Below, piece after piece: positions 1 through 64,000 of a stretch of DNA of 64,000 bases. The stretch's first letter is position 1; every line of letters begins with the position of its first letter. The notes beneath the pieces were generated by a model that saw nothing but the letters and a program-made list of their open reading frames with translations, was not told where the DNA came from and did no database searches. The position numbers were made by a program, and so were the translations under genes. The DNA comes from Candidatus Binatia bacterium (GTDB lineage: Bacteria > Desulfobacterota > Binatia > HRBIN30): NCBI GenBank assembly GCA_937925685.1, contig CALAMI010000012.1, positions 62,001 to 126,000 of the forward strand. The letters are read 5' to 3'.

Positions 1-224
1 GACCGGAGAGGTGGCTGCTTCAACGGACGGTCCTCGTCCGAGCTAAGGAGAGTCTGCCTGGGAAGATCAGTGACCGCGCCAAGAGCGGTGGAGCTCCTAG
101 CATCTAAGCCGGCCACACACCGAGGCGCGTCCGCTCCCGCGGGCAACGACCAGGATAGGGCGTACCGCACCGAAGAGCGCGGCGACTTGCGCGCGACTCA
201 CGACGAGGCTATTGAGCCGCGGCC

Positions 225-635
225 ATGTCGACCGAGACGCGGCCCAAGGGCAACGGCGGAAGAAGGCTCCGTGCTTCCAAGGCCGCCGCGTCTATCCTCG
301 CCACTTTGCTTTTGGTTCAGGCTTTTCCGCTCTTGCGGCATTTCCACCTTCACATTCCGCCGCTCTGTGCAGAAGGGCAAAACCCAGATCAGGAGTCCAT
401 CGGGCCTTGTGGGCAGGACTCTCACAGAACCTCGCTTCATCACGACACCGTGGGTTGCGCGCTTTGTCGCGCGGTACGGGATCTCAGCCGCGGCGAGAAC
501 GTTTCCCCGGTTGCACTAAACATCCCCTTCCACGAGGGCTTCACTCATTGGCAAGGCCCGCAGGCTTTCCTTGCTTCCGCTTGCGCGACTTGTCCTCCGC
601 CACGCGCTCCTCCGCGACGAACCATTTCCCTGTAA
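225..635 (+). CDS. DUF2946-like small His/Cys-rich exported protein
   Basis: The 136-residue product has a basic N-terminus followed by a hydrophobic stretch at about residues 21-37, so it is probably exported or membrane-anchored. Beyond that it is rich in His and Cys: RHFHLH near 38-43, a HHDTVGCALC segment near 72-81, and a CATC pair near the C-terminus. The H-x-x-x-x-C-x-x-C arrangement resembles the small DUF2946 family, whose members often sit beside metal transport genes. It is the first gene of an apparent operon: a porin starts 82 bases downstream and a ZnuABC-type transporter follows. A metal-binding or metal-sensing accessory role is inference from composition and context. No strong ribosome-binding site is visible, so the start is uncertain. 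The GC-rich overlapping frames here add doubt. Confidence 0.5.
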   Translation: MSTETRPKGNGGRRLRASKAAASILATLLLVQAFPLLRHFHLHIPPLCAEGQNPDQESIGPCGQDSHRTSLHHDTVGCALCRAVRDLSRGENVSPVALNIPFHEGFTHWQGPQAFLASACATCPPPRAPPRRTISL

Positions 636-716
636 AGGCATTTGCCCCGGGGCCCGTTCGGGGCACGCTCCACAGAGCGTCCCAGGCACACCTGCACGTT
701 CGTCAGAGGAGGATCC

Positions 717-2276
717 ATGCAAGATGCTCGACTCACCTTTTGGTCGTGGTTGTTTTTAGAGGTAACTGGACTCGTCGCACTCGCATGCTGCATGACTTTT
801 GGCCCAAGTCATGCCAGCAGCGAGGAGACCACTCGGGGTACCGCGGAACACCTCCAGCGCGAGATCATAAAGTTGCGGCGAGCACGGGAGGAACAGGATA
901 AACGCCTCAACGAGGTTGAGCGTGAACTCCGTCGTTTGCAAGATACATTGTCCCCTTCGAGCACGAAGAGTCAGGAAGCACTTGATCGTGCTCTAGAAAC
1001 TTCGGCTCCGCCAACGGAAATTCAACCTGCACCGGCCGCTCCCCTTTGGAGCACCACCGTGGGGGGGACACCTTTGCGACTGCTCGACCTATCGCTCGAT
1101 GCCCTCGTGGCGGCTGGGTGGTCCACTGCCACGGACGAGGATTTAAAAGGGCGGCTACAAGCCGGGGGACACGATCCCGTACGCCGGGGATTTACCTTGC
1201 AACAAGCCGAACTTTCGTTGATAGGCGCCGTCGATCCTTATTTCATCGGCGAGGCTCATGTGCTGTTTTCCAGTCACGGAGCCGAACTAGAGGAGGCGTT
1301 CCTCACGACTTCGAGCCTGCCTTATGGCCTGCAGGTCGAGGCCGGGCTGATGCTGACCGAGTACGGGCTCCTCAATCCTTTGCATCCTCACGCTTGGGAC
1401 TGGGTCGACCAAGCAGTAGTACTGTCGCGGCTGCTGGGTTCTGAAGGGCTACGGTCTCCTGGTGTGCGCCTCGGCTGGCTCACGCCGCTCCCTTGGTTTT
1501 CCGAAGTCCACCTGGGAGCGCAAAACGCTAACGAGGGGGAGTTCACTCCTAGTTTCTTGACTGCGGAGCCCGTCGCCGGTCGCCCGGCAGTGCGCACCGC
1601 CACGCGATCCCTGACCGACTTACTTTACCTGGTACGGTGGGAAAACTTCTGGAACCTCACTTCCGAAACCGGCCTCGTGCTCGGCACCAACTTTTTGCAC
1701 GGTCCGAACTCGACCGGTGGGGACGGGCAAACCTGGATTTATGGCGCGGATTTCAAACTTAGGTGGCGCCCTCATAACAACTTTCGCGGCTGGCCCTTTT
1801 TCTTATGGCAGACCGAGGTACACAAACGCGACTATACGGCATCGTACTATTTGCCACCGTCACAAACACCAGAAGGTCCACACGATCAGGCTACATTGTT
1901 TCCTCGTCACTCGCCCTCGCACGAGCCCGACGGCTCCGGGGAGCCTCTTCCCTCCCTGCCCATCCCTGGCGAGATTTTGCGCGACGCCGGCTTTTACACC
2001 CAAGCACTCTATGGGTTTCGTTACGGCTGGGCTGGCGGTGTTCGCATTGAATTTGCCAGCGGCAAAGGTGCCAGTGTTGGGGGCCGGTCACAGGACCCCC
2101 TGCGCAGCGACCGCTGGCGTCTTTCTCCGCTTCTGGTTTGGCATCCGACCGAGTACTCGCGGTTACGTCTCCAGTACAACTACGATCGCGCTCAGTTCCT
2201 TGCCGCCCGCGATGCCCACACAGTGTGGTTGAGCGCGGAGATTCTGTACGGGCGCCATCCCGCTCACAAGTACTAA
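717..2276 (+). CDS. Outer-membrane porin-like protein with N-terminal coiled coil
   Basis: This 519-residue protein starts at an ATG placed six bases after a GAGGAGG ribosome-binding site; a longer in-frame start at 642 has no such support. It has a signal peptide (hydrophobic core about residues 8-30, cleavage near the HAS at 32-34), then a charged heptad-like region (about 42-75) predicted to form a coiled coil. The rest alternates aromatic and polar residues in short strands ending in a C-terminal Tyr, as in beta-barrel porins. Coiled coil plus barrel is the architecture of trimeric porins in several Gram-negative groups. It lies just upstream of the ABC-type metal-binding protein (14-base gap), so an outer-membrane route for the same metal is a reasonable inference. 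Exact family not identified. Confidence 0.7.
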   Translation: MQDARLTFWSWLFLEVTGLVALACCMTFGPSHASSEETTRGTAEHLQREIIKLRRAREEQDKRLNEVERELRRLQDTLSPSSTKSQEALDRALETSAPPTEIQPAPAAPLWSTTVGGTPLRLLDLSLDALVAAGWSTATDEDLKGRLQAGGHDPVRRGFTLQQAELSLIGAVDPYFIGEAHVLFSSHGAELEEAFLTTSSLPYGLQVEAGLMLTEYGLLNPLHPHAWDWVDQAVVLSRLLGSEGLRSPGVRLGWLTPLPWFSEVHLGAQNANEGEFTPSFLTAEPVAGRPAVRTATRSLTDLLYLVRWENFWNLTSETGLVLGTNFLHGPNSTGGDGQTWIYGADFKLRWRPHNNFRGWPFFLWQTEVHKRDYTASYYLPPSQTPEGPHDQATLFPRHSPSHEPDGSGEPLPSLPIPGEILRDAGFYTQALYGFRYGWAGGVRIEFASGKGASVGGRSQDPLRSDRWRLSPLLVWHPTEYSRLRLQYNYDRAQFLAARDAHTVWLSAEILYGRHPAHKY

Positions 2277-2290
2277 ACGCGGAGGACGTT

Positions 2291-3424
2291 ATGGACACAG
2301 TACAAATTATCGAAAGTGAAAACTTTAAGGCTCGGAGAAGCAATTGGGATTCACTTCTAGAGGTCACACGGTCATACTTTTGCCGTGGCATCGAACTCAT
2401 TTTCTGCTGGTGTGCCATTGCGCTCCCTTGCGTAGCCGAGGAGCCACTCAGGGTAGTTGCCACACTTACAGACTTTGCCAGTATCGCCCGCCACGTTGGT
2501 GGCGAGGCCGTGGAGGTTTCCTCGCTAACGAAAGGGACCGAAGATCCGCATTTTGTCGAGGCCAAACCAAGTTTCGTAAAATTGCTGGCAGAGGCAGACG
2601 TCTTGCTCGTCGCTGGGATGGACCTTGAGGTCGGATACCTTCCGCTTCTCCTACGCAATGCCCGTAACGGCAAGATCCTGCCTGGGCAACCTGGGTACGT
2701 GGACTGCTCGATTGGCATGGAAAAACTCGAAGTGCCCAGCATACCCGTTGACCGTTCTATGGGCGACGTGCATCCCTATGGAAACCCGCACTATTGGTTG
2801 GACCCAATCAACGGCGTCTACATCGCAGAGCACGTCGCAAAGGTGTTCGCGGCGTTGCGGCCTACGCAGGAAAGCTGGTTCCACGAACGGGCCCGTGCGT
2901 TTCGCCAAGCGGTTTACACTCAACTCGCAGGCGAGGAGCTCGCCAGTCGCTACGAGGTAGGTAAGCTTGCTTTGCTACAAAATCGCGGGCAACTGCTTTC
3001 TTTCCTCGAGTCACAAGGTGATCTGCAGCAACTCGGGGGCTGGTGGGGGATGTTGCTCCCCCACGCGCCCATCAAAGTTGTAGACGACCATAACCTTTGG
3101 GCGTACTTTGCCCGGCGATTTGGCGTTCAGGTGATAGGGCACATGGAACCGAAGCCGGGGATCCCTCCGACAACGGCCCACTTGCAGGTGCTGGTGGCGA
3201 CGATGCGAACGCAAGGGGTGTTTCTCATTCTCTCCTCGCCCTACTACGATCCTCGCCATGCGCGATTCCTCAGCGAAGCGACGCAGGCCACCACCGTACC
3301 GCTTGCTCACTCCACCGGGAGTCGCCCCGGAACCGACGACTACATCGCCATGATTGCTTACAACGTCAACACGTTGAAGACCGCAGTAGAACGGTCGCGC
3401 TCGTCATCTGCTGGAGAGACCTAA
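2291..3424 (+). CDS. Metal ABC transporter, periplasmic substrate-binding protein (ZnuA/cluster A-I type)
   Basis: This 377-residue protein belongs to the cluster A-I metal-binding proteins that deliver Zn, Mn or Fe to an ABC importer. Candidate ligands are His in DPHFVEAKPS, His in GNPHYWLDP, Glu in GHMEPKPGIPP and Asp in STGSRPGTDDY, giving an H-H-E-D set. The usual His-rich loop of zinc-specific ZnuA is absent, so the metal cannot be assigned from sequence. The start at 2291 has a GGAGG site eight bases upstream; it gives an unusually long hydrophilic stretch (about 30 residues) before the hydrophobic signal segment that ends around residue 49. The ATPase gene follows after three bases and the permease overlaps that, so the transporter is one operon. 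Confidence 0.88.
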   Translation: MDTVQIIESENFKARRSNWDSLLEVTRSYFCRGIELIFCWCAIALPCVAEEPLRVVATLTDFASIARHVGGEAVEVSSLTKGTEDPHFVEAKPSFVKLLAEADVLLVAGMDLEVGYLPLLLRNARNGKILPGQPGYVDCSIGMEKLEVPSIPVDRSMGDVHPYGNPHYWLDPINGVYIAEHVAKVFAALRPTQESWFHERARAFRQAVYTQLAGEELASRYEVGKLALLQNRGQLLSFLESQGDLQQLGGWWGMLLPHAPIKVVDDHNLWAYFARRFGVQVIGHMEPKPGIPPTTAHLQVLVATMRTQGVFLILSSPYYDPRHARFLSEATQATTVPLAHSTGSRPGTDDYIAMIAYNVNTLKTAVERSRSSSAGET

Positions 3425-3427
3425 ACG

Positions 3428-4186
3428 ATGGAAACCGCTCCCTCTAGCCCTCAGCCGCTTTTGACCGCGGTTGCTGCCTGCGTTGGCTACCAAGGCGAAC
3501 CTGTGCTTCGAGGAGTCAACCTTTGCATCCGCCGAGGAGAATTTTGGTTTTTCCTGGGCGGAAATGGCACCGGTAAAACCACCCTGGTTCATGCCCTCCT
3601 GGGTGTGTTACCCGTCCTTGCCGGCCGAATTGACTCTCACCCTAACGGTTCGCTTGTTCAACGGGCTGGGTTCGTTCCACAGAGATGTGACTTAAATCCG
3701 AGCTTGCCAACAACTGTGCACGAGTTTGTTACCCTTGGGCTGGTGGGTCTTCGGGTCGGCCGTGCAGAGCGCCAGCGGCGTCTCACATGGGCGTTAGAGA
3801 CGGTGGGGCTCCGGGGCTTAGAGCAACGGAGCTACTGGACCCTCTCTGGAGGTCAGCGGCAGCGGTGTCTCATTGCCCGTGCGCTGATCCGTCAGCCACA
3901 TCTTCTGATCCTCGACGAGCCGACCACTGGACTCGATCCACCGGCCGAACACGCTTTGTTCGAGACCTTACGCCGCCTCAATCAAAGCGAAGGTCGCACG
4001 ATCATTGTTGTAACCCACGACCTGTCGCTCGTGCTGCGCTACGGCACACACGTCGCTTTTTTTTTCGGGGGAACTGTCGAAGCCGGACCAGTCGAATCCA
4101 TCTTAACCCCGGAGCGGCTGCAACGAGCCTTCGGCCTAGGCGCAACGGCTGGTTACGGGCGCGCTAGCTTAGGGAGGCACCAGTGA
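3428..4186 (+). CDS. Metal ABC transporter ATP-binding protein (ZnuC-like)
   Basis: The 252-residue ATPase powers the importer encoded with its neighbours. It shows all expected motifs in order: Walker A GGNGTGKTTL (about residues 40-49), the ABC signature LSGGQRQRCL (about 140-149), Walker B LLILDEPTTGLD (about 161-172) and the switch His in VVTHD (about 194-198). Size is normal for the family. The ATG lies three bases after the stop of the binding-protein gene, and its own stop overlaps the GTG start of the permease gene by three bases, so translation of the three genes is probably coupled. Confidence 0.92.
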   Translation: METAPSSPQPLLTAVAACVGYQGEPVLRGVNLCIRRGEFWFFLGGNGTGKTTLVHALLGVLPVLAGRIDSHPNGSLVQRAGFVPQRCDLNPSLPTTVHEFVTLGLVGLRVGRAERQRRLTWALETVGLRGLEQRSYWTLSGGQRQRCLIARALIRQPHLLILDEPTTGLDPPAEHALFETLRRLNQSEGRTIIVVTHDLSLVLRYGTHVAFFFGGTVEAGPVESILTPERLQRAFGLGATAGYGRASLGRHQ

Positions 4187-5031
4187 TTTCGTCGTTTTTA
4201 AGCTCTTGGGGCCTCTTTCACAACACGTACATTACCGGCTGGTGCCTCGCAGCCCTGCTGTCTTTGGTGGGGGTGGTGGTGGTTGCCAAAGACCAAATCT
4301 TCCTTGGTCTAGCTGTCTCTCAAGCGTCGCTCCTGGGCGTTGCTACCGGGATGTGGCTCACCACTGCCCTAGCGTTCGGCCCCACGCTAGCCTCGGACGG
4401 CGAACTGTGGCTCTCTTTGTGCAGTATTTCGTTCGGCATGTTCGCCGCTTTCATTAGCTCGCGTTCCCGCGTCTTCGGCGGCGAGAGTGCAGAAGCGATG
4501 ACTGGCTGGGTGTATGCCACGGCAGCTAGCGCAGCCGTGCTCTTGCTTTCTCGTAGCCCTCATGGCCTGGAGGAAGTTCACCGGCTGCTCTCGAGTACCA
4601 TTATCGGAGCTAGCGCCAGCGACGTTGTGATTTTCGGCCTCTTACTTCTTGCCACCCTGGTGGCGGCAGCCCGTTGGCGGGAAGCGATCACCTTGCTCGT
4701 CATGGACCCCGAGATGGCTGGTGCTGTCGGCCTCCCTGTGCGCCGCTGTAATGCGGTGCTTTCCCTTTGGGCCGCTTTGGCCATTGGCCTCTCCATCCGA
4801 GTGTCGGGACTATTGTTTACATTCGGTTCCCTGATCTTGCCTGCGCTAATCGCAAAAAACGTCGTCCACGAGGTGCGATCCATATTTTGGGCTGCACCGC
4901 TCATCGCAGTTGCCACAACCCTTTGCGCCTTCGTGCTGGCTCATCACTACGACCTGCCTCCGGGTCAGATGGCCGTTGCGTTACAAGGAATCGTCCTGGC
5001 TTTCATTTGGATCGTTCGGCAGCGCTTTTAG
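4183..5031 (+). CDS. Metal ABC transporter permease (ZnuB/ABC-3 type)
   Basis: This 282-residue integral membrane protein has about eight hydrophobic segments and the layout of ABC-3 family permeases that form the membrane channel for Zn/Mn/Fe import. The GTG start at 4183 overlaps the TGA of the ATPase gene and follows an AGGGAGG site at 4171-4177, so the start is well supported. It is the last gene of the operon; about 120 bases downstream is a hairpin that serves the opposite-strand groEL, and no separate terminator for this gene is seen. The conserved DPE sequence near residues 175-177 lies in the predicted cytoplasmic coupling loop (DPEMAGAVGLP), typical for this family. Confidence 0.9.
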   Translation: MISSFLSSWGLFHNTYITGWCLAALLSLVGVVVVAKDQIFLGLAVSQASLLGVATGMWLTTALAFGPTLASDGELWLSLCSISFGMFAAFISSRSRVFGGESAEAMTGWVYATAASAAVLLLSRSPHGLEEVHRLLSSTIIGASASDVVIFGLLLLATLVAAARWREAITLLVMDPEMAGAVGLPVRRCNAVLSLWAALAIGLSIRVSGLLFTFGSLILPALIAKNVVHEVRSIFWAAPLIAVATTLCAFVLAHHYDLPPGQMAVALQGIVLAFIWIVRQRF

Positions 5032-5150
5032 CGGCAATGACAGCCACGCGGAGCGTTGAACTGGCTTGCTCTTGCCGCGCAAGCCGGAGTGCTCGCCGGT
5101 GGGCACTAGCCCTGACGAGCCGTGATCTTCAAGCCGGATCTTCTCGCCTC

Positions 5151-5182
5151 GAAATAAAAGGGGCGGGCTGCAAGCCCGCCCC
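5151..5182 (-). terminator. Intrinsic terminator of groES-groEL
   Basis: A perfect 10-bp GC-rich stem (5160-5169 pairing with 5173-5182) closes a three-base loop. Read on the minus strand the hairpin is followed directly by CTTTTATTT, a U-rich tail, about 30 bases after the groEL stop. On the plus strand no T-run follows, so it should act only on groEL transcripts. Confidence 0.85.
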
Positions 5183-5213
5183 ACCCACGCGCGACTTTAA
5201 AAGCCGCCTACAT

Positions 5214-6857
<1,644 letters not shown>

Positions 6858-6861
6858 TTAA

Positions 6862-7155
6862 CTAACCCTCGATGACACCGAGGACATCGTCCTCACGCAA
6901 GATGAGATGCTCTTCGCCGTCAAGCTTAATTTCCGTCCCAGCGTACTTGCCAAAGAGAATGCGGTCCCCGGGTTTTACGCTGACAGGGATGGTCTTCCCG
7001 TCTTCGGTACGACCAGGGCCCACGGCTACCACCTTACCTTCCTGTGGTTTCTCTTTGGCCGTATCTGGAATGATAATGCCACCTTTCGTCTTTTCTTCTT
7101 CGGTGATTCGCTTCACCAGGATCCTGTCGTGCAACGGACGAATTTTTACCGCCAT
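6862..7155 (-). CDS. groES: Co-chaperonin GroES (Hsp10)
   Basis: The 97-residue protein is a standard GroES that caps the GroEL ring. It has the N-terminal [11 protein letters not shown], a mobile loop with [10 protein letters not shown] (about residues 25-34) and the C-terminal [27 protein letters not shown] site precedes the ATG. No CIRCE inverted repeat or convincing sigma-32 promoter was found in the 178 bases upstream, so heat-shock control is not evident from the DNA. A GC-rich hairpin separates it from hsp20. Confidence 0.98.
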
Positions 7156-7277
7156 TCTCTCCTCCTTTTTTCTATTATCTTAGGGCGATTCCAAGCTACT
7201 AGAATGAACCGTCTGTCGTCGCTGTTTGGCGTGAACCAGCCACAACCCTCTGCCCTCACGGGCACCAGCCATGCGCC

Positions 7278-7304
7278 GGCGCGCTCGGCGGCGCCGAGCG
7301 CGCC
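7278..7304. repeat. Perfect 12-bp GC-rich hairpin between hsp20 and groES
   Basis: Bases 7278-7289 (GGCGCGCTCGGC) are the exact reverse complement of 7293-7304, with a three-base loop. No T-run follows on either strand, so it is not a standard intrinsic terminator. It could cause pausing, protect the hsp20 transcript's 3' end, or separate expression of hsp20 and groES. Confidence 0.7.
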
Positions 7305-7333
7305 TCCCCATGCCGAACGACCATGCATCCAGA

Positions 7334-7786
7334 TCAATGAATCGTAATAGGTACCCGCTTGCTCGCAAGCTCGCGTGGTGCCTTCATCGTGATTTCGAGA
7401 ACCCCGTTGTGGTAGCTCGCCCGAACCGAGTCCGTATCGACGCCCGAGGGCAAGAGCAGACTGCGCTCGAATCGACCGTAACGGACTTCTCGGTACAACC
7501 GGGTCGAACCGTTGCCCTCACGGGCCTCCTTGCGCTCGCCGCGAATCGTAAGGCGGTCGCCTTCCACGCTCACCTCCACGTCCTGGGGATCGACCCCTGG
7601 AAGGTCAGCGCGGATGACATACTCATCCCCGCGCACAAAAGACTCCACAGCCGGCACGAGCGGGCGCTCAAACGGCCTTACCCACCAACGATCCTCTTCC
7701 CCAAAGAAGCGGGTAAACAACTCGTCGATTTCGTTGTGAAGGGCGGTCAGTTCGGCAAAGGGTCGCCAAGGAGCCAAGGCCGTCAT
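7334..7786 (-). CDS. Small heat-shock protein Hsp20
   Basis: This 150-residue protein is a small ATP-independent holdase of the alpha-crystallin family. The alpha-crystallin domain covers about residues 45-140 and includes VRADLPGVDPQDVEVSVEG-like features, the REVRYGRFERSLLLP strand and the A-x-x-x-n-G-V-L motif as ASYHNGVLEI. The C-terminal IxI/V anchoring motif is present as VPITIH. An AGGAGG site lies a few bases upstream of the ATG. It is transcribed towards groES-groEL and lies 178 bases upstream of them, so the three form a proteostasis group. Confidence 0.95.
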   Translation of the reverse strand: MTALAPWRPFAELTALHNEIDELFTRFFGEEDRWWVRPFERPLVPAVESFVRGDEYVIRADLPGVDPQDVEVSVEGDRLTIRGERKEAREGNGSTRLYREVRYGRFERSLLLPSGVDTDSVRASYHNGVLEITMKAPRELASKRVPITIH

Positions 7787-7944
7787 CGTCGCTTCACCTC
7801 CTTTCCAAAAAGGATTAGCCGCAACGCGGCGAGCGCCGAGATAATCACGCTCGAAGAACTTTCAAGGGGTCGTACTGCAAGTTTTTTGCCTGATTCGCCT
7901 TTAGGTTCCCTGAACCCTGGAAAACCCTAGGTCGGTGGGGGGAT

Positions 7945-10900
7945 TCACAGCCTGCCGTTGATCGCTGGGGCTGCAAGCTTGAGCACCGTTACCGGCAAAG
8001 CCGATGTAAACTCGTACTGCGCCGCCTCAGGGCCCGGAACCGATGCCGTGACCACGCCGAAGAAGCGATCGTCGATGAAAAAGAAAAAAGTAGCCGTGCG
8101 GCTCACTGCTTTAGCAGAAATTATCCCCCCGCCTCGGCGGAACGTTTTAAACCGATTGTCCCCGGAGCCTGTTTTTCCTCCAACCACAGCGGGGGTGCCG
8201 TCGGGGCGGACGAATACTCCCCGCAGACGACGCGCTGTTCCTTGTTCCACGACCTCCGCCAACACCTCACGCAAGGTCTTGGCCACGGCCGGACTCATCA
8301 CCTGCTCACCCAATCCCGGGGAAGGAACCAAGATGGTCTCATAGGGTGTAGCGGAAGCGAAGTGCAAACGCTCCACCCGCAGCAATGGCCGACGAATTCC
8401 GTTGTTAACCAGGATGCCGACAAAGTCTGCCAGGGCCATAGGCCGATCAGAGGAACTACCGATGGCGGTGGCTAGACTCGGAACAAGACGCTGGAAAGGA
8501 AAGCCCAAGCGCTGCCAGTACGGTGTCATGCGTGCGAATGCATCCTGCTCGAAGCGAATGCGGAGCCTGAGGTCTTGAGCGCGTCGGCTCTTGGGGCGGA
8601 GCAACCAACGGGAGACGATCTGGCGCACGTTGCTACTGCGCTCGACAATCGTGGCCCAGGAAACGCGCGGCTCTCGGAACAACTCGCCTGCCATCCAGAC
8701 ATCGATCGGGTGACGTCCTAGGAGGTAGCCAAAATCGGCGAGATCCAGGGAGGGATTTCCATATGCTCGATACAGCCGAGAGACCGCAGTCACGTCGGCG
8801 TGAATCCCACGGGCGCTCAGCCACTCGCGCAAGCCTGCCTCAGTCGAGCCAATTTTCCAGGCGAAGAACAGAATTGCAAGGTGGCGAGGGCTCGAGGCAT
8901 GGGAAGCGAGCAGCCGCTCCACAGCGTCGCCCTTGCCGTGCCGCTGGAAGCGCTGGAAAGACCGTCGCAGGTGCTGTAATGCCTCGGTGTCCGCGATCTC
9001 TTCCAGCAGCTTCTTCCGCACAGGATGCTCGGGGTCAGACAGAACGGCGCGTGTGTCGTACGGCAGACGAGCTTGATGGTATCGAACGAGGTCACGCATC
9101 AGACGGATAAAAACCAGGTTCGTCGACCGGCGTAGGGCTTCGCGAACGGTAAATATGCGGCCGTTATCGTCGCGGTCGAAATTACTAAACGTATGGACTC
9201 CGCCCCCCGTGAAAAACACCTCTCCAGGACTAGCGGAATACCTTCTCTGTAGCGCCCGGTCGAGCAAGCTCTCTAGAGACAGATTTGCCTCGGCGGCCAG
9301 CTCGCGTGCTGCCCATTGGGTAAGGGGGTCAGGAGCATTTCTCGCCAACTCTTCCAACGCGCGCGTGTCCCGACCACGAAGTTCCGAATACAGCTCCTCG
9401 ATGACTTCGAGGTAGTGCGCCAACGTCCGTGCTTTTGCCGTACTACCGAGCTCGAGTTTCACCCCCTCGTTGATATCGAAGGGCTGATCCAAGTTATCCG
9501 CGTGCACCCGCGCTACGTTTCCCTGGGGGGTCCGTTCGAATAGCAACAAGCTGTACACGACCCTACTGGGATCCCCGGAACGCAACAACCGTTCCGCCTT
9601 CAAGCCGTGGCTGCTCACAAAGTCCGGCGATTTCAAGTCTAGGAGAAGCTGCGTAACCTGCTGCTGCAGCCCCGTGTCCACCGTGCTGTCGACAGTCAAA
9701 TGAAGCTGGTGCAGGTCGTAGACGTTATCTACACCGAGGAGCCGCATCAAGTAAGTTCGTAACGCGTTGACACCTTTCCGTTCAATGAAAGGCGGGAACT
9801 CCGACGGTTGCACCGGGGGGAGGAACTCCACCTCGGTAGCCCGCACACTGGCAGCAAAGTCGGCATCGATCTTTCCCTCCTGCACCAGCAGCTCGAGGTA
9901 CTTCGCTGCGCGGCGCTCGAGCCCCTGGCGGTTACCCAGGAGGTAATCCGAGGGGGCGCGAACAGCCGCTAGCAGCAAGAGAACCTGCTTGAATGCCCTG
10001 GCTCTCTCAGGCGAGTTGTACGGTTGGGCGAGATACTGAACGACTTGCTCCAAGTCTACTCCGAACCAAGCTTGTAATCCCTTGCCTAGACCGTTCACCT
10101 CGCCCACTCCAGGAACGGCAGCCAACGGTAGGGTATTCAAGTAGTCAACGACGATTTGCCGGCGAGCTGTGGTGGTGTCCGCACCGAAGCGGTAGGCTTT
10201 TAACGACGCTCCGAGAATTTGCCGCAATTTTTCGCTGGCTCCGCCGGTCCGTCCCGCTGGCGAGTGGCGGAACTTTTCCAACTGCACTGCCAAGGTGCTA
10301 CCCCCTTCCAGTGCTAGCTCTAGTCCCAGATGGCGGCCTAAGTACGATAGCGCCGCCCAAGCCAAGCGGTCCCATTCGATCGCTGGGTTGCTCCGGGAGT
10401 CGAAGGGCTGTAAGAGCTCGCGGTTTTCGATGAAGAGCAGCGCCTCAACGATGTCCTCAGGAATCTCCTCGAAGCTGCGGAACAACCCGCGGCGACTGGC
10501 GGCGTCGAGCAAGACGGTACCATCCGTGGCGCGTAAGACCAGCCCAACCGTCGCTGTCTCGTCGTAGGGAGGGGGGATTCGCTTGCGAATCATCCAGGCA
10601 AGCTCGGGAGATTGTCTTGCCTGCTGCTGAATCCGGTAGCCGGCTTCATAGGCGCGGGCAATGAACTCCGGCAAGCGCACATAGCCGCGGCGGAAGTCGA
10701 ACGGACCATCCTTGGGAAACTCTACCGACTCGCTCGCTTCTGGAGCTAGTTGGAATCCCGCACTGGCAGCGTACCGGCTGAAAAGCTGGGCTTGTAGGGC
10801 AGATGTTTCCATCTCATAGACGATTGCAGCTCCGACCAAAGCCCCACATACAATCTCGAACAGACACGCCGCGATAAAGCTGACAAAGGCAAATCGCTCC

Positions 10901-10974
10901 CAGGTCCCCCGCCGCTGAGGAACTGCGGTAGCGTCAACTGACTCGACTAAGGGAGGCGCCGTTGTCTCCACCAC
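7945..10974 (-). CDS. Bifunctional class A penicillin-binding protein (GT51 transglycosylase plus transpeptidase)
   Basis: The 1009-residue protein has one N-terminal membrane anchor (about residues 27-53) and then a periplasmic peptidoglycan glycosyltransferase domain: Glu183 in FIENREL matches the catalytic Glu of motif 1, and EGGSTLAVQLEKF (223-235) is motif 2. The transpeptidase domain shows the three active-site motifs: S511-T-A-K514 (SxxK), S617-T-N619 (SxN) and K934-T-G936 (KTG). Motif 1 is degenerate: the His of the usual FxxHxG is not in place. A long insertion (about 640-860) between SxN and KTG makes it larger than typical PBP1A. It builds and cross-links cell wall. It is transcribed alone; hsp20 lies downstream on the same strand after 158 bases. 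Confidence 0.9.
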   Translation of the reverse strand: MVETTAPPLVESVDATAVPQRRGTWERFAFVSFIAACLFEIVCGALVGAAIVYEMETSALQAQLFSRYAASAGFQLAPEASESVEFPKDGPFDFRRGYVRLPEFIARAYEAGYRIQQQARQSPELAWMIRKRIPPPYDETATVGLVLRATDGTVLLDAASRRGLFRSFEEIPEDIVEALLFIENRELLQPFDSRSNPAIEWDRLAWAALSYLGRHLGLELALEGGSTLAVQLEKFRHSPAGRTGGASEKLRQILGASLKAYRFGADTTTARRQIVVDYLNTLPLAAVPGVGEVNGLGKGLQAWFGVDLEQVVQYLAQPYNSPERARAFKQVLLLLAAVRAPSDYLLGNRQGLERRAAKYLELLVQEGKIDADFAASVRATEVEFLPPVQPSEFPPFIERKGVNALRTYLMRLLGVDNVYDLHQLHLTVDSTVDTGLQQQVTQLLLDLKSPDFVSSHGLKAERLLRSGDPSRVVYSLLLFERTPQGNVARVHADNLDQPFDINEGVKLELGSTAKARTLAHYLEVIEELYSELRGRDTRALEELARNAPDPLTQWAARELAAEANLSLESLLDRALQRRYSASPGEVFFTGGGVHTFSNFDRDDNGRIFTVREALRRSTNLVFIRLMRDLVRYHQARLPYDTRAVLSDPEHPVRKKLLEEIADTEALQHLRRSFQRFQRHGKGDAVERLLASHASSPRHLAILFFAWKIGSTEAGLREWLSARGIHADVTAVSRLYRAYGNPSLDLADFGYLLGRHPIDVWMAGELFREPRVSWATIVERSSNVRQIVSRWLLRPKSRRAQDLRLRIRFEQDAFARMTPYWQRLGFPFQRLVPSLATAIGSSSDRPMALADFVGILVNNGIRRPLLRVERLHFASATPYETILVPSPGLGEQVMSPAVAKTLREVLAEVVEQGTARRLRGVFVRPDGTPAVVGGKTGSGDNRFKTFRRGGGIISAKAVSRTATFFFFIDDRFFGVVTASVPGPEAAQYEFTSALPVTVLKLAAPAINGRL

Positions 10975-11841
10975 CCACCCAAGCTGAACGACAGCATTTT
11001 TTCTTGTAGCCCATTTTGTTCGATGGTTCTACCACAATAATTCCACGGCCCTGCGTCACCAGCACGAAGAGTTCCATCACACAACGAATGTCTGCAGACT
11101 GTAGGTGGAAAAGCGTGGACCGTGGGTCCGACAGGGATGGCGCGGGATCGTACTTGGAGCTCGACTCACCAGGTCAGCGAACTCACCGATGTCCGACGGC
11201 AGCGCCGCAAATCCGGTTTACAGGAAACAGCGATCGAACATGCCTCGGCTAAAACGGTGGTCTTGGGGGGGTGTGTGCCATACTTCCCCCTAAGTTGAAG
11301 GCTAATCCCGGCATTGAGCCGGTGGGAGCGTAGCCCTCGACTGGGTGAAGTTCACCGTGGCTATTTAAAGAGGAAAACGGTGGCTGCCTGCACGGCCCCA
11401 CGTCATGTCCTCAAGGTTCGTCTTAAGTCTTCTCGACGGCGCCGAATTCTGTCGCATTTCATGAGCAGAGCTTGGGGTGCGGAACGTTGGCTTCAATCAA
11501 ATGGATCCACGCTGCCGAGGTGCGTCCTTCCCGGCGCGTTTCGTCCCGTTCGAGCTCGGCTTAGGGCAATCATTCTCTCTTTTGAACAGTTTGAGCCTGG
11601 TTTGGCGCACGGTACCACCAACCCTCGCTGCTGCTGACATCGCACTAGAGCAATGACGGAATGCCATGGGGGGAGTTTTTGGCTCGCGGATGCAGGCGGA
11701 CGAGGGACTCAAGAAATTCGAACGGAAGGATTTTTCTCTGTTGACTTCCGCTTCGGCATGGGACTAGGCAGTTCGTGGTCGTTTTTCCACGACGTTGCGA
11801 TCGTGCTAGCAAACTCGCCACAAGAGGAGGTAAGGCGTGCC
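10975..11841. other. Non-coding stretch between the PBP gene and the Cys-rich secreted protein gene
   Basis: This 867-base divergent region contains no open frame that resembles a protein. It must hold the promoters of the PBP gene (minus) and the Cys-rich protein gene (plus); no convincing -35/-10 pair was found. The only structure noticed is the candidate RNA at 11296-11365. Confidence 0.6.
11296..11365 (+). ncRNA. Candidate GEMM-like (cyclic dinucleotide) riboswitch, degenerate
   Basis: The segment GGCTAATCC, a hairpin CCGGC-ATTGA-GCCGG, then GTGGGAGCGTAGCC closely tracks the GEMM-I core (GGCAAACC, stem, GGGACGCAAAGCC). GGC at the 5' side pairs with GCC (11333-11335). A second small hairpin (GGTG-AAGTT-CACC) follows, as GEMM has after its first arm. 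Differences: the loop is not a GNRA tetraloop and the second arm is shorter. It lies about 480 bases upstream of a secreted Cys-rich protein gene on the same strand. A match by eye only; it may be chance. Confidence 0.25.
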
Positions 11842-12711
11842 GTGATTGACCGCACCCGACGTTTCCAAGATCGATGTTGCTTGCGCCGGTTGACCAACCT
11901 CAGTGCGTTTCTCTTCGTGTGTCTCTTGCTCGCCTGGCCGCGAACTGGGAGGGCGCAGGTGGAGTTGGGTTGTTGTCAGTTCCAGGCAATCCGGGAGCAA
12001 GTGCCCGCCCGCCGCTGTGCGACGTTAACTCGGTCTCAGTGCGACGCGTTACGGCCGCTCGCTACTTTCTTCCGTGGGCAACGGTGCGACACGATCCGCC
12101 AGCGTTGCGTGTTCCAGCTAGGTCCCACTGCTGTTCCGACGCCGCCGTGGACTGCGACGCCTAGGCCCACGCCTTCACCAACGGCAACGGCTACACCCGA
12201 GGCAAGAGGCTGTTGCGAGGTCGCCGCCAGTCGAGCAATCCCATACCCGTTCTGTGGCAACGACATCACTGCCTCCGCATGCTTCGACGCTTTCGGGTTC
12301 CGAGCGTGGTTTTGCCCTGAGTGTACGTGCTCGTCTCACGACACGCCCGGTTTTCTCCTAGCCCCAGGCGGGTGCGTCCGACCCTCGCCCACTCCAACGG
12401 TGCGCTTGCCAGTTACACCAACGCAAACGCCCTCGGCACGGCTCACCCCCCGAGGAACGCTCACACCGACCCCGACGGCGACCGCGGCAGTCGGCTGCTG
12501 TGAAGTGCCGTTAAGCACAGCGAACCGTACTGCTTTCATCTGCGGGAACGCCATCTCTCGATCCGCTTGCTTGCAAGGCTTCGCCGGAGCCAACTTTTGT
12601 CCTAGTTGTCAATGCTCGTCACACAACGAGGCGGGTTTCGGTACGAGGCCTGGGCGTTGCGTCCCCCTACGCGCCCCCCGGCCTCCGCGGCCTACGAGGG
12701 CAGCGCGTTGA
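11842..12711 (+). CDS. Secreted protein with repeated Cys-rich modules joined by Thr/Pro linkers
   Basis: I do not recognise the family. The chosen GTG start lies 11 bases after a GAGGAGG site and gives a 289-residue product with a clear signal peptide (hydrophobic core about residues 22-34, ending GRAQ). The longest frame starts 189 bases earlier without support. The mature part has three Cys-rich blocks separated by two Thr/Pro-rich linkers. Blocks two and three are clear repeats: GCCEV, then CGN-I-SAC, then FCP-C-CSSH, then GF and PG-CV. The first block (GCCQF...) is related but shorter. Even Cys spacing suggests disulfide-bonded extracellular domains on flexible stalks, or metal binding. 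The stop is three bases from the convergent carB stop. Function unknown. Confidence 0.7.
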   Translation: MIDRTRRFQDRCCLRRLTNLSAFLFVCLLLAWPRTGRAQVELGCCQFQAIREQVPARRCATLTRSQCDALRPLATFFRGQRCDTIRQRCVFQLGPTAVPTPPWTATPRPTPSPTATATPEARGCCEVAASRAIPYPFCGNDITASACFDAFGFRAWFCPECTCSSHDTPGFLLAPGGCVRPSPTPTVRLPVTPTQTPSARLTPRGTLTPTPTATAAVGCCEVPLSTANRTAFICGNAISRSACLQGFAGANFCPSCQCSSHNEAGFGTRPGRCVPLRAPRPPRPTRAAR

Positions 12712-12714
12712 GCA

Positions 12715-15966
<3,252 letters not shown>

Positions 15967-15978
15967 CGAGGTGGTCTC

Positions 15979-17103
15979 CTAAACGAGCGGTTTTCCCTGG
16001 TGCATGAGTTGAAGGAACCGTTCGAACAAGTACGTTGCATCGTGAGGTCCCGGAGACGCTTCCGGGTGATATTGCACCGAAAACAACGGCAACTCCCTGT
16101 GGGCAAGTCCTTCGACCGTCTGATCATTCAGGTTCATGTGCGTCAGCTCCGCTATACCCGACAAGGAGTCCACATCGACAGCAAAACCGTGGTTTTGTGC
16201 TGTGATCTCCACTTTACGCGTGGCCAAATCCATGACCGGCTGATTGCCTCCGTGGTGGCCGAACTTGAGCTTGTACGTGCGACCGCCAAGCGCGAGAGCC
16301 AAAATTTGATGTCCAAGGCAAATCCCGAAAATCGGCTTCTGTCCAATCAACTCGTGGACAATTGTGGCATAAGGGCCGACGTCAGGGTCGCCCGGACCGT
16401 TGGAGAGAAAAATCCCGTCCGGGTTCCACGACAATACTTCCCGTGCGGGCGTGGTCGCGGGCACCACACGCACGCGGCAGCCTAGGCGCGCCAAGTGCCG
16501 TAAAATATTGCGTTTGACTCCGTAGTCGTAAGCGACCACAAACGGGGCGCGCTCCCCTAGAGCCTCACCGTAGCCTCGTTCCCAAGTCCACGTGGACTGG
16601 TGCCACTCGTAAGGCTCGGTGCATGTCACCCGTTGTACCAAGTCCTGTCCCACCATGGGCCGAACCTGCCTAGCCTTCTCCACCACTTTTCGGGCGTCGC
16701 GCTCCACGGTGGAGAGCACAGCGGACTGGGCTCCGCGATCACGAATATGCCGCACGAGCTCGCGCGTATCGATTCCTTGGATACCCGGGATCCCGTGCCG
16801 TCGCAGGTATCGGGCCAACGCCTCCTGGGCACGCCAGTTACTTGGCTCTTCCCAATACTCCCGAACGATGAACCCTTCTACCCAGGGCCGTTGCGATTCG
16901 ACGTCCTCCTCGTTCACACCGACGTTGCCGATCTCCGGATAAGTCATGCACACAAGTTGGCCGCAGTACGAGGGGTCGGTCAGGATCTCTTGGTAACCGG
17001 TCATTGAGGTGTTGAACACAATTTCTCCGGCAGCCTCTCCCTCTGCACCAAAAGACTCCCCTTGAAAAACTGTTCCATCGGCCAAAGCTAAAATTGCTGT
17101 CAT
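15979..17103 (-). CDS. carA: Carbamoyl-phosphate synthase small chain (glutaminase)
   Basis: This 374-residue subunit hydrolyses glutamine and passes ammonia to CarB. The start [13 protein letters not shown] at 17103 has an AAGGAGAGG site and matches family N-termini; an upstream extension in frame is not supported. The N-terminal CPSase_sm domain covers about residues 1-140, and the class I amidotransferase domain has the nucleophile Cys262 in FGICLGH plus His346 and Glu348 in QYHPEA, so the triad is complete. It follows pyrC by 17 bases and precedes carB by 12. Confidence 0.98.
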
Positions 17104-17120
17104 GGGTCCTCTCCTTCGCC

Positions 17121-18407
17121 TTACCCTCCGAGGCGCCACTTGATCTGCCCTTCGACAATCGTCATGACTGCGCGCCCTCGAAACGCGTACCCGAGAAACG
17201 GCGTGTTCCGGGAACGCGACCGCGAAGATTCCGCTCCCATCACCCACTGGAGCTCCGGGTCGATCAACGTAATGTCGGCCGGGGCACCTACAGACAGGGT
17301 TCCACCGGGAAGCTTAAGAATGCGGGCTGGATTTGTGCTTAACGCGGCAATCATTTGCTTGCGACTCCAACCGATCTCACGAGCCATCGTTAAAGTCAGA
17401 GCCACCGCCGTTTCCAAACCGATGATACCGTTCGCTGCTCGATCGAACTCACAGAGTTTTTCGTCCTGGTGATGTGGGGCATGGTCGGTGGCGATGCAGT
17501 CGATCGTCCCGTCGAGCAATCCTTCGCGAACCGCTTGCACGTCCTTCACGGTTCGCAGCGGCGGGTTCATCTTCGCCTGGGTGTTGTATCCCGCCACCGC
17601 CGCCTCGGTCAGGGTAAAATGATGAGGGGTCACCTCTGCCGTCACGGGCAAGCCGCGCCGTTTGGCGGCGCGGACGAGCTCCACCGACCCAGCGGTGCTG
17701 AGGTGAGCAATGTGCAGGTGCCCGCCCGTTCGCTCGAGAATTGCCAAGTCTCGGGCCACCATGGACTCTTCGGCCGCGCTGGGGATTCCCGGAAGGCCTA
17801 AGCGAAACGACCACTCTCCTTCGTTCATTACGCCCCCCTGCGACAACGCGCGATCCTCTTCATGGGCGATCACGGGCAAGTCAAACGTACTCGCGTATTC
17901 GAGAGCGCGACGCATGAGCAAGCCGTCTTGGATCGGCTGGCCATCGTCGGAAACAGCAACGATGCCGGCACGATGCATTTCGCCCATTTCAGCCAGCTCT
18001 CGACCTGCCAGACCCTTACTCACGGCGCCGATGGGATAGACACGCGCCAGGCCTGCAATTCGCGCTCGTTCGAGGATAAACTCGGTTACCGCAGCAGAAT
18101 CGTTGACCGGCATTGTGTTCGCCATGCAGGCAACCGCAGTAAACCCGCCGGCCACGGCAGCGGCCGCGCCCGTGGCAATGGTTTCTTTGTACTCGTAACC
18201 AGGCTCCCGCAAATGTACGTGCATGTCGATCAAGCCTGGAACCACCCAAAGGCTTTCAGCTGGGATCACCAGATCGTGATCTTGGGGCTGAGCAGACCCC
18301 GGGGGAGTGAGCGCAGCGATGCGCCCATCCACGATGTGCAGGTCAGCGACGAGCTCGCGGTCGTTTGCTGGGTCGATCACCAGTCCGCCGCGAATCCACA
18401 AGCTCAT
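17121..18407 (-). CDS. pyrC: Dihydroorotase
   Basis: The 428-residue amidohydrolase closes N-carbamoyl-aspartate to dihydroorotate, the third pyrimidine step. It has the zinc motif [10 protein letters not shown] (about residues 61-70), later His ligands in VIAHEED and HIAHLST, and the catalytic Asp in IATDHAPH (about 306-313). Length and the LREPG motif fit the class I (PyrC/multidomain-type) family rather than the short E. coli type. The ATG at 18407 overlaps the TGA of pyrB as ATGA, indicating translational coupling. The much longer open frame extending upstream covers pyrB in another frame and is not used. Confidence 0.97.
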
Positions 18408-19393
18408 CTCGTCGCTCTCCGTCCTGATCGCTGGATTGCGGTCATCTGCGTTTTCGTGGGCACAGCTTCTACCCGGCGGCCACCCGTGCCCAGTAAGTAC
18501 AGCACCGCCATCCGCACGGCCACGCCGTTGGCCACCTGGTCCAAAATCACCGAGTATGGACCATCCGCCACAGCACTGGAGATTTCTATTCCCCGGTTTA
18601 ACGGCCCGGGGTGCATCACCATGACATCGGGCTTCGCCAACTTCAGGTGGCCTTCCTCGAGGCAGTAATAGCGAGAGTACTCCTCGAGCGAGGGGAAGAA
18701 GTTCCCGACCTGTCGTTCCCGTTGCAAGCGCAATAACATCACCACGTCGGCTCCTTGCACGGCTTCTTCGAGATGAGGCGTCGTAAAGGCCCACGGGGCA
18801 CACTCGCTGGGCAATAGCGTTCGCGGTCCGGCCAAGCGGACTTCGGCGCCCAACGTACGCAGGGCAAACAAGTTCGAACGCGCCACCCTGCTGTGCAGAA
18901 TGTCCCCGACAATGGCAACCACCAAACCCTCGAATCGGCCCTTGCGCTCGCGGATGGTCAAAAGATCGAGTAGAGCCTGGGTCGGATGTTCGTGGCAACC
19001 ATCTCCAGCATTGACCACCGCGCACTGAAGATGTTTCGCCAGCAAATGAGGTGTTCCCGCGCTGGGATGGCGCAACACAAGAACGTCTGGCTGCATTGCC
19101 GCCAAATTCCGCGCGGTATCCAGAAGCGTCTCGCCCTTAGCCGCACTGCTTACCGTGCCACTCAGGCTCACGAAGTCAGCGCTCAGACGCTTGGCAGCAA
19201 TCTCAAACGAGATGCGTGTCCGTGTACTTGGCTCAAAAAACGCCGCCACCACCGTCTTGCCACGCAAAGCGGGTACCTTCTTGATCTCCCGCTCAGAGAT
19301 TTCCCGGAACGATGCCGCCGTATCCAAGAGAAACAGAATCTCCTCACGGTCTAGTTCTTCGAGCCCCAACAAGTGCCGTTGCGAAAACCTCAT
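18404..19393 (-). CDS. pyrB: Aspartate carbamoyltransferase catalytic subunit
   Basis: This 329-residue enzyme condenses carbamoyl phosphate with aspartate. Carbamoyl-phosphate-binding [12 protein letters not shown] (about residues 52-63), HPTQALLDL and the C-terminal HPGPLNRG are present. The start [14 protein letters not shown] follows a GGAGGG site and begins two bases after the pyrR stop; the longer in-frame extension overlaps pyrR and is rejected. No pyrI regulatory subunit is present. Control by PyrR attenuation in the leader replaces allosteric control by PyrI. Confidence 0.97.
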
Positions 19394-19394
19394 A

Positions 19395-19949
<555 letters not shown>

Positions 19950-19951
19950 CT

Positions 19952-19980
19952 AAAAAAAAGCCCCCTCGCTCCGAGGGGGC
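19952..19980 (-). terminator. Attenuator terminator in the pyr leader
   Basis: On the minus strand GCCCCCTCG pairs with CGAGGGGGC (19972-19980 with 19960-19968) around a three-base loop and is followed by eight T (19952-19959). It ends 14 bases before the pyrR start, so it lies inside the leader rather than after a gene; pth stops 120 bases earlier. This fits a conditional (PyrR-controlled) terminator. Confidence 0.85.
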
Positions 19981-19991
19981 GTTGTTCTCTT

Positions 19992-20049
19992 CTGGTCGGC
20001 TAACGTTGGCGGCTTGCATTGACTTTCCTTCCTGGCCTCTCTGGACCAG
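19992..20049 (-). promoter_or_regulatory. PyrR-binding anti-antiterminator region
   Basis: Read on the minus strand, 20027-20047 gives GTCCAGAGAGGCCAGGAAGG, which matches the PyrR-binding loop known from Bacillus-type pyr leaders (around UCCAGAGAGGCU-x-CAAGG). CTGGTC at 20044-20049 can pair with GACCAG at 19992-19997, giving an alternative long-range structure just before the terminator. Together with the downstream terminator and pyrR this forms a UMP-sensing attenuator. The alternative folds are inferred by eye. Confidence 0.75.
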
Positions 20050-20102
20050 ATTAAAGGAATAAGTGAATCGGCGCTGTTCTGTACCGGCAAAGCAGAGAGC
20101 TG

Positions 20103-20699
20103 TCAACCCGTGCTGCGCGGGTTGAATCGGTTCATCGCCACCTCCACGCCCTCCTTCACGATGGTTTCGACGGCATCCGCGGCAGTTTCGATGGCCTCCG
20201 CCATCACTGTCCACTCGCGTTTGGTGAAAGGGCTCAAGACAAAGTCAACGATTTCGCCCTTTCCTGAGGGTTGGCCAATCCCAACTCGAACCCTGGGCAC
20301 GTTCTGGCTACCAACGGCGGCAAGGATTGAGCGAAGCCCTTTGTGACCTCCATCCGATCCTCGCTTTCTCACCCGCACCCTACCGAGGGGCAAAGCAACG
20401 TCGTCGAGTACAACCAGAAGCTTCTCCGGAGCCAGGAGCCAGTGCCTCAGGGCTTCCGCGGCGGCCAGGCCAGCCTCGTTCATATACGTGCGAGGCTTGG
20501 CCAGGAGCACGTCGCTGCCGCAGAGGATTCCCCTGCCGTAAAGTAACGTGGGCAGCCGGCTCGTCAGAGCGATCCGATGGCGGCGTACCAAGGTGTCGAC
20601 CACGGCGTAACCGACATTGTGGCGCGTGCCTTCGTACTCCTCGCCAGGGTTTCCCAATCCCAGGATCAACCACGCGGGCGTTCCCATGCTCCGACTCAC
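20103..20699 (-). CDS. pth: Peptidyl-tRNA hydrolase
   Basis: The 198-residue enzyme releases peptides from prematurely dropped peptidyl-tRNA. Family motifs are present: LGLGNPGEEYEGTRHNVGY (about residues 13-31, with the catalytic His), KPRTYMNEAG with the substrate-binding Asn, the catalytic Asp in VLDDVALPLGRVRVR, and GSDGGHKGLRSI. The GTG at 20699 or the ATG at 20687 could be the start; a GGGAGG site lies upstream of both. It precedes pyrR by 165 bases and may be co-transcribed into the pyr leader. Confidence 0.95.
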   Translation of the reverse strand: MSRSMGTPAWLILGLGNPGEEYEGTRHNVGYAVVDTLVRRHRIALTSRLPTLLYGRGILCGSDVLLAKPRTYMNEAGLAAAEALRHWLLAPEKLLVVLDDVALPLGRVRVRKRGSDGGHKGLRSILAAVGSQNVPRVRVGIGQPSGKGEIVDFVLSPFTKREWTVMAEAIETAADAVETIVKEGVEVAMNRFNPRSTG

Positions 20700-20802
20700 C
20701 GCCTCCCCTAAGCGACAACTTTTTTCCGCCTCATTGAATATCTTTTAGCGCACCGCGTCGAGTTCGCTGCAGCGTAAGCGGATCCCCCCTCCGCAAGCTG
20801 CT

Positions 20803-20883
20803 GAGCTGGCGGGCCCTCCCCCGCCCGCCAGCTCCCCCTCCCCTCCTCGTGAATCCCGGGGCCGTCCCCCCAGCGGCCCCGGG
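20803..20883. repeat. Two adjacent strong GC-rich hairpins
   Basis: GAGCTGGCGGGC (20803-20814) pairs perfectly with 20823-20834, and CCCGGGGCCG (20855-20864) pairs with CGGCCCCGGG (20874-20883). They lie just after the stop of the minus-strand gene ending at 20900 and before pth. No T-runs follow. They may act as transcript-end stabilisers or as REP-like elements. Confidence 0.65.
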
Positions 20884-20899
20884 CCCTCCCTGCCTCGCT

Positions 20900-21592
20900 T
20901 CAGTCATCCTCGGTCACTTCCGGACCCAACGGGGTGCCTGCGCAGGGCACCAGCCAAGACACGACCCACCGCACTTGCAGTTCCTCGAGCCGCGCCTGCC
21001 ACGCCTGTAAGGCCGAATAGCTCGCTCTCTCCTCCCAAAACCGGCACAAGGTGCCAAAATCCTTTGCGCTCCACAGAGCAAGCGCTTCACCGCTGCGCAT
21101 CGGGGCGGCGTAGGCGCCGATCAGGGTGAGCTGTGAGGCGTTCATCGACGGCAGCAATGACGACTCAAACTCTTCGAAAAATCCTCGTAGCCGCGACGGA
21201 GGCATTCGGTAAATCTGTTGCTCGGTCACCCAACCTCTGACCCCGGAGGACAGGAGTCGCGCTCGGTCGGGGCAAAAAGAGGTAGGTTCTAAAATCCGGT
21301 CTAACCCGCCGCTGCGATAGCGCAGCATGGCCGTCCACCAAGTGCCCAAGTGCGAATCACGCAGCCGAGGGTGAAACTGTCCTTCCAACGACCGAGACCA
21401 GTGGTTCCAGTCATCCATCTCCCACAGGTTGACCACCCGAGGCCAGCGGTGTGTACTGCCGATGACCCGCCACGTTCCCACAAGACGAGACACACCTTTC
21501 GCCTCGGAGTGGCGCGCTCGCTCCAGAACCGCCTCCATGTAAGGCATGGCGCCGTCGCCGCGAATATCGACCGTCTCGTGCAGGTAAATCAT
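20900..21592 (-). CDS. NIPSNAP-like / dimeric alpha-beta barrel protein
   Basis: The 230-residue product begins MIYLHETVDIRGDGAMPYMEAV and continues with repeated strand-helix patterns and a VNLWEMDDWNHWSRSLE segment, the signature look of NIPSNAP and related dimeric alpha-beta barrel proteins. A second similar half starts around residue 108 (TSFCPDRARLL..., then IYRMPPSRLRGFFEEFE), so it appears to be a tandem of two such domains. No signal peptide or catalytic motif is visible. Members of this fold are of varied or unknown function. The ribosome-binding site is weak, so a start upstream at 21658 cannot be excluded. Its 5' end diverges from the clpP-like gene. Confidence 0.6.
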   Translation of the reverse strand: MIYLHETVDIRGDGAMPYMEAVLERARHSEAKGVSRLVGTWRVIGSTHRWPRVVNLWEMDDWNHWSRSLEGQFHPRLRDSHLGTWWTAMLRYRSGGLDRILEPTSFCPDRARLLSSGVRGWVTEQQIYRMPPSRLRGFFEEFESSLLPSMNASQLTLIGAYAAPMRSGEALALWSAKDFGTLCRFWEERASYSALQAWQARLEELQVRWVVSWLVPCAGTPLGPEVTEDD

Positions 21593-21694
21593 CTTGGCAA
21601 CTTGCCTAGGGGAACCACAGTTCGATGCCCTGAACAAGCCTTTGCCCCAAAACGGCACGAGCGAGCGGTTGCCCCCAAGGGAGCACTACTCTAC

Positions 21695-22327
21695 ATGCCG
21701 TCTATGGATCGCGAAAACTTTGCTGGTACCGAGCTCGGTACCGCCCATGGAGCACTACCTGCGGAAGCTCGCGGCCTTGCCAGAGCGGTCAGTCAAAAGT
21801 TGTTCGAGACGCGCACGATCATCATTTGCGGCGAGATCACCATGCCACTAGCTCATGCCGTAACCGCTCAAGCGCTCGCTCTTGCCGCGGCTTCGGAGGA
21901 AGAAATCACGGTGATCGTGCACTCGCCCGGCGGACACGTCGAATCCGCAGACACGATTTTCGACATTCTCACTTTCATCCGGCCGCGGGTTCGCATGATC
22001 GGAACCGGCTGGGTTGCCAGCGCTGGGGCGCACATCTTTCTCGCGGCTGACAAGCCCGATCGCTATTGCCTTCCCAACACACGTTTCCTGTTGCACCAAC
22101 CAGCGGGTACTGCCGGTGGCCGCGCCACTGACTTGGAAATCGAGGCCCAGGAAATTCTGAAAATGCGTGCCCGGTTGAGTCGCATCATTGCAGAAAAAAC
22201 GGGCCAACCTCTCAAGCGAGTCGAGCGCGACACCGAACGGAACTTTTGGATGAGCGCAGAAGAGGCCTTGGAATACGGGCTGGTGAGCAAAATCATCCGC
22301 TCCATCGACGAACTCGGCAAGAAATAA
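21695..22327 (+). CDS. ClpP-like serine protease subunit with Asp-to-Asn change in the triad
   Basis: The 210-residue protein aligns along its length with ClpP, the barrel-forming peptidase that works with ClpX or ClpA. Ser109 in GWVASAGA and His134 in FLLHQPAG match the nucleophile and base, and their spacing (25 residues) equals that of E. coli ClpP. The Asp expected 49 residues after the His is Asn183, in DTERNFWMSAEEA; Asp179 is close by. It could be a ClpP paralog with reduced activity, a ClpR-like structural subunit, or an active variant using another residue. The frame stays open further upstream, but an AAGGGA site 12 bases before this ATG and family length support the start. A CPBP protease gene follows after 10 bases. 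Confidence 0.85.
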   Translation: MPSMDRENFAGTELGTAHGALPAEARGLARAVSQKLFETRTIIICGEITMPLAHAVTAQALALAAASEEEITVIVHSPGGHVESADTIFDILTFIRPRVRMIGTGWVASAGAHIFLAADKPDRYCLPNTRFLLHQPAGTAGGRATDLEIEAQEILKMRARLSRIIAEKTGQPLKRVERDTERNFWMSAEEALEYGLVSKIIRSIDELGKK

Positions 22328-22337
22328 CCCGCACTTT

Positions 22338-23123
22338 ATGCCCCCCGGGTACGCTGCTGTCCTCCTCAGTTTGGTGTTCGCCGGCCTGCTCTGGAGTCTA
22401 GGCATCGCCCCCTATAGATCCGAATTTTCCACGCCACTGCGCCGTCTGGCAGCGTTTGTTTTGTGGGTGAGCGTCCTCGCCTTCGTGGTCTTTTTGCCGG
22501 TAACTTCCGTGCGCGCAGCCGCTTCGCCCCAGTTCGACCAAGAGGCCTTCGCCGTTCTTTTTCTGGGACATGCCGTTCTTTGCCTGTTCCTGATCCTCTG
22601 GTGGTGGCTGCGCAGTGACATCAGCCTGAGTGAATTCTTGTATTTTCGGTGGAATCCTGCGCTGTTGACCAGCCGGTTCCTACTCGGTCTGGTTGCTGGC
22701 CTGGCAGGTTGGGCGATCACCCTGGCCACAACAGCCACGGTCGCCAGCTTGTGGTTTAACGTCACCCACTCTTTGCCGGAAGTGGCCTTGCCGGAGGTCG
22801 TCCTTTGGGTCACGGAGCTTTCCGCAGCGCAGAAAACCGCGCTCGTTCTCGTAGCCATGAGCGTCGAGGAAGCCTTTTTTCGTGCCTTTCTGCAGCCGCG
22901 GCTTGGGCTGTTGCTTTCCAGTGTTTGCTTTGCCCTAAGCCATCTTTCTTATGGTCTGCCGCTCCTCGTGGTCGGAGTCTTCGTGATCTCGCTGTTTCTA
23001 GGATGGTTATTCCGACGCACCAAGCACCTCCTCCCTAGCATGATCGCCCATGGCACCTTTGACGCTGTGCAGCTTTTCCTGGTGTTACCCTGGGCGGCCA
23101 AACAGGCGGCGTATTTCTCCTGA
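22338..23123 (+). CDS. CPBP family intramembrane glutamic protease
   Basis: This 261-residue membrane protein has about seven hydrophobic segments. The three CPBP (Abi/Rce1-like) motifs are present: E177-E178-AFF-R182, His202 in FALSHLSYG and H238-GTF-D242. The two Glu and two His form the predicted active site inside the membrane. Relatives process prenylated proteins in eukaryotes and serve bacteriocin immunity or envelope signalling in bacteria; the substrate here is unknown. It follows the ClpP-like gene closely and is probably co-transcribed with it. Confidence 0.85.
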   Translation: MPPGYAAVLLSLVFAGLLWSLGIAPYRSEFSTPLRRLAAFVLWVSVLAFVVFLPVTSVRAAASPQFDQEAFAVLFLGHAVLCLFLILWWWLRSDISLSEFLYFRWNPALLTSRFLLGLVAGLAGWAITLATTATVASLWFNVTHSLPEVALPEVVLWVTELSAAQKTALVLVAMSVEEAFFRAFLQPRLGLLLSSVCFALSHLSYGLPLLVVGVFVISLFLGWLFRRTKHLLPSMIAHGTFDAVQLFLVLPWAAKQAAYFS

Positions 23124-23194
23124 CTCCAGGTGCACGCATCGCGGGCAACTCCTACCCTACGCACAACCGCCATTCTGGGGTAAGAGCCTAACTC

Positions 23195-26100
23195 ATGACT
23201 GCAAACACGAAAACAACTGCCACGCTTGACGGGAACGAAGCCGTAGCTCGGGTAGCTTACAAGCTAAGCGAGGTAATCGCCATTTACCCGATTACACCCA
23301 GCTCTCCCATGGCAGAGTGGGCAGACGAGTGGGCAACAGGAGGGCAAAAGAACCTTTGGGGTACGGTTCCACGCGTGATCGAAATGCAGTCCGAGGCCGG
23401 TGCCATTGCTGCCCTCCACGGAGCCATCCAAGCTGGCGCCTTGGCGACAAGTTTCACCGCATCTCAAGGCTTGCTGCTCATGATTCCCGAGATGTTCAAG
23501 ATCGCTGGTGAACTTACGCCTTTTTGCCTCCACGTCGCTGCGCGAACCGTAGCAACGCACGCCCTGTCGATCTTCGGCGATCACTCGGATGTCATGGCCT
23601 GCCGCTCGACCGGTTTTGCCTTCCTGTGCAGCGCGTCCGTGCAAGAGGCCCATGATCTAGCATGCATCGCCCATGTGGCGACCCTGGAAGGTCGCGTTCC
23701 CTTCGTGCACTTTTTCGATGGTTTTCGTACCTCGCATGAGGTTGCCAAGATCGTTGCGCTGAACGACCACGATCTGCGCAGCCTCGTACCAGAGGCTGCT
23801 GTTGCGCACCACCGCTCTCGTGCCCTCACTCCAGACCAACCAAAACTGCGCGGCTCATCGCAAAACCCGGACACTTATTTTCAGGCCCGCGAGGCCGTCA
23901 ATCCCTTTTATGAAGCCCTGCCCGGAGTCGTGCAGGAAACCATGAATCGCTTCGCGATGCAAACCGGGCGCCAGTATCGTTTATTCGACTACTTTGGGCA
24001 TCCACAAGCCGAGCGGTTAATCATTGCCATGGGCTCAGCCTGCGAGACGATCGCCGAGGTGGTAGAGGAACTGGCCAATCGCGGCGAACCGGTGGGGCTT
24101 GTGCGGGTGAGGCTATTCCGCCCATTTTCTGCTCGAGCGTTCCTCAAAACCCTACCGGACACGGTGCGTGCAATCGCAGTGCTCGACCGTACCAAAGAGC
24201 CCGGAGCGAGCGGTGAACCCTTGTACCAAGAGGTCGTCACCGCCCTTGTGGATCAGTGGGCAGAAGAGTTTCGCGAGAAGCCGCTCCCGCGCCTCAGCAG
24301 CGGGCGTTATGGGCTAGCGTCGAAGGAGTTTACTCCAGCCATGGTAAAGGCAATTTACCGGGAGCTCGACGATCGGCGCGCACGCAGGCGCTTCACCGTT
24401 GGAATCGTTGACGACGTCACCCGTCTCTCGCTCCCCGTCGCTAACGAGCCCGAGTTCGAAGCGAGCGAGGTTTGGCGCGGCGTGTTCTACGGCTTAGCCT
24501 CAGATGGTACCGTCGGGGCGAACAAAAACTCGGTCAAAATCATTGGGGAGCACACGCCTCTTTGGGTGCAGGCCTACTTCGTGTACGACTCCAAGAAGGC
24601 AGGGTCACTCACCGTCTCCCATTTGCGCTTCGCAAGGCGGCCAATCCGCTCTGCTTATCTGATCAAGCAGGCAAACTTCGTGGCCTGTCACCGCCTCTCC
24701 CTGCTAGAGAGGCAGAACCTTCTAGAGGTTGCAGCCCCGCGCGCTACAGTGCTGTTCAACGCCCCGTTCGCCCCAGAGCAACTTTGGGAGCAACTGCCAC
24801 TGGAAGTCCAGCAAACAGCCGTCGAACGGCAACTCCAGCTGTTCACGATCAACGCACAAGCGCTTGCCGACCGCTTTGGCTTAGGGGGGCGGATCAACAC
24901 GATCATGCAAACGTGCTTTTTCCAGTTGGCCAACATCCTCCCGTTAGAAGAGGCACTCGGCGCCATCAAGGAAACCATTTGGGCCACTTATGGCCGCTTC
25001 GGTAAAACCATTGCCAAGCGCAACCTCGACGCTGTGGATGCCGCACTGGAGCACCTCCACCCCGTACCTCTTGGCGAGGTGAACGCCCGTCGCCACTGCC
25101 AAATCCCTGAGGTGCAAGACCCCCGGCCTTTTGTCCGCAGCGTGACCGCTGCCCTCATTGCCGGCCGAGGGGACGAACTGCCGGTGAGTGCGTTTCCTGT
25201 CGATGGTACGTGGCCAACGGGAACAGCGAAGTGGGAAAAGCGCAACATTGCCCTAGAGATTCCCGCCTGGGACCCGCAAGTATGTATTCAATGCAACAAA
25301 TGTGCTCTCGTCTGTCCGCATGCTGCCATCCGCACCAAGGTTTACCCGAAAGACCTGCTCGTCTCCGCGCCACCCTCGTTTCTTTCCATCGCTTACAAGG
25401 GCCATGAATTTCCGGAGCACCTCTACACGGTACAGGTTGCTCCTGAGGACTGTACGGGTTGCCGACTATGCTACAACATTTGTCCCGCCAAGGATCGCAC
25501 CAACCCGCGCCATAAGGCACTCGAAATGGTGCCCCAGGCACCCCGTCGGGACGAAGAACGGCGCAACTACGAGTTTTTTTTAAAGCTACCGGAACCTGAC
25601 CGGACAGCATTGCACCTCGACGTCAAAACATCCCAGTTTTTAGACCCCCTCTTCGAGTACTCCGGTGCATGTGCTGGGTGTGGAGAAACCCCCTACATCA
25701 AACTGCTGACGCAGCTTTTCGGCGATCGCTTACTGATTGCCAATGCAACCGGTTGCTCTTCGATTTACGGGGGCAACCTTCCCACTACACCTTACACCGT
25801 CAACGCTGAGGGGAGAGGGCCAGCTTGGTCCAATTCTCTGTTCGAGGATAATGCGGAGTTCGCGCTCGGAATGCGCCTTGCCCTCGACCAACTGGAGGCC
25901 TACGCGCGGGACTTGTTGCAACGGCTAACCCCCGAAATTGGTCAAGAACTCACCGACGCCCTCCTCATGGCCGAGCAGAACTCCGAAGCGGCAGTCGTGG
26001 CCCAGCGGTATCGAGTAGCGGAGTTACGAAAACGCCTCGCACGCATGGCTTCCCCGCTAGCGAAAACGTTAAGCGAACTTGCGGATTACCTGGTGAAAAA

Positions 26101-26785
26101 AACCGTGTGGGCCGTTGGTGGAGATGGCTGGGCTTACGATATCGGGTTCGGTGGCTTAGACCACGTGCTGGCATCGGGGGCAAACGTCAACATCCTGGTT
26201 CTCGACACGGAGGTCTATTCCAACACCGGGGGGCAGCAATCCAAAGCCACTCCCCTGGGGGCCGCAGCAAAGTTTGCTGCGGCCGGGAAAGCCACACCGA
26301 AAAAAGACCTTGGATTGATCGCTATGGCCTATGGCACCGTCTACGTCGCCCGCGTTGCCTTTGCTGCTCGAGACCAGCACACTTTGCGTTCGTTTTTGGA
26401 AGCTGAGTCCTACCCAGGGCCATCGTTGCTGATTGCGTACAGTCACTGTATCGCCCACGGGTACGATTTGGCATTTGCCGGCGACCAGCAACGCCGCGCC
26501 GTGCAATCGGGATATTGGCCGATTTACCGCTTCGATCCCCGCCGCATCCACAAAGGCGAAAACCCTTTGCAAATCGATATGCCGCAGCCGCGCACACCGT
26601 TGTCTGAATTTGCCTATCAAGAGACGCGCTTCCGGATGGTCGAACAGTTGGACCGTGCACGCTTCCACTCCCTGTTGCGGCAGGAGCAAGAAGAGATCTT
26701 GCGCCGATTTCGCCTCTACGAACAAATTGCTCGGCTTCGGCTGCCGCAAAGCGGAGGCGAAGAACCGCCAGGAGGACCGTCATGA
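23195..26785 (+). CDS. nifJ: Pyruvate:ferredoxin (flavodoxin) oxidoreductase
   Basis: The 1196-residue single-chain enzyme oxidises pyruvate to acetyl-CoA and CO2 and reduces ferredoxin or flavodoxin. Domains in order: pyrimidine-binding domain (from NEAVARVAYKLSEV), transketolase-C-like domain, gamma domain (about 420-640), a two-cluster ferredoxin domain with CIQCNKCALVCP (about 697) and CTGCRLCYNICP (about 753), the proximal-cluster motif CAGCGETPYIKL (about 826), and the TPP-binding GDGWAYDIG (about 976) with NTGGQQSKATP. All cluster cysteines appear intact. It signals ferredoxin-based, oxygen-sensitive carbon metabolism. Its stop overlaps the next start as ATGA. Confidence 0.97.
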   Translation: MTANTKTTATLDGNEAVARVAYKLSEVIAIYPITPSSPMAEWADEWATGGQKNLWGTVPRVIEMQSEAGAIAALHGAIQAGALATSFTASQGLLLMIPEMFKIAGELTPFCLHVAARTVATHALSIFGDHSDVMACRSTGFAFLCSASVQEAHDLACIAHVATLEGRVPFVHFFDGFRTSHEVAKIVALNDHDLRSLVPEAAVAHHRSRALTPDQPKLRGSSQNPDTYFQAREAVNPFYEALPGVVQETMNRFAMQTGRQYRLFDYFGHPQAERLIIAMGSACETIAEVVEELANRGEPVGLVRVRLFRPFSARAFLKTLPDTVRAIAVLDRTKEPGASGEPLYQEVVTALVDQWAEEFREKPLPRLSSGRYGLASKEFTPAMVKAIYRELDDRRARRRFTVGIVDDVTRLSLPVANEPEFEASEVWRGVFYGLASDGTVGANKNSVKIIGEHTPLWVQAYFVYDSKKAGSLTVSHLRFARRPIRSAYLIKQANFVACHRLSLLERQNLLEVAAPRATVLFNAPFAPEQLWEQLPLEVQQTAVERQLQLFTINAQALADRFGLGGRINTIMQTCFFQLANILPLEEALGAIKETIWATYGRFGKTIAKRNLDAVDAALEHLHPVPLGEVNARRHCQIPEVQDPRPFVRSVTAALIAGRGDELPVSAFPVDGTWPTGTAKWEKRNIALEIPAWDPQVCIQCNKCALVCPHAAIRTKVYPKDLLVSAPPSFLSIAYKGHEFPEHLYTVQVAPEDCTGCRLCYNICPAKDRTNPRHKALEMVPQAPRRDEERRNYEFFLKLPEPDRTALHLDVKTSQFLDPLFEYSGACAGCGETPYIKLLTQLFGDRLLIANATGCSSIYGGNLPTTPYTVNAEGRGPAWSNSLFEDNAEFALGMRLALDQLEAYARDLLQRLTPEIGQELTDALLMAEQNSEAAVVAQRYRVAELRKRLARMASPLAKTLSELADYLVKKTVWAVGGDGWAYDIGFGGLDHVLASGANVNILVLDTEVYSNTGGQQSKATPLGAAAKFAAAGKATPKKDLGLIAMAYGTVYVARVAFAARDQHTLRSFLEAESYPGPSLLIAYSHCIAHGYDLAFAGDQQRRAVQSGYWPIYRFDPRRIHKGENPLQIDMPQPRTPLSEFAYQETRFRMVEQLDRARFHSLLRQEQEEILRRFRLYEQIARLRLPQSGGEEPPGGPS

Positions 26786-27789
26786 TCGACATGAAGACAA
26801 ACTACCTCGGGCTTTCCTTGCCACACCCCGTGATGCCGGGGGCATCGCCGCTGATCGACGACCTCGACACGGTGCGTCGGCTCGAAGATGCCGGTGCTGC
26901 AGCCATCGTCATGCACTCCCTCTTCGAGGAGCAAATTGAACTCGAAGAGCAAAACACGATCTGGAGCATGGAAGTGCATGCCGAGGGCTATGCCGAGGCA
27001 TTGTCGTATTTTCCCCGGCCCGATAGGTTCGCTCTCGGTCCAGAGGAGTATTTGGAGCATATCCACCGGATCAAGGCAGCGGTCGCCGTGCCTGTCATTG
27101 CCTCACTGAACGGAGTTTCTGCTGCCGGATGGCTTCGGTACGGCGAACTGATCGAACAAGCAGGCGCGGACGCGCTCGAGCTGAACGTTTACTATGTCCC
27201 GACGAGCACCACAGAAACTTCGGAGCGGGTAGAACAGCGGGTCCTGGACATCCTGCAGGCCGTGCGTAGCCGCGTAAGGATCCCCGTTGCGGTCAAGCTC
27301 TCACCCTTTTATTCGGCACTTCCCGCATTGGGCGGCGAGCTAGCGCAGCGAGGAGCGAACGGGCTGGTTCTTTTTAACCGTTTTTACGAGCCAGATTTTG
27401 ACATCGAAGCGCTCGACGTCGTGCCTCGTTTGCGGTTTTCCGATCCTGATGAACTGCTCTTACGCCTTCACTGGCTTGCCATCCTCCGTCCGCAACTGCA
27501 CATCTCCCTAGCGGCAACAGGTGGTATTCACTCTGCCAAAGACGCCGTTAAAGCAATTTTAGCCGGTGCTGACGCAGTCCAAATCGTCTCCGCGCTCCTT
27601 CAGTTTGGCCCTGCTCACCTGAGCAAAATCTTGAGGGACCTTGCCCGGTGGGTGGAGGAACACGGCTATTCCTCTCTAGACGAAATGCGCGGTAGCTTGA
27701 GCTTGAACCGTTGCCCCAACCCGGAGGCGTTCGAACGGGGCAACTACATGCGGGTGCTGCAGGCGTGGACCGGGCAAAACTACAGGTAG
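26782..27789 (+). CDS. Dihydroorotate dehydrogenase-like flavoprotein linked to PFOR
   Basis: This 335-residue TIM-barrel protein resembles class 1 dihydroorotate dehydrogenases: NPVMPGASPL-like N-terminus, VIASLNG, ALELNVYY, VAVKLSPFYS, and the phosphate-binding end AATGGIHSAKDAVKAILAGADAVQIVSALL. The start overlaps the nifJ stop by four bases (ATGA), so the two are translationally coupled; the second ATG, at 26791, is an alternative. In many anaerobic and cyanobacterial genomes a gene of this type sits next to nifJ, and its substrate is not established there. It is not in the pyr operon, so use as the pyrimidine enzyme PyrD is possible but unproven. The usual active-site Cys or Ser was not located with certainty. 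Confidence 0.85.
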   Translation: MIDMKTNYLGLSLPHPVMPGASPLIDDLDTVRRLEDAGAAAIVMHSLFEEQIELEEQNTIWSMEVHAEGYAEALSYFPRPDRFALGPEEYLEHIHRIKAAVAVPVIASLNGVSAAGWLRYGELIEQAGADALELNVYYVPTSTTETSERVEQRVLDILQAVRSRVRIPVAVKLSPFYSALPALGGELAQRGANGLVLFNRFYEPDFDIEALDVVPRLRFSDPDELLLRLHWLAILRPQLHISLAATGGIHSAKDAVKAILAGADAVQIVSALLQFGPAHLSKILRDLARWVEEHGYSSLDEMRGSLSLNRCPNPEAFERGNYMRVLQAWTGQNYR

Positions 27790-27821
27790 CTCGGCCCTAC
27801 CCTGGCTGAGCTCGGGAGCCG

Positions 27822-29954
27822 CTACTTCTTCTCGTCCAAATCCGTAATGGCCTGCCACTGTGGTGGGGGGTCTCTCAGGAGCATCTGGCAGCGGGCCTGG
27901 AACAGTTGTGCAGTCCGGTCGCCTGCCAGGCCATCGGCCAGCAGAGCGAACTTCCGCGCAGCCAACTCGAATTCGCCGCGCCGATAGGCGGACAATGCTT
28001 CGGCAAACTCGCCCATGTTGCGAACCTTCTCGGGCTCTAAGGCCAGCGTCCCTTCGCCTAGAAGCTCGAACACGCGCACCGGTCGTTCCCGTCCTTTTAC
28101 CCGAACGGTATCGATTTCTCGCACCAGAAACCCCTGTGGCAGTTGCGTAGCAGTTGCCTCGGCCAAAAGGATGGTCGTTCCGTAAAATTTGTTGAGTCCC
28201 TCGAGTCGGGCAGCCAGGTTCACGTTGTCGCCCACAACGGTCAGGCTCAGGTGTTGCAACGAACCCATATTCCCGAACACCACGGGCCCCGAGTTGATGC
28301 CAATACGCGTTTCCAAACGCGGCCAACCCCTGATCTCCCACTCGTTGCACAGCTCTTTTAATCGCCGCTGCATCGCCAAGGCCGCGCGACACGCAGCCGC
28401 AGCATGGTCCGCTCGGGGCAAGGGTACACCCCAAACGGCCATGATGCCGTCACCGATGTACTTGTCGAGCATTCCGTTATGGGCAAAAACAACCTCCGTC
28501 ATCGCCCCGAGGTAGGAGTTGAGAAGTTCCACCAAAACTTCCGGCGGAAGCTGCTCAGAAAGTCTGGTGAAGTCCTTGATATCCGAGAACAAGATAGAGC
28601 AATCAATTTTTTCTCCTCCCAGTCGCAGCCGCTCCGGGTGTTCACTGACCAGTGCCGCTGCCGTTGGACTCAGGTACAGCTCAAGGGCACGCCGAACCTT
28701 GCGTCGCTCCCGCTCCTCGGAAAGATAACGGCCGACGCTTCCGGCAATCAGTGCAAACGTGGCGACAAGCGTCGGCGAAACCACAGGCAATATTACGCCC
28801 CAGTGTTGCAATGCCCCTTGGCAAACCCCGCCGTAGGCTGCCACCAGCAGCCCTGGACCTAGCACCCCCGTCACCCCACGTGCGTGGGCGACCAGCAAGC
28901 TTATGCCCCAAGAGAGCACCAGCCAAGCAGCCGCCTCAATGGCCGTTGCCCACCAGGGTTCGACCAGGAAACGACCGCGCAAGACGTTGTCAACCACATT
29001 GGCGTGAATCTCCACGCCAGGGAAAGCGGGATCGAAGGCAGTCACACGCTGGTCGTACAGGCCAACAGCCGTGACCCCGAGCAAAACAATTTTACCACGC
29101 AACTGCTCAGCCGGGGCCCGATCCCGCAACAGGTCGACTGCGGACACGTAGGGAAAGGTGCGGGCCGGCCCGCGAAAATCCACCCGCAAACTGCCGCTGC
29201 GATCCACAGGGATGCGCTGACTTCCTAGCGCCACTTCTGCCACTCCCCGATCCTCGACAACAATGTGCGCCGCAACACCACGAGCCTGTCGAAGCACAGC
29301 TAGAGAGAGTGGAGGAACCAATTGCTCTCCGTAGCGGATGACCAGAGGTACGCGCCGAATCGTTCCGTCCGGGTCCGGAATAAGGTTGAAATAGCCAAGG
29401 TCCCTGGCTCTGCGGGAAAACTCCGGGAGGTTTGGCGTCAGTAGCGCCGATTCGCCATCCCGAGGCAGAATCCACCGAAGCCCTTGTAAACTTCGTAGGC
29501 GTACCACGTCGTAAGGGCGCACCAGTCCATCGGCGACCATCGCTCCCTGCTTTCCGAACTGGAAAAAATACCCCAGCACGTAAATCGGTGCCTCTGCCAG
29601 AGTCTCGGCAAGCATGTGATCTTCCAAGAGTCCGCTCGGCGACTGCGATGGTTCGGAATAAACCATGTCGACCCCGACCACTTCCGGCTGCGCTCGGGCA
29701 ATGCGCTGCAGGAGTACAGCCATGGTACTGCGCGGCCATGGCCAGCGGCCAATTTCTCGAATGCTGGTGTCGTCAATAGCGACAATGACGACCTCGGGAT
29801 GCGGCGCCAGCTGCTGGCGGCGCAACAGCAGGCGATAGTCAGTGGCACGTTCCTCGACCAGTGAGAGTTGCGAGCATCCGGCCACGCGCAACCCGGCGAC
29901 TACGGCGACGGCCGAAAAGCTAATCCAGGCGGCTCGCAAGCTTCTCCGCGCCAT
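27822..29954 (-). CDS. CHASE2-domain adenylate/guanylate cyclase
   Basis: The 710-residue membrane sensor has an N-terminal membrane segment (about residues 9-26), a large periplasmic CHASE2 sensor domain (about 36-330), three closely spaced transmembrane helices (about 335-410) and a class III nucleotide cyclase domain (about 452-635). Metal-binding Asp458 (FSDIKDF) and Asp502 (YIGDGIMAVWG) and the transition-state residues Asn579 and Arg583 (DNVNLAAR) are present, so it should be catalytically competent. Whether it makes cAMP or cGMP is not clear. A helical tail of about 70 residues follows. fumC is transcribed just ahead of it with a nine-base gap. Confidence 0.93.
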   Translation of the reverse strand: MARRSLRAAWISFSAVAVVAGLRVAGCSQLSLVEERATDYRLLLRRQQLAPHPEVVIVAIDDTSIREIGRWPWPRSTMAVLLQRIARAQPEVVGVDMVYSEPSQSPSGLLEDHMLAETLAEAPIYVLGYFFQFGKQGAMVADGLVRPYDVVRLRSLQGLRWILPRDGESALLTPNLPEFSRRARDLGYFNLIPDPDGTIRRVPLVIRYGEQLVPPLSLAVLRQARGVAAHIVVEDRGVAEVALGSQRIPVDRSGSLRVDFRGPARTFPYVSAVDLLRDRAPAEQLRGKIVLLGVTAVGLYDQRVTAFDPAFPGVEIHANVVDNVLRGRFLVEPWWATAIEAAAWLVLSWGISLLVAHARGVTGVLGPGLLVAAYGGVCQGALQHWGVILPVVSPTLVATFALIAGSVGRYLSEERERRKVRRALELYLSPTAAALVSEHPERLRLGGEKIDCSILFSDIKDFTRLSEQLPPEVLVELLNSYLGAMTEVVFAHNGMLDKYIGDGIMAVWGVPLPRADHAAAACRAALAMQRRLKELCNEWEIRGWPRLETRIGINSGPVVFGNMGSLQHLSLTVVGDNVNLAARLEGLNKFYGTTILLAEATATQLPQGFLVREIDTVRVKGRERPVRVFELLGEGTLALEPEKVRNMGEFAEALSAYRRGEFELAARKFALLADGLAGDRTAQLFQARCQMLLRDPPPQWQAITDLDEKK

Positions 29955-29963
29955 TCGTGACGC

Positions 29964-31361
29964 TCAGATTCGGCCCCCGCGGGTCATCCGCTCCAAATTT
30001 AAAAGCTCCTCCACCTCGGCAGGGCTCAGCTGGGTTTCGCTCAGTAACACCTCCCGCACCGACAAATCTCGCTCGCAGGCGATTTTGTAAAGTCGCGCGG
30101 CCTCATCGTAACCAATTCGTGGGGCCACCACGGTGATCAGTGCAAGCGACCGTTCGGCATGGCGGCGACACTGTTCGAGATTTCCCCGGATACCCTGCAC
30201 ACACTTGTCTGCCAACAAGCGCGCGGCGTTACCGAGCAGTTCCAAGCTTTCCAGCAACGCGTAAGCGATAATCGGCATCATGGTGTTCAGTTCGAGGTTC
30301 CCGTTCAAACCCGCGATTGCAATGGTTGCATCGTTTCCGATCAGGCGAGCGCAAACCATATTCACTGCTTCCGGCACCACTGGGTTGACCTTTCCGGGCA
30401 TCATACTGGATCCAGGCTGGATGGCGGGCAGTTCGATCTCCGCCAAGCCGGTTCGCGGCCCAGAAGAAAGCAACCGTAAGTCGTTGCTAATTTTCATCAG
30501 GCCAACGGCCACAGTGCGCACTGCAGCCGAAGCCTCCACGGCAGCGTCGCGCTGTTGTAATGCCTCGAATGAGTTTTTCGCGGGTGTGAACATTAGTCCA
30601 GTAAGCCGCCGCAGTTCCGTAACCACACGGGCGCCAAATTCGGGATGGGCATTCAAACCGGTACCTACTGCGGTCGCGCCAATGGCCAGCTCCGCCACAT
30701 GGGGGCGCACGGCCTCCAAGCGCGCGACCCCGTGACGAACGACACTTGCGTAGCCCGAGAACTCCTGCCCCAAAGTTACCGGCAGCGCATCTTGCAAATG
30801 CGTGCGACCTGCTTTGATGACCGGCGCAAATTCAGCTGCTTTCTCTTCGAATGCAGCCGCAAGCTGCCGCATGGCTGGCAGCGTATGGTGCTCCAAGGCA
30901 TCCAATGCTGCCACGTGCATCGCCGAGGGAAACACATCGTTCGTACTTTGACAAAGATTGACGTGATCGTTGGCATGCACGGCGGCCCGGTCAGACCGGT
31001 CTCGCCCTAGAAGCTCGCGCGCTCTTGCAGCAATGACCTCGTTGGCGTTCATGTTCGTCGAGGTTCCAGAGCCAGTTTGGAATACGTCAACGACGAATTC
31101 TCGGTCGAACTTTCCCTCTGCCACCTCGAGAGCTGCCTTTTCTATGGCCTCTCCGACGTCAGCAGGCAGGAGTCCGAGGCTGCGATTCACCCGCGCCGCA
31201 GCGACCTTCATGAGGCCCAGCGCCCAAATGAACCTCCGCGGGAAACGCAGGTCAGACACCTGAAACGTTTGTCGGGCTCGTTCTGTCGAGGCTCCGTAGT
31301 AGGCCTCCGCTGGGACCGCGACCTCACCCATGGAGTCGCGCTCCGTCCGCATTGGGCTCAT
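29964..31361 (-). CDS. fumC: Fumarate hydratase class II
   Basis: The 465-residue protein is an iron-independent fumarase of the TCA cycle. It has SGTSTNMNANEV-type substrate residues, GRTHLQDALPVTLGQEFSGY (about 186-205) with the catalytic-site His, and the superfamily signature GSSMMPGKVNP (about 316-326). The TH-LQDA-PVTLGQ pattern favours fumarase over aspartase or argininosuccinate lyase. It lies between apt (15 bases upstream) and the CHASE2 cyclase, suggesting one transcript. Confidence 0.94.
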   Translation of the reverse strand: MSPMRTERDSMGEVAVPAEAYYGASTERARQTFQVSDLRFPRRFIWALGLMKVAAARVNRSLGLLPADVGEAIEKAALEVAEGKFDREFVVDVFQTGSGTSTNMNANEVIAARARELLGRDRSDRAAVHANDHVNLCQSTNDVFPSAMHVAALDALEHHTLPAMRQLAAAFEEKAAEFAPVIKAGRTHLQDALPVTLGQEFSGYASVVRHGVARLEAVRPHVAELAIGATAVGTGLNAHPEFGARVVTELRRLTGLMFTPAKNSFEALQQRDAAVEASAAVRTVAVGLMKISNDLRLLSSGPRTGLAEIELPAIQPGSSMMPGKVNPVVPEAVNMVCARLIGNDATIAIAGLNGNLELNTMMPIIAYALLESLELLGNAARLLADKCVQGIRGNLEQCRRHAERSLALITVVAPRIGYDEAARLYKIACERDLSVREVLLSETQLSPAEVEELLNLERMTRGGRI

Positions 31362-31376
31362 TCTGCAACCCTCGAT

Positions 31377-31907
31377 TCAGTATTGAATTAGCGAGAACAC
31401 GGGACGAGGAGCCAGACGACGGCGTCCGCCGAGAGCGGTGAGCTCGATCACAAACGCGCAGGCCACCACCGCTCCTCCCAAGCGTTCCACCAGCTCGCAA
31501 GCCGCGGTCGCCGTCCCTCCCGTGGCTAGAAGATCGTCAACGATCAATACACGCGTGGGGCTACCAAAAGCGTCACGGTGAATTTCAAGAGCATCGGTGC
31601 CATACTCGAGTTCGTACGCTGCCCGAATTTTCTCCGAAGGCAATTTCCCCGGCTTACGCACCACAGCTAACCCCGCGCCCAACGCATACGCTACCGCGGC
31701 GCCGAAGATGAAGCCACGCGATTCGATCCCCAGCACGATGTCCACCGCACCTGCGTAAGGGGTGGCTAAAGAATCGACCGCAGCACGAAACGCTGGGCCA
31801 TGGGCAAGCAATGGAGTAACGTCGCGAAAGACAATCCCAGGCTTGGGGAAGTCCGGAACATCGCGGATCCACTGCCGTAGTTCGGCAATACCGACGACCT
31901 GTTCCAT
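31377..31907 (-). CDS. apt: Adenine phosphoribosyltransferase
   Basis: The 176-residue salvage enzyme converts adenine and PRPP to AMP. It begins LRQWIRDVPDFPKPGIVFRD, typical of Apt, and has the PRPP loop VLIVDDLLATGGTATAA (about residues 120-136) and the flexible-loop region VRKPGKLPSE. Length is normal. It is 47 bases downstream of the NlpD-like gene on the same strand and immediately upstream of fumC. Confidence 0.96.
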   Translation of the reverse strand: MEQVVGIAELRQWIRDVPDFPKPGIVFRDVTPLLAHGPAFRAAVDSLATPYAGAVDIVLGIESRGFIFGAAVAYALGAGLAVVRKPGKLPSEKIRAAYELEYGTDALEIHRDAFGSPTRVLIVDDLLATGGTATAACELVERLGGAVVACAFVIELTALGGRRRLAPRPVFSLIQY

Positions 31908-31954
31908 ACCTTTGGCTGCTTACCAGAATGCCTCGCGCACCAACAAGAGTCAGC

Positions 31955-32668
31955 CTACCCGCCCCAGGCGCTTTCTCGCTGCGGTTCTGCGACTGCCTCC
32001 CTAGGTAACAGGAGAAACGGATCGAACGCCACATTCTCGTAGCGCACCTCGAAGTGCAAATTCGGCCCGGTGGTGCGTCCGCTATCGCCCACACGAGCGA
32101 TCATTTGACCGCGTTTCACCCTCTGGCCTTCACGGGCAAGGTTCCTTTGATTGTGCGCATAAAGGGTCACTAACCCTTGTTGATGGAGCAAAATCAACGT
32201 TAGCCCGTAACCGTTCAACTCCCCAGAAAAGACCACTTCGCCGTCCGCCGCAGCGAACACAGGGGTTCCCACGGGAGCACTGATATCCACACCGCTGTGA
32301 AAACGACCGGAACGAGGTCCAAAACCGGAGGAGACTTCGCCACTTGGTACGGGCCATACGAGACGCCCCTGCCAACGCGTGATGAGTTGACGGGCCGAAC
32401 GGGCCTGTTGCCCGCGGGCAAGCCTTTCCGGGAAAACTTGGGCGGTGAATCCCCGGGGGCGCTTTTTCGGGATGCGCAACCTCTGCCCTTCGAGAATACA
32501 GTTGGGATCGCTTAAACGGTTGGCCTTTGCCAACGCTGCAACCGAGACACCGAAACGAGCGGAAATCGAAGACAGTGTGTCTCCGCGTCGCACCCGGTAC
32601 GTGTCAACGCTCGCACACCCCCACCAGGCAAGGGCTGAGGCCGCGAACACCCACACCCACGGCCGCAC
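31955..32668 (-). CDS. LysM / M23 peptidase-like lipoprotein (NlpD-type)
   Basis: The GTG start at 32668 follows an AAGGAGGAG site and gives a lipoprotein signal MRPWVWVFAASALAWWG before Cys18; a longer ATG start at 32707 would spoil this. A LysM peptidoglycan-binding motif follows (YRVRRGDTLSSISARFGVS, about residues 23-41), then an M23 (lysostaphin-like) domain with HSGVD, LYAHN and LHFEV. In the HxH motif the first His is Asn (GPNLHFE), while the zinc ligands remain. E. coli NlpD, which activates the amidase AmiC, also lacks that His. An amidase-activator role in cell separation is therefore likely, with weak hydrolysis possible. Length is 237 residues. Confidence 0.88.
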   Translation of the reverse strand: MRPWVWVFAASALAWWGCASVDTYRVRRGDTLSSISARFGVSVAALAKANRLSDPNCILEGQRLRIPKKRPRGFTAQVFPERLARGQQARSARQLITRWQGRLVWPVPSGEVSSGFGPRSGRFHSGVDISAPVGTPVFAAADGEVVFSGELNGYGLTLILLHQQGLVTLYAHNQRNLAREGQRVKRGQMIARVGDSGRTTGPNLHFEVRYENVAFDPFLLLPREAVAEPQRESAWGG

Positions 32669-33377
32669 AATCCTCTCCTCCTTCCCACAGTACCCACAAC
32701 TCTGCATTACCCCACAAATATCGCTTACCCGGAACGCCCAAAAATTCTACCATGTTTTTTTGTCTTGTCTCCGGGTTTTTTTGCGAAGCAACGTCTTCAC
32801 GTTCGTCCCCCCGGGAAGCAGTCTCTCTCCCAACCAAAGACGCTATAGCTTTGCGCATACGAGCTGGCGGCTGGCACACCGGCTTCTTGAGCGGATCCAA
32901 GTCGCACTCGGAAAGCAAGGCCAACGAACCCGCTTTCTGCAACCCCCGGTCGCCCCCCTCAAAGGGGTGGATGGGAAACTTCGAGGCCAGGTTTCTTCCA
33001 TAAAATCCCCGGGCTCCTGCGGCGAGAGGTCAGCACAGCCTCCGTTCATGTCCCCAAGGCTCCCGGGGGGTCTCCTACCCAACTCCTCGGCAGCAATACA
33101 CACTTTATTTGTCACGGTGATGACCGGTAAGCATCGTGCCCAAGGCTCGCTGACGCTCGGGTAAGCAACCAGGCTCCTATGGCCGCAGGAACGGAGAGGA
33201 ACTCGTTTCTCCTCCGCAGCAAACCCCTCAACGTGTTCACAATCCGACAAGCATTTGCCCCAGGTAGCCAAATCGGTCCAATTCACGACCCGAGCTCTCG
33301 GGCTTCACCGCGCCTGCGCACTAACCGCGAATCAGGGTCACTCGCTGGCTACTGTAGGCGAGAGCCCCGGGTGAGCG
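32669..33377. other. Non-coding stretch between surE and the NlpD-like gene
   Basis: No open frame in these 709 bases resembles a protein on either strand. It contains the inverted-repeat structure at 33017-33219 (described separately) and two copies of GGTAAGCA, near 33126 and 33160. tmRNA, SRP RNA and RNase P RNA core motifs were looked for and not found. Confidence 0.5.
33017..33219 (-). ncRNA. Candidate structured RNA, possibly 6S-like
   Basis: Two nested pairings frame about 200 bases: CTGCGG (33017-33022) with CCGCAG (33214-33219), and CTCCGTTC (33040-33047) with GAACGGAG (33189-33196). Inside are several smaller hairpins and unpaired stretches. A long imperfect hairpin of this size with a closing stem and central bubble is the shape of 6S RNA. 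No sequence match could be established, and the strand is a guess based on the flanking genes. Confidence 0.25.
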
Positions 33378-34127
33378 TCACGGCCACGGCACCAGCAACT
33401 TCGCTAAGTGCTGGAGCGACGAATAGTTGGTCAAGTCGAGATGCAGAGGAGTGATTGAAATATAGCCCGCGTGGATCGCGGCGAAATCGGTTCCCTCTGC
33501 AGCGACGTAATTGAGTTCTCCTCCTCCGATCCAGTAGTACTTCTTCCCACGTGGATCGACCTTCTCGACAATTACGTCGCTATAGCGCCGCTTACCCTGA
33601 CGGGTGAGCAAGTAACCTTTGATGGCCCGTGGCGGCCCCGCTGGGACATTCACGTTCAGCAGCGTATCGGGCGGGAGCCCATGAGCCATGACCCTCGCGG
33701 CCAGAGCTCGGCTAAACTCGGCTGCCGCGGTAAAATCGAAACGGTCGGTACCGACCAAAGACACTGCAATGGCGGGCACGCCAAGCAGCGTTGCCTCCAT
33801 GGCAGCGGAAACTGTCCCGGAATACGTCACGTCGTCGCCAAGATTCGCTCCGTGGTTAATCCCTGATACCACCAAGCGAGGGCGCTCAGGCATGACGGCA
33901 TTGAGGGCGAGGTTGATGCAATCCGTCGGTGTACCATCTACGCTGAATCGGCGCTCGCCCACCTGCTCGATACGCAGCGGTCGGTGCAAGGTGAGCGCGT
34001 GGCTCACTGCACTTTGGTTCCGATCGGGGGCAACCACCCAAACCTCATCGAGTGATTGCAGAGCTTCCACCAGAGCCTGCAGCCCTGCCGCAGCAATCCC
34101 ATCGTCATTGCTTACCAAAATGGCCAC
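33378..34127 (-). CDS. surE: 5'-nucleotidase SurE
   Basis: This 249-residue metal-dependent phosphatase removes phosphate from nucleoside monophosphates and short polyphosphate. It starts at a GTG giving MAILVSNDDGI, the universal SurE N-terminus with metal-binding Asp-Asp; the longer frame upstream runs into the tRNA-Pro gene and is rejected. APDRNQSAVSHALTL, DGTPTDCI and SGINHGANLGDDVTYSGTVSAA are all present. In many bacteria it sits near nlpD and a methyltransferase; here it is in the same orientation as the NlpD-like gene but 709 bases away. Confidence 0.95.
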   Translation of the reverse strand: MAILVSNDDGIAAAGLQALVEALQSLDEVWVVAPDRNQSAVSHALTLHRPLRIEQVGERRFSVDGTPTDCINLALNAVMPERPRLVVSGINHGANLGDDVTYSGTVSAAMEATLLGVPAIAVSLVGTDRFDFTAAAEFSRALAARVMAHGLPPDTLLNVNVPAGPPRAIKGYLLTRQGKRRYSDVIVEKVDPRGKKYYWIGGGELNYVAAEGTDFAAIHAGYISITPLHLDLTNYSSLQHLAKLLVPWP

Positions 34128-34190
34128 GACTGCAACGTAACAAGGCAGCGTTGTTTCGGCAAACAAGCCAACACGCCTCCGGCCAAAAAA

Positions 34191-34264
34191 TCGGGGCGGC
34201 GGGATTTGAACCCACGACCACTCGCACCCCAAGCGAGTGCGCTACCAGGCTGCGCTACGCCCCG
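34191..34264 (-). tRNA. tRNA-Pro (anticodon UGG)
   Basis: The minus strand folds as a cloverleaf: acceptor CGGGGCG pairs with CGCCCCG, D arm AGCGCAGCCTGGTAGCGC, anticodon stem ACTCG/CGAGT around CTTGGGG (anticodon TGG), T arm with GGTTCAAATCC. Discriminator A; CCA is not encoded. It lies 63 bases upstream of surE on the same strand. Confidence 0.97.
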
Positions 34265-34306
34265 ACATCCGGCTTGACCGACTCCACCTGCACCAGATGG
34301 TGCCCG

Positions 34307-34334
34307 GATATAGCGACTGCTCCTCCACCTGCAA
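34307..34334 (-). promoter_or_regulatory. Possible promoter of tRNA-Pro
   Basis: On the minus strand TTGCAG (34329-34334) and TATATC (34307-34312) are 16 bases apart, about 43 bases upstream of the tRNA 5' end. The -35 match is poor, so this is tentative. Confidence 0.25.
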
Positions 34335-34365
34335 AGCCTCGCCACCTTTTTTCGAACTCACGGGC

Positions 34366-34641
34366 TCACACTTGGGTGCTGCCACTCGACCGCCCCTGCA
34401 GAGTTAAATCGGCAAAGCCACGCTCGGTAAGCCCTACCAGTCCACGGTCACAGTCGTACCAAATCCATCGCTGCCGGTACAAAACGTAAAGAACGCGCCG
34501 CAGGCGTCGCTCACTAATGGCGACAATCTCCGGAAGATCGCAAACTCGCACCTCGGCGCGTCGACCCCAAAAAATCCGCGCTAACAAGAGCGTTCGCACG
34601 ACTTCTCCGACCACTGAAGCAGTTGTCCGATCCGTTTCCAT
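34366..34641 (-). CDS. Small winged-helix-like protein of unknown function
   Basis: I do not recognise this 91-residue protein. It reads as mostly helical with a central ICDLPEIVAIS-like helix, a RRLRRVLYVLYRQRWIWYD segment and a following short hairpin (CDRGLVGLTERG), a pattern consistent with a winged helix-turn-helix where the second helix is recognition and the hairpin the wing. No membrane segment. The ATG at 34641 has a GGAGTTGGG sequence upstream; a start at 34692 is possible. It follows ihfA by 145 bases on the same strand, where other genomes often place a MerR-type regulator. A DNA-binding role is inference. Confidence 0.5.
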   Translation of the reverse strand: METDRTTASVVGEVVRTLLLARIFWGRRAEVRVCDLPEIVAISERRLRRVLYVLYRQRWIWYDCDRGLVGLTERGFADLTLQGRSSGSTQV

Positions 34642-34786
34642 CGATTCCCAACTCCGGCCTGGCTTGGAGCAACCCCCATGCCTTCCGGGCACTCGTCCAA
34701 CTGTGGCACCCGAAAAAAATTCACCGTCAAACCGTACGAATTTGTGAACCCGGAGTTACAGGCTTAACGCCACCGACCCGGCCCGT

Positions 34787-35110
34787 TCAGCTCCGTTCTG
34801 CAGTGCGAAGCACGCGCCTAAGCACGGGCCGGTGATTCACGGTTCGCTTAAAAACGTTGCTTGGCTTAAACGAAAGAACTCTTCGTCCACGAATAACAAT
34901 TTCTTCGCCAGTTTGTGGGTTCCGGCCGCGCCGCGGGTGCTTCTCACGAACCGTAAAATTGCCGAATCCGGAGATTTTCACCTTATCCCCGCGCTCGAGC
35001 CGCTCTTTGATGAGATCAAACACGGCCTCCACCAGTGCGGCCGCCTCGCCGCGCGAGCAGTGCAGGCGTGCACAAACAAGCTCGATGATGTCCCCTTTGG
35101 TCAGGGTCAT
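34787..35110 (-). CDS. ihfA: Integration host factor alpha subunit
   Basis: The 107-residue protein is a HU/IHF-family DNA-bending protein. It has the family core ISGFGNFTVREKHPRRGRNP (about residues 45-64) with the Pro that intercalates in DNA within RRGRNPQTGEE. The position directly downstream of pheT is the classical place of ihfA, which favours the alpha subunit over HU. The C-terminal extension (about residues 95-107) is Arg-rich. A GGAGGAG site precedes the ATG. Confidence 0.9.
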   Translation of the reverse strand: MTLTKGDIIELVCARLHCSRGEAAALVEAVFDLIKERLERGDKVKISGFGNFTVREKHPRRGRNPQTGEEIVIRGRRVLSFKPSNVFKRTVNHRPVLRRVLRTAERS

Positions 35111-35141
35111 CGCTCCTCCTGTTGCCCTCCTGCGGCTCGAC

Positions 35142-37544
35142 TCACCGCAAGCGAACTTCGAACCTCTGCGCCAAGGCGCGGGAAAGCCGATCGTGGACGT
35201 CGTTGACTTCTTCGTCGGTCAAAGTTCGCTCGAGAGAACGGTACCATACCGAATAGGTCAAACTCTTGTCGCCAACAGGAATCGGCGAACCACGGTACTC
35301 GTCCACCAATTCCACCGCCTCGACGACACACGTCCCCGGCTCCCATTGTCGGATAAAATCAATGACATTGCCCGCTTCGAACCCCTCGTCGACAACGACT
35401 GCTAAGTCGCGCTTGATCGCAGGAAAACGTGGCAACGACTGGACCGCAAAACCGCGGCGACGATACTGGAGGCTGGTTTCCAAGTCAAGTTCGAACACCC
35501 AACAAGGTGAGGCGAGCTGGTACCGTTTCTCCAGCCGCGGGTGCAAGGCACCAATCACCCCCAAGCGCCGCCCATCAATTTCCACGGAAGCCGCTTTGCC
35601 CGGGTGGAAAGTCCTCAGTTCGGGCACTCTGACATACTTCGGCAGAGGTGTCCGCAGAAATTGCAGCACCGATTCCACGACACCCTTGACCTGGGCAAAT
35701 CCGATCCGCTCTTTCCGCCATCCCACGCCATGCTCGGCAAATCGAGGGCAGATCGTGCCAGCAAGGTGAACTTGCTCTCGATAATCGCCCTCCTCTCCTC
35801 GCCAAAAAACCTTTCCCAAGAGAAACAACGGCACCGCCTCCGCCCCCTGGCTCAAATTGTGCCGCGTCGCCCTCACCAAGCCTGGAAGGAGACTTAAACG
35901 CATCTCGGCATCCTCGCGCGACAATGGATTGAGCAGTTCCACGGCGCGCCGCCCGGGTACCACGCCTGGGAAGTCGCGGTTTTCCTCGGCTGAGGCAAAA
36001 GCAAGCGGAATTGCCTCGTACAAACCCAGCGACGTGAGCAAGCGTCGGATCTGGCGGAATGTTCGCTCGACCTGCCCCAGTCCATTACCGCCCAAGGTAC
36101 TTCGGGGCAAGGTAGCAGGGAGCCGATCGTAACCCACGACCCTTGCCACTTCCTCGATCACATCGATCTCACGCTCCACGTCAAGCCGGTAGCTAGGTGG
36201 TGTTACCGACACAGTGCCACGCGGCGCCGGAGACACATCGAAACCCAACGGACGCAGGCATCCCACAACTTCCTGCCGCCCCATTGGAAGTCCCAAGAAA
36301 CTCTGTACCTTGGCAATCCGCACGGGTATCGGCACCGAAGCATGCGGCCGCGGATAAACATCAAGCGGGCTGGCACTCGCACGGCCTCCACATACCTCGC
36401 TTAGTAGCGCCCCGGCACGATCGGCAGCTACGACCACCCCTTCGATATCCACTCCGCGCTCGAAACGGTACGAAGCTTCGGTTTTGAGCCCCAAACGCTT
36501 GGCAGTACGGCGCACGGCAGAGGGAACGAACCAAGCGCTTTCTAACAGAACTCGTCGCGTCGCCTCAGAGACCTCGGTGCCGGCCCCTCCCATGATTCCC
36601 GCAAGGGCAATTGTTTTTTCGCCACTTGTAATTAGCAGGTCACCGGGCTCGATGAGACGAGAGCCACCATCTAATGTGATGAACTCCTCTCTTGCCGATG
36701 CATGCCGCACGGTGATTTCATGCGCTGGTAGCCGGTCATAGTCAAACGCGTGAAGTGGTTGGCCCCGCTCCCACATCACATAATTCGTCACATCGACAAC
36801 GTTATTGATCGGCCGGAGTCCAACCGACTTTAGCCGGTATTGGATCCAAAGAGGTGAAGGACCCACCTCGACGTCGGTAAACACACGCGCCACGTAACGA
36901 TGGCAAGCCGCATCAGGGGCAATACTAATGCGAATGAACCTCTCTGTGGCGGTTCCTTGTTCAGCCACGCGGATACGCGGCCGACGCAGTCGTGAGCCGG
37001 TCAGGGCCGCAATTTCCCGGGCGATACCCAGCACGCTCAAGCAGTCTCCACGGTTGGGAGTCACAGCCACGTCCAAGATCGTGTCTGACACGGCAAGCGC
37101 CTGCGCTACCGGTAAGCCCAGCGCAAGCTGCAGTGGCAACCGCAGCGGCTCTTTATCGTTCGTGCCCAAGCCAAGATCCGCCTCCGAACAGATTTTGGCC
37201 TGCGAACGTTGGCCACCGATTTCGACGAGCCGCACCTCCGCTCCGGTGGGTAACCTCGCTCCCAACAACGCGACTGCCACCCGCTGCCCCGCTAGTACCG
37301 GGAGCGGGGTAATGACATTGACCGGGAATTCCCCGCCGGCCGTCACCTCACAGAGAAACAAGTCTGAAGCGGTAGACAAAGGACGCACGGAGATCACCTC
37401 TCCCACCACCACCTGATCCAGCCCCTCGCCCACAACCTCGATCGCCTCGACCTCGAGCCCAGCTTGAGTGAGCCGTTCGGCGACAGCTTCTGGGGAAAGC
37501 GTCACCTCCACAAATTCTCGCAGCCAGTTCCAGCTCACCCTCAT
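35142..37544 (-). CDS. pheT: Phenylalanyl-tRNA synthetase beta subunit
   Basis: The 800-residue beta chain pairs with PheS to charge tRNA-Phe and to edit mischarged Tyr. It begins MRVSWNWLREFVEVTLSPE, has the EMAP/tRNA-binding-like domain (about 40-150), B3/B4 editing domain (about 210-390), B5 domain (about 400-470), catalytic-like core and the C-terminal FDX-ACB tRNA-binding domain (about 705-800, SLPRFPAIKRDLAVVVDE). It follows pheS by 12 bases and precedes ihfA by 31. Confidence 0.98.
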   Translation of the reverse strand: MRVSWNWLREFVEVTLSPEAVAERLTQAGLEVEAIEVVGEGLDQVVVGEVISVRPLSTASDLFLCEVTAGGEFPVNVITPLPVLAGQRVAVALLGARLPTGAEVRLVEIGGQRSQAKICSEADLGLGTNDKEPLRLPLQLALGLPVAQALAVSDTILDVAVTPNRGDCLSVLGIAREIAALTGSRLRRPRIRVAEQGTATERFIRISIAPDAACHRYVARVFTDVEVGPSPLWIQYRLKSVGLRPINNVVDVTNYVMWERGQPLHAFDYDRLPAHEITVRHASAREEFITLDGGSRLIEPGDLLITSGEKTIALAGIMGGAGTEVSEATRRVLLESAWFVPSAVRRTAKRLGLKTEASYRFERGVDIEGVVVAADRAGALLSEVCGGRASASPLDVYPRPHASVPIPVRIAKVQSFLGLPMGRQEVVGCLRPLGFDVSPAPRGTVSVTPPSYRLDVEREIDVIEEVARVVGYDRLPATLPRSTLGGNGLGQVERTFRQIRRLLTSLGLYEAIPLAFASAEENRDFPGVVPGRRAVELLNPLSREDAEMRLSLLPGLVRATRHNLSQGAEAVPLFLLGKVFWRGEEGDYREQVHLAGTICPRFAEHGVGWRKERIGFAQVKGVVESVLQFLRTPLPKYVRVPELRTFHPGKAASVEIDGRRLGVIGALHPRLEKRYQLASPCWVFELDLETSLQYRRRGFAVQSLPRFPAIKRDLAVVVDEGFEAGNVIDFIRQWEPGTCVVEAVELVDEYRGSPIPVGDKSLTYSVWYRSLERTLTDEEVNDVHDRLSRALAQRFEVRLR

Positions 37545-37556
37545 GCTTCGGCAGCC

Positions 37557-38582
37557 TCAAACAAACTGGCGCAAAAAGCGTAAGTCGTTGGTCGTAAATG
37601 TGCGGATGTCCGCAATCTGGTACTTGAGCATCGCCACCCGCTCAACCCCCAGACCAAACGCAAAACCCGAGACTTTTTCGGCGTCGTAGCCCACGGCGCT
37701 GAAAACGTTCGGATCGATCATGCCCGCACCGAGAACCTCCAGCCAGCCGCTGCCTTTGCAAACACGACACTCCCCCCCTTTGCCGCCACAAATCAAACAG
37801 GCGATGTCAACTTCGGCACTGGGCTCGGTGAACGGAAAGAAGCTAGCACGGAAACGAAGACGCGTTTCTGGCCCAAATAACGCCCGTAACGCGTAAGCGA
37901 GTACGCCCTTGAGGTCCGCCATGGAGATACGCTCATCGACCATGAAGCCCTCGATTTGATGGAACATCGGCGAATGGGTGAGGTCGTCATCATGACGATA
38001 CGTGGCTCCGGGCACGACGATGCGCAGAGGAGGCGTTCGCGTTTCCATGACACGGATTTGCACCGGCGACGTGTGGGTCCGCAGCAGGTACGATCCATCG
38101 ACGAAAAACGTATCCTGCATATCCCGCGCCGGATGATCAGGAGGGAAATTCAGCGCAGTAAAGTTGTGGTAGTCGTCTTCGATGTCCGGACCGGTAGCCA
38201 CCTCGAAGCCCAACGCGACGAAAATATCGAGGATTTCCTCGATCGTTTGCGTCACCGGGTGCAAAGCCCCCAGTGCCCGCCGTCGTCCAGGCACGGTAAC
38301 ATCCACACGATCCCGTGCCAGCGCCTCTTCCTCCTCGATCGCGCGCACACGTTCCAGCGCCCTACGGATTTCCGTTTCGAGAGCTTCTTTGACTACGTTG
38401 AGCCTGGCGCCAACGCGGGGACGCTCTTCTGGCGCTAGATCGCGCAACGAACGAACCAGCAGCGTAATTTCCCCCTGACGGCCAAGATAGCGAATGCGCA
38501 ATCGCTCCACTTCAGCGGCCGACTTGGCCTTTTGCAATGCTGCCAGTGCGTCTCGATAAAGACCTTCCAAACCCTCCAACAT
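37557..38582 (-). CDS. pheS: Phenylalanyl-tRNA synthetase alpha subunit
   Basis: The catalytic subunit is 341 residues from the ATG at 38582 (MLEGLEGLYRDALAALQ), matching family N-termini; the 22-residue upstream extension is not needed. Class II motifs are present: HPVTQTIEEI, motif 2 with YRHDDDLTHSPMFHQIEG, and motif 3 FGLGVERVAML. The DIACLICGGKGGECRVCKG segment carries four Cys that probably bind zinc, seen in several non-E. coli PheS proteins. It is 95 bases downstream of rplT. Confidence 0.97.
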   Translation of the reverse strand: MLEGLEGLYRDALAALQKAKSAAEVERLRIRYLGRQGEITLLVRSLRDLAPEERPRVGARLNVVKEALETEIRRALERVRAIEEEEALARDRVDVTVPGRRRALGALHPVTQTIEEILDIFVALGFEVATGPDIEDDYHNFTALNFPPDHPARDMQDTFFVDGSYLLRTHTSPVQIRVMETRTPPLRIVVPGATYRHDDDLTHSPMFHQIEGFMVDERISMADLKGVLAYALRALFGPETRLRFRASFFPFTEPSAEVDIACLICGGKGGECRVCKGSGWLEVLGAGMIDPNVFSAVGYDAEKVSGFAFGLGVERVAMLKYQIADIRTFTTNDLRFLRQFV

Positions 38583-38677
38583 AACTGGTTGCGCCTCGCC
38601 TGTTCCCCAGCAACGTCGGCCAGCGCTCGGCGCAAGGCGCCGAAACACGGATCAGCGGAAAAAGGCTGTCTACCGAC

Positions 38678-39040
38678 TCATGCAGCCGCGAGTGCGCTTT
38701 TCGCCAGGGAGGCAAAATCACCAAACGCCTTTGGGTCGCAGACCGCAATGTCGGCCAATACCTTACGGTCGACCTCTACGCCGCTCTTGCCGAGCCCGTA
38801 AACAAACTGGCTGTAGGTTAACCCGTGCAGGCGAGCAGCAGCATTGATTCGCGCAATCCACAAGCTCCGGAAGTTCCGCTTGCGAGCCTTGCGATCTCGG
38901 TAGGCGTAACACAACCCACGCTCGACCGTTTCCCGTGCCTGACGATACTGGCGGCGACGGCCCCCAACGTAGCCCTTGGCCAGCTTCATGATTTTCTTTC
39001 TGCGTCGTCTCGCCTTAAATCCCCTTTTTGCCCGCGGCAT
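38678..39040 (-). CDS. rplT: 50S ribosomal protein L20
   Basis: This 120-residue protein is needed for early 50S assembly. It has the N-terminal [19 protein letters not shown] basic tail, [23 protein letters not shown], and the C-terminal [17 protein letters not shown]. In many bacteria L20 represses its own operon by binding the leader upstream of infC or rpmI; no obvious L20-binding structure was identified here. Confidence 0.98.
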
Positions 39041-39107
39041 GGTGCTTCTCCTCTGACGAAGCCCTGACTGCTAACACCCAGCCACCTGATTCACAAGGCT
39101 GAATGAC

Positions 39108-39302
39108 TTACCCGTAAGGCAGTAGGCGACGAATGGCTTTCAAATTCGTCGGGTCCACCAACGTTGACTGCCGCAAGTGCCGCTTTCGCTTCGAGCTTTT
39201 GCTGGTCAAAATGTGCCGATGAAATGCTTTCGCACGTTTGACTTTTCCTTTTGCGGTCAATTTGAACCTCTTTGCTGCTCCTCGATTGGTCTTCAGTTTC
39301 AT
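39108..39302 (-). CDS. rpmI: 50S ribosomal protein L35
   Basis: The 64-residue protein has the L35 signature [20 protein letters not shown] and the [15 protein letters not shown] motif. It lies only 21 bases after the thrS stop and 67 bases before rplT. In most bacteria infC lies between thrS and rpmI; it is absent here. Confidence 0.98.
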
Positions 39303-39323
39303 GCCTCCAAGCTCCCTTTTCTT

Positions 39324-41228
39324 TTACAGTGGTACCGGCGGCCGCGCCTCTTGCCGCAAACGCTCGAGGAAAACCTCTAGGCTTACAGGCGACTCCGTGC
39401 CGCCCTTCCGCGTGCGGGGCGCTACTTTGGATTCTTTCGCTTCGCGGTCTCCCACCACCAAGAGGTAAGGAATTTTCAGGAGTTCTCCTTCTCGGATCTT
39501 GTAGCCCAGCTTTTCGTTACGATCATCGAGTTCGACACGCCATCCCTCGGCCCTCAATTTGTTCGCAATCTCCCGACCGTATGCTTCCTGACGATCCGTG
39601 AGAGTAAGCACACGCACCTGCACTGGTGCAAGCCAAACAGGCAAGTCACCACCAGTATGTTCTAGCAACAAGGCGATGAAGCGCTCGATGGACCCCAGCA
39701 CCGCTCGATGGAGCATAACCGGAGTGGCGGGACTTCCAGATGAAGTCGTGTATTCAAGGCCGAACCGCTCTGGCATGGCGCAATCGATCTGCACGGTGGC
39801 GAGAGTCCAGGAGCGGTCGAGAACGTCGCGCACGTCGAAACCAATCTTAGGTCCATAAAAGGCACCCTCGCCTGGAAGCGAGGCAACGGGGTATCCAGTT
39901 CTTTCGGCCACCCGCATCAAGGCGGCTTCAGCACGCTCCCACAACTCCAATCGGCCAAGGAATTTCTCCGGCCGTGTTTGCACGCTGACCCGGATGTCAC
40001 GGAAGCCAAACGCATCGTAGACCTCCCGGGTCATCGCCACAAAGCGATCGAGTTCCACATCCATTTGTTCGGGGGCACAGAAAATGTGGGCATCATCCTG
40101 CGACATCGAGCGCACCCGCGTCAACCCAGTCAAAGTGCCCGAGGGCTCGAGTCGATGCAAACGACTAAACTCGGCAAAGCGAACAGGCAGGTCGCGATAA
40201 GAATACTTGCGGGTCGAGTACAAATAGCAGTGCCCCGGGCAGTTCATCGGCTTGACACCGTACTCCTCATGTTCCACCCGCATGAGGAACATGTCCTCGC
40301 GGAAGGCGTCGTAGTGTCCCGATGTCCGCCACAGTTCTGTTTTAAAAATCAGGGGAGTGATGACCTCCGTGTAACCGTAACGGCGGTAGAGTGCGCGGAT
40401 GAACTGAATCAACAGATTGTAAACGAGGGCTCCTTTGGCATGAAAAAAGGGCGAGCCGGGAGAGATGGGATGTAAGGAGAACAAATCTAGCTGCTGGCCC
40501 AAGCGGCGGTGGTCCCGCTGCTTGGCTTCCTCCAAGCGTTTGAGGTAAGCCTGCAACTCCTGAGGCGTAGCCCAGGCCGTGCCGTAAATACGCTGCAACA
40601 TTTCGTTGCGCGCATCCCCCCGCCAGTACGCTCCGGCTAGCCCCGTGAGCTTCACCGCGCGAATGCAACCTGTCGACGGTACGTGGGGGCCACGGCACAA
40701 ATCGGTGAACTCGCCTTGCCGATACACGGAGACCACAGGGTCCGGGATCCCTTCGATGATTTCGACCTTGTAATGCTCCCCTTGTTTCCGAAAGAATTCG
40801 ATGGCCCGCTCCTTCGGCCATTCTTCGCGTTCGATTGGGTAGTTCGCTCGCACGATCTCGCGCATGACCTCTTCGATTCGCTCGAGGTCCTCGGGTGTGA
40901 ACGACTGCTGCCGGCTGAAATCGTAATAAAAGCCGTTTTCGATCACCGGCCCGATGGTCACCTGCGTATCCGGGAACAGCCGCTTGACCGCCTGTGCCAT
41001 CAAGTGTGCGGACGAGTGCCGCAACACTTCCAGTCCCTCGGGGCTGTCGGCGGGAACGGGTTCAAGGTGGCAGTCGTGCTCCAAAGGCCGACTCAAATCG
41101 ACCACGTCGCCGTTCACCTTAGCTGCAACCACGGTCGGCCCTAGCAGCCCCTTTGCTTCTAAAGCTTCGCGCGCCGTGGTTCCGGCAGCGACATTCAATT
41201 CACTTCCATCTGCGTAGGTGATCTTCAT
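39324..41228 (-). CDS. thrS: Threonyl-tRNA synthetase
   Basis: The 634-residue class II synthetase has a TGS domain (about 1-62), an editing domain with HSSAHLMAQAV (about 72-82), the catalytic core with the zinc Cys in MNCPGHC (about 330-336) and RYAEF-type motif 2 (VRFAEFSRLHRLEPSGTL), motif 3 near PVMLHRAVLGSIERF, and the C-terminal anticodon-binding domain (about 535-634). Length is normal. tRNA-Val lies 38 bases upstream in the same orientation. There is no sign of the E. coli-type tRNA-like operator or of a T-box. Confidence 0.98.
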   Translation of the reverse strand: MKITYADGSELNVAAGTTAREALEAKGLLGPTVVAAKVNGDVVDLSRPLEHDCHLEPVPADSPEGLEVLRHSSAHLMAQAVKRLFPDTQVTIGPVIENGFYYDFSRQQSFTPEDLERIEEVMREIVRANYPIEREEWPKERAIEFFRKQGEHYKVEIIEGIPDPVVSVYRQGEFTDLCRGPHVPSTGCIRAVKLTGLAGAYWRGDARNEMLQRIYGTAWATPQELQAYLKRLEEAKQRDHRRLGQQLDLFSLHPISPGSPFFHAKGALVYNLLIQFIRALYRRYGYTEVITPLIFKTELWRTSGHYDAFREDMFLMRVEHEEYGVKPMNCPGHCYLYSTRKYSYRDLPVRFAEFSRLHRLEPSGTLTGLTRVRSMSQDDAHIFCAPEQMDVELDRFVAMTREVYDAFGFRDIRVSVQTRPEKFLGRLELWERAEAALMRVAERTGYPVASLPGEGAFYGPKIGFDVRDVLDRSWTLATVQIDCAMPERFGLEYTTSSGSPATPVMLHRAVLGSIERFIALLLEHTGGDLPVWLAPVQVRVLTLTDRQEAYGREIANKLRAEGWRVELDDRNEKLGYKIREGELLKIPYLLVVGDREAKESKVAPRTRKGGTESPVSLEVFLERLRQEARPPVPL

Positions 41229-41266
41229 CGGCCCACTCGGTCCACTCGAGCTTTACAGCGCGAAAA

Positions 41267-41338
41267 TAGGCACGGGCGGGATCGAACCGCCGACCTCTTC
41301 CGCGTCAAGGAAGCGCTCTCCCACTGAGCTACGTGCCT
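41267..41338 (-). tRNA. tRNA-Val (anticodon GAC)
   Basis: On the minus strand acceptor AGGCACG pairs with CGTGCCT, the D arm is AGCTCAGTGGGAGAGC, the anticodon stem CTTCC/GGAAG holds TTGACGC (anticodon GAC), and the T arm contains GGTTCGATCCC. Discriminator A; no encoded CCA. It is 38 bases upstream of thrS, so the two may share a transcript. Confidence 0.97.
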
Positions 41339-41473
41339 TCGAACTAGAATGCCTGGGTGCCCGCTCTACCGCGGAAAAGCCGAGCGTGACACCATCCAAG
41401 CGCGCAACTGCTACCAACCAGGCTGGCCTGCGTCAAGGAAGATCCACCGGCAAACTGGTCGTGGCTTCGTCTT

Positions 41474-43081
41474 TCAAAACAGCGGTTCGACCGTAATTTG
41501 GCGCGTGCCCCCTCGTTTCAACAACTCGATGCGCAGGACCTCCTCCTCGGGAAACCACCGCGCTCTTACGAATTTGTCGGGCAAGTCTATCCGGTATCGC
41601 CAGCCCTCCGGGTAAACTCGCGAAGGGATAAAAAGTTCCGTTGCTGCGATCACCCCAGGGTCGTCACGAAACTCCAGAGAAAAACGACGGCCCGCGTGGT
41701 CATACCGAAAGCGCAAAGGCTCCCCCGCAATACGCACGGCGTAGGGTTGCACCAATACGCCGACAAGCGGGGTCTCCTCCAGTTGCGACCCACCGACCGG
41801 CCCCCAGGAACCGGGGTCGTAGGACCAATAAAACCAGCCGCTGGCCACCTCGTCCATCACCGCAAGGGCCTTGCGGAGATAGCCTAGCGGGTCACCCCCG
41901 GCGGTCCACGGAAGACCAAACTCACCCACGATCAGCGGTTCCTTCAGTTCCTCGAGCTCCGCCCTACGCTGCTCGTGCCATGCATCCATCTCAGGGGTTA
42001 CGTTCGGATCGAAAAAGTTATTCAGTTCCGGTTCGACGGCATACAAGTGAGGCGCATACACCAAGCGTGGCGGCCCCTCCCGGGGGTCTTGGAGTTTGCC
42101 GATGAACGAGGGTCCGCCGTTGTTGGCTGGGAAAGCGAGGGGCTCGTAAAAAATCCATTTCTCGCGGTCCACCGCCCGAATTGCAGCGATCAGCCGCAAA
42201 TAAAATCGGCGCAACAGCGTTTGCTCGAATGTCTTCGACCGCTGTGGATCACCGACGCGAATTGGCCCCCAGGTCCCGGCCGCGGCACTGCCTGCAAAGG
42301 GTTCGTTCATGAGGTCGTAACCCAGCACCGCTGAGTGGTCGCGGAAGAACCGGGCCACGAACTGCCACATGGCAAGATAGTGCTGTTGCACATCAGCGTG
42401 GGGGCCGTTCTCACTCCAGAAGTTGTCAAAGGCGCGCCTTACCCCCGGTTGGATGTACGTCAAGGCCCAGGGGTCGATTATTTGATGCGGTAACCCATCT
42501 GTTCTTGCCGCCCACGCGGGAGCACCGTCGAACCCGAGCGCTTTACCGTCGAAAGCATACTTGCCGTAGACATCCTGGTGCATATCCAACACCACCCACA
42601 AGCCAGCCTCGGCACACCAGTCGACGCGCTCCCGCACCCGGCGCAGGTAAGATTCATCGTACAGCCCCGGTCGAGGCTCGATTGCCTCCCAAAAGATCAA
42701 GAAACGCACTGCGTTGAAGCCCCAATTCTTGAGCCGTCGCAAATCCTCTCGGCTGACCCACGGCATCCGCTGGGGGTCGTCCTTTGCAGAACCGCTCACG
42801 TTCATTCCCCGTAGAAGCAGCGCCCGCCCCTCGCGATCCGTCACAAATGCTGCGTGCGGCGCGGCCCTGGGCGGCTCTACCGGCATCACTGATTCCCGAT
42901 CGTCACCACAGCCACACTGGCCCCCGACAACGCCACCGAGCAAAGGCACCACCACTAGAAGCCACGCCACACGCAGCTCATGCCGACGAAAACGCGCGCG
43001 CCCTGACTCACCGCCTTTTTCGGCGCCACCTGCAGCTGCGTTCCTCGGCCTCCCCCTTTCACGTCGTTTCTCCATGCACAC
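41474..43081 (-). CDS. GH5-type glycoside hydrolase (endoglycoceramidase/cellulase-like), exported
   Basis: The 535-residue protein has a long basic N-terminus, a hydrophobic segment (about 38-53) and CGCGDD just after it, so it is exported and perhaps lipid-anchored, though the lipobox is imperfect. The TIM-barrel contains LLLRGMNVSG, NAVRFLIFWEAIEP, VVLDMHQDVYGKY, the acid/base Glu in YDLMNEPFAG and the nucleophile Glu in IVGEFGLPWT. This set is typical of GH5 endoglycoceramidase-like enzymes, which cleave glycans from glycolipids, or of related glucanases. A C-terminal beta-sandwich-like region (about 455-535) follows. It stands alone. Substrate unknown. Confidence 0.87.
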   Translation of the reverse strand: MCMEKRRERGRPRNAAAGGAEKGGESGRARFRRHELRVAWLLVVVPLLGGVVGGQCGCGDDRESVMPVEPPRAAPHAAFVTDREGRALLLRGMNVSGSAKDDPQRMPWVSREDLRRLKNWGFNAVRFLIFWEAIEPRPGLYDESYLRRVRERVDWCAEAGLWVVLDMHQDVYGKYAFDGKALGFDGAPAWAARTDGLPHQIIDPWALTYIQPGVRRAFDNFWSENGPHADVQQHYLAMWQFVARFFRDHSAVLGYDLMNEPFAGSAAAGTWGPIRVGDPQRSKTFEQTLLRRFYLRLIAAIRAVDREKWIFYEPLAFPANNGGPSFIGKLQDPREGPPRLVYAPHLYAVEPELNNFFDPNVTPEMDAWHEQRRAELEELKEPLIVGEFGLPWTAGGDPLGYLRKALAVMDEVASGWFYWSYDPGSWGPVGGSQLEETPLVGVLVQPYAVRIAGEPLRFRYDHAGRRFSLEFRDDPGVIAATELFIPSRVYPEGWRYRIDLPDKFVRARWFPEEEVLRIELLKRGGTRQITVEPLF

Positions 43082-43176
43082 TCCCTACGCCTAAAGCAGC
43101 ATCCGGAAAAGGGGCTGCACTCACGCTCTCGAGTCGACTTCTTCGAACCTGAGTCGCCAGGTTAATTCGCTATGCG

Positions 43177-43863
43177 CTAGGCAGCCGCGAGAAGGAACAC
43201 GGAAACCGCAACGACACCTCGGTCGGCGGCCACGTTCCCGTGTCGCCTACGCTCGGTGGTTTGACTTCTTCGGATGAACGCAATCAATGCAAACACGAGC
43301 ATCCCTGAAATCGGAATCCATGGAAAGGCATCGCGGTGTGAAGCGGCCAGCTTGCGGCCACCTCCACCAGGTGGATCGAGTACCGTCATGGAGCCGTTGG
43401 TTCCCACAGGCTGGAGGTCGTTCCCCCCACGGGCAGCGGCCTCCACCTGGTGGAGCTCCACAGGGTATGTACCTGCCGGGGCATTGGCCGCAATGGCCAC
43501 CTGGCACCGGTACAACGGGCCTGACGAGACGGGGCCGCTTTGGCCGGAAAGGTCGACCATCAGGGCGCGTGCCGCATCATAGGTCTCTAGTTCGTACGCA
43601 CAGCCAGCGGGCCAAAAGGCAAACCGCACTGGCTTTGCCAGCCGCGCGTCTGCCACGCAGTCAGGCCCTCCCTCGGCATGGCGTCGCACGGGCGTGTACC
43701 GCGGGTCGAAGGTGAAGGTGTAGGCCAAACTTGACACTGGCTCGCCGGCGCTCTCCAAAATCACGGGCAGTTGCACGACGAAGCCTGGGTAACCAGTGAC
43801 AGAACCCACCCGGATCTCAGGATTCGCGCAAGCAGCTGCCGAGAGCCCAGCGACTGCAAGCAA
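43177..43863 (-). CDS. Cohesin-like exported protein with C-terminal membrane segment
   Basis: The 228-residue product contains a cohesin-like beta-sandwich pattern: IRVGSVTGYPGFVVQLPVIL (about 17-36), then SLAYTFTFDPRYTPV and a C-terminal ...GTYPVELHQVEAAA strand. A Gly/Pro-rich linker and one hydrophobic segment (about 187-204) followed by RRSQTTERRR suggest a membrane anchor. Only a TTG start is available in frame; it leaves a 13-residue N-terminal hydrophobic stub without positive charge, while frame-readable residues upstream (RAAKRALAGVSKNPVVV) would complete a good signal peptide. The start is therefore doubtful; an unusual start codon or a small lesion is possible. Function unknown; cohesin-like domains bind proteins or sugars. 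Confidence 0.6.
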   Translation of the reverse strand: MLAVAGLSAAACANPEIRVGSVTGYPGFVVQLPVILESAGEPVSSLAYTFTFDPRYTPVRRHAEGGPDCVADARLAKPVRFAFWPAGCAYELETYDAARALMVDLSGQSGPVSSGPLYRCQVAIAANAPAGTYPVELHQVEAAARGGNDLQPVGTNGSMTVLDPPGGGGRKLAASHRDAFPWIPISGMLVFALIAFIRRSQTTERRRHGNVAADRGVVAVSVFLLAAA

Positions 43864-44380
43864 AACGACGACAGGGTTTTTGCTGACACCGGCTAGCGCA
43901 CGCTTCGCGGCTCTGACGCTGTGGCAAATACGCGGCCACCGTTTCTCGTGAGCACCCCTCGCCCGCAGCGGAATATCATCCTCCCGTAGCCCCTCAAAGC
44001 CTCGCGTTCCATCGCAGTGCGCGTTGGCAAATGTTTGTTTCTTCTCCCCATATTTGTGTTACAGAACGAGTCACAAGGGGAACACTGCAGGCACACGCGC
44101 GGCACCGGTGCGAATGGCTCTTGGCCACGGAAATTAAGGGCGACTCGGGGTTACCGGGCAACCCGGGTCACGCTCGTAGCACCTGGCTACAAACTAGACG
44201 GTGTGCTTTGGCGAGCCGTTGAGGCAACAACCGCATCTTTTGCCCTTAGAAAAGCGGCCTGGTTACGAGCTGTTACTCGTAGAAGGCCCGTGCAGATTCC
44301 CCTTGGTTCGGCGGAGTATGTGCGACTGGCTTGGCTCGAGGTGGCAACGACTCCGCTTCAACTCCCGAGCCGTAGGAGCT
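43864..44380. other. Non-coding stretch between the shikimate kinase and cohesin-like genes
   Basis: The 517 bases contain no recognisable gene. The part just upstream of 43863 can be read in frame as the basic end of a signal peptide for the cohesin-like gene but offers no standard start codon. No terminator-like hairpin with a T-run was seen after the shikimate kinase gene. Confidence 0.5.
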
Positions 44381-44929
44381 TCATGTAAGCTTTGGTCCCG
44401 CGGCTCTCGAGCCGGAGCTCAGCGTCAGGAGGAGGCTGGTAGCCACCAAATCTGGGTCATCGTCACGAGCATCGACGACCAAGTCCGCAAACCGCTCGTA
44501 CAGAGGAGTTCTCTCGGCATACAGGCTAGCCAAACTTTGACCGGGCGCACGAACCACGCCGCGGGCACAGAGATCCAAACCGCGACGACTCAAGGTGGCA
44601 AGATCCACGAACAAGTAAGCCAGGATGCCGCGCGCCGCCAGGTAGGCCATGGCTCGTGTGCTGTACACCACGCTGCCTCCCGTAGCCACAACAGCCCCTA
44701 CGCGCTTCAGCTCCAAGATCGTCGCTTCTTCAGCCCGGCGAAAACCCTCGCGGCCTGCGCTGGCGAGTAACTCCGAGGGTTTCTTCCCGACGCGCTCCTC
44801 CAGTAGCAGGTCTGTGTCGACGAATGGGCGGTGAAGCCGTTTCGCCAAAATCTGACCGACGGCCGTTTTGCCTGCAGCAGGCATGCCGATGAGAACGATG
44901 TTTGCCGGGGAAAACTCTTTTCGCTCCAT
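44381..44929 (-). CDS. aroK: Shikimate kinase
   Basis: The 182-residue kinase phosphorylates shikimate in aromatic amino-acid synthesis. Walker A is GMPAAGKTAVG (about residues 15-25); shikimate-binding residues appear in VDTDLLLEE, GREGFRRAEE and ATGGSVV; the lid contains RGVVRAPGQ. Length fits. No other aro gene is nearby, and the gene is divergent from the AI-2E-type permease. Confidence 0.9.
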   Translation of the reverse strand: MERKEFSPANIVLIGMPAAGKTAVGQILAKRLHRPFVDTDLLLEERVGKKPSELLASAGREGFRRAEEATILELKRVGAVVATGGSVVYSTRAMAYLAARGILAYLFVDLATLSRRGLDLCARGVVRAPGQSLASLYAERTPLYERFADLVVDARDDDPDLVATSLLLTLSSGSRAAGPKLT

Positions 44930-44999
44930 CCCTTAAGCGCAACCAGGCCAGAGGCGCTCGTTTGCTAGCGCCAATCGGGGCTGGTAGCTTGTGCGGTCA

Positions 45000-46076
45000 A
45001 TGACGCGCTCTCAGCTCTTCGCAGCATTCTTTTTTAGCGTCTTTCTCTTTCTCCTGTACCAGATATATCGCATGTTCGAGGGGTTTCTCGTACCTCTGGC
45101 CTGGGCTGCGTTGTTGGCGCTGATTTTCTATCCCGTACAGCGACGCCTTGTCCGCTGGTTACGCGGACGCCATGGTTTGGCAGCATTTACGCTTACCACA
45201 GCGGTCATCGGTGGGGTCATCGTTCCCGGACTCCTGCTGCTGGCGCTGGTAGCCAACGAGTCGGTACTCCTGTACCAGCGTATCGCTGCTTTAGTTGCCG
45301 AGGGGAGGGTAACGGAATGGTGGATATCGCTTCAGGATTCCTGGGCCGGCCGCTTCTGGAGCTACACTCAGCCTTTGTTAGCCCAATGGAACGTGGATCT
45401 GGCGAACATCGGCGTAAAGGCAACCAACGCCATCAGCGGATTTCTGGTGACGCAGGCCACCGCCATTGCCAAAAATATCGTCGGCTTTCTCGTGGACTTT
45501 TTCTTGTGCACCGTGGCTTTGTTCTTTCTCCTGCGCGACGGCGAGCGCATGATTCAGGCGGTTAGAAACCTACTTCCCATGGAGCCGCATCATCGCGACT
45601 TAGTTCTCCAACGGTTTTCCGACGCCCTTACGGCAGTCGTACAAGGCAGTCTTCTCACCGCTTTAGCTCAGGGAACGCTTGCGGGACTTGGTTATGTGAT
45701 CTTGGGAGTTCCGTTTGCCGTCTTTCTTGGTTGTGCCACTGCCCTGATCTCGCTGGTACCGATGGGAACGCCCGTGGCTTGGGGCGGTGTAGCCATTTAC
45801 CTTTTTGCCACCGGGCACCCCATCAAAGGCCTGATTCAGGTGCTTTGGGGATTGCTGATCGTGAGTACGATCGACAACGTCATTCGTCCCTGGATCATTG
45901 GCGGCCGCACACGGATCCCCACAATTTTGCTATTCTTCGGAATTCTTGGGGGATTGCAGGCCTACGGCTTCTTGGGCGTTTTCCTCGCTCCGGCGGTGAT
46001 TGCCTTGTTGGTCGCGTTCGTGCGCATTTACCGAGAAGAGTACAGCCTAGCGCAGGAGACGGCGGCCGTGGATTAA
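45000..46076 (+). CDS. AI-2E family permease (PerM-like)
   Basis: This 358-residue membrane protein has about seven to eight hydrophobic segments and the family landmarks VPLAWAALLALIFYP, a central soluble stretch (about 90-150), FLCTVALFFLLRDGERMI, and the C-terminal VIRPWIIGGRTRIPTILLFFGILGGL. Members export varied small molecules or act as Na+/H+ antiporters; substrate unknown. A GTG nine bases upstream (44991) is an alternative start; no clear ribosome-binding site decides. Its stop overlaps the convergent nitronate monooxygenase stop by four bases. Confidence 0.88.
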   Translation: MTRSQLFAAFFFSVFLFLLYQIYRMFEGFLVPLAWAALLALIFYPVQRRLVRWLRGRHGLAAFTLTTAVIGGVIVPGLLLLALVANESVLLYQRIAALVAEGRVTEWWISLQDSWAGRFWSYTQPLLAQWNVDLANIGVKATNAISGFLVTQATAIAKNIVGFLVDFFLCTVALFFLLRDGERMIQAVRNLLPMEPHHRDLVLQRFSDALTAVVQGSLLTALAQGTLAGLGYVILGVPFAVFLGCATALISLVPMGTPVAWGGVAIYLFATGHPIKGLIQVLWGLLIVSTIDNVIRPWIIGGRTRIPTILLFFGILGGLQAYGFLGVFLAPAVIALLVAFVRIYREEYSLAQETAAVD

Positions 46077-47068
46077 CGCGCGGTACTGCGTCTATCCACC
46101 GAGGCTCGGGCTGCTAGCTGAGCCAACACTTGCTCCGCCTCACGGACGACGTCGCGCACGACCTCGGCAGCCGGCTTGATTTCCCGTATAAGTCCCAGCC
46201 CTTGGCCGGCGGGCATGAAGGTGCGTTCCGGGTCAGCACCCCCGGCAACGCCCATGTAGTCCATCACCCCTTCCTGAACGGACCGTGCTACTTGAGCTGG
46301 GAACGGCAAGATCTCGTCGCGCCGTCGTTCCCAACTTTCGTTGTAAGGGTTTCGGATTGCCCGCGCAGGTTTTCCCGTGTAACAACGCGTCCGAATGGTA
46401 TCCGACTCACCGGCGCGCAAAATAGCTTGCCGATATTCCGGCGCCGCCTGAGCTTCGGGAGTGGCGATAAACCGAGTGCCCATGATGACGCCCTGCGCCC
46501 CCAGGGCGAGGGCAGCCACGACGCCCCGGCCGTCGGCAATGCCACCGGCTGCAATGACGGGAATTCGCACCGCGTCAACCGTCTGCGGTACCAGGGCCAA
46601 GGTGCCGACCTCTCCCGTGTGTCCGCCAGCTTCTGTGCCCTGTGCAGCGACCATGTCAGCGCCGGCACGCTCTGCCTTAATGGCATGCTCAACTTTGCCT
46701 GTCATGACAATGACTGTCATGCCGCGCTCGTGCATCTCAGCAATGAAATCGCGGGGGATGGCAAGCCCGGCAACGAAGATCTTCACTCCCTCCTCGAACA
46801 CGGCTTTCATCTGGGGCCGGATCATCTCTGGAATTGGGGCCAAGAGATCGACAGCAAAGGGCCTGTCGGTCAGCTCACGAATCTTGCGGATTTCCCGACG
46901 CAACCCCTCTGCATCGAGTGTTGCCGCTCCCAAAACACCCAAGCCCCCAGCGTTCGACACTGCCGCCACCAGCCGATGCATCGACACCCCACCCATTCCC
47001 GCCAAGATAATCGGGTACTCGATGCCCAAGCGATCGCACAATTCTGTCCGTAGCATCGTTGTCACCAT
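46073..47068 (-). CDS. Nitronate monooxygenase / 2-nitropropane dioxygenase-like FMN enzyme
   Basis: The 331-residue TIM-barrel flavoprotein matches the NPD family: YPIILAGMGGVS near the N-terminus, SNAGGLGVLGAA, GADMVAAQGTEAGGHTG with the candidate catalytic His, and IPVIAAGGIADGRGVVAALALGAQGVIMGTRF. The family oxidises propionate-3-nitronate or reduces quinones, and includes enoyl-ACP reductase FabK-like members; the exact reaction cannot be read from sequence. It is convergent with the AI-2E-type gene and stands alone. A second ATG at 47056 is also possible. Confidence 0.88.
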   Translation of the reverse strand: MVTTMLRTELCDRLGIEYPIILAGMGGVSMHRLVAAVSNAGGLGVLGAATLDAEGLRREIRKIRELTDRPFAVDLLAPIPEMIRPQMKAVFEEGVKIFVAGLAIPRDFIAEMHERGMTVIVMTGKVEHAIKAERAGADMVAAQGTEAGGHTGEVGTLALVPQTVDAVRIPVIAAGGIADGRGVVAALALGAQGVIMGTRFIATPEAQAAPEYRQAILRAGESDTIRTRCYTGKPARAIRNPYNESWERRRDEILPFPAQVARSVQEGVMDYMGVAGGADPERTFMPAGQGLGLIREIKPAAEVVRDVVREAEQVLAQLAARASVDRRSTAR

Positions 47069-47283
47069 GGTAACTCAGCTACACGAGGTTCCAGGTTAAT
47101 GAAAGTAGGCCGGCGATCGTCGGCGTTCGTAGCTGTTCCTTTCGCACCGGAGCAAGGGGAGCGTCTACGCCTCTGCGGTTCGTTCGTTGCCCATGCAAAG
47201 CCTTCAGTTCCGGCCGTACAACCAAAGGCGGTAAGCCCCGGAGAGGGTGAGCCAAACGCCAATAACCAGGGCTCAAGCGGCGG

Positions 47284-47322
47284 ACCAAAGAAAACGGGCG
47301 CCGGCCAATCGCTGGCGCCCGT
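47284..47322 (-). terminator. Intrinsic terminator after the DsbA-like gene
   Basis: ACGGGCGCC (47294-47302) pairs with GGCGCCCGT (47314-47322) around an 11-base loop. On the minus strand the stem is followed by TTTCTTTGG, a short T-rich tail, 30 bases after the stop of the DsbA-like gene. Confidence 0.75.
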
Positions 47323-47351
47323 CTCTTCTCGCCCAGCGCAGCCCCCGCCGT

Positions 47352-48179
47352 TTACTTTGCTCGCGCTAGCTCGTCATCGATGACCGCTTTGAACTGCTCG
47401 AAGGGATAAGCACCTTTGAGAGGACGCCCATTAATAATGAAACCCGGAGTGCCCTGAATGCCAAGCGCCTGCGCCTCGGCCGCTTGCGCTTTGACCTTGT
47501 CCAACGTCTTCTTATTGTCGTAACAGTCGGTAAACTTGGCTAAGTCGATGCCGGTGTCCTTGAGCGCCTCGAGAGTCTTATCCTTTAAGTTTTGGGGATT
47601 CAGGTCCTTTTGATTCTCGAAGTAAAAGGAGTACAGCTTCCAGTAGGCCTTCTCGCTCTGCTCGAGCGCGCACTCCACCGCAACCGCCGATGGCTCCGCC
47701 CAAGGGTGAAAGTTGAGCGGTAAGTTCTTGTAATAAAATTTTACTTTGTCCCCGTACTCCTTCAGGACTTGGTTCTCGATCGTGTCGTAACCCTTTTTGC
47801 AAAAGGGGCACTGGAAGTCCGAGTATTCGACAATCGTCACCTTGGCGTTTTTGTTCCCTTTGAACGGACGCCCCTTGAGGTCGATCTTCTGCATCACTGC
47901 TGCAAAGGGGTCTACCGTGAGGTCTTCCACTTCACCAAAAACGACGTATCGCCCGTCTTCCGAGATCACGAACGACTGCTTTTGATTCCCCGCCTGAATC
48001 GTTCCCGTTTTTGCTCCTTTGATCTTCGAGGCGGCAAGATCGCTTACCGTTACCTGCGCGTTTGGGGGAACGTTGAACTTTCGTTTGTAGTACTCGACGA
48101 GCTTGGCGGTGTCTTGAGCTGTTGCCGCTGCTGCCCAGCCCCACAACAGAAGACACCCCGTTGCAATCCATGCTTTCAT
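47352..48179 (-). CDS. DsbA-like periplasmic thiol:disulfide oxidoreductase
   Basis: The 275-residue protein starts at an ATG behind a GGGAGGAG site and has a signal peptide ending in AAATAQ (about residue 22). An N-terminal region of about 85 residues recalls the dimerisation part of DsbC/DsbG-like proteins, followed by a thioredoxin-fold DsbA-type domain with the active site CPFC (about residues 120-123) and the cis-Pro loop GTPGFIING. It should form or shuffle disulfides in exported proteins. No dsbB or dsbD is adjacent. It is divergent from mgsA. Confidence 0.92.
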   Translation of the reverse strand: MKAWIATGCLLLWGWAAAATAQDTAKLVEYYKRKFNVPPNAQVTVSDLAASKIKGAKTGTIQAGNQKQSFVISEDGRYVVFGEVEDLTVDPFAAVMQKIDLKGRPFKGNKNAKVTIVEYSDFQCPFCKKGYDTIENQVLKEYGDKVKFYYKNLPLNFHPWAEPSAVAVECALEQSEKAYWKLYSFYFENQKDLNPQNLKDKTLEALKDTGIDLAKFTDCYDNKKTLDKVKAQAAEAQALGIQGTPGFIINGRPLKGAYPFEQFKAVIDDELARAK

Positions 48180-48379
48180 CCGCTTCTCCTCCCGAATGGT
48201 TAGTTTGTCGCCGGTTAGCATGCCCGGATGCACCAAACAACGGTAGGAACGTGGGCAGGCCGAGGTCTCTGCGAAGCTCTAGCTCGTTCTCAAACCACTT
48301 TGGCAAGCTGGCCTCCACAGGGTGAGCACACGCCAGCGTCTCACAGTCATAAAGGCTCGTTGGACACCGAAAGGAGTGG

Positions 48380-48835
48380 ATGATGGCAACGATCTGGATG
48401 GAACCAACAAAACGCATCGCTTTGATTGCCCATGACCATTGCAAGGCTGACTTGTTGGATTGGGCACGCTTTAACCGCGCCACTTTGGCGCAGCACGATT
48501 TGTACGCCACTGGCACCACCGGCGCTCTCCTCCAAAGAGAGCTCGGGCTCACGATTCAATGCTTCCTCAGTGGCCCCTTAGGGGGTGACCAGCAAGTGGG
48601 CGCGGCCATTGCCGAAGGCAGATTGGACTTCGTGATTTTCTTCTGGGACCCCCTCGAACCTCAACCCCACGACGTGGACGTGAAAGCACTGCTGCGCATC
48701 GCCGTCGTCTATAATGTTCCGATCGCCTGCAACCGAGCCAGCGCGGACTTTCTCCTGTCGAGTCCGTTAATGGCAGCTTCCTACCCACGCCAGCTACGAA
48801 TCGAGTCTCTAGCAAACGCCTCCGGACGCGAGTGA
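48380..48835 (+). CDS. mgsA: Methylglyoxal synthase
   Basis: The 151-residue enzyme turns dihydroxyacetone phosphate into methylglyoxal, a phosphate-releasing bypass of lower glycolysis. Phosphate-binding TGTTG, the [12 protein letters not shown] loop and the catalytic [20 protein letters not shown] (with Asp, His and Asp of the active site) are intact. An AAGGAG site lies four bases before the ATG. Methylglyoxal is toxic, and an MBL-fold hydrolase lies 800 bases away, but a link is not shown. Confidence 0.96.
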
Positions 48836-48845
48836 CGTGAGAAGA

Positions 48846-48875
48846 TTGACTTGCATTGGCGGGCTCTGCCATACT
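48846..48875 (+). promoter_or_regulatory. Possible sigma-70-type promoter of the peroxiredoxin gene
   Basis: TTGACT (48846-48851) and CATACT (48870-48875) are 18 bases apart, 67 bases upstream of the peroxiredoxin start and just after the mgsA stop. The -35 box matches consensus in five of six positions, the -10 in four. Confidence 0.45.
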
Positions 48876-48941
48876 TAAAGTTCGGTTTTACCACAGTCGC
48901 GAACAGGACCCATTCGAGAGACGCTTCGGGAGGTGATGCCT

Positions 48942-49583
48942 ATGGATGCACCGCGTTCTTTACCTCGGTTGAACGAACCGGCGCCGGATTTCGAGGCGCT
49001 ATCTACTTTCGGGCCAATCAAGCTTTCGGATTATCGGGGGAAGTGGGTGATTCTTTTCTCGCACCCAGCGGATTTCACTCCAGTATGCACCACAGAGCTT
49101 ACGGAGTTTGCCCGCCGGCATGAGGAGTTCAAAAAACTCAATACCCAATTGATCGGGCTAAGCATCGACAGCGTGTACTCGCATCTTGCATGGATCCGCA
49201 ACATGGAGCAGCACTTCGGAGTGAAGATCGACTACCCGCTGATTGCCGACCTCGACATGAAGGTTGCACAGCTCTACGGCATGATTCACCCCGGTGCCAG
49301 TTCAACGGCAACGGTCCGCTGCGTGTTTTTCATCGACGACGAGGGCATCTTGCGGGCCATGATTTATTACCCGCTAACGAACGGTCGTAGTGTCGACGAA
49401 ATCCTGCGTGTCCTCCAAGGACTCCAGTTGAACAAGACTAAAGGTGTTGCCACGCCGGAGGGTTGGCGCCCAGGGGAGAAAGTGATCGTACCGGCACCCA
49501 CGACACTCAAGGCGGCGGAAGAGCGGGTGAAAGATTCCTCAGTGGAGGTCGTAGACTGGTATTTTGCGAAAAAAGCCTTGTGA
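48942..49583 (+). CDS. 1-Cys peroxiredoxin (Prx6 type)
   Basis: This 213-residue peroxidase reduces peroxides. The peroxidatic Cys lies in FTPVCTTELTEFAR (about residue 47) with the family P-x-x-x-(T/S)-x-x-C motif, and the conserved Arg is in TVRCVFFIDDEG. The C-terminal arm (GWRPGEKVIVPAP...VDWYFAKKAL) is typical of the Prx6 subfamily. The ATG at 48942 is eight bases after GGGAGG; ATG and GTG codons slightly upstream sit too close to that site. A promoter-like sequence precedes it. Confidence 0.95.
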   Translation: MDAPRSLPRLNEPAPDFEALSTFGPIKLSDYRGKWVILFSHPADFTPVCTTELTEFARRHEEFKKLNTQLIGLSIDSVYSHLAWIRNMEQHFGVKIDYPLIADLDMKVAQLYGMIHPGASSTATVRCVFFIDDEGILRAMIYYPLTNGRSVDEILRVLQGLQLNKTKGVATPEGWRPGEKVIVPAPTTLKAAEERVKDSSVEVVDWYFAKKAL

Positions 49584-49642
49584 GTTTTCGATACCGTGGG
49601 TCTGCTGCTTGCGAGCTCTAGCTGCGCGCGACTGAGGTGCAT

Positions 49643-50629
49643 TCACGGTTCGACACTTCGGTAGCGCACTTGCCCGTCCGTGTCCTCGCAAGTCACCTTT
49701 CCCTGGTCACGCAAGTACTCCAGGTGCGCAAGAGCCTCGAAGGTGGCCGGAAACTGCAGCTGCAGCGGCGCCCGCTCGTCGAACCCCCAAGCAAGGCAGG
49801 CAACCTCGTAAGCCGTACGTGCCTGCCCATGCACCGCAGCAAGCATTTCCCGTAACCGGTACTCGTGGTGGGAAATGATTTGTGCGACCCTCCGCTTCAG
49901 ATCGGAGAACGGGCGCCCGTGGGCCGGCAGCACGAGATCCACGGGTAAGTCTTGGATTCGGCGTAAGGAATCGAGATAATCCCGTAAAGGGTTTTCCGGC
50001 CCTGAGGGAAAGCGCCCAATGTGGGGGGTAATCTTCGGCAGAACATGGTCGCCCACAACGAGGATTCTCTCTTGCGGGAGAAAGAACACACAGTGACCTG
50101 GCGTGTGCCCTGGCGTCGCGATGACTTCCACCACCCGGTCCGCGAAATCGAATCGTTGACCCTCCTCTAAAGGCGAGGAACTCGCTAATGGTCGATAGAA
50201 CTGTGCCCAGAATACGCCCACGGGTGGAACTGGGCCTAGGCGTTCGAAGGGGATCCCGTGGCGCCGAAAGAATGCAAGAGCCTCGGGGCTGTGCTCGCGC
50301 CGCTGGTAATGTTGCGCTGCATGCAGCTCTGCTGGGTGCAGGTAAACGCTCGCTCCGGTTTCCTCCGCAATCGGTCCAGAAGCGCCAAAGTGGTCGGGGT
50401 GGTGATGGGTAACCAAAAGTACGCGTAACTCTTCTGGGCGGCAACCAACTTGCTTCCACTGCTCTTGCAAAGCGCCCCAACTCTCGTTGGTGTACATCCC
50501 GGAGTCGAACTGTACCCAGCCACTTCGGGTGCGCGCCAATGTGACGTGCACATGGCTCGGTTTCATCGGTAAGGGGAGAGTGAGAAAAAAGACCCCTGCG
50601 GCTACTTCCTGAGGTACAACGTCCGGCAT
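49643..50629 (-). CDS. MBL-fold metallo-hydrolase
   Basis: The 328-residue protein has the full metallo-beta-lactamase metal site: THHHPDHFG (HxHxDH), His in TPGHTPGH, the bridging Asp in VVGDHVLPKI and His in PAHGRPF. A C-terminal winged-helix-like extension (about 260-328, LAHLEYLRDQGKVTCE) resembles LACTB2/glyoxalase II-like hydrolases. It probably hydrolyses thioesters or another small substrate in the cytoplasm. It follows the dodecin gene by 27 bases and is probably in one operon with it. Confidence 0.92.
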   Translation of the reverse strand: MPDVVPQEVAAGVFFLTLPLPMKPSHVHVTLARTRSGWVQFDSGMYTNESWGALQEQWKQVGCRPEELRVLLVTHHHPDHFGASGPIAEETGASVYLHPAELHAAQHYQRREHSPEALAFFRRHGIPFERLGPVPPVGVFWAQFYRPLASSSPLEEGQRFDFADRVVEVIATPGHTPGHCVFFLPQERILVVGDHVLPKITPHIGRFPSGPENPLRDYLDSLRRIQDLPVDLVLPAHGRPFSDLKRRVAQIISHHEYRLREMLAAVHGQARTAYEVACLAWGFDERAPLQLQFPATFEALAHLEYLRDQGKVTCEDTDGQVRYRSVEP

Positions 50630-50656
50630 ACAGGCCTTTGCGGAAATCGAGCTGCT

Positions 50657-50869
50657 CTATTCGTGCACCTGCTCTGCGACTACGAAGCTAAGATCAATGG
50701 TCACCCGCCACTGGGCAACGGCTCCGTTTTCGACGATGCCGCGGATTTCTTTTACTCGGAACTGCCGCAAGTTCTGGATGGTCACCGCCGCCCGCCCGAT
50801 AGCCACGTTGACAGCTTCCTCGATTCCGGAAGTCGACGTGCCTGTGAGTTCGATCGTTTTCTCGACCAT
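50657..50869 (-). CDS. Dodecin (flavin-binding storage protein)
   Basis: The 70-residue protein matches dodecin along its length: VEKTIELTGTSTSGIEEAV at the N-terminus, helix AVNVAIGRAAVTIQNLR, and the strand pair VKEIRGIVENGAVAQWRVTIDLSFVV with the aromatic Trp that stacks on flavin. Dodecins form hollow dodecamers that store flavins or CoA. It lies just upstream of the MBL hydrolase gene. Confidence 0.95.
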   Translation of the reverse strand: MVEKTIELTGTSTSGIEEAVNVAIGRAAVTIQNLRQFRVKEIRGIVENGAVAQWRVTIDLSFVVAEQVHE

Positions 50870-51552
50870 AGTTCGTCACCTCGGAGCCACCACGCTAAGG
50901 AAGCCGTGGATGCGGGTCAACTACAGCCCCCGCTCTACACTCGTCACAGCCGACCCGGACCCTCCGTGCGATGGCGGGGCCAACGTGAAGCAATCGCCCG
51001 ACGAAAAGCCACGTACTTCGTCAGCCCGCGCTCGGATTCCGTGGCGGGCACGCGCCCGTGGCAGCGCAGGGCGTGCGGGTGCGCTGCCGCTGTCGACAAC
51101 GCGTTCGCCGCTTGCGTCAGCGCAGTGGTTTCGATCCGCCGAAAGCGTGGTCGTGCCCCCATTGGCCACGACCACGCAACACGCGATGCTTTGACCCGCG
51201 GTTTCACCGCCGCAGGCACTGAGAGAAGGAGAAGTGACAAGCAATGGAGCGTTCCCCCATTAGATCTGCCCGCGAGCGCGAGAAGAGTCAGCGCTAACTT
51301 TCTCGCGAGGGCGGCGAAGCCGCCTGGTCAAAGTCTCTGCGCATCTCCACACGGATTGCGCCAACAACCCTCGGCTGGGCAACGATGAATCACCGTAAAT
51401 CCAGGAACCGTCGATGCCTTAGAGCTCGATTCCAGCTGCACTCGTACCAATTGTACGCGAGTCGAACCTCCGTGCGGGTTTGCCAGCCCACCATTGGCCC
51501 TCGGCCCTTTCCGAGCTACCACGTAGGCCGGTCCTCCGCTGCTTGAAACGCT
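50870..51552. other. Gene-free stretch between dodecin and nuoN
   Basis: Open frames here look like GC-driven chance frames. One minus-strand fragment (51328-51522, with STRVQLVRVQLESSSKAS) reads slightly protein-like but lacks context and start support. No strong terminator hairpin for nuoN was noticed. Confidence 0.5.
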
Positions 51553-53013
51553 TCAAGAAGCGAGCGATTCCACAGAACGGCGCGCAAGCTCAAACCAAGG
51601 AGTGGGAAAGAGACCGAGCAGCAGCGTTCCCGCCAAGGCAGCGACCAAAGTCGCAAACAAGTAGGGACGAGCCGCCGCAGTTTCCACTTCAGCGCCGCCT
51701 TCGGCCATGTACATCTTTACGAGTACGCCAACGTAGTAGTACACAGAAACCAAGCTATTCACGACCGCAATCACCGTCAGCCACACGTAGCCGGCTTCGA
51801 GCGCAGCGCTGAACAAATAAAACTTGCCCATGAAACCAGCCAAGGGCGGTACACCAGCAAGCGACAGCATGAACACCGTCATCGCTAACCCCAGGAACGG
51901 GCTCCGCAAGCCCACACCGGCCCAGTCATCCAAATCTTCGTGTGGCTGCCCTCGACGACCCAAGGCAATGACCACACCGAATGCACCCAAGGTCATGAGG
52001 GTATACACCACGAGATAAAACAACAGCGCTGCGCTCCCGCTTTCCCCACCGACAACTACGCCGACTAGCAAATACCCGGCATGGGCAATGCTCGAGTATG
52101 CGAGCAACCGCTTGATGTTGCGTTGGACCAGCGCGCTCACGTTACCCACGGTCATCGTTAGAACCGCCAAAAACCAAAGTGCCCCCCGCCAATCGCCGGC
52201 CAACGGCCCCAAGCTATCTACGAAAACACGGACAAAGGCCGCAAACGCTGCCGCCTTGATTCCTGCGGCCATGAACGCAGTTACTGCCGTGGGGGCACCT
52301 TCGTAAACGTCCGGTGCCCAGCTATGAAACGGTGCCGCTGCAACCTTAAATCCAAAGCCCACCAGTAACAAAGCTGCGCCGACGCTCAGCAACAAGCGTT
52401 GCTCCGCGGAGCCCTTCGCTGCAACCTCGCCAATTCGCGGAAGCAGCGTCTCCCCTGTAGCCCCGAATACCAGGGCAATGCCAAGCAACAGAAATCCTGA
52501 GGCGAAGGCTCCAAGGATGAAATACTTCAGTGCCGCCTCGTTCGACCGCACCTGCGTTCGCCAGATTCCGGCGAGCGCATACGCAGCCACGGACATTACC
52601 TCGAGGCCGAGGAAGATGACGATCAAGTCCAGCGACGTTGCCATCAAGACCATCCCGATCGTCGAGAACAAAATAAGCGTGTAATAGTCCCCGCAACGAA
52701 TGTCGGTCGTCTCCAGATAGTTCATCGACAGCAACACCGTGAGGCCCGACCCCACACAAAACAAAATGGTAAAAAACAGGCCATAGCGGTCGAGCACCAA
52801 GGTACCGCCCAGCGTCGTACCGCTTTGGTTCCAAAGCGGCACCGCCGTCAACACCGCAAGCAGCAACCCGATCAAACCCAGCCAGCCCAACGCGTCATAG
52901 TCCGGTCCTTCGGCAAACAGGTCTGCCACCAAAACCAGCAACGTCGTTCCAGTAATCACCAACAGCGGAAGCAACGGCAACCAAGCAACGTCAGGGAAGG
53001 TTAACGCCGCCAT
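51553..53013 (-). CDS. nuoN: NADH-quinone oxidoreductase subunit N
   Basis: The 486-residue antiporter-like subunit of complex I has about 14 membrane helices and pumps protons. Key conserved segments are seen: LGLEVMSVAAYAL with the helix 5 Glu, FKVAAAPFHSWAPDVYEGAP with the helix 7 Lys, and NVSALVQRNIKRLLAYSSIAHAGY. The ATG shares one base with the nuoM stop (TAATG). It is the last gene of the membrane-arm operon. Confidence 0.97.
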   Translation of the reverse strand: MAALTFPDVAWLPLLPLLVITGTTLLVLVADLFAEGPDYDALGWLGLIGLLLAVLTAVPLWNQSGTTLGGTLVLDRYGLFFTILFCVGSGLTVLLSMNYLETTDIRCGDYYTLILFSTIGMVLMATSLDLIVIFLGLEVMSVAAYALAGIWRTQVRSNEAALKYFILGAFASGFLLLGIALVFGATGETLLPRIGEVAAKGSAEQRLLLSVGAALLLVGFGFKVAAAPFHSWAPDVYEGAPTAVTAFMAAGIKAAAFAAFVRVFVDSLGPLAGDWRGALWFLAVLTMTVGNVSALVQRNIKRLLAYSSIAHAGYLLVGVVVGGESGSAALLFYLVVYTLMTLGAFGVVIALGRRGQPHEDLDDWAGVGLRSPFLGLAMTVFMLSLAGVPPLAGFMGKFYLFSAALEAGYVWLTVIAVVNSLVSVYYYVGVLVKMYMAEGGAEVETAAARPYLFATLVAALAGTLLLGLFPTPWFELARRSVESLAS

Positions 53014-54551
53014 TACCGCTGCCCTCCTCTCGCCACACACGCGATTCCATCGTTACATGCGGAGGACGCACTACGTGCCCTAGACTCTACCCGTTCCAGA
53101 GTCAGCCGAACTGAGGGCTCCATCCGCACCAAAAACGGCTTGGGATAAAGTCCCATGAAGACAAAAAGGACCACCAGAGGAGCGAACATCGCAATCTCGC
53201 GCACCGAGAGATCTTTCAGGGACTTATTCTCCGGATTGGTCACAGGACCGAACATGACCCGCTGAAACATCCACAGCAAATAAACCGCACCCAAGATCAC
53301 TCCCGTCGTGCCGAGAATCGCCGCCCATGGGAACCGTCCGAACGCTCCCAGCAAGATAAGAAACTCGCCCACGAATCCGTTCAATCCCGGAAGACCGACG
53401 GAAGAGAGCATCACCACGAGAAACAGGGCGCCGTAAACCGGAAGCGGGGCCCACAGCCCACCGAACTCGGCAATCAAGCGTGTGTGGCGCCGCTCGTACA
53501 GGGCTCCCACTGCCAGAAACAGGCCGCCTGTCGACAACCCGTGATTCAACATTTGGTACAAGCTGCCCTGCACTCCTTGCAGATTCAGCGCAGCCATCCC
53601 CAGCATGACAAAGCCCAGGTGGCTCACCGAGGAATACGCTACCAATCTCTTCAAATCGGGCTGCACCATACAAACAAGCGCGCCGTAGATGATGCCAATG
53701 ACCGCCAAGACGGCAATGATGGGCATGGCCTCGACAGCCACTTCCGGAAATAGCGGGATGGCAAAGCGGAGAAATCCGTAGGTTCCCATCTTGAGCAATA
53801 TCGCGGCAAGAATCACCGACCCACCCGTGGGCGCTTCGGTGTGAGCGTCGGGAAGCCAGGTGTGCAAGGGAAACATCGGCACTTTAATGGCAAAGGCGAG
53901 TGCGAAAGCGGCAAAGAGCAGCCTTTGCGTCTCCAATGGCAGCCGTAACTGGAGGAGATGCTCCCAGGCGAAGCTGTACTGACCGACCTCCTGCTGATGG
54001 GCAATCGCCAGATAGATCATGGCCACCAGCATCAGCAGACTTCCGGCCATGGTGTACAGCACAAGCTTAATGGCCGCGTAAATCCGTCGCTCTCCCCCCC
54101 AAATGCCGATAAGAAAGTACATGGGGATGAGCATGAGTTCCCAGAACACGTAGAAGAGGAAGAGGTCGGTGGCCACCAATGCCCCTAGCATCCCGGTTTC
54201 CATGACGAAGAGCAGGACCAAGTACTCTTTCAGGCGCTTGTGCACATCCCAGGCCTGCAAGAAAACGATGGGCATTAAGAAGGTGGTCAGCACGACCAAG
54301 AAAAGGCTAATACCATCGACTCCCAACATGTAGTGGATGCCGTAGCGAGGGATCCATGCGGCCCGTTCCGTCCACTGCAAGTCCCCACGCGCTCCGTTGA
54401 ATTCCAGCAACAACCAAACTGCAAGCGCAAACGGCACCAGCGAGAACAGCAGCGCCGCCCGCCGCAAGGCCTGCGCTTGCTCCCGCGGGATGCCAACCAG
54501 CATCAATGCTGCCAGCAGCGGCGTAAATACAATCAGCGACAACAATGGCAT
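53013..54551 (-). CDS. nuoM: NADH-quinone oxidoreductase subunit M
   Basis: The 512-residue antiporter-like subunit has the expected DGISLFLVVLTTFLMP, FWELMLIPMYFLIGIWGG with the helix 5 Glu, VPMFPLHTWLPDAHTEAPT with the helix 7 Lys, and LKRLVAYSSVSHLGFVMLG. The start at 54551 (MPLLSLIVFTPLLAALM) fits family N-termini; an upstream extension of 39 residues overlaps nuoL and is rejected. It lies between nuoL (17-base gap) and nuoN. Confidence 0.97.
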   Translation of the reverse strand: MPLLSLIVFTPLLAALMLVGIPREQAQALRRAALLFSLVPFALAVWLLLEFNGARGDLQWTERAAWIPRYGIHYMLGVDGISLFLVVLTTFLMPIVFLQAWDVHKRLKEYLVLLFVMETGMLGALVATDLFLFYVFWELMLIPMYFLIGIWGGERRIYAAIKLVLYTMAGSLLMLVAMIYLAIAHQQEVGQYSFAWEHLLQLRLPLETQRLLFAAFALAFAIKVPMFPLHTWLPDAHTEAPTGGSVILAAILLKMGTYGFLRFAIPLFPEVAVEAMPIIAVLAVIGIIYGALVCMVQPDLKRLVAYSSVSHLGFVMLGMAALNLQGVQGSLYQMLNHGLSTGGLFLAVGALYERRHTRLIAEFGGLWAPLPVYGALFLVVMLSSVGLPGLNGFVGEFLILLGAFGRFPWAAILGTTGVILGAVYLLWMFQRVMFGPVTNPENKSLKDLSVREIAMFAPLVVLFVFMGLYPKPFLVRMEPSVRLTLERVESRARSASSACNDGIACVARGGQR

Positions 54552-54568
54552 GGTGCCCTTCCCCCGTA

Positions 54569-56512
54569 TCACCCTCGGCCGAGGAAGTAGGCGAGCAGCG
54601 CGAGCGTGCCCAAGAGGAGAGACAGGGCATAGTGCTGCACATTCCCCGTTTGCCACCGCCGTAACCAACGCCCTGTTTCCTGCACCGCCTCGCCAGCGCC
54701 GTTGACCGCCCCGTCAACCACGGCAAGATCGAATTGCCGCCACAGAAAGTGAGCTAACTGAGTCACCGGGCGCACGATAGCGGCATCGTACAACTCATCG
54801 ACGTAATACTTGTTCCACAACAACCGGTATGCGCCTCGCCAGCGTCTGGCGAGGCGCTCCGGAATTTCCGGAGCTTGAACGTAGAAGCGGTAAGCCAAAC
54901 CCATCCCGGTGAGCACCGCCAAGATGGACGCCCCTATCAATGCGAGTTCCAATGTCAGCTGGGGATGATGCTGCGCATGCTCTCCATTGCCGACGACAGG
55001 TGCGAGGAAGGCGCCAAAGCGGTTACCCCAGGCCAAGAACTCGGGAAGCCCTACGTAACCACCAACAACAGCGAGCACTGCCAAAATGACCAGCGGGACT
55101 GTCATCGTCGAAGGCGACTCGTGCAGGTGCGCTTTCGTACGCGCATCTGCACGACACTCCCCCAAAAACACGAGGGAAAAGAGCCGAAGCATATAGAACG
55201 CAGTCAGCCCAGCACCCACAAGGGCCAAGCCCCACAAGATCGGGGCGTGCGCAAAAGCTCGAGCCAAGATCATGTCTTTGCTGAAAAAGCCAGCGAAGCC
55301 CGGTACCCCTGCGATCGCAAGCGTACCGACCAAAAACGTGCGATACGTGATCGGCAGATGGTGCCGTAATCCCCCCATCTTGCGGATATCTTGCTCGCCA
55401 TTCAGTGCGTGGATCACACTGCCGCTGCCCAAAAACAGCAAGGCTTTAAAGAACGCGTGCGTGACGAGGTGGAAAATGCCCGCCGCGAACGCTCCTACAC
55501 CGACGGCAAGAAACATGTAACCTAACTGACTGATGGTCGAATAGGCCAAGACTTTTTTGATGTCCGTCTGCACCAAGCCAATCGTGGCCGCGAACACCGC
55601 CGTAAGCGCGCCAACGATCGCCACCACCTCGAGCGACACTGGCGCTAGCTCGTATACCGAGTGTAAGCGGGCAATCATGTACACACCGGCGGTCACCATC
55701 GTGGCAGCGTGAATGAGTGCGCTGACCGGGGTGGGGCCAGCCATGGCATCAGGCAACCAAACGTAAAGGGGCAGTTGGGCTGACTTTCCCGTAGCTCCAA
55801 TGAACAAGAGCAACGTCACAGCGGTGAGCACCGCTGGCGACACGTGCCGTGCCCGTTCTGCTATTTCCGTGAAAGATAAGCTGTGGGCACCCGGGCCCAG
55901 ATGCCAAAACAGCAAAAAGATCCCCACCAAAAAAGCTGCGTCACCTACCCTGTTAACGATGAACGCCTTTTTCCCAGCGCTGGCATTGGCATCTTTGTCG
56001 TACCAGAACCCAATGAGCAAGTAAGAACAAAGCCCAACACCCTCCCAGCCAACAAACATCAACAAAAGGTTGTCAGCCATGACGAGCAGCAGCATGGCTA
56101 CCGTGAAGAGGTTGAGGTAAGCGAAATAGCGGGCGTACCCCGGGTCGCCGTGCATGTACCCCACGGAGTAAAGATGAATGAGAAATCCCACCCCGGTGAC
56201 GACAAGGATCATCACGGCGGTCAAAGCGTCGACCTGAAGGGCAAAGGCCACATTTAAACTTCCCACTGGCAGCCAGCTCCACAACGTTTGCTGCAGCACC
56301 AGCCCCGGCGGTCCCGACCAAATGCGACAAAAGGCCACAGAGGCCAGGATAAACGACAGCCCGACCACCGCGGGCGCTATCACGCTCACGACAGTTTCAC
56401 GAACGCGTCGTCCGAGAAAAATGTGGAACAGCACTCCAATGGCCGGCAACGCCGGAATCCACCACAGAAAGCCGACGTGTTCTGCCACAACCGCTGCTTG
56501 GATCTCGTGCAT
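54569..56512 (-). CDS. nuoL: NADH-quinone oxidoreductase subunit L
   Basis: The 647-residue subunit is the largest proton-pumping antiporter-like part of complex I and carries the long lateral helix at its C-terminal side. WEGVGLCSYLLIGFWY, the NRVGDAAFLVGIFLL motif, ATGKSAQLPLYVWLPDAMAGPTPVSALIHAATMVTAGVY-type helix 7-8 residues, and DIKKVLAYSTISQLGYM are present. It follows nuoK by 13 bases. Confidence 0.97.
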   Translation of the reverse strand: MHEIQAAVVAEHVGFLWWIPALPAIGVLFHIFLGRRVRETVVSVIAPAVVGLSFILASVAFCRIWSGPPGLVLQQTLWSWLPVGSLNVAFALQVDALTAVMILVVTGVGFLIHLYSVGYMHGDPGYARYFAYLNLFTVAMLLLVMADNLLLMFVGWEGVGLCSYLLIGFWYDKDANASAGKKAFIVNRVGDAAFLVGIFLLFWHLGPGAHSLSFTEIAERARHVSPAVLTAVTLLLFIGATGKSAQLPLYVWLPDAMAGPTPVSALIHAATMVTAGVYMIARLHSVYELAPVSLEVVAIVGALTAVFAATIGLVQTDIKKVLAYSTISQLGYMFLAVGVGAFAAGIFHLVTHAFFKALLFLGSGSVIHALNGEQDIRKMGGLRHHLPITYRTFLVGTLAIAGVPGFAGFFSKDMILARAFAHAPILWGLALVGAGLTAFYMLRLFSLVFLGECRADARTKAHLHESPSTMTVPLVILAVLAVVGGYVGLPEFLAWGNRFGAFLAPVVGNGEHAQHHPQLTLELALIGASILAVLTGMGLAYRFYVQAPEIPERLARRWRGAYRLLWNKYYVDELYDAAIVRPVTQLAHFLWRQFDLAVVDGAVNGAGEAVQETGRWLRRWQTGNVQHYALSLLLGTLALLAYFLGRG

Positions 56513-56525
56513 CTGCCTTACTGCC

Positions 56526-56834
56526 TTACCACCGAAGCAAGTTGACTTCGTCGGCGTTGACCGTCTCGCGATTGCGGAACACAGCTAAGATGATCGCCAA
56601 CCCTACAGCCGCTTCCGCCGCGGCCACCGTCATCACGAAAAAGACCATCACTTGGCCATCCATCGTCTGCTGTTGGCGGGCAAACGCGACAAAGACCAAG
56701 TTCACCGCGTTCAGCATGAGTTCTATTGCCATAAACATGATGATCAGATTTCGCCGTACCAGAACCCCCAGGGCACCGATGGTGAACAACAGGACGCCCA
56801 GGAACGCATACCAGGAGGCAGGAACCGTCGTCAT
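56526..56834 (-). CDS. nuoK: NADH-quinone oxidoreductase subunit K
   Basis: The 102-residue subunit has three membrane helices with the two Glu of the proton path in [12 protein letters not shown] and [11 protein letters not shown]. The ATG overlaps the nuoJ stop (ATGA), so translation is coupled. Confidence 0.97.
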
Positions 56835-57340
56835 CGCTGAATTTTCCTTGCCAAAACAACCGCCCCAACAATGGCCACCAACAGCAACACCGATGTCACC
56901 TCGAACGCCAACGCATGGCGGGTGAACAACCGTTCCGCGAGTGCCTCGACGGAGCCGAAGCTCGGAGTCACAGCTGTTTCCACGCCCGGCCCAGGCATCA
57001 CCGGTAACCCCCGCAGGGCTATAGCTCCCATGAAAAAGAGGAACACAAGAGAGAACACACCGGCAATTGTTCTCTGGCCCGGCCGTGCTGTCTCCACGGG
57101 CTCCTGCTGCAAATTCAGCAGCATAATGACGAACAAAAACAGCACCATGATCGCGCCCGCGTAAACGATGACCTGCAGGGCGGCGATCATACGGGCGTCG
57201 AGCAAGAAGAACATCACGGCTAAGAGGAAAAGAGCCACCACTAGCGAAAGCGCCGACCGTACCGGGCTGCGGGCCAAAACGACACCCAAGCTGAACACCA
57301 CCAACGGGACTGCCAACAAAAAGAACAAGAACGGGCTCAC
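56831..57340 (-). CDS. nuoJ: NADH-quinone oxidoreductase subunit J
   Basis: The 169-residue subunit has five membrane helices, with the conserved [20 protein letters not shown] (about residues 57-76) that contains the pi-bulge helix. It starts at a GTG four bases after the nuoH stop. In most operons nuoI lies between nuoH and nuoJ; it is missing here. Confidence 0.96.
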
Positions 57341-57344
57341 CCGC

Positions 57345-58436
57345 TCACCCCCGTACCCACAAAAGCACGAGCGCAGTCACGACCAGATTTGCCAACCCCA
57401 ACGGAAGCATCACCTTCCACCCGAACCACATGAGCTGGTCATAGCGGAGGCGGGGCATGCTCCAACGCACCAGCACCTGCAGGCAGCAAAAAACAAAGAC
57501 TTTCACCATGTACGCCGCCACCTGTAACAAGACCACTACCACATGAGGCAAAGCCAGACTCCACCCCCAGGGAAACACGAACCCCTGACTTCCGAGAAAA
57601 GGAATTTGCCAACCACCGAAGAAAAACGTCGTAACCACGGCAGACACGATCGCAATCTCGACGAAGTCGGTCATAAAAAACATCAGGTACTTGATTCCCG
57701 AGTACTCGGTGAAGTACCCGCTGACAATCTCGGACTCCCCTTCCGGCAAATCGAACGGGGCTCGTTTCGTCTCGGCAATCCCGGCAATCAGTAAGAGGAG
57801 AAATGCGAGGGGCTGATACAGAATCCCCCACGAGGGAATCCAGCCACCGATCATGTGCCCTTGGCGCCGTACGATTTCCTGGAAGTCCAGCGAACCGTAA
57901 GTAAGCACAACAGCCACCACACCCAATCCCATTGCCAGTTCATACGAAATCATTTGCGCCGAGCCGCGAATTCCCCCGAGTAAAGACAACCGATTATTCG
58001 AAGCCCAGCCACCCAGGACAACGCCGTACACGCCGAGAGAAGTCATAGCCAGCAAAAACAGCACCCCCACGTCGACTTCTATTGCCTGCAAGTTCACCAC
58101 TAATTCCCCGACGTGAAGCCGATCCCCAAAGGGCACAACGGCAAAAGCAACCATAGCCGGGAACAAACTCACACAAGGTGCGAGCGTATGAAGCAGGCGA
58201 TCGACGCCGCGGGGGATGACGTCTTCCTTGGTGAGAAACTTAATCGGGTCCGCTAACAACGTGTTCACTAATCCAGCGCCAGCAAAGCCAAAAATCGCCG
58301 CTCGGTTGGCGCCAATACGGTCCTGAATCAAGGCACTGCCCTTGCGCTCGACCCAGCCTAAGATGCCAGCCAGGTTGAGCACCATGGCAACAACGATCAG
58401 TGCTTTAACTGCCGAGATCAAGATGAGGGTGAGCAT
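57345..58436 (-). CDS. nuoH: NADH-quinone oxidoreductase subunit H
   Basis: The 363-residue subunit forms the quinone-channel junction between the two arms of complex I. It has ERKGSALIQDRIGANRA, ADPIKFLTKEDVIP, ETKRAPFDLPEGESEIVSGY with the acidic loop, and a final hydrophobic helix. The gap to nuoA is 72 bases; nuoB, C, D and I, normally near, are not here. Confidence 0.97.
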   Translation of the reverse strand: MLTLILISAVKALIVVAMVLNLAGILGWVERKGSALIQDRIGANRAAIFGFAGAGLVNTLLADPIKFLTKEDVIPRGVDRLLHTLAPCVSLFPAMVAFAVVPFGDRLHVGELVVNLQAIEVDVGVLFLLAMTSLGVYGVVLGGWASNNRLSLLGGIRGSAQMISYELAMGLGVVAVVLTYGSLDFQEIVRRQGHMIGGWIPSWGILYQPLAFLLLLIAGIAETKRAPFDLPEGESEIVSGYFTEYSGIKYLMFFMTDFVEIAIVSAVVTTFFFGGWQIPFLGSQGFVFPWGWSLALPHVVVVLLQVAAYMVKVFVFCCLQVLVRWSMPRLRYDQLMWFGWKVMLPLGLANLVVTALVLLWVRG

Positions 58437-58508
58437 GAGCCAAGGTCTACAAACGCTTGCAAAGTTCCGCCCAGGGCTCGGCAGTGGCAGTACGGCGTCG
58501 GCCTGCGC

Positions 58509-58862
58509 TCAATCCCATTCCAACGCCCCCTTCTGCCAGACGTAAAGCAAACCGAAACCGAGCACGGTGAGAAACACCAGCATTTCCGCAAAGCCGAACC
58601 ACCCCAAGCGGTCGAACAGTACCGCCCACGGGTACAAGAACACCACCTCGACATCGAAAATGATGAAGATGATGGCCGTCATGTAAAACTTCACCGGGAA
58701 GCGCCCCCAGGCACTTCCGCTTGGCGGATTCCCACATTCAAAGGCCTCGCCTTTCGCCGGGGTCTCCGTGCGAGGACCCAAGAGCCACCCCAAGCTCACC
58801 ATAACGGCGACCAATCCGCCAACGAGCACAAACGTTACCAGTACCGATATGGATTGCTGCAT
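58509..58862 (-). CDS. nuoA: NADH-quinone oxidoreductase subunit A
   Basis: The 117-residue subunit has three helices and the conserved FECGNPPSGSAWGRFPVKFY loop (about 41-60) and FDVEVVFLYPWAV segment. The ATG at 58862 gives MQQSISVLVTFVLVGGL; the longer upstream frame is unsupported. It is the first gene of the cluster; the promoter should lie in the gene-free region upstream. Confidence 0.95.
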   Translation of the reverse strand: MQQSISVLVTFVLVGGLVAVMVSLGWLLGPRTETPAKGEAFECGNPPSGSAWGRFPVKFYMTAIIFIIFDVEVVFLYPWAVLFDRLGWFGFAEMLVFLTVLGFGLLYVWQKGALEWD

Positions 58863-60643
58863 TGCCAACCTAGCGTTCCACCCGCCACGAATGCTTGCCG
58901 CTGCAGACGGCCCGGCGGTCACCGCGCGCAAGCAGTAGGAGAAGCCTAACCGCCAGTCAAGCCAAACAGGGCGTATCCGCGCGAGCAAAAAACTTATCCT
59001 AGCGACAAGATGCACTTTTACCTTCCGCCGCTTCCCAACACCCACATGGGATCAAACGGGGGCCGCTGGTGCGCCAACAAGGCGCACCTCCTGTCGAGGC
59101 ACGCGGCCGCGAACCCGTAATGCACCTTGCTGAAGCGGGTGACGAGGGGACGAAAAACAAGCCACTCAACGAAAGCGTTAGACCGGAGGAGGGCCCAAGG
59201 TCTCACAGCACTGTGATGCCGAAAAGAGATTGCGCGTCGGTCAAAGCAATTTCTTCCACTTGTCGACAATCGCGGGAGAGGAACGTCGACCCTCCACAAG
59301 CCCAACCGCACACGCGCGGGGGCGTGCGAATGACGACGTCCGCTGATGGAATTTCGCGGGGATCGTGGCACCTAACGCAAGTGCCTCCTAACCATCTACG
59401 CGAGAATACATGCGACCGCAGTTTCCGGGGCTTTCGACGCCAGCGGCCCCACCCACTACAGGAGAAGAAATTGGTCGATTCCTTGAGCCCGCCCCAGATC
59501 AACTCGGGCTGCCAGGAAAGGCTCTGCGCTGGCCCAACTGACCACCTGGGGAACAGAAACAGTGCTCCCCCCGAGGCCCCTCGGCACGCCGTCGGCAGCT
59601 TCACAAAAGCGGCTGCACAGACGACGATCTCCCGCACCGCCGTTTTTGTTACCCAACGTGCACCTGATACCGGAGGGACAAGCTCACCAACATGGCAGCC
59701 TCGCGCCAATTCAAATACCCTCGCCAGGGGTTGACGAGGGAGTGTGCTGTCGCTGCGGTGACAAACATCAGCTCGATCCCTTTCGTCTGTCGAGCGTAAC
59801 CGATCGCTTGCGCCACCGCAGCATCGCAGCCACGCGATCGAGGGCCAGGCAATCCCCAGCAGCTAGCGGCTTCCACCCGTCATATTTCCCGCAGCGTGGG
59901 GGGGTGCACTCGCGGTGACAGCCAGGTCTCCGGCCAAATAAAAATTCACGGCGTATTTGGGCAAAACGGAGATGCCAGCTAAGAAGGCAATTGGCCAGTT
60001 CTAGGAAGACATCCATCTCGGGAAGACGCACCCATCTCGGTTACCTCCGCCAACCAACTTCACAGAAACGTTGCTCCATTGGTCGCTGTGCCGACCGGGA
60101 TGGCCGCAAGCGCTCGAACCACGTTAGTTTGCACGAGCCAGCCGTACCAACTGCGGAGCCCGATCATCGCCGCACTGCCCATCCAAAGCCGAACACAAGG
60201 CACGGCTTTCGGTTCCTAGCACCAAGCGATGCGCTCGCCTTGCAAGGTAAAGGAAGGTGGAAGCAGGTAACTTGCCGCCTTCGATAAGCGAACCGTCGAA
60301 TCGTTCTAATAGAGCGAGTGAGCCATCCAAGGGCACAGCGCCGCTTCCAGCCAACGGAAATCGGAGCCGTGGGCCAGCGGCTCGTTTCTGCCATCATTAG
60401 CCGCCCCGCCACGTCGCGTATTAAGCCATTTCGTCAATGCGCTGTGCTGTTCGCTCCGCCGTGTCCGTGTTGCACCCCAACTCAAGCGGGCGTCCGGTTT
60501 TTCCCTGGGCGACACCGTCACCTCCCAGGCGCTTGCGTTTCCTGCGAAGGCTGCAAACATCCTTGACACCAGAAGGTTGACGCCTCAAGAAATGAATCTA
60601 TCCAAAAGCTTCGGCGTCGGATGCCACCGCGGAGGGTTACCAT
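58863..60643. other. 1.8 kb without an intact gene; possible decayed coding remnants
   Basis: No open frame here is recognisable. On the minus strand short frames read protein-like in different registers: 60124-60354 (LARRAHRLVLGTESRAL), 59649-59876 (GYARQTKGIELMFVTAATA), 59456-59656 (SVPQVVSWASAEPFLAARV) and 59203-59709, which has a CVRCH heme-like motif. This could be an old gene broken by frameshifts, or chance. A perfect 8-bp hairpin lies at 59068-59088. No rnpB, SRP RNA or tmRNA motif was found. Confidence 0.35.
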
Positions 60644-61498
60644 ATGGCAAATTCGATCAAGACAGCGTTGTTACTAGGCTTACTCACCGGGCTCATCCTG
60701 TGGCTGGGCCAATTCTTCGGCGGGTCGCAAGGAATGGTTGTAGCGTTCCTGTTCGCCGTGCTGATGAACCTCGGCAGCTACTGGTTCTCAGACAAAATCG
60801 TACTGGCGATGTACCGGGCGCAGGAGGTGTCGGAACACGACGCGCCAGAACTGTACAACATGGTGCACAATTTGGCGGTCAAGGCCGGCATTCCCATGCC
60901 ACGGGTATACATCATTCCTTCCGCCGCTGCGAACGCTTTCGCCACAGGGCGCAACCCCAGCCATGCGGCGGTTGCGGTAACAGAGGGCATCCTGCGGATC
61001 ATGAGCATCGAAGAGCTCGAGGGGGTGTTGGCCCACGAACTCAGCCACGTGAAGAACCGCGACATTTTGATCAGTTCCATTGCCGCAACCCTGGCTGGCG
61101 CCCTGGTATTGATGGCAGACATGCTTCGTTGGGGTGCCCTGCTTGGCACGGCCTCTCGCGAGCGTGACGAGCATGCGGGCGGCATTGTCGGGCTAATTGC
61201 CTTGTCCGTCTTGGCGCCGTTTGCCGCGATGCTAATCCAGCTCGCCATTTCCCGCGCCCGAGAATTCGAGGCTGATGCAAGCGCAGCTCGGATTCTCGGC
61301 ACCGGTGAGCCACTGGCACGGGCCCTCGAAAAGCTCGAAGTTGCTGCCGAACGCTACCCGTTAGCCGCATCGGCTCAGACCGCACACATGTTCATCGTCA
61401 ACCCCCTTCGCGGCGACTTTTTGGCCCGGCTGTTTAGCACCCACCCACCCGTCCAGGAGCGGATCCGCCGGTTGCGTTCTATGGATTGGCGTCGGTAA
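60644..61498 (+). CDS. htpX: Membrane zinc metalloprotease HtpX
   Basis: The 284-residue M48 protease degrades damaged membrane proteins. It has two N-terminal helices (about 5-24 and 28-46), zinc motif H131-ELS-H135, two central membrane segments (about 142-160 and 181-201), and the third ligand Glu in SRAREFEADASA (about 203-214). The C-terminal FSTHPPVQERIRRLR is the family signature. A GGAGGG site precedes the ATG. The last bases including the stop are tandemly duplicated. Confidence 0.96.
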   Translation: MANSIKTALLLGLLTGLILWLGQFFGGSQGMVVAFLFAVLMNLGSYWFSDKIVLAMYRAQEVSEHDAPELYNMVHNLAVKAGIPMPRVYIIPSAAANAFATGRNPSHAAVAVTEGILRIMSIEELEGVLAHELSHVKNRDILISSIAATLAGALVLMADMLRWGALLGTASRERDEHAGGIVGLIALSVLAPFAAMLIQLAISRAREFEADASAARILGTGEPLARALEKLEVAAERYPLAASAQTAHMFIVNPLRGDFLARLFSTHPPVQERIRRLRSMDWRR

Positions 61499-61516
61499 AG
61501 GATTGGCGTCGGTAAA
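61483..61516 (+). repeat. Perfect 17-bp tandem duplication across the htpX stop codon
   Basis: GGATTGGCGTCGGTAAA occurs at 61483-61499 and again, directly adjacent, at 61500-61516. The first copy encodes the last residues DWRR and the TAA stop; the second lies just after. It looks like a recent slippage duplication. Confidence 0.9.
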
Positions 61517-61551
61517 AAGTGACTAGTCCCAGAGGATAAGCGACCACAACG

Positions 61552-61974
61552 ATGGCGAACGAGGGTCAGCAACCCGAGCGGCCGTTCAAGGTCGAAGATC
61601 GTCGAAGGTTCACTGCGACTGGGGATCCACGACCGGAGGCTGACGCACCCCAGAGTGAGGTGCGGGCGGAGGCATCGCAGCAACGAGCCCCAGGACAAGA
61701 CTTCCAGTTGGAATCGCCGCCACCTCCCCCGTCCATTAACTTTGCCACCTTCGTTCTAAGCTTGAGTACGCAAGCCCTCGCACACCTGGGAGAAATTCCG
61801 GATCCTGTCACGCGTGAGGTCAAAACCGACCTGATAGCGGCGAGCCAAATGATTGACATTCTAGCCATGCTCGAGCAGAAAACTCGCGGCAATCTTGACC
61901 CAGAGGAGACCCAGCTTTTAAAAAGCATTCTGTACGATTTGCGGCTGCGATACGTGGAAAAAACAAAAGCCTGA
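61552..61974 (+). CDS. DUF1844 domain protein
   Basis: The 140-residue protein has a disordered, charged and Pro-rich N-terminal half (1-60) and a helical C-terminal DUF1844 domain: INFATFVLSLSTQALAHLGE, then TDLIAASQMIDILAMLEQKTRGNL and a final helix. DUF1844 is widespread in Deltaproteobacteria-like and PVC bacteria and has no known function. It lies 91 bases upstream of htrA and after htpX, so a link to envelope proteostasis is suggested by context only. Confidence 0.85.
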   Translation: MANEGQQPERPFKVEDRRRFTATGDPRPEADAPQSEVRAEASQQRAPGQDFQLESPPPPPSINFATFVLSLSTQALAHLGEIPDPVTREVKTDLIAASQMIDILAMLEQKTRGNLDPEETQLLKSILYDLRLRYVEKTKA

Positions 61975-62065
61975 CGGGTACTACTTTGTTGCCGCAACGT
62001 GCGACGGCACCTGCTGCAAACGCTCCGCGACAAACGCTGTGTTCAAAGAAGGAGGCTGACAAACT

Positions 62066-63568
62066 ATGGTTCGTAACGACCGCCCTGCGGCGGCCCTCGT
62101 CATTCTTGCATTGCTTGTTGGTGCCTTTGTCGTCCCTGGCGCAAAGGCCATTAGCTTTTGGGGAGAATCCAGCTCGGCAACGCCGACCCCGCAACCGGAG
62201 CCTGCAGCACGAGCCCTGGTGCCTGAACGGGAACCCACCCCGTGTTTGCCGGACTTTGCTCATCTGGCGGAGAAGCTAAGCCCGGCGGTGGTCAACATTT
62301 CGACGTCATCGACGACGCCACTCGAAGGTCCTGGGCAAATTTTTCCAGGGCCATTCGGCCGAGGTCCCGAAGAATTTTTCGAGCCGTTCGAGCGGTTTTT
62401 TGGGCGACCCCGCCAGTACCGCCAAAGGAGCCTAGGATCGGGCTTCATTATTAACCATGAGGGCTACATCCTCACCAACAACCACGTTGTCGAAAATGCC
62501 GATCAAATCACTGTGCGATTGGAAAATGAACAAGAATTCAAAGCGCGAATTATCGGCCGCGATCCTAAAACAGACATTGCGGTCATCAAAATCGACAATG
62601 TGCCAAACTTGGCCGTGGTTACAATGGGCGACTCCGACAAGCTACGTGTGGGAGAGTGGGTGCTGGCAATTGGCAACCCATTTGGACTCGACCACACCGT
62701 GACGGCTGGCATTGTTTCCGCAAAAGGCCGTTATCTCGGGCAGGGGAGCTATGACCAATTCATTCAAACCGATGCCGCGATCAATCCCGGAAACTCTGGG
62801 GGGCCCCTGATCAACACCCAGGGGGAAGTGGTGGGCATCAACACCGCCATTTTCACGCGCGGTGCCGGTAATATCGGTATCGGTTTTGCGATTCCGATCA
62901 ACCTTGCCAAGGAACTGCTGCCAGAGTTGGAAGCAAAGGGCAAAGTGACCCGAGGCTGGCTTGGCGTGCTGATTCAGCGGGTGACACCCGACATTGCCGA
63001 GTCGCTTGGCTTGCCGAAACCGGAAGGAGCGCTTGTTGCCGATGTCGTTGATGACAGCCCAGCAGCAGAGGCAGGAATCAAGGTTGGAGACGTCATCCTG
63101 GAGTTCGACGGCCACACAATCAAGGAGTCCAATGAACTTCCACTCCTCGTCGCCCGGACTGCGGTAGGCAAAGTTGTCAAAGTCAAGTTGCTCCGAAATA
63201 ACAATCCAGTAACTGTAGAGGTCAAAGTCGGCGAGCTGAAGGAAGAGGAGACTGCCGGCGAGCCGTCAGGACGCGCCGGAGAAGAACTGGGCATGACGGT
63301 CCAGCCCCTCACTCCGGATGTTGCCGAATCGCTCGGCCTGAGCCGCGACCTCAAGGGCATGCTGGTGGCCCGGGTAGAGCCAGGTAGCCCGGCCGAGGAA
63401 GCAGGGCTACGCCGCGGGGACGTGATCCTCGAAGTGAACCGCGAACCGGTCAAGGACCTCGCTTCGTACCGCAAGGCTCTCAAGGCCGCAGCTGGCAAGA
63501 AGACGGTACTGTTGCTCGTACGCCGTGGCGAGAACACGATTTTCATCGCAGTTAAACGGGAGAGTTAA
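62066..63568 (+). CDS. degP: Periplasmic serine protease HtrA/DegP (Do family)
   Basis: The 500-residue protease-chaperone has an N-terminal signal segment (about 9-28), a Pro/Thr-rich spacer, a trypsin-like domain with His140 (TNNHVV), Asp170 (DPKTDIAVIKI) and Ser244 (GNSGGPL), and two PDZ domains (about 285-375 and 400-495). Architecture and length are normal for DegP/MucD. A GAAGGAGG site precedes the ATG. It degrades or refolds misfolded exported proteins. Confidence 0.96.
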   Translation: MVRNDRPAAALVILALLVGAFVVPGAKAISFWGESSSATPTPQPEPAARALVPEREPTPCLPDFAHLAEKLSPAVVNISTSSTTPLEGPGQIFPGPFGRGPEEFFEPFERFFGRPRQYRQRSLGSGFIINHEGYILTNNHVVENADQITVRLENEQEFKARIIGRDPKTDIAVIKIDNVPNLAVVTMGDSDKLRVGEWVLAIGNPFGLDHTVTAGIVSAKGRYLGQGSYDQFIQTDAAINPGNSGGPLINTQGEVVGINTAIFTRGAGNIGIGFAIPINLAKELLPELEAKGKVTRGWLGVLIQRVTPDIAESLGLPKPEGALVADVVDDSPAAEAGIKVGDVILEFDGHTIKESNELPLLVARTAVGKVVKVKLLRNNNPVTVEVKVGELKEEETAGEPSGRAGEELGMTVQPLTPDVAESLGLSRDLKGMLVARVEPGSPAEEAGLRRGDVILEVNREPVKDLASYRKALKAAAGKKTVLLLVRRGENTIFIAVKRES

Positions 63569-63622
63569 CTGTTCGTTTGCTCCCTGCTCTCGTGTCCCAG
63601 CACGCAGGCAGGGATAACAACA

Positions 63623-64000
63623 ATGTCGATCCGGCGCTGGGTCTACGGCGTTCTCGCAGCCGCTACCGTGTTCCTGTGGGGCAGCGGAGTTGTCGTAGGG
63701 TGGTGGTACATCCGCGGACTTCAACGAGACATCTGCGAACGCTTTCGCAACCACACCTGGCGGATTGCGTCCAAAGTGTACGCCGATTCGTACCTCGTCT
63801 ATCCCGGAATCGATGTGACTGCCTCTGGGCTTCGCGATCGCCTCCTCGAGCTGGGGTACGAGGAAGAAGCCACCGAACCCGAGCGCCCGGGGACGTTCTC
63901 GACCCGCGACGGCGATTCGTGGACTCTTTATTTACCATCCTTTTCTCGCTTCCGCGAAAGTCCACAACGGGTGCGCTTCGAACTAGCCGGTAAGCAGGTC
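63623..64000 (+). CDS. Penicillin-binding protein 1B-like, N-terminal part (cut by window edge)
   Basis: The frame from the ATG at 63623 is open to the last base, giving 126 residues. It starts with a short cytoplasmic end, one membrane helix (about residues 8-28), then SKVYADSYLVYPG and a region LRDRLLELGYEEE...PGTFSTRDGDSWTLYLPSF, which resembles the UB2H-like domain that precedes the transglycosylase domain of PBP1B. The catalytic domains lie outside the window. It would be the second class A PBP here. The gap to degP is 54 bases. Confidence 0.75.
   Translation, partial: MSIRRWVYGVLAAATVFLWGSGVVVGWWYIRGLQRDICERFRNHTWRIASKVYADSYLVYPGIDVTASGLRDRLLELGYEEEATEPERPGTFSTRDGDSWTLYLPSFSRFRESPQRVRFELAGKQV

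Follow-up and report, generated by a model that had tools for sequence, protein, structure and literature searches.

Which kind of ClpP is encoded by a gene whose product carries asparagine where the third catalytic residue should be aspartate, and is the intramembrane protease gene that follows it a partner or only a neighbour? Both questions are raised by one locus in the window, by which we mean the whole 64,000-nucleotide stretch of DNA analysed here. A first-pass annotation had described the locus as a ClpP-like subunit with Asn183 replacing the triad aspartate, paired with a CPBP protease, and had proposed that the two form a specialised proteolytic unit. The features discussed below are collected in Table 1.

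Table 1. Features of the clpP2-CPBP locus, in window positions.
Feature	Position	Strand	Description and basis
clpP2-like gene	21695..22327	+	210 aa, putative accessory ClpP subunit; profiles, predicted fold
Ser109 codon	22019..22021	+	nucleophile; alignment, direct reading
His134 codon	22094..22096	+	alignment, direct reading
Asn183 codon (AAC)	22241..22243	+	at canonical triad Asp position; alignment, direct reading
CPBP (Rce1-like) intramembrane protease gene	22338..23123	+	261 aa; EEAFFR, SH, HGTFD motifs

A ClpP subunit with a Ser-His-Asn triad

The clpP2-like protein belongs to the ClpP peptidase family, matching CLP_protease (PF00574) in Pfam at 199.6 bits against a cut-off of 20.2, and it also matches the NCBIfam model NF009205 (PRK12553, Clp proteolytic subunit) at 241.7 bits against a cut-off of 228. 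We took the ATG at 21695 as its start; as the open frame begins further upstream, the exact start is left unfixed. An AlphaFold2 model built from 10 sequences was poor (pLDDT 53.8), and we used one built from 65 sequences (pLDDT 87.3), which has the ClpP fold. The best Foldseek matches of this model come from Listeria (ClpP1/2) and Pseudomonas (ClpP1/ClpP2), the top five rows being 4ryf (two chains), 9ndj, 4jcr and 7m1l. All 50 matches listed are ClpPs, with VIA-align Z scores of 26.7 to 29.0. The Listeria and Pseudomonas rows (27.6 to 29.0) are nearly tied with the canonical ClpPs of B. subtilis (3ktg, 27.8) and T. thermophilus (27.5), and therefore the fold alone cannot choose between subfamilies. 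The fold identifies a ClpP; the sequence identifies which kind.

Aligned with the canonical ClpP of the same genome, the clpP2-like protein places Ser109, His134 and Asn183 at the same spacing, 25 and 49 residues, as Ser103, His128 and Asp177. It thus departs from the Ser-His-Asp triad of a housekeeping ClpP and has the natural triad Asn of an Asn-type accessory ClpP, and the first-pass description of the subunit, including its canonical Ser-His spacing, agrees with both the PF00574 profile and this alignment. The one residue that might have displaced Asn183, Asp179, is ruled out as a triad member because it aligns with the first, non-triad Asp of the canonical 'DTDRD'. Asn occupies the position in 9/9 orthologues from the order with at least 65% identity (the window protein, two others in the genus and six in other families), so its presence here is not due to chance. 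A triad Asp is found in the order relatives L043 and L044 (40-43% identity) and in the class-level relative L042 (55%).

A canonical Clp system elsewhere in the genome

The first-pass annotation had noted that no ClpX or ClpA gene adjoins clpP2, which holds for the nearby genes that we profiled from 20103 to 29954, and had suggested looking for the canonical clpP-clpX pair elsewhere. We found it in this genome, on contig C28, as a tig-clpP-clpX cluster (tig and clpX named from their translations) that encodes a Ser-His-Asp ClpP; the clpP2-like gene lies outside this housekeeping context. The product of a ClpA-like gene on contig C16 is 72% identical to a ClpA-like protein from a relative, and contigs C16, C7 and C15 carry genes that, going by their sequences, we take to be ClpA-, ClpB- and HslU-like. 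The segment 'VEQTGRGERAYDIYSRLL' at the N-terminus of the canonical ClpP, presumably its axial-loop region, has no counterpart in the alignment in either the clpP2-like protein or the other eight order orthologues.

Coexistence of two ClpPs extends beyond this genome. Among 58 genomes searched, our own included, 9/9 of those that carry an orthologue of at least 65% identity also contain another ClpP match, at 37-39%. In our genome this second match is the canonical Ser-His-Asp clpP, as expected beside an Asn-type accessory subunit; in the other eight it is presumed to be the same. Genomes of four other genera of the family, within the same 58, have ClpP matches of 35-40% only. As a separate observation, a third ClpP-like protein is encoded in our genome on contig C32 (L003, 1447-2070, minus strand; PF00574 at 69.8 bits), in which Ser and His are kept and Glu aligns with the third triad position.

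Asn-type ClpPs in other lineages

A survey of ClpP paralogues for Asn at this site had also been suggested, and the type proved common among the proteins most like ours. A genome scan confirmed at least 589 relatives, from which we kept the best 80 that were named, ranked by likeness to the window protein. Ser-His-Asn occurs in 56 of these and Ser-His-Asp in 24, and none of the best 80 of at least 589 lacks Ser or His; given that ranking, 56/80 is not a rate for accessory ClpPs as a whole. Within this set of 80, the titles of Asn-type records name Azospirillum, Phenylobacterium, Chloroflexi, Gemmatimonadetes, Enterococcus, Verrucomicrobia, Calditrichia, KSB1 and Deltaproteobacteria, so that the type, judged by record title, spans many phyla. 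The Ser-His-Asn triad is termed rare in the available part of PMC12900304, which names Listeria ClpP1 as an example; our survey suggests that it is frequent among the window protein's relatives. A search of the phylum found matches at E <= 1e-55 in 7/297 genomes (own included), five of them distant, a count made by score that includes any triad.

We asked how the two triads are distributed on a tree of 98 rows from which the triad column had been removed and to which Listeria ClpP1 had been added. This tree requires 4 changes between Asn and Asp, where shuffled labels require 27.8 on average, and Asn is therefore a clustered, retained state; a first, quick tree that kept the triad column had given 2. 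Listeria ClpP1 groups with Enterococcus, away from the window protein, and together with the 4 changes this means that a single clade of Asn-type ClpPs is not established.

The CPBP gene is a neighbour at the level of the genus

The gene that follows clpP2 was correctly recognised in the first-pass annotation as encoding a CPBP intramembrane protease. Its product matches the Rce1-like/CPBP family (PF02517) in Pfam at 58.7 bits against a cut-off of 22.4, and no named NCBIfam CPBP model matched over its cut-off. E-E-x-F-[FY]-R, then His, then H-G-x-F-D are present in 14/14 aligned CPBP sequences, and we read these Glu and His motifs as conserved motifs of the family. The clpP2 stop and the CPBP ATG are 10 bases apart in all genomes of the genus (3/3), the window's included, and from this gap we infer that the two genes are probably co-transcribed in the genus. 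A scan of 21450-23300 for promoters and terminators found neither, which carries no weight either way.

Presence of the pairing in relatives had been set beforehand as the test of the proposed unit. The pairing held in the three genus genomes and failed at the loci sampled beyond them. Using tblastn, we found no CPBP at 9/9 non-genus loci (L036-L044: six orthologues, L042, L043 and L044), although the flanks of L039 extend for just 1.7-1.9 kb. A motif scan of open frames within 6 kb covered 90 loci, 89 of them distinct since L045 duplicates L041, and matched six; we kept three, the window, L034 and L035. The matches at L036, L068 and L086 were dropped by eye as frames that were low in hydrophobicity or not CPBP-like. 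No credible CPBP was thus found at the loci of the best 80 of at least 589 named relatives, in a scan that looks for a pattern rather than a profile, so that a divergent CPBP could escape it anywhere, and that could miss one at the loci with less than 2 kb of 3' flank (L039, L055, L057, L069, L070, L072, L082, L091 and L096).

The distribution of CPBP genes in close genomes points the same way. Our genome alone has three CPBP matches in Pfam. A relative of the window's CPBP is found in 14/15 close genomes: in three it lies beside the Asn-type ClpP, in six apart from it (G007, G009 and G011-G014, on other contigs or, in G012, about 178 kb off), and in five the Asn-type ClpP is absent (G004-G006, G008 and G010). 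Within the genus, the window's ClpP is 90 and 91% identical to its counterparts, above the values for three neighbouring genes, and the CPBP is 56 and 72% identical. The downstream gene at 23195 (plus strand), which has pyruvate:ferredoxin oxidoreductase (POR) domains in Pfam, and the upstream gene on the opposite strand, which has a weak NIPSNAP match (23.3 bits against a cut-off of 22.3), are also neighbours in 3/3 genus genomes, so it is the whole block that is conserved in the genus and not the pair alone. On the tblastn search, the motif scan and the occurrence of CPBP in close genomes, we reject the CPBP as a conserved partner outside the genus; it is a genus-level neighbour of the Asn-type ClpP. 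Clustering the open frames of 88 loci revealed, in its 30 largest groups, no other neighbour conserved across lineages; neighbours are lineage-bound, with an enolase-like gene upstream at 7 loci and an amylase-like gene downstream at 17 (names read from sequence).

Three related genomes of the order have the CPBP relative convergent with a clpA-like gene, with 41-53 bases between the aligned ends (L162 in G011, L165 in G009 and L166 in G014), and in G012 (L164) it lies about 1.5 kb from one. This is a second CPBP-Clp adjacency, with another Clp gene, and may be coincidental.

Elsewhere in the window, an Rfam search found two tRNAs and a PyrR site, and nothing at the clpP2-CPBP locus. The PyrR binding site RNA (RF00515, 19951-20061, minus strand; 56.2 bits against a cut-off of 54) precedes a series of genes on its own strand that, going by their translations, are pyrR-, pyrB-, pyrC- and carA-like in turn. 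At 27822-29954 (minus strand), a CHASE2 sensor domain is fused to an adenylate/guanylate cyclase domain.

What the clpP2-like protein is likely to do

Our preferred reading, to which we give a probability of about 0.8, is that the clpP2-like protein, with its Asn-type triad, is an accessory subunit of ClpP rings, of the same kind as Listeria ClpP1 and Pseudomonas ClpP2. The protein has the ClpP profile, the predicted fold and Ser-His-Asn, it lacks the canonical N-terminal segment, and a canonical ClpP, ClpX and a ClpA-like protein are encoded elsewhere in the genome. By analogy with homologues that are about 50% identical, the subunit probably depends on the canonical ClpP for activity, the two together making up a mixed complex. 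Alone, it would be weakly active or heptameric; on the model of Listeria and Pseudomonas, its ring would become active by stacking on a canonical ClpP ring, where ClpX or ClpA would dock, and the outcome may be a mixed protease of altered activity. The CPBP product would be no part of this machine. The available text of PMC5361862 describes Listeria ClpP1 as mainly an inactive heptamer on its own, a state selected by the Asn, and as requiring ClpP2 for activity; with ClpX, it reports, proteolysis by the mixed complex is 10-fold higher. The same text also reports that the mixed complex is less active on peptides, which counts against the accessory reading, as do two C. difficile paralogues that, in the accessible part of PMC11423568, are active as homotetradecamers and not as a heterotetradecamer.

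Could the protein instead be an independent, homo-oligomeric protease in which Asn fills the catalytic role of Asp? Neither Ser nor His has been lost, the Asn-type proteins cluster on the tree and come from many phyla among the best 80 of at least 589 relatives, and according to the part of PMC12900304 available to us the third triad residue is not what chiefly determines how active Pseudomonas plecoglossicida ClpP1 is, a result that also speaks against the accessory reading. We nevertheless consider independence unlikely, since the heptameric state of Listeria ClpP1 gives way to activity and a tetradecamer when its Asn is changed to Asp (PMC5361862, available text), no unfoldase gene adjoins clpP2 among the profiled neighbours, and the canonical N-terminal segment is missing. 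A purely structural role of the ClpR type, with no catalysis, or decay of the paralogue would suit the non-canonical triad and is extremely unlikely: Ser and His persist in all of the best 80 of at least 589 relatives and at the 11 loci L034-L044, identity within the genus exceeds that of three neighbouring genes, and the Asn-type subunit of Listeria cleaves within the mixed complex (PMC5361862, same text). A two-step unit, in which the CPBP would cut a membrane protein and a ClpP complex degrade the released part, draws on the intact CPBP motifs, the order and 10-base gap shared by the genus and the convergence with clpA-like genes in three order relatives. We regard it as very unlikely given the loci and genomes without the pairing, the lower conservation of the CPBP within the genus and the equal retention of the POR and NIPSNAP-like genes, and the specialised unit proposed at the outset is likewise unsupported beyond the genus. 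Highly improbable, too, is a translational coupling of the Asn-type ClpP to the CPBP in the genus, so that the activities that cut one substrate in the membrane and degrade it in the cytoplasm would be made together, the CPBP-clpA adjacency in the order being a recurring CPBP-Clp link. The locus itself reveals no new mechanism. With 56 Asn-type proteins in the best 80 of at least 589 named relatives, findings on Listeria ClpP1 may hold for more bacteria.

Comparison with known systems

The clpP2-like protein shares Ser, His and the 25/49 spacing with the canonical ClpP of its own genome, which differs in its Asp, its N-terminal segment and its adjacent clpX and is 37% identical. The product of the neighbouring CPBP gene resembles known CPBP/Rce1-like intramembrane proteases (PF02517) in both its profile match and its motifs. 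With P. aeruginosa ClpP2 (7m1l, 9ndj), the clpP2-like protein has 'SPGGHVES', 'VASAGA' and the fold in common, whereas that protein keeps the triad Asp; 7m1l is the next PDB sequence match (E 1.4e-53) after the Listeria chains, and a P. aeruginosa ClpP1/ClpP2 heterocomplex with ClpX is a solved structure, according to the title of 9ndj. The best PDB sequence matches are the ClpP1 chains of Listeria monocytogenes with the natural Asn (4jcq/4ryf, E 2.8e-62), and other near sequences are 6sfx (Ala for the catalytic Ser), 4jcr (the Asn-to-Asp form) and 9ndj (P. aeruginosa ClpP2, Asp). Listeria ClpP1 comes from another phylum, Bacillota, and is about 50% identical to the window protein, whose N-terminus is longer than and unrelated to that of ClpP1. 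Like the clpP2-like protein, Listeria ClpP1 (4jcq, 4ryf, 6sfx) has Ser-His-Asn and 'DTxRNFW', is missing the canonical N-terminal motif and is encoded in a genome that also encodes a canonical ClpP; the triad Asn is thus a known natural variant and not a new one.
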